A stretch of DNA of 38,574 nucleotides from an uncultured Bacteroidia bacterium (GTDB lineage: Bacteria; Bacteroidota; Bacteroidia; Bacteroidales; UBA932). Below, one piece after another: positions 1-38,574 of the stretch. A program made the translations under genes and the position numbers. How positions within the stretch are numbered: position 1 is the first letter of the stretch; the number at the start of each line of letters is the position of its first letter. Location: the NCBI GenBank assembly GCA_902785065.1, contig CACZXH010000020.1, positions 1 to 38,574 of the forward strand, written 5' to 3'. Under the pieces are notes generated by a model. The model saw only the letters and a list, made by a program, of their open reading frames with translations, made no database searches and had not been told where the DNA came from.

Positions 1-1011
1 TCACTGCTGGAGTCCACCCTTCTGTCCACCCCCATCTCCTACCTCTCGATGAAAGAGGAAGAAGGTGACCGGAACGCCATCCTCTTCTCCAAGCTCAAGG
101 ACAATCCGGACCGTCCCCTGACGGCCATTCTCTCGCTGAACACGATCGCGAACACCGTGGGCGCCGCCGGCGTGGGCCAGCAGGCCGCCGAACTGTTCGG
201 CAGCCAGTGGTTCGGCCTGGTCTCCGCCATCATGACGATCCTGATCCTCGTCTTCTCCGAGATCATCCCGAAGACCATCGGCTCCTACCACTGGAAAAGC
301 CTCATCTGGCTGTCCCGCATCATGAAAGGCCTGATGGTCATCCTGTATCCCGTCGTCTGGCTCGTGGAAAAACTCCGGATGCGTATCGCCGGTGACGAGC
401 CGGACACCGGCATCTCCCGCGAGGAAGTGTCCGCAATGGCGAACATGGGCGAGGAAGAAGGCGTCATTGACAATTCCGAGAACAAGGTCATCCAGAACAT
501 CATGAAGCTGGACGACATCAAGGCCTATGACGTAATGACCCCGCGCGTGGTCGCCGCCATTGCGCCGGAGTACATGACCCTCAAGCAGTTCTACAAGCAG
601 GAGGAGCTCTCGCACTACTCCCGCATCCCCGTGTACGCGGACTCTCCGGAGTTCATCACCGGCTATATCCTCCGCTACGACGTGCTGGAGAACCTCGCCG
701 AGGACAAGTTCGACACCCGCCTGCGGAGCATCAAGCGCAAGATTGCGGCTTTCCACGAGGAAACCTCCGTGAGCGACATCTGGGAAGCCCTCCTCAAGAG
801 CAAGGACCAGATCGCCCTGATCATCGACGACTACGGCTGCTTCCAGGGCCTCATCACCCTGGAGGATATCATTGAGACGATCCTCGGAATGGAAATCATC
901 GACGAGAACGACACGATTACCGACATGCAGCAGTATGCGAAGGAGCGCTGGCTCAAGCGCAAGAACCAGTACAAGCAGATCGTGCTTCCCGACGAGGATG
1001 CCGACGCATAA
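1..1011 (+). CDS. CNNM/CorC-type DUF21-CBS membrane protein (partial, 5' end missing)
   Basis: The reading frame is open from the first base, so the start lies upstream. About 336 codons are present. The visible part begins inside the DUF21 transmembrane domain, which includes the conserved EIIPKTIG segment near window codons 87-94. A cytoplasmic region with two CBS motifs follows: the first around VMTPRVVAAI, the second around DIWEALLKSKDQIALIIDDYG ending in LEDIIETILG. The usual C-terminal CorC_HlyC transporter-associated domain is absent, because the protein ends about 45 residues after the second CBS motif in a charged tail. Family members are linked to Mg2+/Co2+ transport or resistance, so ion handling is inferred from family only. 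It is followed 15 nt later by the flavoprotein gene on the same strand. Confidence 0.9.
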   Translation, partial: SLLESTLLSTPISYLSMKEEEGDRNAILFSKLKDNPDRPLTAILSLNTIANTVGAAGVGQQAAELFGSQWFGLVSAIMTILILVFSEIIPKTIGSYHWKSLIWLSRIMKGLMVILYPVVWLVEKLRMRIAGDEPDTGISREEVSAMANMGEEEGVIDNSENKVIQNIMKLDDIKAYDVMTPRVVAAIAPEYMTLKQFYKQEELSHYSRIPVYADSPEFITGYILRYDVLENLAEDKFDTRLRSIKRKIAAFHEETSVSDIWEALLKSKDQIALIIDDYGCFQGLITLEDIIETILGMEIIDENDTITDMQQYAKERWLKRKNQYKQIVLPDEDADA

Positions 1012-1026
1012 ATCCAGGGACATATC

Positions 1027-2280
1027 ATGAAACGCATCGCCGTCATAGGAGCCGGTGCCGCCGGTTGTTTCTGCACCGCCGAGCTCCGGCGGCTGCGGCC
1101 GGATTTCCGGGTCGATGTCTATGAATCCGGTCCGAAGGCCCTGGCGAAGGTCGCCATCACCGGCGGTGGCCGCTGCAACCTGACAAACTCCTTCGCCGGC
1201 ATCCGGAGCCTCGTCGAGGCCTACCCCCGTGGCGAACGGCTGATGAAACGCCTCCTGAGGCAGTTCTCGCAGGAAGACACCTGGCGCTGGTTCGAATCGG
1301 CCGGTGTCCCGCTCGTCCTCCAGAAGGACCACTGCGTGTTCCCGCAATCCCAGGATGCGATGGACATAGTCCGCGCCCTGCTTCGCCGCATGGAGGGAGC
1401 TAATCTCCTGCTGCGTACGCCGGTTCACCGTATTGAGACCCCCGATCAGGTCGGGGGTGACGGGGAAAACATACCCGCTGGGGGTGACAGGAACGTCATG
1501 CCCGGCTTGACCGGGCATCTCCTCGTGAACGGAGAACCTTACGATGCCGTCGTCGTCACCACAGGCGGGGCCCCGAAGGGGCTGCCACTGCTGAACGGTC
1601 TGGACCTGGAATGGGTGACGACGGTCCCCTCGCTGTTCACCTTTACGATCCAGGATGAGGGGCTCCGGAACCTGATGGGCTTGGTCGTGGACGCGTCCGT
1701 GGCCATCCCGGGCACCGCTTTCAAAGCTGATGGTCCCCTCCTTATCACGGACTGGGGCCTGAGCGGCCCGGCCGTCCTGAAACTTTCCTCCTATGCCGCC
1801 CGGTACCTGCATGAGGTTGGCTACCAGGCGCCCCTGTCGGTGAACTGGCTGGCCCGGAACGAGGCTGAGACACGGGATATCCTGCAGGAAACCGCCGCCG
1901 GGAATGCCCGCAAGCAGGTCTCCAACACGCCCGTATCCGGGCTGCAGGGCCGTCTTTGGAACTACTTGATTACCAAGGCCGGACTCCGTCCTGACATCCG
2001 CTGGGCGGAGCTGGGCTCCAAGGGCCTGAACCGTCTGGTTTCCACCCTGACGCAAGACGCCTATACCATTGCCGGCAAGACGAAGTTCCGCGAGGAGTTC
2101 GTTACCTGCGGCGGTGTGGCCCTGGGGAATCTGGACCCGGCCACCCTGGAATCCAAACGCCATCCCGGACTGTACTTCGCCGGTGAAGTCCTGGACATCG
2201 ATGCCATCACCGGCGGATTCAACCTGCAGGCGGCCTGGACCACCGGCGCCGTCGTTGCCCGTTCGATTGCCGCAAAATGA
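1027..2280 (+). CDS. BaiN/HI0933-family NAD(P)/FAD-dependent oxidoreductase with in-frame palindromic insert
   Basis: The 417-residue flavoprotein starts with a Rossmann FAD motif, IAVIGAGAAGCFCTAELRR (residues 4-22). It carries the family segment AITGGGRCNLTN near residue 44 and ends with the second FAD-binding segment, GLYFAGEVLDIDAITGGFNLQ. These are hallmarks of the HI0933/BaiN family of soluble reductases, whose substrates are mostly unknown. Residues about 138-164 are encoded by two strong palindromes (1438-1458 and 1498-1518). They give a low-complexity Gly/Pro-rich stretch between two expected beta strands, just before the conserved VVTTGGAPKG turn. I read this stretch as an in-frame repeat insertion. 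The stop overlaps the rmuC start (ATGA), so the two are probably translationally coupled. Confidence 0.88.
   Translation: MKRIAVIGAGAAGCFCTAELRRLRPDFRVDVYESGPKALAKVAITGGGRCNLTNSFAGIRSLVEAYPRGERLMKRLLRQFSQEDTWRWFESAGVPLVLQKDHCVFPQSQDAMDIVRALLRRMEGANLLLRTPVHRIETPDQVGGDGENIPAGGDRNVMPGLTGHLLVNGEPYDAVVVTTGGAPKGLPLLNGLDLEWVTTVPSLFTFTIQDEGLRNLMGLVVDASVAIPGTAFKADGPLLITDWGLSGPAVLKLSSYAARYLHEVGYQAPLSVNWLARNEAETRDILQETAAGNARKQVSNTPVSGLQGRLWNYLITKAGLRPDIRWAELGSKGLNRLVSTLTQDAYTIAGKTKFREEFVTCGGVALGNLDPATLESKRHPGLYFAGEVLDIDAITGGFNLQAAWTTGAVVARSIAAK
1438..1518. repeat. Composite short palindromic element inside a coding region
   Basis: Two perfect inverted repeats lie about 40 nt apart. ACCCCCGA/TCGGGGGT spans 1438-1458 with a 5-nt loop. 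ATGCCCGG/CCGGGCAT spans 1498-1518 with a 5-nt loop. The intervening sequence contains two GGGGGTGAC-like repeats (around 1451 and 1480). The second palindrome resembles dispersed REP-type hairpins known from many bacterial genomes. The element lies within the BaiN-type flavoprotein gene without breaking its frame. Copy number elsewhere cannot be judged from this window. Confidence 0.65.
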
Positions 2281-3512
2281 AAGAAATACTCCTGATCGTC
2301 GGCCCCGCCGCCCTCGCCCTCCTCATTATCGCCATCCTCGTCACCTGGCTCATTGTGAAAACCCGCTCATTGAATGCGCTTCGGGAAAGCGAGGCCCGGG
2401 CCCACGAACGGTCCCTGGAGCTCCTGCGAACCGCAAACGAAGCGGCGCTGCAGCAGCAGATTTCCGCTATCAGGGCCGAAATGACGGCGGAGACCGAGCG
2501 CCTGCTTCAGCAGCGCGAAGAGGCGCTCTCCCGGAAGGCGCAAGAAACCTTCCAAACCATATCCGGCAGTCTGGACAAGGAGATGAAAGATATGAAGGAA
2601 GCCTTCGAGGCGCAGAAGAAAAGAACCAACGAGAGTTCCGCTTCCCTGAAGGAGCAGCTGGAAGGAGCCGTACGGAACCTGGCGGCGCAAACCCGCGACA
2701 TCGGCCAGAAGGCCGACAACCTGGCCTCCGCCCTGAAGGGGCAGAACAAGATGGCCGGCTGCTGGGGCGAGACCATCCTGTACAACATGCTCGTGGACGA
2801 AGGAATGGTGGAAGGACGCGATTTCGACAAGGAAGAGACGCTGCGCGATGCCATGGGCCTGATTCTCCTGAACGAGGACAGCGGCAAGAAGATGCGCCCG
2901 GATTTCATCCTCCACTACCCGGACAAGACGGAAGTCATCATCGACTCGAAGGTCTCCCTGGACGCCTATTCCGACTGGACGGTCGCTGAGTCGGAAGCCC
3001 TGAAGAACGATGCCGCCGTCCGCAACCTCACGGCCATCCGGGCCCAGATCAAGTCGCTGGCTACCAAGCGATACCAGGATTACGTCCGGGAAGGGTACAA
3101 GACGCTGGACTACGTGATCATGTTCATTCCCAATTATGGCGCTTTACAGCTGGCCAAAACGCTTGCTCCGGACATTTTCCGCGAAGCCTACAACCAGGGC
3201 GTGCTGCTCACCACAGAGGAGACGCTGATGCCCTTCCTGCGCATGATCCGCATCGCCTGGACGAATTACGACCAGGCCCGGAACCAGGAAAAGATCGTAA
3301 AGGCCGCGCAGGCGATGATCGACCGCGTGGCCGATTTCGCCGCGGCGCATGCGGCCATGGGCAAGAAACTGGAGGAGGCGACTAAGGAATACGAGGCCTG
3401 TTCAGCCAAGATCCGGGAATCCGGCCAGAGCATCCTGGTGTCGGCGCACCAGCTCGTCAAGCTGGGGATCCCGAAGAATCCGAAGAAGCCGCTTCCTGAA
3501 ATCGAAGAGTAA
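2277..3512 (+). CDS. rmuC: DNA recombination protein RmuC
   Basis: The 411-residue protein has an N-terminal membrane segment (about residues 4-25). A long charged coiled coil follows (about 35-150), rich in Glu, Gln, Lys and Ala. The conserved RmuC core includes GCWGETILYNML, MRPDFILHYPDKTEVIIDSKVSLDAY and later YVIMFIPNYGAL. RmuC proteins limit DNA rearrangements at inverted repeats and have a PD-(D/E)XK-like nuclease fold; the IIDSK segment fits that fold. The start overlaps the stop of the upstream flavoprotein gene by 4 nt. The last 56 nt overlap the 3' end of the convergent heptose gene on the other strand, leaving no room for a separate terminator. Confidence 0.93.
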   Translation: MKEILLIVGPAALALLIIAILVTWLIVKTRSLNALRESEARAHERSLELLRTANEAALQQQISAIRAEMTAETERLLQQREEALSRKAQETFQTISGSLDKEMKDMKEAFEAQKKRTNESSASLKEQLEGAVRNLAAQTRDIGQKADNLASALKGQNKMAGCWGETILYNMLVDEGMVEGRDFDKEETLRDAMGLILLNEDSGKKMRPDFILHYPDKTEVIIDSKVSLDAYSDWTVAESEALKNDAAVRNLTAIRAQIKSLATKRYQDYVREGYKTLDYVIMFIPNYGALQLAKTLAPDIFREAYNQGVLLTTEETLMPFLRMIRIAWTNYDQARNQEKIVKAAQAMIDRVADFAAAHAAMGKKLEEATKEYEACSAKIRESGQSILVSAHQLVKLGIPKNPKKPLPEIEE

Positions 3513-4674
3513 GGTCCGCCGTTTCCATGAGGACGAACCCCATGCCGCAGTTCGCGGCGAATTCCCGGTCATAATCCGAATCCCCGAGCATCAGGCTCCG
3601 CGCAGGGTCAATGTCCGGGAAATCCCGGCAGGCCGCCTGGAACATGCCCGTCTGCGGCTTCCGCATCGGGTGCTCCTGCGCCAGTTCGGTACAGGTATAA
3701 ATAGCGTCAATGCGTCCGCCGGCCGTGGAGATTTCCGCCAGCATCCGGGCATGGACCGCTTCCAGTTCCGCCTGCGTCATCTGGCCCTTGCCCACGCCCC
3801 GCTGGTTGCTCACCAAAATGATATGCCTGAACTTCGCCGCCCATTTCCGGAGGCTTTCCCGAATGCCGGGCAGGAAAGCGAACTTGTCCCAGGTACGGAC
3901 ATAATCTCCCGGAAGCCAGCGGTTGATCACGCCGTCGCGGTCCAGGAAAAGGGTGTCCGCGCCGGAAGCGAGGACAGCGTCCGATGCTTTTAAAACCGCC
4001 TGGATCTCAGGAAGTTCCCGCTGCGCCCGGGCATAGTCCTCCGGAATGCCGATATCGATGAAATACCCTTCCTGCACCTCGCCCGCAACCAGTCCGTAAT
4101 CCGCCAGGGGCTCCAGGACTTCCCGCTCGAAGGAGAAGGTTTTCGGGAACAGGGACATATCCAGCTGGGAGCGGTCGATGGCATAGACACCGCCGTTGAT
4201 GAGGCCTTCGGCGCAGGGCTTCTTTTCCCGGAAGCCGGTCACCAGGTCGCCGTCCCAGTCCACCGCGCCGTAGCGGTCGAAATCCCGCATCGGCTTCAAT
4301 GCCAGCGTGACCGGGGCGGTGAAAGAGAGGGCATTCAAATCGACATTGTAGAAGGTGTCGCCATTCAGGACGAACACCTGTTTTCCCCTGCACTTCTGCA
4401 AGGCCAGGCGGATGCCGCCGCCGGTTCCCAAGGGCTCTTTTTCGATGGCGAAACTGACCGCGAAGGGCCATTCCTGGCTTTGGACGAAATCCATGACTTG
4501 TTCCCGGAGATAGCCCACCGAAAGCACCACATGCCGGACGTCGAACCGGGAAAGCCACTCCAGCTGATACTGAAGGAATGGCTTCCCGTCCACAGGAGCC
4601 ATGCATTTCGGTATTTCGCCAATGACGCCGCGGAGCCGGGTTCCGAGCCCGCCGGCGAGGATTACCGCTTCCAT
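3457..4674 (-). CDS. Fused D-glycero-D-manno-heptose-1-phosphate guanylyltransferase / heptose 1,7-bisphosphate 7-phosphatase
   Basis: This is a two-domain protein of 405 residues. Residues 1-228 form a sugar nucleotidyltransferase domain with the signature AGGLGTRL (7-14), IPKCMAPV and LNGDTFYN (103-110), as in HddC. Residues 240-400 form a HAD phosphatase of the GmhB type, with the catalytic pair LFLDRDGVIN (D245, D247), VSNQRGVGKG, and MLGDSDYD near the end. The two activities are consecutive in the GDP-heptose pathway: 7-phosphate removal, then GDP transfer. The kinase that precedes them is the adjacent upstream gene, overlapping by 13 nt, so one transcript covers three steps. The isomerase GmhA is not in the window. 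The product probably feeds surface polysaccharide or glycan synthesis. GDP rather than ADP use is inferred from the HddA partner. Confidence 0.88.
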   Translation of the reverse strand: MEAVILAGGLGTRLRGVIGEIPKCMAPVDGKPFLQYQLEWLSRFDVRHVVLSVGYLREQVMDFVQSQEWPFAVSFAIEKEPLGTGGGIRLALQKCRGKQVFVLNGDTFYNVDLNALSFTAPVTLALKPMRDFDRYGAVDWDGDLVTGFREKKPCAEGLINGGVYAIDRSQLDMSLFPKTFSFEREVLEPLADYGLVAGEVQEGYFIDIGIPEDYARAQRELPEIQAVLKASDAVLASGADTLFLDRDGVINRWLPGDYVRTWDKFAFLPGIRESLRKWAAKFRHIILVSNQRGVGKGQMTQAELEAVHARMLAEISTAGGRIDAIYTCTELAQEHPMRKPQTGMFQAACRDFPDIDPARSLMLGDSDYDREFAANCGMGFVLMETADLTLRFQEAASSDSSGSPA

Positions 4675-5714
4675 TGTTCGGGAACTTTGTCCGTATCGTA
4701 CACACGCCAGGCGTGGGCGCCCCGTTCCGTGAACTGGAAGGGTACCACCTTGCCCGGAAGGCTTTCCAGGGCCCGTACGACGGCCATTTTACGGGCGGGC
4801 GGGACCATCAGCATGATAAAGCCGCCGCCACCCGCGCCGGAAACCTTTCCGGCGACGGCCCCGGCGGCCATCGCGGTGTCGAAAGCCTCCTGGATCACGG
4901 GATTGGTAATGGCGCCGGCCATCTTCTTCTTGTCCTCCCAGGCCTGGCCCAGGATCCGGCCGAATTCCGCCATGTCGCCCTTCAGGAGGGCCAGTTTCAT
5001 GTCCGTGGAGCTCTGCCGGATGCGGTGCATCGCCTCAATGGCGACGGCGTTGCCGGAAGATGTGTTCTTCTGCTGCTCGCTGATGATGGCAGCGCTGGAG
5101 CGGGAACGGCCGGTATAGTACAGGACCATGGACGATTCCAGTTCGTCCACGATCCAGGATTTGATCTTGAGGGGGTTGACGATGACGATATCGTCCTGAT
5201 GGAATTCCATGAAGTTGAACCCGCCGAAAGCGGCCGCATACTGGTCCTGCTTGCCGCCGGCGAGGGCGAGGTCCTTCCGCTCGATTTCGTACGCGAGACG
5301 GGCCGTTTCGTAGTCTCCCAGGGGCAGGTTCATCCATTCGGTGAAGCACTTGAGGATACAAACGACCATGGTGGAGGACGTACCCAGGCCGGATCCGGCC
5401 GGTGCGTCGTTGTAGGTCGTAATCCGGAAAGCCCCCGGGACGGGCCCGAAATCCTTCACGATACGCTGGTAAACGCCCCGGATGAGGTCCGGCGCGGGCG
5501 CCAGCGACACGTCTAACGGGCATTCGACATGCGTGTCGCAATCGTAGGCATCGACCCGGACCGTCTCCCCCGGCTGCATTTCGATGGTGCAGTAGGCGGA
5601 AAGGTTGATGGTGGCATTGAGGATCTGCCCCCCGTACAGGTCGCTGTACGGCGAAACGTCACTGCCTCCTCCGGCGAGGCCGAGCCTGAGCGGCGCTTTG
5701 CTGCGGATAATCAT
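4662..5714 (-). CDS. hddA: D-glycero-alpha-D-manno-heptose-7-phosphate kinase (GHMP family)
   Basis: The 350-residue GHMP kinase starts at MIIRSKAPLRLGLAGGGSD. The ATP-binding motif is PAGSGLGTSST in the first third, and the C-terminal GHMP motif is KVSGAGGGGFIML. It phosphorylates heptose-7-phosphate at C1 to give the alpha-1,7-bisphosphate used by the fused phosphatase/guanylyltransferase immediately downstream. An in-frame ATG 51 nt further upstream exists, but it lies beyond the -7 box TAAATTTG (5735-5742). The homologous N-terminus also begins at the chosen start. The gene is divergent from the HD-domain gene and shares a 53-nt promoter region with it. Confidence 0.9.
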   Translation of the reverse strand: MIIRSKAPLRLGLAGGGSDVSPYSDLYGGQILNATINLSAYCTIEMQPGETVRVDAYDCDTHVECPLDVSLAPAPDLIRGVYQRIVKDFGPVPGAFRITTYNDAPAGSGLGTSSTMVVCILKCFTEWMNLPLGDYETARLAYEIERKDLALAGGKQDQYAAAFGGFNFMEFHQDDIVIVNPLKIKSWIVDELESSMVLYYTGRSRSSAAIISEQQKNTSSGNAVAIEAMHRIRQSSTDMKLALLKGDMAEFGRILGQAWEDKKKMAGAITNPVIQEAFDTAMAAGAVAGKVSGAGGGGFIMLMVPPARKMAVVRALESLPGKVVPFQFTERGAHAWRVYDTDKVPEQWKR

Positions 5715-5734
5715 ACGGTCATGTTCTATTCCTA

Positions 5735-5742
5735 CAAATTTA
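5735..5742 (-). promoter_or_regulatory. -7 box of the hddA promoter
   Basis: TAAATTTG on the minus strand matches the Bacteroidota consensus TAnnTTTG. A TTG lies about 20 nt upstream as a possible -33 element. It sits only 2 nt from the oppositely directed -7 box of the HD gene. Confidence 0.6.
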
Positions 5743-5744
5743 GC

Positions 5745-5752
5745 TATCTTTG
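5745..5752 (+). promoter_or_regulatory. -7 box of the HD-domain gene promoter
   Basis: TATCTTTG lies 15 nt before the ATG at 5768. It is divergent from, and almost abutting, the hddA -7 box, so polymerase probably cannot occupy both promoters at once. Confidence 0.65.
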
Positions 5753-5767
5753 TCCAAATAACCAACC

Positions 5768-6400
5768 ATGCGAGACGGACTGAAAACCTACGTCGAAGCG
5801 GAAATCATTCCCCGCTACCGGACCTTCGACAAAGCCCATCAGGAAGACCACGCCCGGAGCGTCATCGCCCAGGCGCTGGAACTGGCCCGATACTATGACG
5901 TGGACCCCGACCTGGTGTACACGGCGGCGGCCTACCACGACACCGGACTCGCCGTAGACCGCGCCACCCACCACCTGGAATCCGGGAAGATCATCCGGGC
6001 CGATGCGCGACTCCGCGACTGGTTCTCCGAAGAAGAGATCGAGACCGTCGCACAGGCGGCGGAAGACCATCGCGCCTCCGCGAAAACAGCCCCCAGAAGC
6101 ATCTATGGCCGCCTCATTGCCGAGGCCGACCGCCTCATAGACCCGGTCACCATTATCCGCCGGACCATCCAGTTCGGCTTGTCGCATTACCCGGGACTGG
6201 ACCCGGATGGCCATTGGGAACGCACCCTGGAGCACCTGCGGGAAAAATACGGTGACGGCGGCTATCTGCAACTCTGGATCCCCGAGTCTCCCAATGCGGG
6301 GAGACTCGAAGAACTCCGCAAGATCATCCGGAAACCGGAAACCTTGCGGAGCGTCTTCGAAAAACTCTTTGCGGAAGAAACCGCTACTGGGCGAGCGTAG
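5768..6400 (+). CDS. HD-domain metal-dependent phosphohydrolase
   Basis: The 210-residue soluble protein has the HD signature: H28 in the first helix, the HD pair AAYHDTGL (H57-D58) and a later Asp in AEADRLIDP. Proteins of this size and pattern are small metal-dependent phosphohydrolases acting on nucleotides or similar phosphate esters. The substrate cannot be told from sequence. A perfect 10-bp hairpin lies within codons 172-180. The C-terminus overlaps the convergent coiled-coil lipoprotein gene by 17 nt. The start is fixed by the -7 box 15 nt upstream. Confidence 0.82.
   Translation: MRDGLKTYVEAEIIPRYRTFDKAHQEDHARSVIAQALELARYYDVDPDLVYTAAAYHDTGLAVDRATHHLESGKIIRADARLRDWFSEEEIETVAQAAEDHRASAKTAPRSIYGRLIAEADRLIDPVTIIRRTIQFGLSHYPGLDPDGHWERTLEHLREKYGDGGYLQLWIPESPNAGRLEELRKIIRKPETLRSVFEKLFAEETATGRA
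6283..6308. repeat. Perfect 10-bp palindrome inside the HD gene
   Basis: CGAGTCTCCC and GGGAGACTCG flank a 6-nt loop (AATGCG). It encodes part of the segment WIPESPNAGRLEELR. It could be a chance hairpin in GC-rich coding DNA or another small inserted palindrome. Confidence 0.45.
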
Positions 6401-7151
6401 CCATCTTCTCCTGGACGGCGGCCATGCGTTCCGCCGCGTCGGGATACCCCGTTTCCTTCGCCTTGGAATAGTACAGAATCGCCTTCTCGTACATCTCGAG
6501 GGTCAGGGACTTGACCTTGGCCTTGTCCTTCCGGCGGGAAACCGTGGGGGACTCATCCCCAAGCTCCTCGAAATCTACGCCGGCCTGGAAAAGCATCCGG
6601 GCCTGCTCACGCACGGCCTTCGACAGGTTCTCCTGCTGGGCGTTGATGGTTTCGTTCTGCTGGGCGATGGTCCCGTGCTGGGCCGAAATCATCTCGTTCT
6701 GCTCGTTGATGGTGCGGTCCTTGTCCTGGATCTCGGCCTTCAGGTCCTCGATCTCCTTCTCCTTTTCGGCGATGACCGTCTTGAGGCTGGAGACCAGCTT
6801 CTTGTACTGGGCGTTGTCCTGGGTGAGGCGCTCCAGCTGGCTCAGCTTCCCTTTGATATCGGAAATGCTGTTTTCAATCATCTCCACCTGGTTCAGGCGT
6901 GCGGTCCCCTGTTCCAAGTCGGTGCGGAGGACGGCTGTCGAACCGGAAATCTGGGACAGTTCCTGCAGGATGTTGTCCACGGCCGTAGCCTGTTCGATAT
7001 AGCTGTCGCGCGTCGCTTCGGCACTGACTTTCAATTCGTTGTAGGCATTGACGACGGCATCGTAATCTTCTTTCGGGACCGTGGTTCCCGTATGGAATTC
7101 ACAGGCGGTCGCCAAAACCGCCGCCACGAGGATTATCGGGAGAGCTCGCAT
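6384..7151 (-). CDS. Coiled-coil lipoprotein of unknown function
   Basis: The 255-residue protein begins with a short hydrophobic signal and a likely lipobox, LATAC, with the lipidated Cys at residue 17. Residues about 55-190 form a long coiled coil with repeated INEQNEMI/IAQQNETI/INAQQENL-type heptads. A C-terminal helical stretch (YEKAILYYSKAKETGYPDAAERM) resembles a single TPR-like hairpin. It probably resides in the periplasm, attached to a membrane. The ATG overlaps the 3' end of the upstream lipoprotein gene by 19 nt, so the pair is likely coupled. I do not recognise a named family. Confidence 0.8.
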   Translation of the reverse strand: MRALPIILVAAVLATACEFHTGTTVPKEDYDAVVNAYNELKVSAEATRDSYIEQATAVDNILQELSQISGSTAVLRTDLEQGTARLNQVEMIENSISDIKGKLSQLERLTQDNAQYKKLVSSLKTVIAEKEKEIEDLKAEIQDKDRTINEQNEMISAQHGTIAQQNETINAQQENLSKAVREQARMLFQAGVDFEELGDESPTVSRRKDKAKVKSLTLEMYEKAILYYSKAKETGYPDAAERMAAVQEKMATLAQ

Positions 7152-7513
7152 AGGAAATTCGTCTTTTCGAACCGGATGGTCGTGAGTTTGAGGTCGGAAC
7201 GGTAGGAAACACTGCCGGAGCCCAGTTCGTCGGAGGAGACGGTGCCGTCTTCCGCTACCGTGAAGGAATAGACCGTGGGGCCGTAGACTGTCACGCGGGC
7301 GATCTGGTACTGGCGCTCCGCAATCTTCTTCACCGAGGCAGTCGCATACCGGGTCTCCCCGTCCGAGGTGAACTTCATCGAGTAACTACCCTCGAGGTTG
7401 CCGATCTTCTGGACATCCGGGAGGAGGCTGACTTGCTGGACAGAGCGCCCCGCGCAACTGCCGAGAACGGCGGCCGCGGCCAGGGTGAGAAAAGCCAGAC
7501 GGAAGGGTTTCAT
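7133..7513 (-). CDS. Small lipoprotein of unknown function
   Basis: The 126-residue protein has a clear signal peptide and lipobox (VLGSC, Cys20). The mature part is a probable beta-rich domain: SYSMKFTSDGETRYATASVKKI, then VTVYGPTVYSFTVAEDGTVSSDELGSG. It may fold as a small barrel or sheet. It lies just after the flavodiiron gene (9-nt gap) and before the coiled-coil lipoprotein (19-nt overlap) on the same strand, which suggests one transcript. Function is unknown. Confidence 0.8.
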   Translation of the reverse strand: MKPFRLAFLTLAAAAVLGSCAGRSVQQVSLLPDVQKIGNLEGSYSMKFTSDGETRYATASVKKIAERQYQIARVTVYGPTVYSFTVAEDGTVSSDELGSGSVSYRSDLKLTTIRFEKTNFLCELSR

Positions 7514-7522
7514 ATCATTCTT

Positions 7523-8701
7523 TTACTTGAGAATCGCATCGGCAAGGGCTTCCAGGGCCGGGATGTCGCCTTCCTTGAGACGACTCCGGATGGTGACGGT
7601 ATCTCCCACGATCTCCACGTCCTTCATTGCACCGAACAACTCCTTCATCACCTTTCCGGCCGTCGGGGCCCAGGTTCCGTTCTCCACGAGGGCGACTTTC
7701 TTCTTCTGCCAGGACTTCATCTGCAGGGTGTGGATGAAGTTGTACGCCGGGGAAAACAGGCCTCCGTCATAAGAAGCGGCGCAAAGCACCATCTTCCCGT
7801 AGCGGAACGCGTCTTCCACCGCCTCGGCCTGGTCGTCGCGGGTAAGGTCCGCCAGTGCTACCTTCGGGCAGCCCTTGGCCAGCAGGATCTCTTTGAGTTT
7901 CTCTGCTGCAACCATCGTACCACCGTGAATGGAGGCGCAGGCGACGAAGACGCCTTCCGTCTCCACACCGTAGGTGCTCCAGGTCTGGTACAGGTCGATG
8001 TATTCGCCGAGGTTCTCACGGAGGATGGGGCCGTGGAGCGGGGCGATGACCGCGGGCGCGAGCGGGAGGACTTTTTTCAGAAGCACCTGCACAGGAGCAC
8101 CGTACTTGCCGCAGATATTGAAATAATAGCGGCGGGCCTCGCAGGCCCAGTCGTCATCCTCTTCCCCGAAATAGCCGCACTTGGAGAGGGCGCCGAACTT
8201 GCCGAACGCATCGGCGGCGAACAGGACCTTGTCCTGGCTGTCGAAACTGACCATCACTTCCGGCCAGTGCACCATCGGAGCCATCATGAACCGCAGCGTG
8301 TGCGCACCGAGCTGGAGGGTATCCCCTTCCTTCACGGCGAGGGTGTTGAAAGTCTCCCCGTCGAAGAACTGGCCCAGGAAGACAAGCGCCTTCGCGGTGG
8401 CGACAATCTGGACATCCGGATACTTCCGGACGAGTTCCAGGATGGTTCCGGAGTGGTCCGGTTCCATGTGATGGACCACCAGATAGTCGGGTTTCCGGCC
8501 GCCGAGGGCCTCCTCCAGGTTCGCCAGCCATTCTGCGCCCTTGCGGGCGTCCACCGTGTCCATCACGGCCACTTTCTCGTCCAGGATAACATAGGAATTG
8601 TACGCCATCCCCTCGGGAACGACATATTGGCTTTCAAAAAGGTCGAGGTCCACATCGTCGACGCCGATGTACTTGATTTCGGAAGAAATGCGCTTGATCA
8701 T
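7523..8701 (-). CDS. Flavodiiron protein (FprA-type O2/NO reductase)
   Basis: The 392-residue protein has a metallo-beta-lactamase diiron domain followed by a flavodoxin domain. Diiron ligands are visible: H78-x-E80-x-D82-H83 (HHMEPDHSG), H145 in MVHWPEV, D164 in FAADAFG and H223 in APLHGP. The flavodoxin part contains the FMN-loop-like segment ACASIHGGTM. Such proteins reduce oxygen or nitric oxide to protect anaerobes. No rubredoxin domain is fused; the separate rubrerythrin at 23869-24408 is a related detoxification enzyme. An ATG 18 nt upstream (8719) lies too close to the -7 box (8721-8728) to be transcribed, so I start at MIKRISSE. Confidence 0.93.
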   Translation of the reverse strand: MIKRISSEIKYIGVDDVDLDLFESQYVVPEGMAYNSYVILDEKVAVMDTVDARKGAEWLANLEEALGGRKPDYLVVHHMEPDHSGTILELVRKYPDVQIVATAKALVFLGQFFDGETFNTLAVKEGDTLQLGAHTLRFMMAPMVHWPEVMVSFDSQDKVLFAADAFGKFGALSKCGYFGEEDDDWACEARRYYFNICGKYGAPVQVLLKKVLPLAPAVIAPLHGPILRENLGEYIDLYQTWSTYGVETEGVFVACASIHGGTMVAAEKLKEILLAKGCPKVALADLTRDDQAEAVEDAFRYGKMVLCAASYDGGLFSPAYNFIHTLQMKSWQKKKVALVENGTWAPTAGKVMKELFGAMKDVEIVGDTVTIRSRLKEGDIPALEALADAILK

Positions 8702-8720
8702 GTGTCTGAGTATTATCATA

Positions 8721-8728
8721 CAAAGATA
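8721..8728 (-). promoter_or_regulatory. -7 box of the flavodiiron gene
   Basis: TATCTTTG on the minus strand lies 19 nt before the chosen ATG at 8701. It decides against the ATG at 8719. Confidence 0.65.
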
Positions 8729-8729
8729 A

Positions 8730-8754
8730 CCCTTTTTTCCGGACGAAAAAAGGG
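8730..8754 (-). terminator. Hairpin after the CDF transporter gene
   Basis: CCCTTTTTTC and GAAAAAAGGG form a perfect 10-bp stem with a 5-nt loop. It lies 20 nt after the CDF stop and directly before the flavodiiron -7 box, so it probably separates the two transcripts. The T run lies in the stem rather than after it, so its efficiency is uncertain. Confidence 0.5.
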
Positions 8755-8774
8755 TCTGAGCGGGATATGAAGAG

Positions 8775-9878
8775 CTATTCGCTGTAGTTGTGGTCTACCG
8801 TGACGAGGACGGTCTTGCCGGGGAGCAAGGCGCTCAGTTCCCGGGTCAGTTCCTGGCTGAGCGCCGGTTCGTCCCGGACCGAAAGGTCGGGGACTACGTC
8901 GACGGTCACCAGGTTCTCTTTCTCGTCATAGAAGAAGCCGTGGATCTGGTCCAGATCCTTCCGGGCGGTGAGCGTCCGCAGCACCACGGACTGGATTTCA
9001 GCCCGCTGGTTCTCGCCGGTGGCGACGGCATAGACACCGACGGTCATCACGATCGCGTGGTCCCGGTACATCTGGAGGGTGATCTTGCGGGAGAGCCCAT
9101 GGATGTCCTGGGCAGTCAGGGTGTCGTCCACGCTGACATGGAGCGAACCGATCATCACTTCCGGACCATAGTTATGCAGGATAATGTCGTAAACGCCGTG
9201 CACCTCGTCATAGGCCATGACCTCTTTCTTGATTTCGGCGACCAGCTCGGGAGAAACGCGCGAACCCAGCAGCTCCCCGACCGGCGAAGCCAGCATCTCG
9301 ATGCCGGCCTTGATGATGACGGCCGAAATCAGCGTGCCCAGGATGCCATCCAGCGAGACGCCCCATAGAAGCATCACCCCGGCAGAGACGAGTGTCGCGA
9401 GTGTGATGACCGCGTCGAAGAGGGCGTCGGAGCCGGAGGCGGTCAGCGCATCGCTCTTGAGCCGGATCCCCTGCCGCTTGACATACCAGCCCAGCAGCAG
9501 TTTCACGACAATAGCTACGACAATGACGATGAGCGTGGTGGTTGTGTAGCTGGGTTCGGTCGGTTCGATGATCTTCTTGACGGACTCGATCAGCGAGGTA
9601 ATACCTGCTGAAAGGACGATGACGGCGATGAGGATGGCGCTGAAATACTCCACCCGTCCGTAGCCGAACGGATGCTTCCGGTCGGCGGGGCGCTGCGAGA
9701 GCTTGGTGCCGATGATGGTAATGACGCTGGAGAGGGCGTCGCTGAGGTTGTTGACAGCATCCATCACAATGGCGATACTGCTGGAGAGGAAGCCGACGAG
9801 GGCCTTGAAAGCGGCCAGCAATACATTCGTGACGATGCCGACGATGCTGGTCCGGATGATTTGCGCGCTACGGTTCAT
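8775..9878 (-). CDS. Cation diffusion facilitator family metal exporter
   Basis: The 367-residue membrane protein has the CDF fold: TM1 IVTNVLLAAFKALVGFL, and TM2 with the metal-site motif DAVNNLSDALSS. The loop DRKHPFGYGRVEYFSA is typical of the family. A third and fourth hydrophobic pair follow, with the second site motif SGSDALFDAVIT. The cytoplasmic C-terminal domain carries the HGVYDIILHNYG and IGSLHVSVDD segments. CDFs export Zn2+, Fe2+, Mn2+ or similar ions by proton antiport; the ion is not evident here. The start is almost leaderless: the -7 box TATCTTTG (9883-9890) ends 4 nt before the ATG. Confidence 0.92.
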   Translation of the reverse strand: MNRSAQIIRTSIVGIVTNVLLAAFKALVGFLSSSIAIVMDAVNNLSDALSSVITIIGTKLSQRPADRKHPFGYGRVEYFSAILIAVIVLSAGITSLIESVKKIIEPTEPSYTTTTLIVIVVAIVVKLLLGWYVKRQGIRLKSDALTASGSDALFDAVITLATLVSAGVMLLWGVSLDGILGTLISAVIIKAGIEMLASPVGELLGSRVSPELVAEIKKEVMAYDEVHGVYDIILHNYGPEVMIGSLHVSVDDTLTAQDIHGLSRKITLQMYRDHAIVMTVGVYAVATGENQRAEIQSVVLRTLTARKDLDQIHGFFYDEKENLVTVDVVPDLSVRDEPALSQELTRELSALLPGKTVLVTVDHNYSE

Positions 9879-9882
9879 ATTG

Positions 9883-9890
9883 CAAAGATA
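9883..9890 (-). promoter_or_regulatory. -7 box of the CDF gene
   Basis: TATCTTTG on the minus strand is separated from the ATG by 4 nt. It is divergent from the TonB receptor box at 9905-9912, offset 22 nt. Confidence 0.62.
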
Positions 9891-9904
9891 CGGTTTTTAT
9901 TTGC

Positions 9905-9912
9905 TATCTTTG
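9905..9912 (+). promoter_or_regulatory. -7 box of the first TonB-dependent receptor
   Basis: TATCTTTG lies 9 nt before the ATG at 9922. A TTG at 9880-9882 could serve as the -33 element with a slightly long spacer. Confidence 0.62.
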
Positions 9913-9921
9913 GTCTCCGAA

Positions 9922-11835
9922 ATGAAGAGAAGAACCATCTTGACCTTATCCTGCCTCGTGGCAGGGCTTTCCGCTGGGACATCCTTCGCCCAATCCCGCA
10001 ATGAATCCATTGACAGCATCACCGTCACGGCGACCCGTGTTCCCGTGGCCCTGCACAGTACCGCCCGCATCGTCACCCTCCTGGACAGCATGACCATTGC
10101 CTCGGCACCGGCCGAGACCGTCAACGACCTCCTCAAATTCGCCCTCGGGGTGGACGTGCGCCAGCGCGGCGCCATGGGCATGCAGACGGATATCAGCATC
10201 CGCGGCGGCACCTACAACCAGGTCGCCGTCCTGCTGGACGGCATCAACATCACCGACCCGCAGACCGGGCACAACTCTTTCGACTTCCCGGTGAACCTCT
10301 GCGACATCGAGCGCATTGAGGTGCTCGAAGGCCCGGCCGCCCGGGTGTACGGGACCTCGTCCCTGCTGGGCGCCGTCAATATCGTTACGCGGAAAGCTCC
10401 GGAGAATGCGGTGACCGCCAGTGTGGAAGGCGGCTCTTTCGGTTCCCTGGGCGCTACTGCATCGGCCGGGATCATGCACCGGGGCGGCTTCAACAGCATT
10501 TCCGCCGGATACCAGCGCAGCGACGGCTACAACCGGAACGCCGCCGGCGGCCTGAACAGCGACTTCGGTGCCGTGAAGGCCTTCTGGCACGGAGCGCACG
10601 ACTTTGGGCGGCGCGACCTCCGTTGGCAAGCCGGCTTGAGCAACAAGGATTTCGGTTCCAGCACCTTTTACAGCGCCAAGTTCGACGACCAGTTCGAACA
10701 CACCCTGAAAACCTTCGCGTCCCTTCAATCGGAAGGGAAAGGCCCCCTGCACTTCACCCCGGCCTTATACTGGAATCACGGAGAGGACCGTTTCGAACTC
10801 TTCCGCGGCGCGCCGGACAAGTATCCGTTCAACTACCACAAGACCGATGTCCTTGGCGCGAACCTGAACTTCCGGGTCGATACCCGGCTGGGACAGACGG
10901 CTTTCGGCGCCGAGGTCCGGCACGAACGGATCGTCAGCACGAACCTCGGCGAGAAGCGGGCCGATCCCCGGGGCGTCTATGCCTGCGGCCTCGACCGGAC
11001 AGCTTTCAATCTGTTCCTGGAGCATCATGTGGTCCTGGGACGGCTTTCCGCATCCGCGGGACTGACGACAGTCTATAACACCGGAAACAAGGAGGGAATC
11101 CGACTCTTCCCGGGCATCGACGCCAACTTCCGCATCACCGACGCCGTGCGGCTCTATGCCTCCTACAACACCTCCTACCGGATGCCGACCTTCACGGAGC
11201 TGTACTATTCCGTGGGCGGCCATCTGGCGGACCGGAACCTGAAGGCCGAGAAGCTGCGCGCCCTGGAAGGCGGCGTCAAATTCCTCGGCCGGGGCGTCCG
11301 GGCCGTCGCCACGGTGTATTACAACCGGGGGTATGACCTGATCGACTGGATCATGGATACATCCGACGGTGACGATGCCCCGTGGAAATCGGTGAACCAC
11401 ACGAGATTGAACACGTTCGGGCAGGAAGTATCCCTACGGATGTCCTGGCCGGACATACTGGGAAGGCCCGGATACTTCTTCCGCTCCCTGAGCCTGGGCT
11501 ACAGCCATCAGGCGCAGGACAAGGCGCTGGAGGCGAACTTGCGGTCCATCTATTCCCTGGAATACATCCGCCACAAGGTGGTCGCACAGGCCGGTTTCCG
11601 CTTCTGGGACAAACTGGCCCTGGATCTCTCCTGGCGCTATGTGGACCGGAACACGGGCTCGGAACTCCTGAAACCCTATTCTCTCCTGGACGCCAAGCTC
11701 GGCTATGATTTCCCGCGGATGAATCTGTACCTCCGGGCCAACAACCTCCTGAACAGGACCTGGTACGACTTCGGAGACATCCCCCAGCCGGGCCTGTGGG
11801 TCATAGTCGGGGTTTCCTGCAAACTTCCCTACTGA
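9922..11835 (+). CDS. TonB-dependent outer-membrane receptor (BtuB-like)
   Basis: The 637-residue protein has a signal peptide ending near SFAQS. The plug domain begins at ITVTATRVPV and contains ISIRGGTYNQVAVLLDGINI and IERIEVLEGPAARVYGTSSLLGAVNIVT. The beta-barrel continues to a C-terminal strand ending in Tyr. Receptors of this shape import cobalamin, siderophores or other scarce ligands with energy from TonB-ExbBD. The ligand is not identifiable and no cobalamin or haem genes lie nearby. A longer open frame exists upstream, but it would run through the promoter, so I use the ATG with the signal peptide. The 3' end overlaps the convergent RidA-like gene by 7 nt. Confidence 0.92.
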   Translation: MKRRTILTLSCLVAGLSAGTSFAQSRNESIDSITVTATRVPVALHSTARIVTLLDSMTIASAPAETVNDLLKFALGVDVRQRGAMGMQTDISIRGGTYNQVAVLLDGINITDPQTGHNSFDFPVNLCDIERIEVLEGPAARVYGTSSLLGAVNIVTRKAPENAVTASVEGGSFGSLGATASAGIMHRGGFNSISAGYQRSDGYNRNAAGGLNSDFGAVKAFWHGAHDFGRRDLRWQAGLSNKDFGSSTFYSAKFDDQFEHTLKTFASLQSEGKGPLHFTPALYWNHGEDRFELFRGAPDKYPFNYHKTDVLGANLNFRVDTRLGQTAFGAEVRHERIVSTNLGEKRADPRGVYACGLDRTAFNLFLEHHVVLGRLSASAGLTTVYNTGNKEGIRLFPGIDANFRITDAVRLYASYNTSYRMPTFTELYYSVGGHLADRNLKAEKLRALEGGVKFLGRGVRAVATVYYNRGYDLIDWIMDTSDGDDAPWKSVNHTRLNTFGQEVSLRMSWPDILGRPGYFFRSLSLGYSHQAQDKALEANLRSIYSLEYIRHKVVAQAGFRFWDKLALDLSWRYVDRNTGSELLKPYSLLDAKLGYDFPRMNLYLRANNLLNRTWYDFGDIPQPGLWVIVGVSCKLPY

Positions 11836-12836
11836 GCCACTTCACACTCCATCTCGATCAGCCAGGAAGGCCGGCAGACGCGGGCTTCCAGGAGGATGCG
11901 GGGAACGGCCGGAAACCGTTCCTGCATATAGGCGTCAATGACAGGATAATCCGAGATGTCCCGGAGATAGATGACGAAATACGGCACCCGGTCCAGCCTC
12001 GATCCCCCTTCCCGCAGGAGTTCGGAGATGTTCTCCAGCAACCGGTCCGCCTGCGCAACGACATCCCCTTCGTGCAGGACGCGACCGCGGCTGTCTATGC
12101 TGGCGGTGCCGCTGATGAAGATCTGGCCGTCGGAAAGCCGGACGCCCCGCTCGAAAGCCACCCCGTAATCGTGCGTAGGGCTCAAGTGTGAAAGTGCCTT
12201 CAGGTAAGTCTTGTCCGATTCCCGGATGTCCGGGCGGGTGAGGAAGTCGATGGCGACGACAGCGTTGCGGCCCTCCGTCGCCCCGCCGATGCCCGTCGAA
12301 GCAATGTAATGCGTATCGTGGCTGAGACCTTCCTCAGCGAAAACATCGTTCCGGGCCTTCACGAGTCCGGCATAGTTGGAATCGATGTCCCGGACATAGA
12401 TCCAGGTGCGCACGCAATGGGTTTTCAGCTCGAGCCCGAGCGGGCGGATCAAGTCGAGATACTTGCTGAACAGCAACCGGGATTGCGCATAGGAATCTTT
12501 CCCGGCAGCCTCTTCTTCACGGAGACGCAGGCTGTGGAAAAGCCTGTTGTTCTTCCCGGAAGCGGTCTGTACCAGCGCGGCAATCCGGCTTCCGTCCAGG
12601 GGCGGCTGCTCCACGATGGAGATGGCCGTCGCCTGGGTCTGGGGCCAGGCCTCCCATGCGGACCGGAGCGCAGCAATCTGGTTCTGCGCGTCGCTCAGGA
12701 AGAAACGGACAAACACAGGAAGCCGCCCTTCGGCGCGCTCGTCGCCGAAGAAGCGGTCCATCCTGTCAAGCAAGGACATTAAGGCGCCGGAAAAGGTATT
12801 TCCGGTCGCTGGACGAAGGATTGCATAGCTGTTCAC
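11829..12836 (-). CDS. RidA/chorismatase-like (FkbO/Hyg5-type) protein
   Basis: The protein of about 335 residues seems to have two halves. The C-terminal half (from about residue 205) matches the RidA/YjgF fold: FERGVRLSDGQIFISGTASID, QADRLLENISELL, VIYLRDISDY and PRILLEARVCRPSWLIEME. The N-terminal half has a degenerate version of the same fold. This doubled architecture and length fit the chorismatase-like FkbO/Hyg5 relatives of RidA. Activity on chorismate is unproven here, and an imine/enamine hydrolase role is also possible. The start is taken as GTG at 12836, 4 nt after the -7 box TATTTTTG. The longer ATG start at 12878 lies upstream of that promoter. Confidence 0.75.
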   Translation of the reverse strand: MNSYAILRPATGNTFSGALMSLLDRMDRFFGDERAEGRLPVFVRFFLSDAQNQIAALRSAWEAWPQTQATAISIVEQPPLDGSRIAALVQTASGKNNRLFHSLRLREEEAAGKDSYAQSRLLFSKYLDLIRPLGLELKTHCVRTWIYVRDIDSNYAGLVKARNDVFAEEGLSHDTHYIASTGIGGATEGRNAVVAIDFLTRPDIRESDKTYLKALSHLSPTHDYGVAFERGVRLSDGQIFISGTASIDSRGRVLHEGDVVAQADRLLENISELLREGGSRLDRVPYFVIYLRDISDYPVIDAYMQERFPAVPRILLEARVCRPSWLIEMECEVAQ

Positions 12837-12840
12837 ATTG

Positions 12841-12848
12841 CAAAAATA
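12841..12848 (-). promoter_or_regulatory. -7 box of the RidA-like gene
   Basis: TATTTTTG on the minus strand is followed by CAAT and then the GTG start. It decides the start against the ATG at 12878. Confidence 0.55.
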
Positions 12849-12888
12849 CGAAAACCCGCCCAACCGGCCAATACCCACAAATGGGGAT

Positions 12889-14895
12889 TCAGAACGGGAT
12901 TTCCAGTTTGAGGGCGACGTTCCGGCCCATATTGTAGATGCCGATGTCCTTAAGTCGGCTCAAATGAGGCACATAGACCGCATCGGTCAGATTGGTGCCG
13001 ATCAAATACAGCGACATGCGCTTCTTCCCGCGGATTACCAGATCTGTTCCGGCCGATGCGCCGAGAAGCACATAACCTGGTGTCGCTGTCTCCGTCGCGT
13101 CTTTCCCGTAGAAATGGTCCTGCCGCAGGGTCCAGTCCACATTCAATGCGACGAAGGCGTTGTTGAAGAGGCGTCCATCGTGCGAGATTTCCCACTTGAT
13201 CTCCGAGAACAGGCGCGGTGCCGGAATGAGTGGCAGGTCGTCTCCCCCGGCCTCGCGGGCAAAAACGCAGGAGAAAGCGCTGCTCAAGTGAAGTTGGTGG
13301 ACCGGATGCACGTCAACGCCGATTTCACCCCCGTGAAGGTGCGCCATGCCGCTCTGGAACAAATAGACTGGCAGCCCCTCGTCGGAAAGGGCGCCGTTCC
13401 GGGCGGCAAAAATGTAATTGTCGATGCGGCTGGCGAACAAGGCGGCCTGGACCGAGACATGGCGGGAATTGAAATCCAGGCCGATGTCCCCTTGCAGGCT
13501 GTATTCCGGCTTCAGGTCCTTGTTGCCGACTTCGAACCGGAAGGTTCCTTCGTGCTCTCCGTTCGAGCCCAGTTCGGCCAGATTCGGTGCGCGGAAACCA
13601 CGGGCGACATTGGCCCGGAAAGTGAAGTGTCCGCCCAAGGGCCGTACGGCGCCCAAGCTCGCGCTGACGCCCGGGAAACGCCGGCTGAAGGCCTCGAACC
13701 GGCCCGCCAGCGCTTCGCTGCGAAGCCAGCGGACATCGGCCCTGACCCCGCCGGACAGCGTCCATGCGCCGAGTGCCTTGGCGGCCGTGGCAAACAGGCC
13801 GGCATCCAGCAAGCCATAGGAAGGAATCAGGTACTCATCACCCAGATTGTCGCTCTGCTGGGCCATGCCGGCCACACCGAACGCCGTCTTCCAGTCTTCG
13901 CCGATCGTACCCTGCCAACGAAGGTCGTAATTCAGGGTATTCAGCCGGAAGTCCAGGCCGGGCTCGTCGGGTGCCTCCTCGAATTCCTGCCGGCGGTTCT
14001 GCTGCCAGCCCAGCAGGAGTTTCAGGTTCCCGGAGCCAGCGTGGAACGTATTGTCCGAGACAACCTTATAGTGCCGTACGTGCTGGAAAGGCAGTTCGGG
14101 CGTGTATCCGTAGTTCTCACCTTCTCCCTCGATCATGCCCGGCGTCAGGTGGAAATAGCTGAAACGGAGCCGGGAATAGCCCCAGTGGGCGTTCCGGCCC
14201 AGCATGGCCGAGGCGGCCCGCTGGCGATAGCCGGAGTTGGACACGGGCCCGTTGGCGGCATTCCGGTAGGCATGGACATACTTGTCCGAGAACCGGCCGT
14301 TCCAGATCCAGCCGCCCAGGTTGCCGTCCGCAGCCAGGGAATAGGTAGCGAGGCCATTGTTCGTCTGATATTCCGACGATACGACACCGCCGACCTCTCC
14401 GGGCGCCCGGACGGGATCCGGGTGGAAGATGAGGATGCCGGCCAGGGCGTCTGAGCCGTACATCAGGGACGCCGGACCTTTAAGGATTTCAACGGAATGG
14501 ACACCGGCGCCATCCACTTCAATGCCGTGCTCATCCCCCCACTGCTGCCCTTCCTGACGGATGCCGTCACTGACGACAACGACGCGGTTGAAGCCCATAC
14601 CGCGGATGACGGGCTTGGAGATGCCCCCGCCGGTGGTGATCTCGCTCACGCCGGGCTCCGCGGCGATCGCGCTGATAATGTTTCCGCCGGCGCGGGCGGC
14701 GAGGTCGGCCGGGCGGACCACCGAGACCGGCGCCGGCATCTCTTTCATTTTCGTGTCACCGGCCAGGCCCGTGACCACGGTTTCTTCGAGCTCCAGATGC
14801 TTGTAAAATACATCCGTGGAGTCCGGATGGCTCTCCTGAGCCGTCGCCGCCCCCCATACGAGGAGCAGCGACAATGTTATCATTGTCTTTTTCAT
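12889..14895 (-). CDS. TonB-dependent outer-membrane receptor (possible metal or metal-complex uptake)
   Basis: The 668-residue protein has a signal peptide ending at GAATAQES. The plug carries LEETVVTGLAGDTK, KPVIRGMGFNRVVVVSDGIR and VEILKGPASLMYGSDALAGI. A long barrel ends in a C-terminal Phe. The plug wording VSDGIRQEGQQWGDEHG is like that of the ZnuD/haem-type receptors. The preceding gene, 40 nt upstream on the same strand, encodes a small Cys/His-rich exported protein, which supports metal or metal-complex uptake. Ligand identity is inference. No own promoter box is evident in the 40-nt gap, so it is probably co-transcribed with that gene. Confidence 0.92.
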   Translation of the reverse strand: MKKTMITLSLLLVWGAATAQESHPDSTDVFYKHLELEETVVTGLAGDTKMKEMPAPVSVVRPADLAARAGGNIISAIAAEPGVSEITTGGGISKPVIRGMGFNRVVVVSDGIRQEGQQWGDEHGIEVDGAGVHSVEILKGPASLMYGSDALAGILIFHPDPVRAPGEVGGVVSSEYQTNNGLATYSLAADGNLGGWIWNGRFSDKYVHAYRNAANGPVSNSGYRQRAASAMLGRNAHWGYSRLRFSYFHLTPGMIEGEGENYGYTPELPFQHVRHYKVVSDNTFHAGSGNLKLLLGWQQNRRQEFEEAPDEPGLDFRLNTLNYDLRWQGTIGEDWKTAFGVAGMAQQSDNLGDEYLIPSYGLLDAGLFATAAKALGAWTLSGGVRADVRWLRSEALAGRFEAFSRRFPGVSASLGAVRPLGGHFTFRANVARGFRAPNLAELGSNGEHEGTFRFEVGNKDLKPEYSLQGDIGLDFNSRHVSVQAALFASRIDNYIFAARNGALSDEGLPVYLFQSGMAHLHGGEIGVDVHPVHQLHLSSAFSCVFAREAGGDDLPLIPAPRLFSEIKWEISHDGRLFNNAFVALNVDWTLRQDHFYGKDATETATPGYVLLGASAGTDLVIRGKKRMSLYLIGTNLTDAVYVPHLSRLKDIGIYNMGRNVALKLEIPF

Positions 14896-14935
14896 TCTGT
14901 TCAGTTAAATGGTTTGGTAAAAAGGAACCAGTACA

Positions 14936-15283
14936 CTAACGGCAGAATGAAACAGGCGGTGCGCGGGGAGATGAAGGTTGGAAGGATAAGACGACGACAT
15001 CCTCGGGAATCGGAAGGACATAAGCCTCCTGTTCCGCCGGATACGCCTGTACGGCCGTGTTCTCGGAGGGAACAAACTGCTGGACAAGCAGCTGGCAGAC
15101 GAGGCACTCCCCCGTCGCCGTACCGGCCGACAGATGACCGTGATGCGGAAGATGCTGCGAACAATCCGCGCAGAAGACATCTTCCTGCTGTCCCAGGTCG
15201 TGATGGTGAAAAGGCGCGACAAAGACCATCGGCAGGATAACCGACAGCAGCCAGCAGGCAGATATGCGTCTTTTCAAGGACAT
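14936..15283 (-). CDS. Small exported Cys/His-rich protein preceding a TonB receptor
   Basis: The protein of 115 residues has an N-terminal hydrophobic signal or anchor (residues 8-24). Then come HHH (26-28), a C38-x-x-C41 pair, a His cluster (H44, H47, H48, H50) and a second CxxC (C60, C63). The tail is poorly conserved in appearance. The spacing suggests metal binding or disulfides in the envelope. Similar short His/Cys proteins are found next to TonB receptors in Bacteroidota, some related to DUF2946. That link is from memory and not tested. The start is set by TATCTTTG at 15292-15299, 8 nt upstream. A different frame over the same DNA (14905-15222) lacks a signal peptide and is unlikely. 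Confidence 0.72.
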   Translation of the reverse strand: MSLKRRISACWLLSVILPMVFVAPFHHHDLGQQEDVFCADCSQHLPHHGHLSAGTATGECLVCQLLVQQFVPSENTAVQAYPAEQEAYVLPIPEDVVVLSFQPSSPRAPPVSFCR

Positions 15284-15291
15284 AGCGGGGG

Positions 15292-15299
15292 CAAAGATA
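15292..15299 (-). promoter_or_regulatory. -7 box of the Cys/His protein-receptor operon
   Basis: TATCTTTG on the minus strand lies 8 nt before the ATG at 15283. It is divergent from the box at 15312-15319, offset 20 nt. Confidence 0.62.
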
Positions 15300-15311
15300 A
15301 GAAATAATCCG

Positions 15312-15319
15312 TATCTTTG
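15312..15319 (+). promoter_or_regulatory. -7 box of the GNAT fusion gene
   Basis: TATCTTTG ends 4 nt before the ATG at 15324, so the transcript would be leaderless or nearly so. Confidence 0.62.
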
Positions 15320-15323
15320 AATC

Positions 15324-16292
15324 ATGTCTGTCGTTCTTCATAAGAAAACGTTTCCCGACTTGACGGTGGACGAGCTCTACGAACTCCTGCGGGTCCGCAG
15401 CGAGGTTTTCGTCGTGGAGCAGGACTGCGTGTATCAGGATATGGACGGGGACGACCAGGCTTCCCTCCATCTGTGGCTCACGGAAGGCGACAAGGTCGTC
15501 GCCCTGTGCCGGGTGTGCCCCGCCGGGACGCATATGCAAGAGATCTCCATCGGGCGGGTAATCACCACTGTGCGCGGAAAGGGGTACGGCAAGCGGATCA
15601 TGCTGGAGGGCATCGCCGCGGCCAGGGAGCATTTCGATGCCGAGGTCATCGACATCGAGGCCCAGGAGTATGCGAAAGGATTTTACGAGCAGGTCGGTTT
15701 CCAGCAGTCCTCCGAGCCTTTCATCCTTGACGGCATCCCGCATATCAAGATGACATGGAAAGAGTATCCGATCGAGACGCAGAGGATCCGGTTCCGGTCC
15801 TGGCAAGAGTCGGATGCCGAGGCTTTGTTCAAGTATGCCGCGGACCCGGATGTCGGTCCCCGCGCGGGGTGGCCGCCGCACGGATCCGTCGCGGACAGCC
15901 TGGAAGTCATCCGCAAGTTTTTCGCAAACGACCATACCTGGGCGCTGGTGCTGAAAGAGACTGGCGAGCCCATCGGCTGCATGGGTTACTATCCCTATGG
16001 CGAAAGCAATATCGGTATCGGCGAGAACGACGCGGAGTTGGGGTATTGGATCGCCAAGCCCTACTGGAACCAGGGCATTTGCACGGAAGCGCTGCGGGCC
16101 ATGATCGATTATTGCTTCAACAAAAAGGGCTTCCAGACCCTCTGGAGCGACTTTTTCGTGGACAATCCCGCTTCGGGCCGGGTCATGGAAAAGTGCGGCT
16201 TCCAAGACACGGGTGCCATTAACTGGTGCAGCCACCTCTACCTGGGTGATGAGCGCCCGGTGAAGGTCATGCGGCTGGACTACGCGCTATAA
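15324..16292 (+). CDS. Tandem GNAT acetyltransferase: ElaA-like plus RimJ/RimL-like
   Basis: The 322-residue protein combines two acetyltransferase domains. Residues 1-150 match ElaA-type GNATs: LRVRSEVFVVEQDCVYQDMDGDD, then SIGRVITTVRGKGYGKRIM (acetyl-CoA loop) and FYEQVGFQ. Residues 152-322 match RimJ/RimL-type enzymes: IRFRSWQESDAEALFKYAADP, ELGYWIAKPYWNQGICTEALRAM and SGRVMEKCGFQDTG. Each is normally a separate protein, so this is a fusion without any stop or shift. Substrates are unknown; RimJ-type domains act on protein N-termini or small amines. It ends directly at the stop of the convergent lipoprotein gene, with no intergenic base. Confidence 0.88.
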   Translation: MSVVLHKKTFPDLTVDELYELLRVRSEVFVVEQDCVYQDMDGDDQASLHLWLTEGDKVVALCRVCPAGTHMQEISIGRVITTVRGKGYGKRIMLEGIAAAREHFDAEVIDIEAQEYAKGFYEQVGFQQSSEPFILDGIPHIKMTWKEYPIETQRIRFRSWQESDAEALFKYAADPDVGPRAGWPPHGSVADSLEVIRKFFANDHTWALVLKETGEPIGCMGYYPYGESNIGIGENDAELGYWIAKPYWNQGICTEALRAMIDYCFNKKGFQTLWSDFFVDNPASGRVMEKCGFQDTGAINWCSHLYLGDERPVKVMRLDYAL

Positions 16293-17138
16293 TCACTTGA
16301 TGCCGACCGCGGGCCAGCCGAAGTCCTGATAGCAGGAAATGTCCAGGCCGTGGGCCTCGGCATAGTCGAGGATGGATTTCGCACGGGCGGCCTTCTTGGC
16401 AGCGTCGTCGGAATAGAGGGCCATGAATGCATCGAAACGGTCGCCGAAGATGGCTTTGGCCGTTGGATTGAAGTCAGAACCGTCACCCACCGCATCGAAC
16501 TGGAAGACTTCGAATCCATTGTCAGTCTTCTTCACATGCATGCAGCCGGGATGGCTGCCGCCAGATACGGACTTGAGGGTGTCGCCGGCCTGGTTGTAGT
16601 TCTCGACCCGGAAATCGCCCCAGATCCGGATGTCATCGGGATTCTCCTCCTCGGAACCGGCGATCAGGCAGTACGGGATACAGTGCTCGCCGGGCGTATA
16701 ATTGGCGCCGATTTCAGTCATATACCTGCCGATGGCGGCCATGGCGTCATCTTCCTTCTCCTGGGTCTTATAGGCAACGATGCGGCCGTTCGCCACCTGG
16801 ACCTCCGTCACGCCGGGATTGCCCAAGTCGGAATAGGTCACGCGGTACCAGCCATCCCCCAACGGCTCGATGGAATCCACGGAGGACTCGCTGGAAGGGC
16901 CGTCCTGCAGGCCGGTCCGGAACACCCAGAAAGAGTAGGTATCCTCGTATTCAGTTTCCCAAATGGAGTCCAGGACGTCCTTGGAGAGCGTCTCTTGCAG
17001 ATACTTGTCAGTCATGGGCTTGTTGCCCAGCACATGTTCGTAGAAGTCGCTGACAAGAGCGATGTCTTTCTGCTCCTGGGACTGATTGCAGGCAAAGAGG
17101 ATCAGGCAGGCTGAAAAAGCGGTAAGGATTCTTTTCAT
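16293..17138 (-). CDS. Lipoprotein with a DUF3828-like N-terminal half
   Basis: The 281-residue protein has a signal peptide and lipobox (LILFAC, Cys17). Residues 28-125 (DFYEHVLG, then DGWYRVTYSDLGNPG and VANGRIVAYK) resemble the NTF2-like DUF3828 type of envelope domain. The C-terminal half (IRIWGDFRVENYNQAGDTL, GSHPGCMHVKKTDNGFEVFQFDAVGDGSDF) looks like a second beta-rich domain. Its Cys residues (in CIPYC and HPGC) may form disulfides. Function is unknown. It has no clear TAnnTTTG box upstream and lies after the tRNA-Cys terminator. Confidence 0.78.
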   Translation of the reverse strand: MKRILTAFSACLILFACNQSQEQKDIALVSDFYEHVLGNKPMTDKYLQETLSKDVLDSIWETEYEDTYSFWVFRTGLQDGPSSESSVDSIEPLGDGWYRVTYSDLGNPGVTEVQVANGRIVAYKTQEKEDDAMAAIGRYMTEIGANYTPGEHCIPYCLIAGSEEENPDDIRIWGDFRVENYNQAGDTLKSVSGGSHPGCMHVKKTDNGFEVFQFDAVGDGSDFNPTAKAIFGDRFDAFMALYSDDAAKKAARAKSILDYAEAHGLDISCYQDFGWPAVGIK

Positions 17139-17164
17139 CGGACTTGTGTCTAACTATACGGTAT

Positions 17165-17196
17165 AAAAAAGAGTCCGCCTTGTGCAAGGGGACTCT
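17165..17196 (-). terminator. Rho-independent terminator of tRNA-Cys
   Basis: On the minus strand an AGAGTCC...GGACTCT stem with an inner CCTTG/AAGG stem and a small loop is followed by six T residues. The stem begins within the encoded CCA end of the tRNA. Confidence 0.85.
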
Positions 17197-17269
17197 GGAG
17201 GTGCCAAGCGGAATCGAACCGCTGTAGCAGGTTTTGCAGACCTGTGCCTAACCGCTCGGCCATAGCACC
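17196..17269 (-). tRNA. tRNA-Cys (anticodon GCA)
   Basis: The minus strand folds as a complete cloverleaf. The acceptor stem is GGTGCTA/TGGCACC and the D-arm contains GGTTAGG. The anticodon stem CAGGT/ACCTG encloses a loop with GCA, and the T-arm holds GGTTCGATTCC. The discriminator base is T (U73), as expected for tRNA-Cys, and a CCA end is encoded. Length is 71 nt plus CCA, the short class usual for Cys. A TATCTTTG box at 17280-17287 lies 10 nt before the mature 5' end, and a terminator follows. Confidence 0.97.
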
Positions 17270-17279
17270 ATTGGGATTG

Positions 17280-17287
17280 CAAAGATA
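17280..17287 (-). promoter_or_regulatory. -7 box of tRNA-Cys
   Basis: TATCTTTG on the minus strand ends 10 nt before the mature tRNA 5' end. Confidence 0.65.
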
Positions 17288-17311
17288 GGAAGTTTTTCCG
17301 AAAGTGCAAAA

Positions 17312-18505
17312 TTATTCCACGTACAGCAGGAGGCCCTTCAGGTACTCCCCTTCCGGATGGTAGATATTCACGGCGTGGTCGGCAGGTTGGTTGAGGCGGT
17401 CGAGGATGCGGACACTGCGGCCGGTCTGGGCGGCGGCGGAGAAGACCGCGAGCGCAAAGGCCTCCTTGTCCACCACCTGCGAGCAGCTGAACGTGAACAC
17501 GAAGCCACCCGGCGCGACTTTCGCGATGGCGGCCGCGTTCAGGCGCTGGTACGCCCGGAGGGCGTTCTTCAGCGCCCCGCGGTGCTTGGCGAATGCCGGC
17601 GGATCCACGATCATGAGGTCATACTTTCCTTCCGGGACGTCGCGGAGGAACTCGATAGCATCGGCACAGTAAGAGGTATGCTGCTCCGGTGTGAATCCGT
17701 TCAGGGCCACGTTCCGGTCCACCATGTCCATCGCTTTGCGGGAACTGTCCACGGAATCCACGTGGAGAGCTCCGCCGTTCAAGGCGTAAATGGAGAAGCC
17801 GCCCGTGTAGCAGAACAGGTTCAGGACATTCCGGCCCTTGGCGAGCCGGCCCACGGCGGCGCGGTTCTCGCGCTGGTCCAGGAAGAAGCCCGTCTTCTGG
17901 CCTTCGTTCCAATTGACATGGAACTTGTTCCCGTTTTCGAGGACGACGCACTCGTCTGTCTCAAAGCCGTCGGCCTTGTACAGATAACCGTCGATGAGGT
18001 CCAGGCCGGCCTTAAACGGCGCAGTGCCGGAACTCTTGTCGTAAACCGCCTTCAGCGCATCACCATAAACGGCCTTGAGTGCCTCGCAAATGGCATTCTT
18101 GGCTTTGAACATGCCCACGGAATGGGCCTGGAGGACGCACACGCCGTCGTAATAGTCGATGATCAGGCCGGGAAGGCCGTCGCCTTCGCCGTGGACGAGT
18201 CTGTAGCAAGTGGTCGATGCCGACCCGTGCAGGCCGCAGGCAACGCGCGCCTGGAAAGCCCGGCGCACCATCTTCTCCCAGAAATCGGGTGCGGTGGGAT
18301 CCTCGTCGAAACTCAGGATCCGGACCGCGATGGAGCCGATCTGGTAATGGCCCGTGGCCAGGTACTGGCCATCGGAGGAATAAACACCCACCAGGTCACC
18401 CTCGGCAGGCTCGCCCGTAATCTGGGCGATAGCCCCGGAGAAGACCCAGGGATGGAACCGGAGAATGGAATCCTCGCGGCGGGGACGTAGATAGACTTTT
18501 TCCAT
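17312..18505 (-). CDS. RlmI-like 23S rRNA (cytosine) methyltransferase
   Basis: The 397-residue protein has an N-terminal PUA-like domain (YLRPRREDSILRFHPWVFSGAI), a central EEHEE-like linker and a C-terminal class I SAM methyltransferase domain. Visible motifs are KTGFFLDQRENRAAVG, VLNLFCYTGGFSIYAL (SAM-binding motif I), VDSVDSSRKAMDMV and LMIVDPPAFAKHRG, followed by FTFSCSQVV. This order fits the RlmI/RlmK class that makes m5C in 23S rRNA. Substrate specificity is inferred. The ATG at 18505 shares one base with the stop of the exonuclease gene (TGATG), so the two are probably translationally coupled. A longer in-frame start would overlap that gene and lacks homology. Confidence 0.88.
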   Translation of the reverse strand: MEKVYLRPRREDSILRFHPWVFSGAIAQITGEPAEGDLVGVYSSDGQYLATGHYQIGSIAVRILSFDEDPTAPDFWEKMVRRAFQARVACGLHGSASTTCYRLVHGEGDGLPGLIIDYYDGVCVLQAHSVGMFKAKNAICEALKAVYGDALKAVYDKSSGTAPFKAGLDLIDGYLYKADGFETDECVVLENGNKFHVNWNEGQKTGFFLDQRENRAAVGRLAKGRNVLNLFCYTGGFSIYALNGGALHVDSVDSSRKAMDMVDRNVALNGFTPEQHTSYCADAIEFLRDVPEGKYDLMIVDPPAFAKHRGALKNALRAYQRLNAAAIAKVAPGGFVFTFSCSQVVDKEAFALAVFSAAAQTGRSVRILDRLNQPADHAVNIYHPEGEYLKGLLLYVE

Positions 18506-19143
18506 CAGGCTTGGTCGGGATAGAGCTCCGGATGGAGCTGTTGGGGGGTCAGGGGCGCCTTTTCGGACTTCATCAGGCGGAGATACATCTCGCGGCACAC
18601 CCAGGCATCGGTGGCGGCATAGCGCTGCTGCGACTCGGAAAGCTTCTCGGCTTCCCAGTTGGAAAGCTGCTGGGCTTTCGAAATCTTGAAGCCGAGAATG
18701 ATCGCGGCCATCTTTTTCACGGACTTGTCCCGGATGCCGTATTCCCAGACAATCTTCTGCAAGTCCACGAAATTCTGCGGCTGGAAGCCCGCGAACTTTT
18801 GCAAGCCATGGACATCGTCATGGATGGCGGCGCCCACCTTGACAATGGCGGGATTGGCCAGGATGGCACACAGGCGGCGCGGGATGCCGCCCATGAGTTT
18901 GATGCGGAACAGGTACGCCTTTTCGGCCCCGGAAAGCTGCAGAAGGGCCGTTCCATTGGAACGCTGGTCCGGGGAGAAAGTGGGCCGCGTCTCGGTATCG
19001 AACCCAATGACTTTCTGGTGCTTGAGATAGCTGACGGCCTTTCCGAACTCCTCTCCGAGCGTGTCGATGACGTGGATTTCCCCGGGGAAGGACGCCAGTT
19101 CCAGACGGCCGATCTCTTCCGGACTAATCGATATCTGGAACAT
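18505..19143 (-). CDS. 3'-5' exonuclease (RNase D-like DEDD family)
   Basis: The 212-residue protein starts at MFQISISPEEIGRLELASFPG. DEDDy motifs are present: IGFDTETRPTF (Asp and Glu of motif I), AIHDDVHGLQKF (motif II Asp) and QQRYAATDAWVCREMY (motif III with Tyr and Asp). It is a single exonuclease domain without the HRDC repeats of full RNase D, so it acts on RNA or DNA 3' ends of unknown identity. The start overlaps the end of the upstream lipoprotein gene by 20 nt. A further ATG 42 nt upstream gives a Pro/Lys-rich extension with no homology. Confidence 0.87.
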   Translation of the reverse strand: MFQISISPEEIGRLELASFPGEIHVIDTLGEEFGKAVSYLKHQKVIGFDTETRPTFSPDQRSNGTALLQLSGAEKAYLFRIKLMGGIPRRLCAILANPAIVKVGAAIHDDVHGLQKFAGFQPQNFVDLQKIVWEYGIRDKSVKKMAAIILGFKISKAQQLSNWEAEKLSESQQRYAATDAWVCREMYLRLMKSEKAPLTPQQLHPELYPDQA

Positions 19144-20245
19144 ACGCGGGTTCAGGCTTCGTTTGGGCGGAGAGATAGGCGGCACTGACTTCTACCGGGA
19201 CGAATTCGCCTTCCAGGTTTTCCTCCGTCTGGTAATAGCGGACGGACGGATAGGCAATGTCGTGCGTGAACAGATTCCTTTCCCGCAGCAGGCGATACAG
19301 GGCGCCTGTCAGCGAGGCGTTCGGTTCGATAAAGCGGAAATGCGGCGTCAGGATGCGGTCAAAGGCCATGTCCTCTTCGGTAATCTGGCGATGGATATGC
19401 TCCTTTTCAGCTTCCAGCTCCTCCAGGGAGGCCGTGAAACTGTCCAGGAGGACGGCATCCAAGTTACCGCCCGGCTTCAGGGAGCGGTAAATGCCCAGCA
19501 TATCGCGGAAAGCGGGACGCAGGACACCGTTCCCCGTGGTTGAGACGACGGTCACTTCCAGCTGGGGCGTGAGCTTCTTTGCGGCGTTTTCATAGGCGGA
19601 ACGGGCTTCGGCGGGTGCCCAGACGGCGAGACTCTTGTAACCGGCCCGCTGGGCTTCCAGGAGCATGGCGTCCACGGAGGTGAGGATGATCGCATTCCGT
19701 CCGGCCATCTTGAAGAGGGTGTCCACATCGAAACGGCCATACTCCGCCAGGAGCGAATTCGCGAAGATAAACACCTTTGCACGGGTTTTGGACAGCCGGG
19801 AACGGGGATCCGCGGCATTGGAATAAGCCACGGTGTCGACGGCGGTTACCACATTCCGGACAGCCACTTCCCGGAGGCTGTCCGGGCTGGAGGCCGCGAG
19901 GCGGAGGTAAGGCGCATTGTACAGGTCCATCAGGATGTCGAAGGTCTCACCGGCGAAATCCGGCAGGCGGTCCGGTGCGGAACGGCCGTCGATATTGTCC
20001 ACCAGGTCCGCCGCCAGCAGGCTGGAAGCAAGCCGGGCGGCCGCTTCGGGTTCGCCGATGACGGCGATGGACCCCTGGGTGCCGGTGGTCCGGTATGTAT
20101 GCACGAGCCGGAAAGAACCGGTCGTGTCGGCGACAAGCTGCTTGACGTAAGGAATCGTGTCCCGGACCACGGCCGGGTGGTCGTTGCAGGAAGCGAACGC
20201 CACCAGGAGGGCGAGGACGGTCAGGATATGCTTCATACGGGTCAT
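19124..20245 (-). CDS. Lipoprotein of unknown function
   Basis: The protein of about 373 residues starts MTRMKHILTVLALLVAFASC, a signal peptide with a lipobox Cys at residue 20. MKHIL at 20236 is an alternative start. The mature part alternates strands and helices, such as GSIAVIGEPEAAARLASSLL and GRNAIILTSVDAMLLEAQRAGYKSLAVWAPAE. This suggests two alpha/beta lobes like a periplasmic binding fold. I do not recognise a named family. The -7 box TATTTTTG (20254-20261) lies 8 nt upstream. It heads a likely operon with the exonuclease and the RlmI-like gene. Confidence 0.78.
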   Translation of the reverse strand: MTRMKHILTVLALLVAFASCNDHPAVVRDTIPYVKQLVADTTGSFRLVHTYRTTGTQGSIAVIGEPEAAARLASSLLAADLVDNIDGRSAPDRLPDFAGETFDILMDLYNAPYLRLAASSPDSLREVAVRNVVTAVDTVAYSNAADPRSRLSKTRAKVFIFANSLLAEYGRFDVDTLFKMAGRNAIILTSVDAMLLEAQRAGYKSLAVWAPAEARSAYENAAKKLTPQLEVTVVSTTGNGVLRPAFRDMLGIYRSLKPGGNLDAVLLDSFTASLEELEAEKEHIHRQITEEDMAFDRILTPHFRFIEPNASLTGALYRLLRERNLFTHDIAYPSVRYYQTEENLEGEFVPVEVSAAYLSAQTKPEPAYVPDID

Positions 20246-20253
20246 AGATTCTG

Positions 20254-20261
20254 CAAAAATA
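20254..20261 (-). promoter_or_regulatory. -7 box of the lipoprotein-exonuclease-methyltransferase operon
   Basis: TATTTTTG on the minus strand lies 8 nt before the ATG at 20245. It is the left half of a near-perfect 30-bp palindrome shared with the divergent promoter. Confidence 0.58.
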
Positions 20262-20273
20262 CGGAAATATCCG

Positions 20274-20281
20274 TATATTTG
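20274..20281 (+). promoter_or_regulatory. -7 box of glycerate kinase
   Basis: TATATTTG ends 5 nt before the ATG at 20287. It is offset 20 nt from the opposing box at 20254-20261. Confidence 0.6.
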
Positions 20282-20286
20282 CAAAG

Positions 20287-21318
20287 ATGAAGACGCTCCT
20301 CGCCCTGGATTCCTTCAAGGGCTGCCTGACGGCCCCGGAGGCCGTGGATGCCGTGGCCGCCGCGCTGGCGGGACGCGACGTCTGCCGAATGCCGCTGTCC
20401 GACGGCGGCGAAGGCTTCTCGGAATGCCTGGCCGGCTGCCTGGGCGGCGTCTTCCGCACGGTATCCGTGCACGACCCGCTGGGCCGACCGGTCGACGCCC
20501 GCTACGCCCTCCTGGAAGACGGCCGTATCGCGGTTATCGAAACGGCCGCAGCCAGCGGTCTTACCCTGCTGAAACCCGAAGAACTGGATCCGCTCAACGC
20601 CTCATCCATTGGTACAGGTGAACTGATGCAAGACGCTGTCCAACAAGGTGTCAAAGAAATCTGGGTCGGGCTGGGCGGCACGGCAGTCATGGACTGTGGG
20701 ACCGGTCTTCTGCAAGCCCTCGCTCCCCTTCCTGCCTCCCTCCGGATCCATGCCTTTTACGACGTGGACGTTCCCCTTACCGGACCGACCGGCGCGCCCG
20801 TCGTTTTCGGCCCGCAGAAAGGGGCGAACGAGTGGGGCATCGCCGAACTGGAACGGCGGTTCCGACGCCAGGCGGAGCGCTGGAAGGCGCAGTACAGTAT
20901 CGACGCGAACCGGCTGCCCGGGGCTGGTGCGGCCGGCGGCATAGGTGCCGCCCTCGCCGTCTGTCTGGGTGCGGAAATGCACGCCGGCATCCAGGCCGTC
21001 CTGGAAGCTGTCCATTTCGCGGACCGCCTCCGGGAATGTGGTCTCGTCATTACGGGCGAAGGCAAGGCGGACCGACAGACTTTAACTGGGAAAGTGCCCT
21101 TCGGCGTGCTGCAGGCCACGCGCCGTTACGCCCCCGGAATCCCCGTCGTCCTCTTGGCAGGAAAGGTCGAAGACCGGGAAGAACTGCTGGCTGCTGGATT
21201 TGACGCAGTCATTCAAGTGACTCCGGAAGAATCACTGAAAAGCAATTATTTAAACAAGTCATTCGCCCGGGAGAACATCCGCATGGCCATCCAGGATCTC
21301 GTGTATTTTCGGGATTAG
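20287..21318 (+). CDS. Glycerate kinase (GlxK/GarK family)
   Basis: The 343-residue soluble enzyme carries the family signatures LLALDSFKGCLTAPEAVDAV at the N-terminus, PLSDGGEGF (residues 36-44), GLGGTAVMDCGTGLLQAL in the middle, and AGAAGGIGAAL and ITGEGKADRQTLTGKVPFGV toward the end. It phosphorylates D-glycerate to 2-phosphoglycerate (or 3-phosphoglycerate), feeding glycolysis. The usual ASN triplet of the central GGSATND-type motif reads GGTAVMD here, a conservative variant. The last 60 nt overlap the 3' end of the convergent hydrolase gene. The start is set by a -7 box 5 nt upstream. Confidence 0.92.
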   Translation: MKTLLALDSFKGCLTAPEAVDAVAAALAGRDVCRMPLSDGGEGFSECLAGCLGGVFRTVSVHDPLGRPVDARYALLEDGRIAVIETAAASGLTLLKPEELDPLNASSIGTGELMQDAVQQGVKEIWVGLGGTAVMDCGTGLLQALAPLPASLRIHAFYDVDVPLTGPTGAPVVFGPQKGANEWGIAELERRFRRQAERWKAQYSIDANRLPGAGAAGGIGAALAVCLGAEMHAGIQAVLEAVHFADRLRECGLVITGEGKADRQTLTGKVPFGVLQATRRYAPGIPVVLLAGKVEDREELLAAGFDAVIQVTPEESLKSNYLNKSFARENIRMAIQDLVYFRD

Positions 21319-21903
21319 CAAGGCGTACACGTACTCCTCCTCCATAAAGTGCGTTCCCTCATAGACTGTGTACGTTTTCCCGAACATTTCCTCCCAGGTG
21401 GAAATCTTCACCACACCGGATTTCCGGTAATGGTCCCGCGTGCCGAAGAACGCGTAATAATACCCTCCTTCTGCGGCGGCCTTCTTCGCAGCGGCCCAAT
21501 GCGGGGCATACTTCTTCAGAATGTCATATTCGAAGCGAAGCGGCTGCCGATCCCCTTCCTTGACCCGCCAGATCCGGTGCAGGAGGGCTTTCCCGCCAGG
21601 GACCTTGCATACCCAGGCCAGCCGGACCAGGATATCGGGCGCTCCCAGCGACGGAGAGACGAACAGGTGCGGGATGCCCCGTACGCGCAATGCCTGGATA
21701 GCTCCCAGGGATTCCCCAATGACCAGGTCGGGCCGCAGTTCTTCCACCCAGGAGGCAATCTGCACCCGGCCGACTTCCGGGTCGAAATCATAGGTGCGGA
21801 CGATGCAGCGGAGGTCCGTCCCGGCGAACTGTTCCCGGAGCAGCCGCGGAATCCGGCTGTCGCCGCCCCCGCCCATGCCATGGATATACAAAATGGTCTT
21901 CAC
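21259..21903 (-). CDS. Small alpha/beta hydrolase (YqiA-like esterase)
   Basis: The 214-residue protein begins KTILYIHGMGGGG, the oxyanion region of a compact alpha/beta hydrolase. The nucleophile elbow is VIGESLGAI (Ser65). Later come GTRDHY, a likely acid Asp, and YEGTHFME, a likely catalytic His. Size and pattern are like UPF0227/YqiA esterases. The substrate is unknown. The start codon is GTG, read as Met. It lies 4 nt after the -7 box TATTTTTG (21908-21915), the same arrangement seen before several other genes here. The 3' 60 nt lie within the convergent glycerate kinase gene. Confidence 0.78.
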   Translation of the reverse strand: MKTILYIHGMGGGGDSRIPRLLREQFAGTDLRCIVRTYDFDPEVGRVQIASWVEELRPDLVIGESLGAIQALRVRGIPHLFVSPSLGAPDILVRLAWVCKVPGGKALLHRIWRVKEGDRQPLRFEYDILKKYAPHWAAAKKAAAEGGYYYAFFGTRDHYRKSGVVKISTWEEMFGKTYTVYEGTHFMEEEYVYALLIPKIHEILDGHADVLPGE

Positions 21904-21907
21904 CTTG

Positions 21908-21915
21908 CAAAAATA
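21908..21915 (-). promoter_or_regulatory. -7 box of the hydrolase gene
   Basis: TATTTTTG on the minus strand lies 4 nt before the GTG start at 21903. Confidence 0.57.
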
Positions 21916-21927
21916 CGATTAAATCGT

Positions 21928-21935
21928 TATATTTG
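21928..21935 (+). promoter_or_regulatory. Promoter -7 box of the C1 aminopeptidase operon
   Basis: TATATTTG with TTG at 21905-21907 as the -33 element (20-nt spacer) gives about 33 nt before the ATG at 21969. It is offset 20 nt from the opposing box. Confidence 0.63.
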
Positions 21936-21968
21936 TCAGTTAGAGAAACAAATCTACATCACATTGAT

Positions 21969-23177
21969 ATGAAAAAATCTTTCGTTCTCTTCACAGCGGC
22001 CCTCCTCGCACTGACCGCCTCCGCCCAGACCCGCACGGCCGCCCCGGCCGTCAAGGCATCTGACTACCAGTTCACCACCGTCAAGGAGATTCCGGTCACC
22101 TCGATGAAGAACCAGGCCAACAGCGGCACCTGCTGGTGCTTCTCCGCCATCTCCTTCCTCGAGTCCGAAATCATCAAGGCGAAGAACCTCAAGCCGGAAG
22201 CCTATCCGGACCTGTCCGAAATGTTCGTCGTCCGTCATTCCTATCACGACCGGGCGCTCAAGTATGTCCGTCTCAACGGTTTCCTGAACATGGCGCAGGG
22301 ATCCGGCTTCGGTGACGTACTGGAGGTCATCCGCGACTACGGCATTATGCCGCAGAAGGACTACACCGGCATGCACTACGGCACCGAACTCCCCGCCCAG
22401 GGCGAACTCGACGCCGTCCTCAAGGGCTATGTGCAGGCCGTCGTGAAGAATCCGAACCGCAAGCTCACCCCCGTATGGACCAAGGGTTTCGACGGCATCC
22501 TCGACGCTTATCTGGGCGAGGTTCCCGAGACCTTCGTGGAGAACGGTGTCACCTACACGCCGGAAAGCTACCGTGACGCCCTGGGTATCAACCCGGACGA
22601 CTATGTGAACATTTCCTCCTTCACGCATCATCCGTTCTATTCCCAGTTTGCCATCGAGGTGGAAGACAACTGGCGCTGGGGCCTCTGCTACAACCTGCCG
22701 CTGGATGAGTTCATGGCCGTTATCGACAATGCCGTGAACAACGGTTACACCGTGGCCTGGGGCGGCGACGTCTCCGAAACCGGCTTCACCCGCGACGGTC
22801 TCGCCATCCTCGTGGACACCAGCGTCAAACCCACCGGCTCCGACCAGGAGCGCTGGGTCGGTCCCGCCGCCCAGCAGCCGGCCGCCCAGGAAGCCAAGAA
22901 GGACCTTCCCAAGGAGATCGAGGTGACGCAGGAGAACCGCCAGCAGTGGTTCGACGAAAAGACATCCACGGACGACCACGGCATGCATCTCTATGGTATC
23001 GCCAAGGACCAGAACGGAAACAAGTACTACCTGATCAAGAACTCCTGGGGCGTCACCGGCGCCTACAAGGGTGTCTGGTACATGTCCGAGAATTTCGTCA
23101 AGGGCAAGACCCTGAACTTCGTCGTCAACAAGAAAGCCCTCCCGAAGGACATCGCCAAGAAGCTCGGTATCAAGTAA
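21969..23177 (+). CDS. C1-family cysteine aminopeptidase (PepC/bleomycin-hydrolase type), exported
   Basis: The 402-residue protein has a signal peptide (MKKSFVLFTAALLALTASAQ). The catalytic Cys lies in NQANSGTCWCFS (C55), the His in DDHGMHLYGIA and the Asn in YLIKNSWG, giving a complete papain-like triad. The layout follows PepC/bleomycin hydrolase, but the signal peptide places it in the periplasm, unlike the cytoplasmic classical enzymes. A Pro/Ala/Gln-rich segment (AAQQPAAQEAKK) precedes the His region. The gene ends directly before pssA, with no intergenic base, so the two are probably co-transcribed. Confidence 0.9.
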   Translation: MKKSFVLFTAALLALTASAQTRTAAPAVKASDYQFTTVKEIPVTSMKNQANSGTCWCFSAISFLESEIIKAKNLKPEAYPDLSEMFVVRHSYHDRALKYVRLNGFLNMAQGSGFGDVLEVIRDYGIMPQKDYTGMHYGTELPAQGELDAVLKGYVQAVVKNPNRKLTPVWTKGFDGILDAYLGEVPETFVENGVTYTPESYRDALGINPDDYVNISSFTHHPFYSQFAIEVEDNWRWGLCYNLPLDEFMAVIDNAVNNGYTVAWGGDVSETGFTRDGLAILVDTSVKPTGSDQERWVGPAAQQPAAQEAKKDLPKEIEVTQENRQQWFDEKTSTDDHGMHLYGIAKDQNGNKYYLIKNSWGVTGAYKGVWYMSENFVKGKTLNFVVNKKALPKDIAKKLGIK

Positions 23178-23894
23178 ATGGCGCTTTACAAGCACATTCC
23201 CAACACGATCACTTCCATGAACCTCCTCTCGGGGGTCATGGGAGTGATTTTCACTTTGGAGGGGCGCCTCGAGTGGGCCCTTCCCCTGATGCTCCTGGCG
23301 GCGGCCTTCGATTTCTGCGACGGCCTCGCCGCCCGGCTCCTCAACGCGCACTCCCCCATCGGCGGCGAACTGGACTCCCTGGCGGACGTCGTCAGTTTCG
23401 GCGTCCTGCCGGCCTTGATGCTGTACAAAGTCATGCCGGTAGACGCACCGGCTATCCTCCGGTACATCCCGCTGTTCGTCGCGGTGATGTCCGCCGTCCG
23501 ATTGGCAAAGTTCAATGTCGATGACCGCCAGACGCTGGATTTCCTCGGTCTGCCCACCCCTTCCTGCGCAATGGTCTGCGGCTCCCTGGCAACTTTCCTA
23601 TACGTGGCAGGCGGCATAGACGCTGGTGTCGCGGTCTGGCTCCTGGACGCGATTGCCATCGTCCTGGGCCTGCTCCTCGTGAGTGAGATCCCGATGTTCG
23701 GGATGAAAATCAAGAAAGGCCATAAGCTTCTGGATACGAAGCGTATAGCCTTTCTCATCCTGGCCGCGGCCTGCGTGCTGGCAGTCATACTGCTGAAGCA
23801 GCCCTGGAGCCTGGCCGTCCTGGCCGTGTTCTCGCTCTACGTGATCGAGAACCTTGTGGTCGCGCTGATCAATAGTTTTCGGCGCGGAGCATGA
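23178..23894 (+). CDS. pssA: CDP-diacylglycerol-serine O-phosphatidyltransferase
   Basis: The 238-residue integral membrane enzyme has the CDP-alcohol phosphotransferase motif spread over CDGLAARL, then [14 protein letters not shown], with the conserved Asp residues in place. Several hydrophobic segments follow. It makes phosphatidylserine from CDP-diacylglycerol and serine, the precursor of phosphatidylethanolamine. The start follows the aminopeptidase stop immediately. The 3' end overlaps the convergent rubrerythrin gene by 26 nt. Confidence 0.9.
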
Positions 23895-24408
23895 AGTAGC
23901 TCTTCGGGTGCTTGCACACCGGACAGAGTTCCGGCGCCTTCTTGCCGACCACGATGTGGCCGCAGTTGGAGCATTCCCAGATCATATCCTCCTCGCGGGA
24001 GAACACGATGCCGTCTTTGATGTTGCCTAAAAGCTTGCGGTAACGCTCTTCATGCGTCTTCTCTATGGCGCCGACCTTGGAGAAGAGGAAGGCGATGTCG
24101 TTGAAGCCCTCTTCCTTCGCTTCCTCGGCGAACTTGGCGTACATGTCGGTCCATTCGAAGTTCTCGCCGTCGGCGGCGTCCGCCAGGTTCACCTCCGTCG
24201 CGGGCACCTCGCCCCCATGAAGGTACTTGAACCAGATCTTGGCATGTTCCTTCTCGTTCTTGGCGGTTTCCTCGAAGAGGTTCGCAATCTGGACATAACC
24301 GTCCTTGCGGGCCTTTCCGGCATAATAGAGATACTTGGTGTGGGCCTGGGACTCGCCGGCGAAGGCGGTCTGGAGATTGGCCTCGGTCTTTGTTCCTTTC
24401 AGTTCCAT
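23869..24408 (-). CDS. Rubrerythrin
   Basis: The protein of 179 residues starts [20 protein letters not shown]. The ferritin-like diiron domain carries the E-x-x-H type motifs ([44 protein letters not shown]). A C-terminal rubredoxin-like domain has two CxxC pairs ([23 protein letters not shown]). It reduces hydrogen peroxide in anaerobes. The -7 box TAACTTTG (24448-24455) leaves a leader of about 39 nt. Longer in-frame extensions upstream cross this promoter and are rejected. Confidence 0.95.
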
Positions 24409-24447
24409 AATTCCGTTTATTGTTTGTATATTTGTGTCTGACAGATG

Positions 24448-24455
24448 CAAAGTTA
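24448..24455 (-). promoter_or_regulatory. -7 box of rubrerythrin
   Basis: TAACTTTG on the minus strand fits TAnnTTTG and gives a 39-nt leader. The 142-nt gap to the lysozyme gene also holds TATATTTG (+) at 24427-24434, which may or may not be used. Confidence 0.5.
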
Positions 24456-24550
24456 CGCATTTTCCTGACAGAAATGACGTTCCCGTGCAAGAAAAGTAAA
24501 TATTGCACATAATGCGCTGTCAATTATAGAGTAAAACTATTTTGTTATAG

Positions 24551-25363
24551 GTGGTAACAAAAAAGTTAACCCCTCAAAAAGGGAAAAAGTCGCCCCGAAA
24601 GCGGAAGAAAACGCGCAAAAGGAAGGTCAGCCCGTGGCTCGTTGCCGCCGGGCTGCTGCTGGTTGCTGCGGGCATCCTGTTCCCCTACATCCGCGGAGGC
24701 CGTTTTGCCTCGACCGGGGCCCGGATTCCCGACGGGGCGCATCAGTTCTGCGTGGACCTTTCCCATCACAATGACCGCATCGTCTGGGATTCCCTGAAGG
24801 TGGTCGTGGACCGGAGCGGCCATACCACCAAAGACCTGCTCCACGCGAAGAATATCTACCCCGTATCGACCGTCATCATCAAGGCGACCGAAGGCGAACG
24901 GATGGTGGACAAGCGGTTCGAGGAATACTGGACCGAGGCCGGGAAACGTGCATACACGCGTGGCGCCTACCACTTCTTCCGTTCCTCGAAAGACCCCCGG
25001 AAACAGGCCGAACGCTTCATCGCGACCGTCAAGCTCCGGCACAAGGACCTGCCCCCCGTCCTGGACATCGAAACCATGCACGCGGGCTGCTCCAAGGAGG
25101 AACTGAACCGGAAGGCGCTCGCCTGGCTGCAGGCCGTGGAAAAGCATTATGGGCGGAAACCCATTGTCTATACCTCCGATTCCTTTGCCCGCGACATCCT
25201 CTCTTCCGCCATCACCGCGCATTACCCCATGTGGATTGCCCGTTATAACAGAAAAGAGCCCCGTTTTTCCGGCTGGACCATGTGGCAGTTCACCGAAGAG
25301 GCCGTCGTGTACGGCGCCAACGGGGGTTATGTCGATCTCTCCGTCATCAAACAACAACCCTGA
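24551..25363 (+). CDS. GH25 lysozyme-type muramidase, membrane anchored
   Basis: The 270-residue protein has a very basic cytoplasmic tail (residues 4-25, almost all Lys/Arg) and one transmembrane segment (about 28-46). The GH25 barrel follows: FCVDLSHHNDRIVWD with the first catalytic Asp, then IIKATEGERMVDKRFE, RGAYHFFR, PPVLDIETM with the DxE pair, and TMWQFTEEAVVYG near the end. It would cleave peptidoglycan from the periplasmic side as a type II membrane protein. The start is GTG; an in-frame stop lies just upstream, so no earlier start exists. The broken S9 peptidase gene begins 1 nt after its stop. Confidence 0.87.
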   Translation: MVTKKLTPQKGKKSPRKRKKTRKRKVSPWLVAAGLLLVAAGILFPYIRGGRFASTGARIPDGAHQFCVDLSHHNDRIVWDSLKVVVDRSGHTTKDLLHAKNIYPVSTVIIKATEGERMVDKRFEEYWTEAGKRAYTRGAYHFFRSSKDPRKQAERFIATVKLRHKDLPPVLDIETMHAGCSKEELNRKALAWLQAVEKHYGRKPIVYTSDSFARDILSSAITAHYPMWIARYNRKEPRFSGWTMWQFTEEAVVYGANGGYVDLSVIKQQP

Positions 25364-25364
25364 T

Positions 25365-26483
25365 ATGAAACGAATCTTCCTCCTCGCCGCCCTTTTCGCC
25401 CTCTCCGGAGCGCTCTGGGCCCAGAAGAAACCCCTCGACCACGACGTGTACGACAGTTGGCAGGCGGTCAGTGGCACCGTCCTCTCCCCTTCCGGCAAAG
25501 TCATCTCCTATGCAGTCAACCCGCAGGAAGGCGACGGTACGCTCTTTATCCGGATGACCGAAAAGAAGGGTGCCCGCACCCTGGAGATTCCCCGGGGTTA
25601 CCAAGTCCGGCTCACGGATAATGACCGCTACGCCGTGTGCCTGATCAAGCCTGAATTCCAGAAGACACGGCGTGCCAGAATCAAGAAACTCACCGGGAAC
25701 AAACTCCCCCAGGACTCGCTCGCGGTCATCGACCTGACCTCCGGGACCATCATCCGTAAGTTCCCGAACGTCAAGTCTTTCCAGATGGGCCTGCACGCCA
25801 CGGAACGGTTTGCGTTCTCGACCGTCGACACCGCCTTCGTGAAGAAGGCCGACAAGGACCAGGGCACGACGGTCGCCGTCTATCGCTTTTCCGACGGGGG
25901 CCTGGACACCCTGCGCCGCATCGACAAGTTCGCCTTCTCCAAGGACGGCAGCACCCTGGGCCTGATCCAGAAAACGGACAAGAAACACTCTGTCGTAGGT
26001 TTTTATGCCGATGGCAAGGCGCGCATGTTCACGGACACCGCCACTTTCCATGCGGTGCCTGTCTTTAACGAGGAAGGCACGGAAGCCCTCTACCTGCAGG
26101 CGAAGGACACGGCATCTACCGGCAGCAAGCATGCCGCCCTGTGGCTGTACGACATCGTCCGGGACGAGGCGCGGGAGCTCGTGGCCGCCGACCAGCGCCG
26201 CAACATGCCCGAGAACTGGGGAGAAGAATGGTTCCATTTACGCGGGCATCCAGGAATACGTCCCTGTCAAGGATACCAATCTCGTCTCCTTCGAGACCGC
26301 CGGACTGGACATCTGGAAGTGGGATGCCGACGAGATTCCGCCGCGGATGAAGGCGAACCTCACGCGCGACAAACAGCGCACCTATCCCTGCCTGTATCAG
26401 GACGAAGGTCTCATCCCCTTCAACACCAACAAGGCGGACCGGCTGATCTTCACCGACAACTACGATGCGGATGTAATTCTTGA
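25365..26483 (+). CDS. 5' part of a frameshifted S9 (DPP-IV-like) peptidase
   Basis: The frame begins with a signal peptide (MKRIFLLAALFALSGALWAQ) and continues through the N-terminal beta-propeller, including VISYAVNPQEGDGTLFIR and a run to RNMPENWG at about 26217-26222. After that point the translated sequence in this frame (WFHLRGHPG) no longer matches the family and ends at a stop near 26483. The homologous sequence continues in the +1 frame from 26221. The gene is therefore broken, by a small out-of-frame deletion, an insertion or an assembly error. The 5' part would be an exported, non-catalytic fragment. It follows the lysozyme gene by 1 nt. Confidence 0.85.
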   Translation: MKRIFLLAALFALSGALWAQKKPLDHDVYDSWQAVSGTVLSPSGKVISYAVNPQEGDGTLFIRMTEKKGARTLEIPRGYQVRLTDNDRYAVCLIKPEFQKTRRARIKKLTGNKLPQDSLAVIDLTSGTIIRKFPNVKSFQMGLHATERFAFSTVDTAFVKKADKDQGTTVAVYRFSDGGLDTLRRIDKFAFSKDGSTLGLIQKTDKKHSVVGFYADGKARMFTDTATFHAVPVFNEEGTEALYLQAKDTASTGSKHAALWLYDIVRDEARELVAADQRRNMPENWGEEWFHLRGHPGIRPCQGYQSRLLRDRRTGHLEVGCRRDSAADEGEPHARQTAHLSLPVSGRRSHPLQHQQGGPADLHRQLRCGCNS

Positions 26484-28074
26484 AGTAAGTCCGGTCAATA
26501 CTGTTGAAAGCCAATGGAATACGCAGGGAGAATCCGTCCTTACCCTCATCTTCCCGGGCTCCGGCCGGCGGGTGGAAATCGCCCGCGGCGCCTATGAATC
26601 GGTGCAGCTCTCTCCCAAGGGGAAATACGCCATCTGGTGGGATTACAAGGAGCGCGCGTGGTTCGTCTATGACGTAGCCGCAGAGGAGATCCGCAATCTG
26701 ACCGGCGGTATAGACACGAACTTCTGGGACGAGCGGGACGACCATCCGATGCTGCCCGAGTCCTACGGCATCGCCGCCTGGACGAGGGATGACGAGAGCG
26801 TGATCCTGAACGACCGGTATGACCTCTGGCGTATCCACCTTTCCGACGGGAAAGCCGGCCGCCTGACCCAGGGGCGGGAACAGAAGCGGACCTACCGGTA
26901 CATCAGCACGAAGGACAGCGAGGAAGATCCGGGAATCGGCCCGGGTGAAACCATTTACCTGAGGGTCTTCGACGAGGTCACCAAGGAGAACGGCCTCGCT
27001 TCGTACCAAGTCGATCCGAAGAAACTGAATTTCAAGACCCTGGCCTTCGGCGGGTATACCTGGGATGGACTCAGGAAAGCGAAGAACGCGCCGGTGTTCG
27101 CCTACCAGAAGGGAAACCTTCAGGAGCAAATGGACCTGTACGTGACGGACTTCGGCAAGAACACGGAGAAGCTCACCGCCATCAACCCGCAGCAGAAGGA
27201 CTACAACTGGGCGACGGTTGAACTGTATCACTGGACCACCTTCGACGGCAAGACGATGGACGGTCTCCTGTACAAGCCGGAGGACTTCAACCCCGAGAAG
27301 AAGTACCCTGTGATGATCTATTTCTACGAGACCTACTCCGAGAACCTCTACAAGAACATCATCGTCCAGCCCAGCTGGTCCACGGTAAACCTGCTCTTCT
27401 ATGCGTCCAGGGGGTACATCGTGTTCGTCCCGGACATCGTCTATACGCCGGGCCTGCCGGGCCAGTCGGCCTACAACTGCATTGTGAGCGGTGCGGAGTC
27501 CTTGACGAAGTTCCCGTGGGTGGACAAGGACAACATGGCCATACAGGGCCAGAGCTGGGGCGGCTACCAGGTCGCCTGGCTCATCACCCGGACGAACATG
27601 TTCAAGGCGGCGGGCGCCGGGGCGCCGGTCTCCAACATGACATCGGCCTACGGCGGCATCCGCTGGGAATCCGGCATGAGCCGCCAGTTCCAGTACGAGC
27701 AGACGCAGTCCCGCATCGGCAAGGACCTCTGGAACGGACTCGAGCTGTACATGGAGAACTCTCCCCTCTTCCGGCTCCCGAACGTACAGACGCCGGTGCT
27801 GATCATGCACAATGACAATGACGGCGCCGTGCCGTGGTACCAGGGTATCGAAATGTTCATGGGCCTGCGCCGCCTCGGCAAGCCAGCCTGGCTGCTGGAA
27901 TACAACGACGAGGCGCACAACCTCCGCGAGCGCCGCAACCGCAAGGACCTGACGATCCGGCTCCAGCAGTTCTTCGACCACTACCTGAAGGGCGCCCCCG
28001 AACCCGCCTGGATGCGCGATGGCATCCCGACGATGAAGAAAGACTACTACTTCGGGTACGAGGAAGCGAAATAA
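26221..28074 (+). CDS. 3' part of the frameshifted S9 peptidase (catalytic domain)
   Basis: From EKNGSIYAGIQEYVPVKD onward the reading frame matches the second half of the propeller and the S9 catalytic domain. The serine lies in GQSWGGYQVAW, the Asp in NDNDGAVPWYQ and the His in YNDEAHNLRERRN, so the triad is intact. The first usable ATG in this frame is at 26347 (MKANLTRDKQ). Without the N-terminal part it lacks a signal peptide and part of the propeller, so it is probably inactive unless the shift is an artefact. Length of the joined protein would be close to 900 residues, slightly long for the family. Confidence 0.85.
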   Translation, partial: EKNGSIYAGIQEYVPVKDTNLVSFETAGLDIWKWDADEIPPRMKANLTRDKQRTYPCLYQDEGLIPFNTNKADRLIFTDNYDADVILEVSPVNTVESQWNTQGESVLTLIFPGSGRRVEIARGAYESVQLSPKGKYAIWWDYKERAWFVYDVAAEEIRNLTGGIDTNFWDERDDHPMLPESYGIAAWTRDDESVILNDRYDLWRIHLSDGKAGRLTQGREQKRTYRYISTKDSEEDPGIGPGETIYLRVFDEVTKENGLASYQVDPKKLNFKTLAFGGYTWDGLRKAKNAPVFAYQKGNLQEQMDLYVTDFGKNTEKLTAINPQQKDYNWATVELYHWTTFDGKTMDGLLYKPEDFNPEKKYPVMIYFYETYSENLYKNIIVQPSWSTVNLLFYASRGYIVFVPDIVYTPGLPGQSAYNCIVSGAESLTKFPWVDKDNMAIQGQSWGGYQVAWLITRTNMFKAAGAGAPVSNMTSAYGGIRWESGMSRQFQYEQTQSRIGKDLWNGLELYMENSPLFRLPNVQTPVLIMHNDNDGAVPWYQGIEMFMGLRRLGKPAWLLEYNDEAHNLRERRNRKDLTIRLQQFFDHYLKGAPEPAWMRDGIPTMKKDYYFGYEEAK

Positions 28075-28089
28075 ACATGAGAAAGGGCT

Positions 28090-28246
28090 GGAGGAAGGGA
28101 GTACCCTCTCGGAGGACTCCGCTTCGCTCCGGCCCCTCCCATTGTCTCCTGCGTCCCCGCCAAAGCGGGAACTTGTATCCAACGGGCCCCTCCCCCTACC
28201 CGTGTCCGAGGGTGGACACGCCTCCGAGAGGGTACTCCCTTCCTCC
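28090..28246. repeat. Palindromic element A, 157 bp, with 26-bp perfect terminal inverted repeats
   Basis: This lies in the gap between the S9 peptidase and the convergent radical SAM gene (28075-28245). The terminal arms 28090-28115 and 28221-28246 are perfect inverted repeats of 26 bp with the core GGGAGTACCCTC. Inside are a hairpin GTGTCC/GGACAC with loop GAGGGT (28202-28219), two CCCCTCCC blocks, a CGCTTCG block and a second hairpin with GCCAAAGC. The order of blocks matches element B in yggS. Apart from this element the gap holds nothing recognisable. The right end touches the stop codon of the radical SAM gene. Confidence 0.8.
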
Positions 28247-29316
28247 TAGACCATCTTCTTCAACAGACACTGGATCAGCTTGCCGTTCCCGTCGCGGAGG
28301 TGCATGCCGTTGCCGCGGCAGTATTTCCAGAAGCGGCAGGCGGCGCAGTCGTCCTTGTACATCCAGGAGCGGTCGCGGTAGGGCTGGAAACGGGTGTTCC
28401 AGACTTCCATGAAGTCGTCCTCGTAGATGTTACCCTGGTGGTAGTCCGCGCGGATGCTGGCGCAGGCCGAGATGGAGCCGTCGGCGAGGACGGAGCCCAC
28501 GTTGACGCCGGCCTGGCACATGTAGAAATGGTCGCGGACATCGCCTTCGTAATTGCCCAGGAAGCCTTCGCAGGCGAATTCCGCTTTGATGCGACCCTCT
28601 TTCCGGGTGGCTTTGATGAATTCCATCAGGCCGCGGAGTTCCTCGCCGGTGAGCTGCAGTTCAGGGTCCTGCGCGGCCCGTCCCACAGGAAAGACCGTAA
28701 ACAGCCGCCAGTCTTTGAGGCCCAGGCCGATGAGGTATTCCTTCAGTTCGTTCAAATGCGGGTAATTCCGCCGGTTCACGCAGGTGACGACGTCGAACGC
28801 GATGGCGCCGGAGTCGATGACCATCTTGATGGCGGCCGAGGCGCGCTGGAAGGAGCCGAGGACGCCCCGCATCCAGTCGTGGTCCGCCTCCAGGCCGTCC
28901 AGGCTGATGGTCATCGCGCGGAGGCCGCTCTGCAGGAGGCGCCGGTAGCGCTCCGGCGTCAGGCCCCAGCCGTTCGTGACCATGCCCCAGGGGAACTCTT
29001 TCTCATACATCATGCGGCCGCAGGCTTCCAGGTCGGGCCGCATCAGCGGCTCGCCGCCGGTGACATTGATCATCACTTGGTGCGGGTCTGTCGCAGCGCG
29101 CACGCTGTCCAGAACCTTGGCGAAATCCGCCATCGGCATATCCTTGACTGAGGCCGTCTGCTTGCAGTCGCTGCCGCAGTGGCGGCAATGGTGGTTGCAG
29201 CGGAGGGTGCACTCCCAAAAAAGCTGCCGGAGCGGATGTGATGCAATCACATCATCCTGCAGCTTCTTCGTGATATCCAGCGCAATACGGCGCCTGAACG
29301 AAAGTCTTTCTTCCAT
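28246..29316 (-). CDS. Radical SAM/SPASM-type protein of the lipoprotein-associated family
   Basis: The 356-residue enzyme has the radical SAM CxxxCxxC cluster motif in WECTLRCNHHCRHCGSDCKQ, then VTGGEPLMRPDL. A C-terminal SPASM-like Cys-rich region includes CASIRADYH, CAACRFWKYCRG and a final Cys in IQCLLKKM. From memory it resembles the Bacteroidales family TIGR04133, which co-occurs with a lipoprotein family (TIGR04134). That match is by memory of the family, not a search. The upstream gene, sharing one base (TAATG), encodes a lipoprotein of that kind, and a second small lipoprotein precedes it. Its substrate is unknown; modification of these lipoproteins is only an idea. Confidence 0.87.
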   Translation of the reverse strand: MEERLSFRRRIALDITKKLQDDVIASHPLRQLFWECTLRCNHHCRHCGSDCKQTASVKDMPMADFAKVLDSVRAATDPHQVMINVTGGEPLMRPDLEACGRMMYEKEFPWGMVTNGWGLTPERYRRLLQSGLRAMTISLDGLEADHDWMRGVLGSFQRASAAIKMVIDSGAIAFDVVTCVNRRNYPHLNELKEYLIGLGLKDWRLFTVFPVGRAAQDPELQLTGEELRGLMEFIKATRKEGRIKAEFACEGFLGNYEGDVRDHFYMCQAGVNVGSVLADGSISACASIRADYHQGNIYEDDFMEVWNTRFQPYRDRSWMYKDDCAACRFWKYCRGNGMHLRDGNGKLIQCLLKKMV

Positions 29317-29795
29317 TATTCTTCCTCTTCCAGGACGGCATCGGCCTGGATGGTGTATTCACCGGAATACCAATGCTTGTCGCCCTGTCTTGTCCGCTTG
29401 ATGTCCAATTCCGAGGCCGTAAGGACCTTCGTCTTGAAAGTGCCATGGGCAGTTCCGTCCACGTCCTCGAACTTGACGGCGGAACCTTTTGCCTCGTCCG
29501 GCCAGCTGTGTTTCAGCCGTTCTTTCTCGAAATGCCCCCGGGCGTCCGAATAGAGGGTGTCGCTATCCCATTTCTGTTGCTCTTCCGGAACATCCGGATG
29601 CGGTGTGAATACGACACGGATGCCTTCGATTCCCTTTCCATTCGCATCTTTCACGTCACCGACCAGTTTGAAGTCGGCATTGGGACATCCATACTCAGTC
29701 CGGAAGATCCCGAGCTTCCCGCATCCGGTAAATCCCAGCAGGCCCATGAGCAAGCCCAGCAGCCATTTCCATCCTTTTCCAAGTGCAGCTTTCAT
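29316..29795 (-). CDS. Radical SAM-associated lipoprotein
   Basis: The 159-residue protein has a signal peptide with lipobox LLGFTGC. A motif EYGCPNADFKLVGDV follows, then a carboxypeptidase-regulatory/transthyretin-like beta sandwich (GKGIEGIRVVFTPH, DTLYSDARGHFEKE). This matches what I recall of TIGR04134, the putative lipoprotein paired with radical SAM proteins in Bacteroides and Porphyromonas. The stop shares one base with the radical SAM start. It lies 2 nt after the smaller lipoprotein gene. The mature region has one internal Cys besides the lipidated one, in EYGCP. Confidence 0.82.
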   Translation of the reverse strand: MKAALGKGWKWLLGLLMGLLGFTGCGKLGIFRTEYGCPNADFKLVGDVKDANGKGIEGIRVVFTPHPDVPEEQQKWDSDTLYSDARGHFEKERLKHSWPDEAKGSAVKFEDVDGTAHGTFKTKVLTASELDIKRTRQGDKHWYSGEYTIQADAVLEEEE

Positions 29796-29797
29796 CG

Positions 29798-30073
29798 CTA
29801 TTCCGTTTTTGTCGATTCCTTGTTCTCCAGGTCGATCTTCTTGAACTGGCCCGGAGGGACGCCGTACATCAGCTTGGCCGGCGGCATGTCGCCGGGATTC
29901 GGATTGGGCAACGGACGGAAAAGGGTTGACGTGTCCGGAATCGGAATCACCCGGATACTGTCCAAGTCCAGAGAAGAAGCCCGGCGCGGACGGAGCCGGG
30001 GGCTGCAGGACGAGAATCCCAGCAGGCCCAGAAGCCCGATCGCAAACAGCCATCTGATACGGTCCTTTTTCAT
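29798..30073 (-). CDS. Second small lipoprotein of the radical SAM operon
   Basis: The 91-residue protein starts MKKDRIRWLFAIGLLGLLGFSSC, a signal peptide with a lipobox nearly identical in its LLGLLGF core to that of the next gene. The mature part is Pro-rich (IPIPDTSTLFRPLPNPNPGD) and holds LMYGVPPGQFK, which echoes the EYG.P motif of its neighbour. No enzyme-like domain is visible. A GTG 9 nt upstream is another possible start. It heads the three-gene operon, which ends with the radical SAM gene. Confidence 0.78.
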   Translation of the reverse strand: MKKDRIRWLFAIGLLGLLGFSSCSPRLRPRRASSLDLDSIRVIPIPDTSTLFRPLPNPNPGDMPPAKLMYGVPPGQFKKIDLENKESTKTE

Positions 30074-30123
30074 AATCTGCACTTTAAATCCCTATCCTGC
30101 AAAAATCTTGCACAAGTGAACAG

Positions 30124-31275
30124 TCATTTTTTCAATTCCGCGATCATCGCCTCGGCGACGGCGTCGGAAGCCCCGGTTCCGCCCAGTTTTTCCCGGACCT
30201 CGGCATAATCGGCGGCCATCCGGGCACGGTAGTTCCCGTCCTCCAGCAGGCGCTGGACTTCCACGACGAGGTTCTCCCCCGTCAGGTAGTTCTGCAGCAG
30301 TTCCTTGAAGGCAGGACGGTCGATGACGAGGTTCGCCAAACTGATGTATTTGATCTTGAGAATGATCCGGCCAACCAGGTAAGTAAGCCAGGCGATCTTG
30401 TACCCCACGACCTGGGGCGTGCCGATGAGGGCGGCCTCCAGCGAGGCCGTGCCGGAATTGATGACGGCCGCCCGCGCGTGGCGGAGGACGCCGTAGGTAT
30501 CGCCGGAGACCAGATGGACATACTCCGGAATCGTACCGTAATCCGCCGGCGTCCGTCCCGGCGCCGCGGCGATAATGAACTGATAATCAGCGTATTGAGG
30601 CATTTTGTGCAGCCGGGCGGCAAAGTCCGTAAGCACCGGCATCATCGTCTTGATCTCTCCGCTTCGGGAACCGGCGAGGAGGGCTATGAAAGGCTTGTCA
30701 GAAAGCCCGTGCCGGGTCAGGAACGCCTCCCGAGGCTCCTGCAGGGCCGGAGAACGGTCCACCGCATCGATGAGCGGATTGCCTTTGTAGATGAAATCGA
30801 CGCCTTTCCGGCGGAAATAGTCAATCTCGAAGGGAAAGACGATGAAGAGCCTGTCGACATAGGCCTTCAGCTTCTTGATCCGGCTTTCGCGCGAGGCCCA
30901 TACCTTCGGGGCGATGTACCAGAAGACCTTGAAACCGGCCTTGTGGGCGAACTCGGCAATCCGGAAATTGAAGCCGGGATAGTCGATGAGGACCACCACG
31001 TCCGGCTTCCAGGCCAGGATGTCCTCTTCGCAGGAGCGGACCCGCTTGAGCAGTTTCCGCGCCTGGACGAACACCTCCCAGATGCCCATCACGGCTCCTT
31101 CCCGATAGTCGCGCACGAGGCCGCTCCCCTGCTGGTTCTCCTGGTAAACCGCGTCCATGAGCCCGCCGCCCCAGAAGCGGATGTCCGCCTCAGGGTCGCG
31201 CGCATACAGGCCGCGCATCAGGTTGGAACCGTGCAGGTCGCCGGACGCCTCGCCGGCTATCAGGTAGTATTTCAT
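30124..31275 (-). CDS. lpxB: Lipid-A-disaccharide synthase
   Basis: The 383-residue glycosyltransferase has the family start YYLIAGEASGDLHGSNLMR, then FWGGGLMDAV, VVLIDYPGFNFR, YIAPKVWASRESRI and, in the second half, LLAGSRSGEIKTMMPVL and NSGTASLEAALIGTPQVVGYK. It joins UDP-2,3-diacylglucosamine and lipid X to form the lipid A disaccharide at the inner membrane. The start overlaps the surE stop by 4 nt (ATGA), a pairing common in Bacteroidales. It ends 49 nt before the start of the lipoprotein/radical SAM operon on the same strand. Confidence 0.95.
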   Translation of the reverse strand: MKYYLIAGEASGDLHGSNLMRGLYARDPEADIRFWGGGLMDAVYQENQQGSGLVRDYREGAVMGIWEVFVQARKLLKRVRSCEEDILAWKPDVVVLIDYPGFNFRIAEFAHKAGFKVFWYIAPKVWASRESRIKKLKAYVDRLFIVFPFEIDYFRRKGVDFIYKGNPLIDAVDRSPALQEPREAFLTRHGLSDKPFIALLAGSRSGEIKTMMPVLTDFAARLHKMPQYADYQFIIAAAPGRTPADYGTIPEYVHLVSGDTYGVLRHARAAVINSGTASLEAALIGTPQVVGYKIAWLTYLVGRIILKIKYISLANLVIDRPAFKELLQNYLTGENLVVEVQRLLEDGNYRARMAADYAEVREKLGGTGASDAVAEAMIAELKK

Positions 31276-32111
31276 AAGGCTGTGCCCTGGAGCCGCTTCA
31301 GCCGCTTCAGTTCTTCGAAATCGGTCCGGTCGATGGTGTTGGGGACGATGGTGATCCAGTTGGACTCGTTCAGGACGTGGTCCGCTTCCATGTCGCCGTC
31401 CTCGTCGTCAACGAAGTCGCCGATCATCATATAGGCCGTCTCCCCTTCCTCCAGCGGCGGCAGGTTCTCCTGCAGGTGGAAGCCGGTGGCCTCGTAGGCC
31501 TGCAGACGCTCCACGTCCCATTCCTGGAACTCGCGCACCCAGTGGCCCTTGCCCTGGCGGGCGAAGCAGATACCTTCCACGCGGTCCACGGGGACATCGG
31601 GAAAATTGATGTTGTACAGGAGGCCGTACTTATCATCCGGCCAGTTGTCAAGGAGGAAACGGAGGATACGCGGCAGATACGTCTCCACGAGCGTGAAATC
31701 TGCATCCGGCCGGAAATTGCACAGGGATACGCCGACAGCCTTGCACCCGTTCAGGGCGCCTTCTTCCGTCGCGCCGATGGTCGCGGAATAGTTCGCGGCC
31801 GTCGATGCGTTGGATCCGTGGTTGATGCCGCAGATGACGAGGTCCGGGTTCCGGCGCTCGTAGAAATACTCCAGGCCGAACTTCACGCAGGAAGCCGGCG
31901 TCGCGTCCAGGTAATACCAGTTTCCGGGGCCTTCCTCCGGCAGCGCTTTGTGCGCCAGCCGCTTCATGCCCAGGGAGACAGCCATCGACATCGCGCTCTG
32001 GTGGTATTTGGGGGCAACCACGGTCACCTCACCGAACGCCGCCATGATGCGGGCCAGGGCGTGGATTCCGCCCGCCTTGTAGCCGTCGTCGTTGCTGATC
32101 AGGATCCGCAT
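31272..32111 (-). CDS. surE: 5'/3'-nucleotidase SurE
   Basis: The protein of 279 residues starts MRILISNDDGYKAGGIHAL, containing the metal-binding NDD. VVAPKYHQSAMSM follows, then LVICGINHGSNASTAANYSATIGATEEG, all conserved in SurE. It removes phosphate from nucleoside monophosphates. It is about 25 residues longer than usual at the C-terminus, with an acidic stretch (DFVDDEDGDMEADHV). It is the first gene of the surE-lpxB pair. It diverges from gap, with a 104-nt gap holding the gap promoter. Confidence 0.94.
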   Translation of the reverse strand: MRILISNDDGYKAGGIHALARIMAAFGEVTVVAPKYHQSAMSMAVSLGMKRLAHKALPEEGPGNWYYLDATPASCVKFGLEYFYERRNPDLVICGINHGSNASTAANYSATIGATEEGALNGCKAVGVSLCNFRPDADFTLVETYLPRILRFLLDNWPDDKYGLLYNINFPDVPVDRVEGICFARQGKGHWVREFQEWDVERLQAYEATGFHLQENLPPLEEGETAYMMIGDFVDDEDGDMEADHVLNESNWITIVPNTIDRTDFEELKRLKRLQGTAL

Positions 32112-32140
32112 AAAACTTTTCTTAAAAAATTTATTAATCG

Positions 32141-32148
32141 TAAATTTG
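32141..32148 (+). promoter_or_regulatory. -7 box of gap
   Basis: TAAATTTG fits TAnnTTTG. It leaves a leader of about 60 nt before the ATG at 32216. The leader starts with a stem (CTTCGG/CCGAAG) at about 32154-32174. Confidence 0.6.
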
Positions 32149-32215
32149 CAACGCCTTCGGAGAAATACGCCGAAGCGATTGATTGGAAAACATTTAACTT
32201 TTATCCAAGTTCAAC

Positions 32216-33283
32216 ATGAATAGAATTGCTATCAACGGTTTTGGCCGTATCGGTCGTCTGGCTTTCCGTCAGATGTTCGAGGCTGATGGTTACGAAGTGG
32301 TCGCCATCAATGATCTCACCAGCCCCAAAATGCTTGCTCACCTCCTGAAGTACGACACCGCCCAGGGTGGCTTCGCCGGCAAGTTCGGTGAAGGAAAGCA
32401 CACGGTGGATTACAAGGACGCCGTCCTCGCTGAAGACGGCAAGACGGTTGTCACCCCCGGTTCCATCATCGTGGACGGCAAGGAAATCACCATCTATGCG
32501 AAGCCCAATGCGGCTGAACTCCCTTGGGGCGAACTGAATGTCGACGTCGTCCTCGAGTGCACCGGCTTCTACACCTCCAAGGCGAAGGCCTCTGCGCACA
32601 TCCAGGCTGGCGCGAAGAAGGTGGTCATCTCCGCTCCTGCGGGCAACGACCTTCCCACCATTGTCTTCAACACCAACCACAAGACCCTGACCCCGGCCGA
32701 CACCGTGATCAGCGCCGCTTCCTGCACCACCAACTGCCTCGCCCCGATGGCCGACGCCCTCAACAAGTTCGCGCCCATCCAGAGCGGTATCATGAGCACC
32801 ATCCACGCCTACACCGGCGACCAGATGATCCTCGACGGCCCTCAGCGCAAGGGTGACCTCCGCCGCAGCCGTGCGGGTGCCTGCAACATCGTTCCGAACT
32901 CCACCGGCGCCGCCAAGGCGATCGGCCTCGTGATTCCCGAACTGAACGGCAAGCTCATCGGCAGCGCCCAGCGTGTTCCCACCCCCACCGGTTCCACCAC
33001 CATCCTGATCGCCGTCGTGAAGGGCAAGGACATCACCCCTGCCGCCATCAACGCCGCGATGAAGGCCGCCTCCAACGAGTCCTTCGGCTACACCGAGGAC
33101 CAGATCGTCAGCTCCGACATCATCGGCATGAAGTTCGGTTCCCTGTTCGATGCCACCCAGACCATGGTTTCCAAGGTTGATGACGACCTCTATCAGGTCC
33201 AGGTTGTCTCCTGGTACGACAACGAGAACTCCTACACTTCCCAGATGGTCCGTACCATCAAGTACCTCGCCGAACTCAAGTAA
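32216..33283 (+). CDS. gap: Glyceraldehyde-3-phosphate dehydrogenase, type I
   Basis: The 355-residue enzyme starts [19 protein letters not shown] (NAD-binding). The active site is SCTTNC (catalytic Cys at residue 170), followed by [16 protein letters not shown] and [15 protein letters not shown] near the end. It is about 15-20 residues longer than the E. coli enzyme, the extra lying near residues 65-90 ([17 protein letters not shown]). It carries the main glycolytic oxidation. Codon choice is unusually uniform, which fits high expression. A strong terminator follows. Confidence 0.97.
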
Positions 33284-33317
33284 TTCACGAAGCGAGCTCC
33301 TTCCGGAGTATGAATTA

Positions 33318-33350
33318 AGACAGGTTCCTGACGGGACCTGTCTTTTTTTA
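33318..33350 (+). terminator. Rho-independent terminator of gap
   Basis: AGACAGGT and ACCTGTCT form a perfect 8-bp stem with a 10-nt loop, followed by a run of T. It lies 35 nt after the gap stop. Confidence 0.9.
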
Positions 33351-33362
33351 TATATTTTTTAT

Positions 33363-33370
33363 TATCTTTG
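33363..33370 (+). promoter_or_regulatory. -7 box of the OmpA-family gene
   Basis: TATCTTTG in an AT-rich tract lies 32 nt before the ATG at 33403. Confidence 0.68.
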
Positions 33371-33402
33371 CCCTTGATAGGAAAAACCTTTAAAACATCC
33401 AT

Positions 33403-34488
33403 ATGAAAAGATTAACCCTTGTGCTGGCCCTTCTCGCGGCCTTCTCCTTCGGCACCAAAGCCCAGGATTTCACCCCGTACCCTTACCTCCAGCTCCAGGG
33501 CGGCGTCTCCTATGACTTCGGTGACGCCAGTTTCCCCAAGCTTCTCTCCCCGGCGGCCCAGATCGCCGTCGGCTATCAGTTCGTCGACTGCTGGTCCGTC
33601 CGTTTCGCCGTGAACGGCTGGCAGGGCAAGCACACGTCCGAACAGACGAACACCCTGTATGGCTACAAGTTTGTCGAACCCAACGTAGACCTGGTCCTGG
33701 ACTGGGGCGCCGGCCTGTTCGGCTGGCGGCCTGACCGTCCCGCGACCATTTACACCTTCTTCGGACTCGGCGGCGCTTTCGGCCTCGAGAACGGGAAAGC
33801 GAACGATCTCGCTGCGGCCGGAGAATACTTCCCGCTGCTCTGGCAGCCGGTTAAGCCCTTCTGGAACACCCGTTCCGGTATCGGCACAGACATCCGCCTG
33901 ACCGACCGCCTCGCCCTCAACCTCGAGTTCGATGCGCAGTTCTATCCCGAATCCTTCAACTCCCGGTACAACCCCCGGGTGGCCGGCGGTCCTGACTTCC
34001 ATTTCGCCCTCCTCGGCGGTCTCAAGATCGACCTCGGCTGGCGGCCTAAGAAGGCCAAGCCCGCCGTCGCTCCCGCCCCGTACCGGCCGCAGCGCGCCGA
34101 ACCCAAGAAGGAAGAGCCCAAGAAGGAGTACCAGCCTGCCAAGCAGGAGCCGGCCGAGCAACCTATCTACCAGGGTGCCGACGTGGACATCTTCTTCGAC
34201 CTGAACAAGTCCGTCATCCGTGACGACCAGGTAAATACCCTGAACCGCCTCGTCAGCTTCATGCGCAACACCCCGGATGCCAAGGTCAAGCTGGACGGTT
34301 ACGCCGACAAGCAGACCGGCAACGCCGAGATCAACCAGGAACTCTCCGAGCAGCGCGTCATCGCCGTCCGCCAGTACCTCGTGAGCCGCGGCATCGACCA
34401 GTCCCGGATTTCCACCGCCGCCCACGGCGACAAGGTCCAGCCCTTCTCCGGCGCCCAGAACCGCGCCGTCACCTGCCGGATCCGATAA
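33403..34488 (+). CDS. OmpA-family outer-membrane protein
   Basis: The 361-residue protein has a signal peptide ending at GTKAQD. An eight-strand-type barrel region follows (residues about 25-215), then a Pro/Lys/Glu-rich linker (PKKEEPKKEYQPAKQEPAEQP). The C-terminal OmpA peptidoglycan-binding domain (about 255-361) contains IFFDLNKSVIRDDQVNTLNRL, VKLDGYADKQTGNAEINQELSEQR and QNRAVTCRIR. It probably links the outer membrane to peptidoglycan. It has its own promoter and a bidirectional terminator shared with yggS. Like gap, it looks highly expressed. Confidence 0.93.
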   Translation: MKRLTLVLALLAAFSFGTKAQDFTPYPYLQLQGGVSYDFGDASFPKLLSPAAQIAVGYQFVDCWSVRFAVNGWQGKHTSEQTNTLYGYKFVEPNVDLVLDWGAGLFGWRPDRPATIYTFFGLGGAFGLENGKANDLAAAGEYFPLLWQPVKPFWNTRSGIGTDIRLTDRLALNLEFDAQFYPESFNSRYNPRVAGGPDFHFALLGGLKIDLGWRPKKAKPAVAPAPYRPQRAEPKKEEPKKEYQPAKQEPAEQPIYQGADVDIFFDLNKSVIRDDQVNTLNRLVSFMRNTPDAKVKLDGYADKQTGNAEINQELSEQRVIAVRQYLVSRGIDQSRISTAAHGDKVQPFSGAQNRAVTCRIR

Positions 34489-34504
34489 GGCTCCCGACCC
34501 ATCG

Positions 34505-34538
34505 AAAAAGCGGCCCGCAGAATTGCGAGCCGCTTTTT
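34505..34538. terminator. Bidirectional terminator between the OmpA-family gene and yggS
   Basis: AAAAAGCGGC and GCCGCTTTTT form a perfect 10-bp stem with A and T tracts on its flanks, so it can act for both convergent genes. Confidence 0.85.
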
Positions 34539-35317
34539 CAGTATTCCCGTTCCCCGAAGATATCCGTGCCGATGCGCACCATCGTGGCGCCGTGCCGCAC
34601 GGCGATCGGCCAATCCCCAGACATCCCGATGGACAGTTCCGTGAAGGTGTCCCGCAGTTCCGGATGCTCCTGACGGATCCGCTGGAACAACGCTTCAATC
34701 CTCGCGAAATCCGCCTCAATCACCCCCTCGTCCTCCGTATTCGTCGCCATTCCCATGAGACCCCGGATCCGGATATGAGAGCCACGCTCAGCCGGGGAGG
34801 GTATACCTTCGGAAACCTGTGGCCACCCTCGGCCACATAAGAGGGAGGGGCCCGCCGCTTGCGGTGGGAGGGGTCGCGAAGCGACGGTTTGCGAAGGTAT
34901 ACCCTCCCCGGCGGTATTGACTATCGCAACAATCTCTTCCTCAGAGAATCCGTGTTTGGTTTCCTCGGCTCCCAGGTGGAGTTCCAGCAGGACATCGATG
35001 GTTTTACCATTGTCTCTCCCCCACTTGTCGATCGCCTCCAGCAGATGGAAAGAATCCACCGACTGGACCAGGGAGACGTATGGAAGGACGAGCTTGAGCT
35101 TGTTCGTCTGGAGATGGCCGATGAAGTGCCACTCGACATCGGCGGGCATCTGGGGCACTTTCTGCGCCAGTTCCTGCGGCCGGTTCTCGCCGAAGACACG
35201 CTGACCCGCATCATAGGCCTCCATCAGACGGGAGACAGGGTGGAATTTGGAAACTGCCACCAGTTTCACGGCTGATGGCAGTTTCTCGTAAAGGGCTTTC
35301 AGGTTATCGCTTACCAT
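34538..35317 (-). CDS. YggS-family pyridoxal-phosphate homeostasis protein with a 41-residue insert
   Basis: The protein of about 259 residues has the family features: KLVAVSKFHP (PLP Lys24), VFGENRPQEL, WHFIGHLQTNKLK, SVDSFHLLEAI, then IRIRGLMGMAT, SIGMSGDWPIAVRHGATMVRIGTDIFGERE. Normal members have 220-235 residues. The excess is in residues 136-176, between SEEEIVAIVNTAG and RIRGLMG. This region is encoded by palindromic element B and has a composition unlike the rest (SQTVASRPLPPQAAGPSLLC). The stretch lies at a surface helix-strand loop in known structures, so the protein may stay active; that is inference. The start overlaps the yidC stop by 14 nt. Confidence 0.9.
   Translation of the reverse strand: MVSDNLKALYEKLPSAVKLVAVSKFHPVSRLMEAYDAGQRVFGENRPQELAQKVPQMPADVEWHFIGHLQTNKLKLVLPYVSLVQSVDSFHLLEAIDKWGRDNGKTIDVLLELHLGAEETKHGFSEEEIVAIVNTAGEGIPSQTVASRPLPPQAAGPSLLCGRGWPQVSEGIPSPAERGSHIRIRGLMGMATNTEDEGVIEADFARIEALFQRIRQEHPELRDTFTELSIGMSGDWPIAVRHGATMVRIGTDIFGEREY
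34791..34912. repeat. Palindromic element B, 122 bp, in frame inside yggS
   Basis: Arms 34791-34811 and 34892-34912 are perfect 21-bp inverted repeats with the core GGGAGGGTATACC. Inside are a GTGGCC/GGCCAC hairpin with the same six-base loop as element A (34819-34836), GAGGGAGGGGCCC, TGGGAGGGG and GTCGC/GCGAC with GAA. The order of these blocks equals that of element A read on its minus strand. With one duplicated base the insertion would be 123 bp, or 41 codons. Confidence 0.82.
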
Positions 35318-37175
35318 TTTTCTTGGCCTGCTGTTTCTGCATTTCGCGCTGCATCTTCTGGGCCTCTTCCAGGCGCTGCTGCCACTTGGACTTGGGCGCC
35401 GGCTTGCCTTCGGCCGCCTTGAGCTTCGCAAGGATCTCTTCCGGATGGACGAACCACTTCTTGATAATCCAAGTCTCCAGCATCGTGATAAGGTTGGAGA
35501 GAAGATAGTAGTAGCTCAGACCGGAGGAGAGGTTGTTACAGATGAAGAACATCATGATCGGCATCATGTACAGGCTCATGAAGCGCATCATCTTCGCGTT
35601 CGGATCGTCACCAGTGCTCTGGTTCTGCATCGTCACACGCGAGTAGAAGAACATCGACAGGGCCATCAGGAGGGCGAACAGGGAGATATGGTCCATCCCG
35701 AATACGCTCGTACCCCAATGGATGACGTCGTCATAGGCGGAGAGGTCCTCGGCCCACAGGAATGGCTGCTGACGCAACTGGATGGAGGCCGGGAAGAAGC
35801 GGAACATCGCCCACAGGATCGGGAACTGGAGGAGCATCGGAAGACAGCCGCCCATCATGTTGACACCCGCCTTCTTGTACAGGTCCATGGTCGCCTGCTG
35901 CTTCTTCATCGCGTCTTCCTGCTTGGGATACTTGGCGTTGATCTTGTCCAGTTCCGGCCGGAGAACCTGCATTTTCGCGGAGGAAGAAAGGCTCTTGTAG
36001 GCGAACGGCAGGACGACCAGCTTGATGAAGATGGTCATCAGGAGGATGATAAGGCCGAAGCTCTTGATGAACTTGCTCAGCCAGTCGAACAGCGGGATGA
36101 TCACCCACTTGGTGATCAGGCCGACGATCCGGCCGCCCAGCGGAATCACCTTCTCGTAGGCGTGGTCATAGGCCTTGAGCCCCTTGTAGTTGTTCGGACC
36201 GAAATAGAACTCGAAGGGGATGTCGATGCGCGGAGCGCCCGGCTGGATGTCCGCCCGCATCTGCGCGGAGCAGGCCATCAGATCCTGGCTCGGGTGGTCC
36301 TTGCCCATGAAGTCGATGCTGAACTCGCCGTAGGTGAAGTCCTTCGGCGCCCGCATGATGGCGGAGAAGAACTGCTGCTGGAAGGCGAACCATTCGATCT
36401 TGTTGTCGAAGCGCTTGGAGCCCTTGCGGCCGTTGCCGATGTTCTCGGGCTTCTTGTCATCCGGGAAGTAGTAGTTCAGGCGGGAGTACTGGCTCTCGTT
36501 CTTGTAGCCCTTCTCCATCCGCGGGATGACGGCTTCGAAGTCCACGTCGATGCTGCCCACGTTACGCGGGATGAGGTTCTCCATGTTGACGAAGGAGAGC
36601 ACCTGGTTCACCGAGTAGGAATCCTTCACCAGGGTGTAGGTTTCCTCGATGTACCCGCCGTTGGAGAACGGGAGGCGCATGACGACGGTGGAGTCGGTGG
36701 AGGCTCCCGGGACATACTGGAAGTTGAACTTCCGGGTGTCCACGGCGGTCGGGGCATACACGACAAAGCCCAGCTGGGACTTGCCTTCCGTAAGGATATA
36801 CAGGTCAGACTTGTCGTAGGTCTGATAGTCCTTCACACGCACAGAGAGCGGCTGGGCGCCCATCGTGGTGAAGACGATTTCAAGCTTCTCGTTCTGGAGG
36901 GTAACGGTCTGCGCCTCGGCGTTGGCGGCGGCGTTCAGGAGCGAGTCGCTGTACACCGCGGCCTGCGTCGGAAGGGCGGCGACGACCGTATCTTCCGGAT
37001 GTTCGGCGAGATAGGCGGCCCGGATGCTGTCCTGCCGGAAGGCTTCGACGCGCGCAATGGAATCCTGCTGCGCCTGCCATTCCTGCTGCTTGCGGATCTG
37101 CCGGCTCTGGTAGCCGAAGAAGCCGAACATGAGCAGGGCGATCAGGACCCAACCAATGATTGAGTTTTTGTCCAT
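35304..37175 (-). CDS. yidC: Membrane protein insertase YidC
   Basis: The 623-residue protein has TM1 (IIGWVLIALLMFGFFGYQ), then a large periplasmic domain (about 45-370) of the type seen in Gram-negative YidC. The conserved membrane core follows: FGLIILLMTIFIKLVVLPFAYKSL, then PMLLQFPILWAMFRFFPASI and YMMPIMMFFICNNLSSGLSYYYLLSNLITMLETW. A basic tail ends QMQREMQKQQAKKNGKR, suited to ribosome contact. It inserts inner-membrane proteins with or without SecYEG. The DUF349 gene lies 9 nt upstream on the same strand. Confidence 0.97.
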   Translation of the reverse strand: MDKNSIIGWVLIALLMFGFFGYQSRQIRKQQEWQAQQDSIARVEAFRQDSIRAAYLAEHPEDTVVAALPTQAAVYSDSLLNAAANAEAQTVTLQNEKLEIVFTTMGAQPLSVRVKDYQTYDKSDLYILTEGKSQLGFVVYAPTAVDTRKFNFQYVPGASTDSTVVMRLPFSNGGYIEETYTLVKDSYSVNQVLSFVNMENLIPRNVGSIDVDFEAVIPRMEKGYKNESQYSRLNYYFPDDKKPENIGNGRKGSKRFDNKIEWFAFQQQFFSAIMRAPKDFTYGEFSIDFMGKDHPSQDLMACSAQMRADIQPGAPRIDIPFEFYFGPNNYKGLKAYDHAYEKVIPLGGRIVGLITKWVIIPLFDWLSKFIKSFGLIILLMTIFIKLVVLPFAYKSLSSSAKMQVLRPELDKINAKYPKQEDAMKKQQATMDLYKKAGVNMMGGCLPMLLQFPILWAMFRFFPASIQLRQQPFLWAEDLSAYDDVIHWGTSVFGMDHISLFALLMALSMFFYSRVTMQNQSTGDDPNAKMMRFMSLYMMPIMMFFICNNLSSGLSYYYLLSNLITMLETWIIKKWFVHPEEILAKLKAAEGKPAPKSKWQQRLEEAQKMQREMQKQQAKKNGKR

Positions 37176-37184
37176 AGCCGGGGT

Positions 37185-38574
37185 TTAGTCGTTGTTCTCC
37201 TCCGCCTCCTTGGCGACGAGTTCGCGGATTTCAGCCTCCAGCTTCCTGAGGTCTTCCTTGGCGGCATCGATGCGCTGCTGCATCTGGGCCTTGAGCTGTT
37301 CGGCGCCCTTCGACAGGCCGAAGAAGCCGATGTTGTTCTCGTAGGTCTGGATGTCCTGCTGGAGCTGGTTGTACTTGAGGGTGAGCTTGTCCTTCTCGGT
37401 GAGCGGCCGGTTGCTGCGCGGCTCGCGGACCGGTCCGCGTCCGCCTTCGCGGCGGCCGCCCCGGCCCCATTCCGGGAACTTGGCCTGCATGGCGGCCTTG
37501 TAGGCGGCGCCCACAGCCTCCTTCTCCTTGAACGGGACAAAACCGATGGCGCTCCAGCGCTCGGCGAAGCCGCGCGCAGCCTCGGCATCGGCCTCGGCGT
37601 CCGCGGGAACATAAGCCTCAATCTCCTCGATGAGGGCCCGCTTGGCCTTGAGGTTTCCGTAAAAGTCGTTCTCAGGCTTGCCCTGCTTGTCACGCTCGTT
37701 GAAGAACGCGTCGCAGGCGGCGCGGAAACGCTTCCAGAGCTGCTCGGACTTCTTGCGCGGCACGGCGCCGATCTCCTTCCACTGACGCTGGAGTTCGATC
37801 AGGGCGTCGGACGTCTTCTTCCAGTCGGTACTGCCCTTGAGGGCCTCGGCCTGCTCGATGATGGCGAGTTTCTTCGCCATGTTGTCGTTCATGCTGTCCT
37901 TGAACTCGTTGTAGTACTCGCGCTTGCGGCTGAAGAACTGGTCGCAGGCAGCGCGGAAACGGTCGTACACCTTCTGGTTGTCCTTGCGGGTGGCGAAGCC
38001 GATCTTGCGCCACTCGGCCTGGATGCCTTCGATTTCCTTGGAGAGGGCGTTCCACTGGTTGGAGGACGTAATCTCCTGGGCAGCGATGGCCTCGACCTTC
38101 TCGCAGAGGGCGGTCTTCGCCTCCAGGTTCGCGGCGTGCTGCTCCTTCAGGCCTTCGAAATGGGCCTGGTACTTCTTGTTGATGACGGCGGTGGCGGCAC
38201 GGAAACGCTCCCAGATGGAATCACGGAATTCCTTGGCCACAGGGCCATACTCCTTCCACTGCTCGTGCAGCTTCTGGAGCTCCTTGAAGGCGCCCACGAC
38301 ATCCTCGCTCCCGGCAAGGGCCTCGGCCTGCTCACAGAACTCGGTCTTGGCCTCGAGGTTCTTGCGGAAATCCAGGTCACGGAGTTCGCGGTTGATCTGA
38401 ACGAGGTCATAGAACTTCTCCACGTACAGCTGGTAGGTATCGTTGACGTCGCGGAAGTTCTGCTGCGGGACCGGGCCGGTCTCGCGCCAGCGGTTCTGGA
38501 TCTCGCGGAACTTCGGGAAGGCGTCCTTCATGTCGCCCTGCTCGTCGACGAGGGCCTTCAGGTCCTCGATGATG
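37185..38574 (-). CDS. DUF349-repeat protein (partial, continues past the right edge)
   Basis: The frame is open to the right edge, so the 5' end lies outside. About 462 codons are visible. The protein is built of DUF349 repeats of about 70 residues, each with a W-R/K-x-x-G signature: NRWRETGPVPQQ, EQWKEYGPVAKE, AEWRKIGFATRK, RQWKEIGAVPRK and a shorter ERWSAIGFVPFK. A basic Gly/Arg-rich stretch (RGGRREGGRGPVREPRSNRP) and a final coiled coil (about the last 70 residues) follow. DUF349 proteins are all-helical and of unknown role. The basic stretch could bind nucleic acid. An ATG at 38531 is internal, as the frame and a repeat extend beyond it. Confidence 0.9.
   Translation of the reverse strand, partial: IIEDLKALVDEQGDMKDAFPKFREIQNRWRETGPVPQQNFRDVNDTYQLYVEKFYDLVQINRELRDLDFRKNLEAKTEFCEQAEALAGSEDVVGAFKELQKLHEQWKEYGPVAKEFRDSIWERFRAATAVINKKYQAHFEGLKEQHAANLEAKTALCEKVEAIAAQEITSSNQWNALSKEIEGIQAEWRKIGFATRKDNQKVYDRFRAACDQFFSRKREYYNEFKDSMNDNMAKKLAIIEQAEALKGSTDWKKTSDALIELQRQWKEIGAVPRKKSEQLWKRFRAACDAFFNERDKQGKPENDFYGNLKAKRALIEEIEAYVPADAEADAEAARGFAERWSAIGFVPFKEKEAVGAAYKAAMQAKFPEWGRGGRREGGRGPVREPRSNRPLTEKDKLTLKYNQLQQDIQTYENNIGFFGLSKGAEQLKAQMQQRIDAAKEDLRKLEAEIRELVAKEAEENND

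Follow-up and report, generated by a model that had tools for sequence, protein, structure and literature searches.

The closest described counterparts of the locus reported here are the palindromic elements of Rickettsia (RPE) and Wolbachia (WPE). In the passages cited, these are palindromes of 100-150 bp that occupy solvent-exposed positions in housekeeping genes without breaking the frame, and relatives may have different element types at one site (PMC10969869, PMC3767692); in these respects the family described below appears the same. Palindromic repeats of the REP/RAYT kind (GTAG and CGTC families) are likewise, in the portion of the literature drawn on, sometimes intragenic and in frame, including in tRNA pseudouridine synthases (PMC3733652). 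The window, that is, the whole stretch of 38,574 nucleotides that was analysed, comes from a genome of the Bacteroidales and holds two members of a palindromic family, one of them inside yggS.

The element in yggS and its relatives

The yggS insert is a 122-bp inverted repeat at 34791-34912, whose arms of 27 nt each (34791-34817 and 34886-34912) enclose 68 nt and are 96% complementary, with 21 perfect outer pairs, one mismatch and then five more pairs. The original prediction of a 122-bp element bounded by perfect 21-bp inverted repeats is confirmed for this copy; such repeats do not hold as a terminal repeat common to all copies, for the arms vary. Within the window, perfect 21-bp inverted repeats spanning 60-220 nt are limited to two places, 28090-28246 and 34791-34912, and 200 order-1 shuffles gave none. 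The fold was modelled on the plus strand (orientation O2), the coding strand of yggS being its complement (O1), and the features are as follows.

34538..35431, minus strand: yggS open reading frame (PLP homeostasis protein) that continues across the insert; Met at 35317 (residue 39 of the frame) is the likely start
34791..34912, plus strand: whole palindromic element in yggS (covariance model R1, E 3.2e-27)
34791..34817, plus strand: 5' arm, 27 nt, of locus-specific sequence
34818..34837, plus strand: hairpin 3 (TGTGGCC / GGCCACA) with loop ACCCTC, from alignment A1, pair counts and fold
34826..34830, plus strand: pseudoknot side 1, CCCTC, partner of 34841-34845, from pair counts
34841..34845, plus strand: pseudoknot side 2, GAGGG, from pair counts
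34851..34868, plus strand: hairpin 2 (CCC...GGG), loop and upper stem hypervariable among copies
34873..34885, plus strand: hairpin 1 (GTCGCGAAGCGAC), from the alignment, pair counts and fold
34886..34912, plus strand: 3' arm, 27 nt, complementary to the 5' arm
28090..28246, minus strand: element A, second member in the window (R1, E 1.2e-17), of a subtype with a larger hairpin 2

The minus-strand yggS frame stays open across the insert, which occupies approximately residues 136-176 when the numbering starts at Met 39 of the 297-aa ORF, in agreement with the expected in-frame addition of about 41 residues that leaves the gene intact. Pfam matches Ala_racemase_N in this ORF, and PipY/YggS structures in the PDB match two stretches, residues 40-167 and 218-295, that flank the insert. 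The comparison of YggS proteins suggested for finding an empty site yielded one in the genome G068 (L043), where the protein, 88% identical to that of the window, lacks the element, carries EEEILMIFEGSTPKSIRIRGLMG at the insertion point and is 41 residues shorter. Had all relatives carried the insert, this would have counted against the prediction, but they do not: among the 30 yggS loci read, the element is present in 10 and absent from 20, and the ten copies, six in one orientation and four in the opposite, have unlike arms. In G020 (L044) the element is absent, and a Gly/Ala-rich low-complexity expansion lies at its insertion point, so this loop tolerates unrelated inserts.

Ten of the 23 copies found in this genome are in frame inside recognisable proteins, namely those of yggS, ribF, trmB, a THUMP-like methyltransferase, an ABC ATPase, a GT2 glycosyltransferase, murB, a class I/II aminotransferase, an APH-RapZ fusion and a YgiQ-like radical SAM protein. 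Pfam matches flank or span the insert in most of the ten, and the protein names beyond the Pfam assignments are those we presume to apply. The aminotransferase ORF, in which a frameshift may be present, extends into a second protein. The genome G068 adds in-frame copies in truA and in a nucleotidyltransferase, and across four genomes 35 of 60 copies have at least 25 open codons of an ORF to either side, some of these frames being chance antisense ORFs; copies also sit at gene junctions. One core is read in three different frames by yggS, trmB and the methyltransferase, and murB and the RapZ-like gene read its opposite strand; since frame and strand vary among genes, there is no single conserved peptide. 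The inserts lengthen proteins and split profile matches in annotation.

BLAST of the yggS element against its own genome pointed to about 20 further places. The covariance model R1, built from 35 copies, found at E <=0.01 at least 23 copies in this genome and at least 11, 12 and 18 in G003, G148 and G068, respectively, these being lower bounds, as 150 of 759-1031 candidates were scored. With the exception of one partial arm pair, the copies in this genome measure 113-182 nt and are strongly self-complementary. Larger R1 searches, with 14 to 23 candidates scored per genome and counts again to be read as lower bounds, gave matches in at least 148 of 165 congeneric genomes (E <=0.001, completeness at least 90%), in at least 53 of 149 genomes and 11 of 25 genera of the family (E <=0.001), and in at least 5 of 247 genomes of the order (E <=1e-4), comprising the window's own, one more of the same family and three in other families; in one genome survey, 57 of 400 genomes were left out as unscorable. 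The exact pattern of the commonest core occurs in at least 118 stretches of named genomes and had no match in viral contigs, and searches of 72,556 records of plasmids and 50,697 of phages found no element match. The 80 titles among the matches listed are Bacteroidales or Bacteroidia records, many of them from ruminant stomachs. An Rfam search with six loci at E up to 5 returned four matches, all below the gathering score, the best on the element being mir-30 with 29.7 bits against a gathering score of 50.2. The prediction of a repeat recurring genome-wide in a Bacteroidales lineage is thus upheld by the copies within this genome, by the congeneric genomes and by sites without the element, and many further copies exist beyond element A. 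The self-complementary but locus-specific arms, the covarying pseudoknot in the core, the inversion of the core between species and the reuse of one site by different subtypes go further than what had been predicted.

Element A is located between two convergent genes. At the same junction G003 (L131) and G148 (L132) have short terminator-like hairpins instead, and intergenic copies may double as terminators. A separate observation concerns L277 (JAFUDV010000020.1), where an 8-kb stretch matches the window only over an element that apparently lies in another species' ribF-like gene.

Folded core and paired arms

The copies share a core of about 70 nt with three hairpins and a covarying pseudoknot, and the two longest arms define the palindrome around it. 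In O2 order the element reads 5' arm, AAACC, hairpin 3 (loop ACCCTC), GAGGGAGGGGCCC, hairpin 2 with its hypervariable top, GGGAGGGG, hairpin 1, GGTTT and 3' arm. Across 48 pairs in 35 aligned copies, 87.7% of cells are paired, compared with 69.5% in shuffled alignments and 38-50% when the partners are slid by 1-3 columns; the covariation score is 0.474 against 0.174 after shuffling, with 0 of 500 shuffles as high and slid partners reaching at most 0.172. The pseudoknot, which joins the loop of hairpin 3 to the G-run 3' of that hairpin, is paired in 98.9% of cells in the 35 copies, with three of its five pairs invariant and two changed on both sides (for example TC/GA, GT/AC, CC/GG, AT/AT), and a CCCGT/ACGGG subtype is kept at one locus in four species. 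On both strands the fold of the whole element lies 8 s.d. below that of shuffles; the core alone folds no better than shuffles (z -1.1 and -1.5), so that, given the covariation, the support for the core fold is comparative and not energetic. A core subtype in which GGCAAACGGGGCCCCCGAAAATCTGTCGATTTTTGGGGTG replaces the usual segment before hairpin 3 recurs across different loci and species (L068 in G335, L069 in G294 and L105 in G148 C35).

The outer arms, of about 20-35 bp, differ in sequence at almost every locus, and each pair is mutually complementary. In the arm set of named genomes, 118 stretches supplied 117 elements, of which 6 lack scorable arms and 111 have scorable, paired arms, which pair at 94.4% with their own partner and at 34.5% across copies, and 100 of 101 arms are distinct; in this genome the corresponding values are 0.94 and 0.41. 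Near-identical cores may carry unlike arms, as at C6:40828 and C5:169641 and in 12 of the 20 copies of G449, the other eight of which share arms. The same holds for the 12 copies read in G288 and the 8 read in G222, where the closest arms within a genome share 73% and 68% of 22 positions. Read outward from the core, arms in the named-genome set retain RAACC together with one pyrimidine-rich and one G-rich stretch, and a weak position-specific motif, GGGTAT-8 nt-RAACC, is common to two genera (single copies read GGGTAT-8 nt-AAACC). In G743 the copies form two groups with arms conserved within each.

Two side observations touch on shared arms. The eight G449 copies concerned (L190, L192-L195, L198, L200, L201) often have a flanking motif GCGCTAAGCG(T)AG, which would fit insertion of the element into another repeat followed by joint spread. 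In G743, which belongs to another family of the order, two subtypes lie in adjacent pairs in opposite orientation (L346, L349, L352), each with its own conserved arms.

Such conserved arms in G743 and in part of G449, together with the size, the dispersal and the absence of coding capacity, are what an ordinary MITE would offer, with the terminal inverted repeats of a known insertion sequence and movement by its transposase. Against this stand the arms, which are not common to copies in the window's genus, and the target-site duplications, which were not evident by eye at the sites read, where diverged flanks could hide short ones; moreover, an enzyme search with PF01797 and PF00078 found no parental element. 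We regard this explanation as very unlikely.

Change, loss and probable movement of copies

Most copies in the four close genomes have same-locus orthologs, as judged by comparison of their flanks. Among 21 ortholog pairs, both sides have changed at 79 arm positions, with the pairing preserved, and one side at 11; these pairs were hand-chosen from ortholog groups, with some redundant pairs dropped and the groups C17:12782 and C7:232864 left out (copies of different subtype or heavily rebuilt), and are not all independent. The core is flipped between copies in 5 of 17 ortholog groups, and one site has been re-occupied by different element subtypes. Stepwise single-base compensation would leave many one-sided differences and arm-to-arm copying would not, from which we infer template switching as the probable cause both of the joint rewriting of the arms and of the inversion of the core. 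There is precedent for both effects in the parts of the literature cited, since template switching between inverted-repeat arms in yeast coding genes gives arm homogenisation and spacer inversion (PMC8604942), and for RNA hairpins it has been put forward as a means of their creation and maintenance (PMC8794818).

The account that we favour, and consider probable, is a dispersed non-autonomous palindromic mobile-element family of the Bacteroidales, whose arms are rewritten by replication template switching. Copies would have moved in the past with their arms carried along, as the weak arm motif in two genera suggests. After insertion, template switching on the long hairpin would copy one arm onto the other, keeping the pairing perfect as the sequence drifts and also inverting the core, and in-frame copies would persist owing to the scarcity of stop codons in the core and to its landing in protein loops that tolerate it. 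We infer the movement of copies, no jump having been observed among the occupied and empty sites compared, which come from different species. Several findings weigh against this account. The spacer here is 68-95 nt or more, compared with spacer inversions of 2-5 bp in yeast, as the cited portion of that study gives them (PMC8604942). In the four close genomes, common descent accounts for most copies, eight of the 20 G449 copies share arms, and the core taken alone folds no better than shuffles. Further, even at old sites the core is better conserved than the arms, and template switching by itself does not account for this.

The last point also favours another possibility, that the element is a structured RNA or single-stranded DNA functional at each locus, as a regulator, an mRNA stabiliser or a protein-binding site, and is kept by selection and not by mobility. 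The strong covariation, pseudoknot included, and the subtype kept at one locus in four species agree with this, as does a strand bias in the arm mismatches. On O2, G.T outnumbers A.C by 54 to 15 in 78 of 80 elements (two without anchors left out) and by 47 to 25 in a second set (p 0.013), counts that include orthologous copies and are not independent, and this lean fits selection on RNA or on a single DNA strand equally well. The presence of both orientations at the same gene, of copies within ORFs in several frames, and of frequent absence and decay, with no copy detected in 17 of 165 congeneric genomes among the candidates scored, speaks the other way, and we consider selection at each locus improbable.

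Seven sites are without the element and without any arm sequence: C17:28051 in G148 and G003, the G148 C11 site in G003 and G294, the G068 C63 site in this genome, C28:23875 in G003, and the counterparts of three G449 sites, L186 (in G543 and G432), L196 (in G563) and L202 (in G563). Several elementless sites are overlapping stop-start junctions (TAATG). Elsewhere decay is visible. In G003, most of the core at C7:162520 has disappeared between two AGGGT repeats, and GGATAGAGTCTATCC is all that remains at C17:15191; in trmB of G294 the arms are present and the core is gone; and in trmB of G148 the left arm stands alone, joined directly to the right flank. With loss by short-repeat deletion so frequent, some of the absences are losses. 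Several sites where relatives have the element hold short palindromes of another kind, CCTGTCATTCCGAGCGAAGCGAAGGAATCTC or CTTGTCATTTCGAGCGAAGC, namely L070 (G216, inside trmB), L133 (G148), L156 (G000 C45:5204-5784) and L166 (G000 C25).

The lone arm in trmB of G148, together with C6:40821, where the outer left arm equals the end of the upstream gene and is missing to the right of the empty site in G003 and G148, is the reason for keeping a further rival, inverted target duplication. Here the core alone would insert and copy about 20 bp of host flank in inverted form, leaving locus-specific arms, and near-identical cores with unlike arms would follow, as would the pairing that in G449 often extends into the flank, by up to 36 bp. 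The trmB case, however, is better read as a deletion between GAAAA repeats, because the more distant G068 has the element with nearly identical arms. The seven elementless sites bear no arm sequence, the arms have a weak position-specific motif in common, and arm G+C is weakly linked to flank G+C (rho 0.18 to 0.25); on this weak correlation a host-derived arm composition was rejected. Inverted target duplication accordingly appears doubtful, and we give it little weight.

As to what moved the copies, palindromic form, dispersal and a preferred strand would suit a REP/REPIN-like element with a Y1 (RAYT/IS200-like) transposase, or a retroelement with a reverse transcriptase. Copy number across 20 genomes tracks neither PF01797 (Y1 transposase) nor PF00078 (reverse transcriptase), and both were rejected as movers. 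G476, with at least 18 copies, has no PF01797, and G402, in which no copy was detected, has seven; PF00078 is absent from G000 and G449 and present in 6 of the 20 genomes. Either route would be extremely improbable. The favoured reading of a mobile family could be carried further by a tentative suggestion, which we think unlikely, that the core is a pseudoknotted RNA or single-stranded DNA module for an undescribed mobility machine and that each jump rebuilds the second arm by fold-back copying. If true, this would make the element a hairpin that moves, remakes its own ends and enters gene junctions and protein loops time and again throughout the Bacteroidales.

Relation to known palindromic systems

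Overall, the family is real and large, and what is unusual in it is the arm-rewriting behaviour. In-frame palindromic inserts, hitherto peculiar to the Rickettsiales, are now seen in free-living gut-type Bacteroidales, where almost all species of a large genus have them, with yggS, ribF, trmB, murB and truA among the host genes. The copies provide natural replicates of how long stems keep perfect pairing as their sequence changes, and of how proteins gain about 40 unrelated residues with function retained. Moreover, the family likely exposes an undescribed mobility machine. No description of this family in the Bacteroidales was found in searches that covered mainly open-access literature and, by title, a paper on Porphyromonas gingivalis repeats.

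The original likening to RPEs is sustained in behaviour, as a palindromic repeat that recurs in frame, and the family would work like RPEs as these are described, the likeness being one of behaviour. It is dispersed, palindromic and inserted in frame, as RPEs are. It differs in that each RPE encodes a conserved peptide, according to the cited part of the description (PMC10969869), whereas the present element is read in several frames and in both orientations and has no one conserved peptide. It also belongs to another phylum, and hypervariable self-complementary arms around a pseudoknotted core are not among the RPE features given in the cited passages (PMC10969869, PMC3767692).

Correia elements and MITEs are similarly non-coding, dispersed, of about 100-200 bp and with inverted ends, and inversion of Correia elements is reported in the portion of the source used (PMC10969869). 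Their ends, however, are conserved between copies and match a transposase, whereas here the arms vary, with the eight G449 copies and G743 as exceptions, and no transposase was found in the searches with PF01797 and PF00078. REPs share the palindromic form, but are 20-40 bp long, carry a GTAG or CGTC tag and are linked to Y1, in contrast to the present element, which has neither a Y1 link across the 20 genomes nor an invariant end tag. Alignment A1 contains no invariant terminal tetranucleotide, CGTC occurring only inside hairpin 1 of some subtypes.

Finally, the nearest parallels to the arms themselves come from eukaryotes. As far as the cited parts of these studies go, yeast template-switch inverted repeats keep their arms complementary inside genes and undergo spacer inversion (PMC8604942), and the coding palindromes of nematomorph mitochondria have perfectly complementary arms inside genes (PMC6649704), as do the elements described here. 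The yeast and nematomorph palindromes, however, are native to their genes, whereas those of the Bacteroidales form a dispersed family with a shared core.
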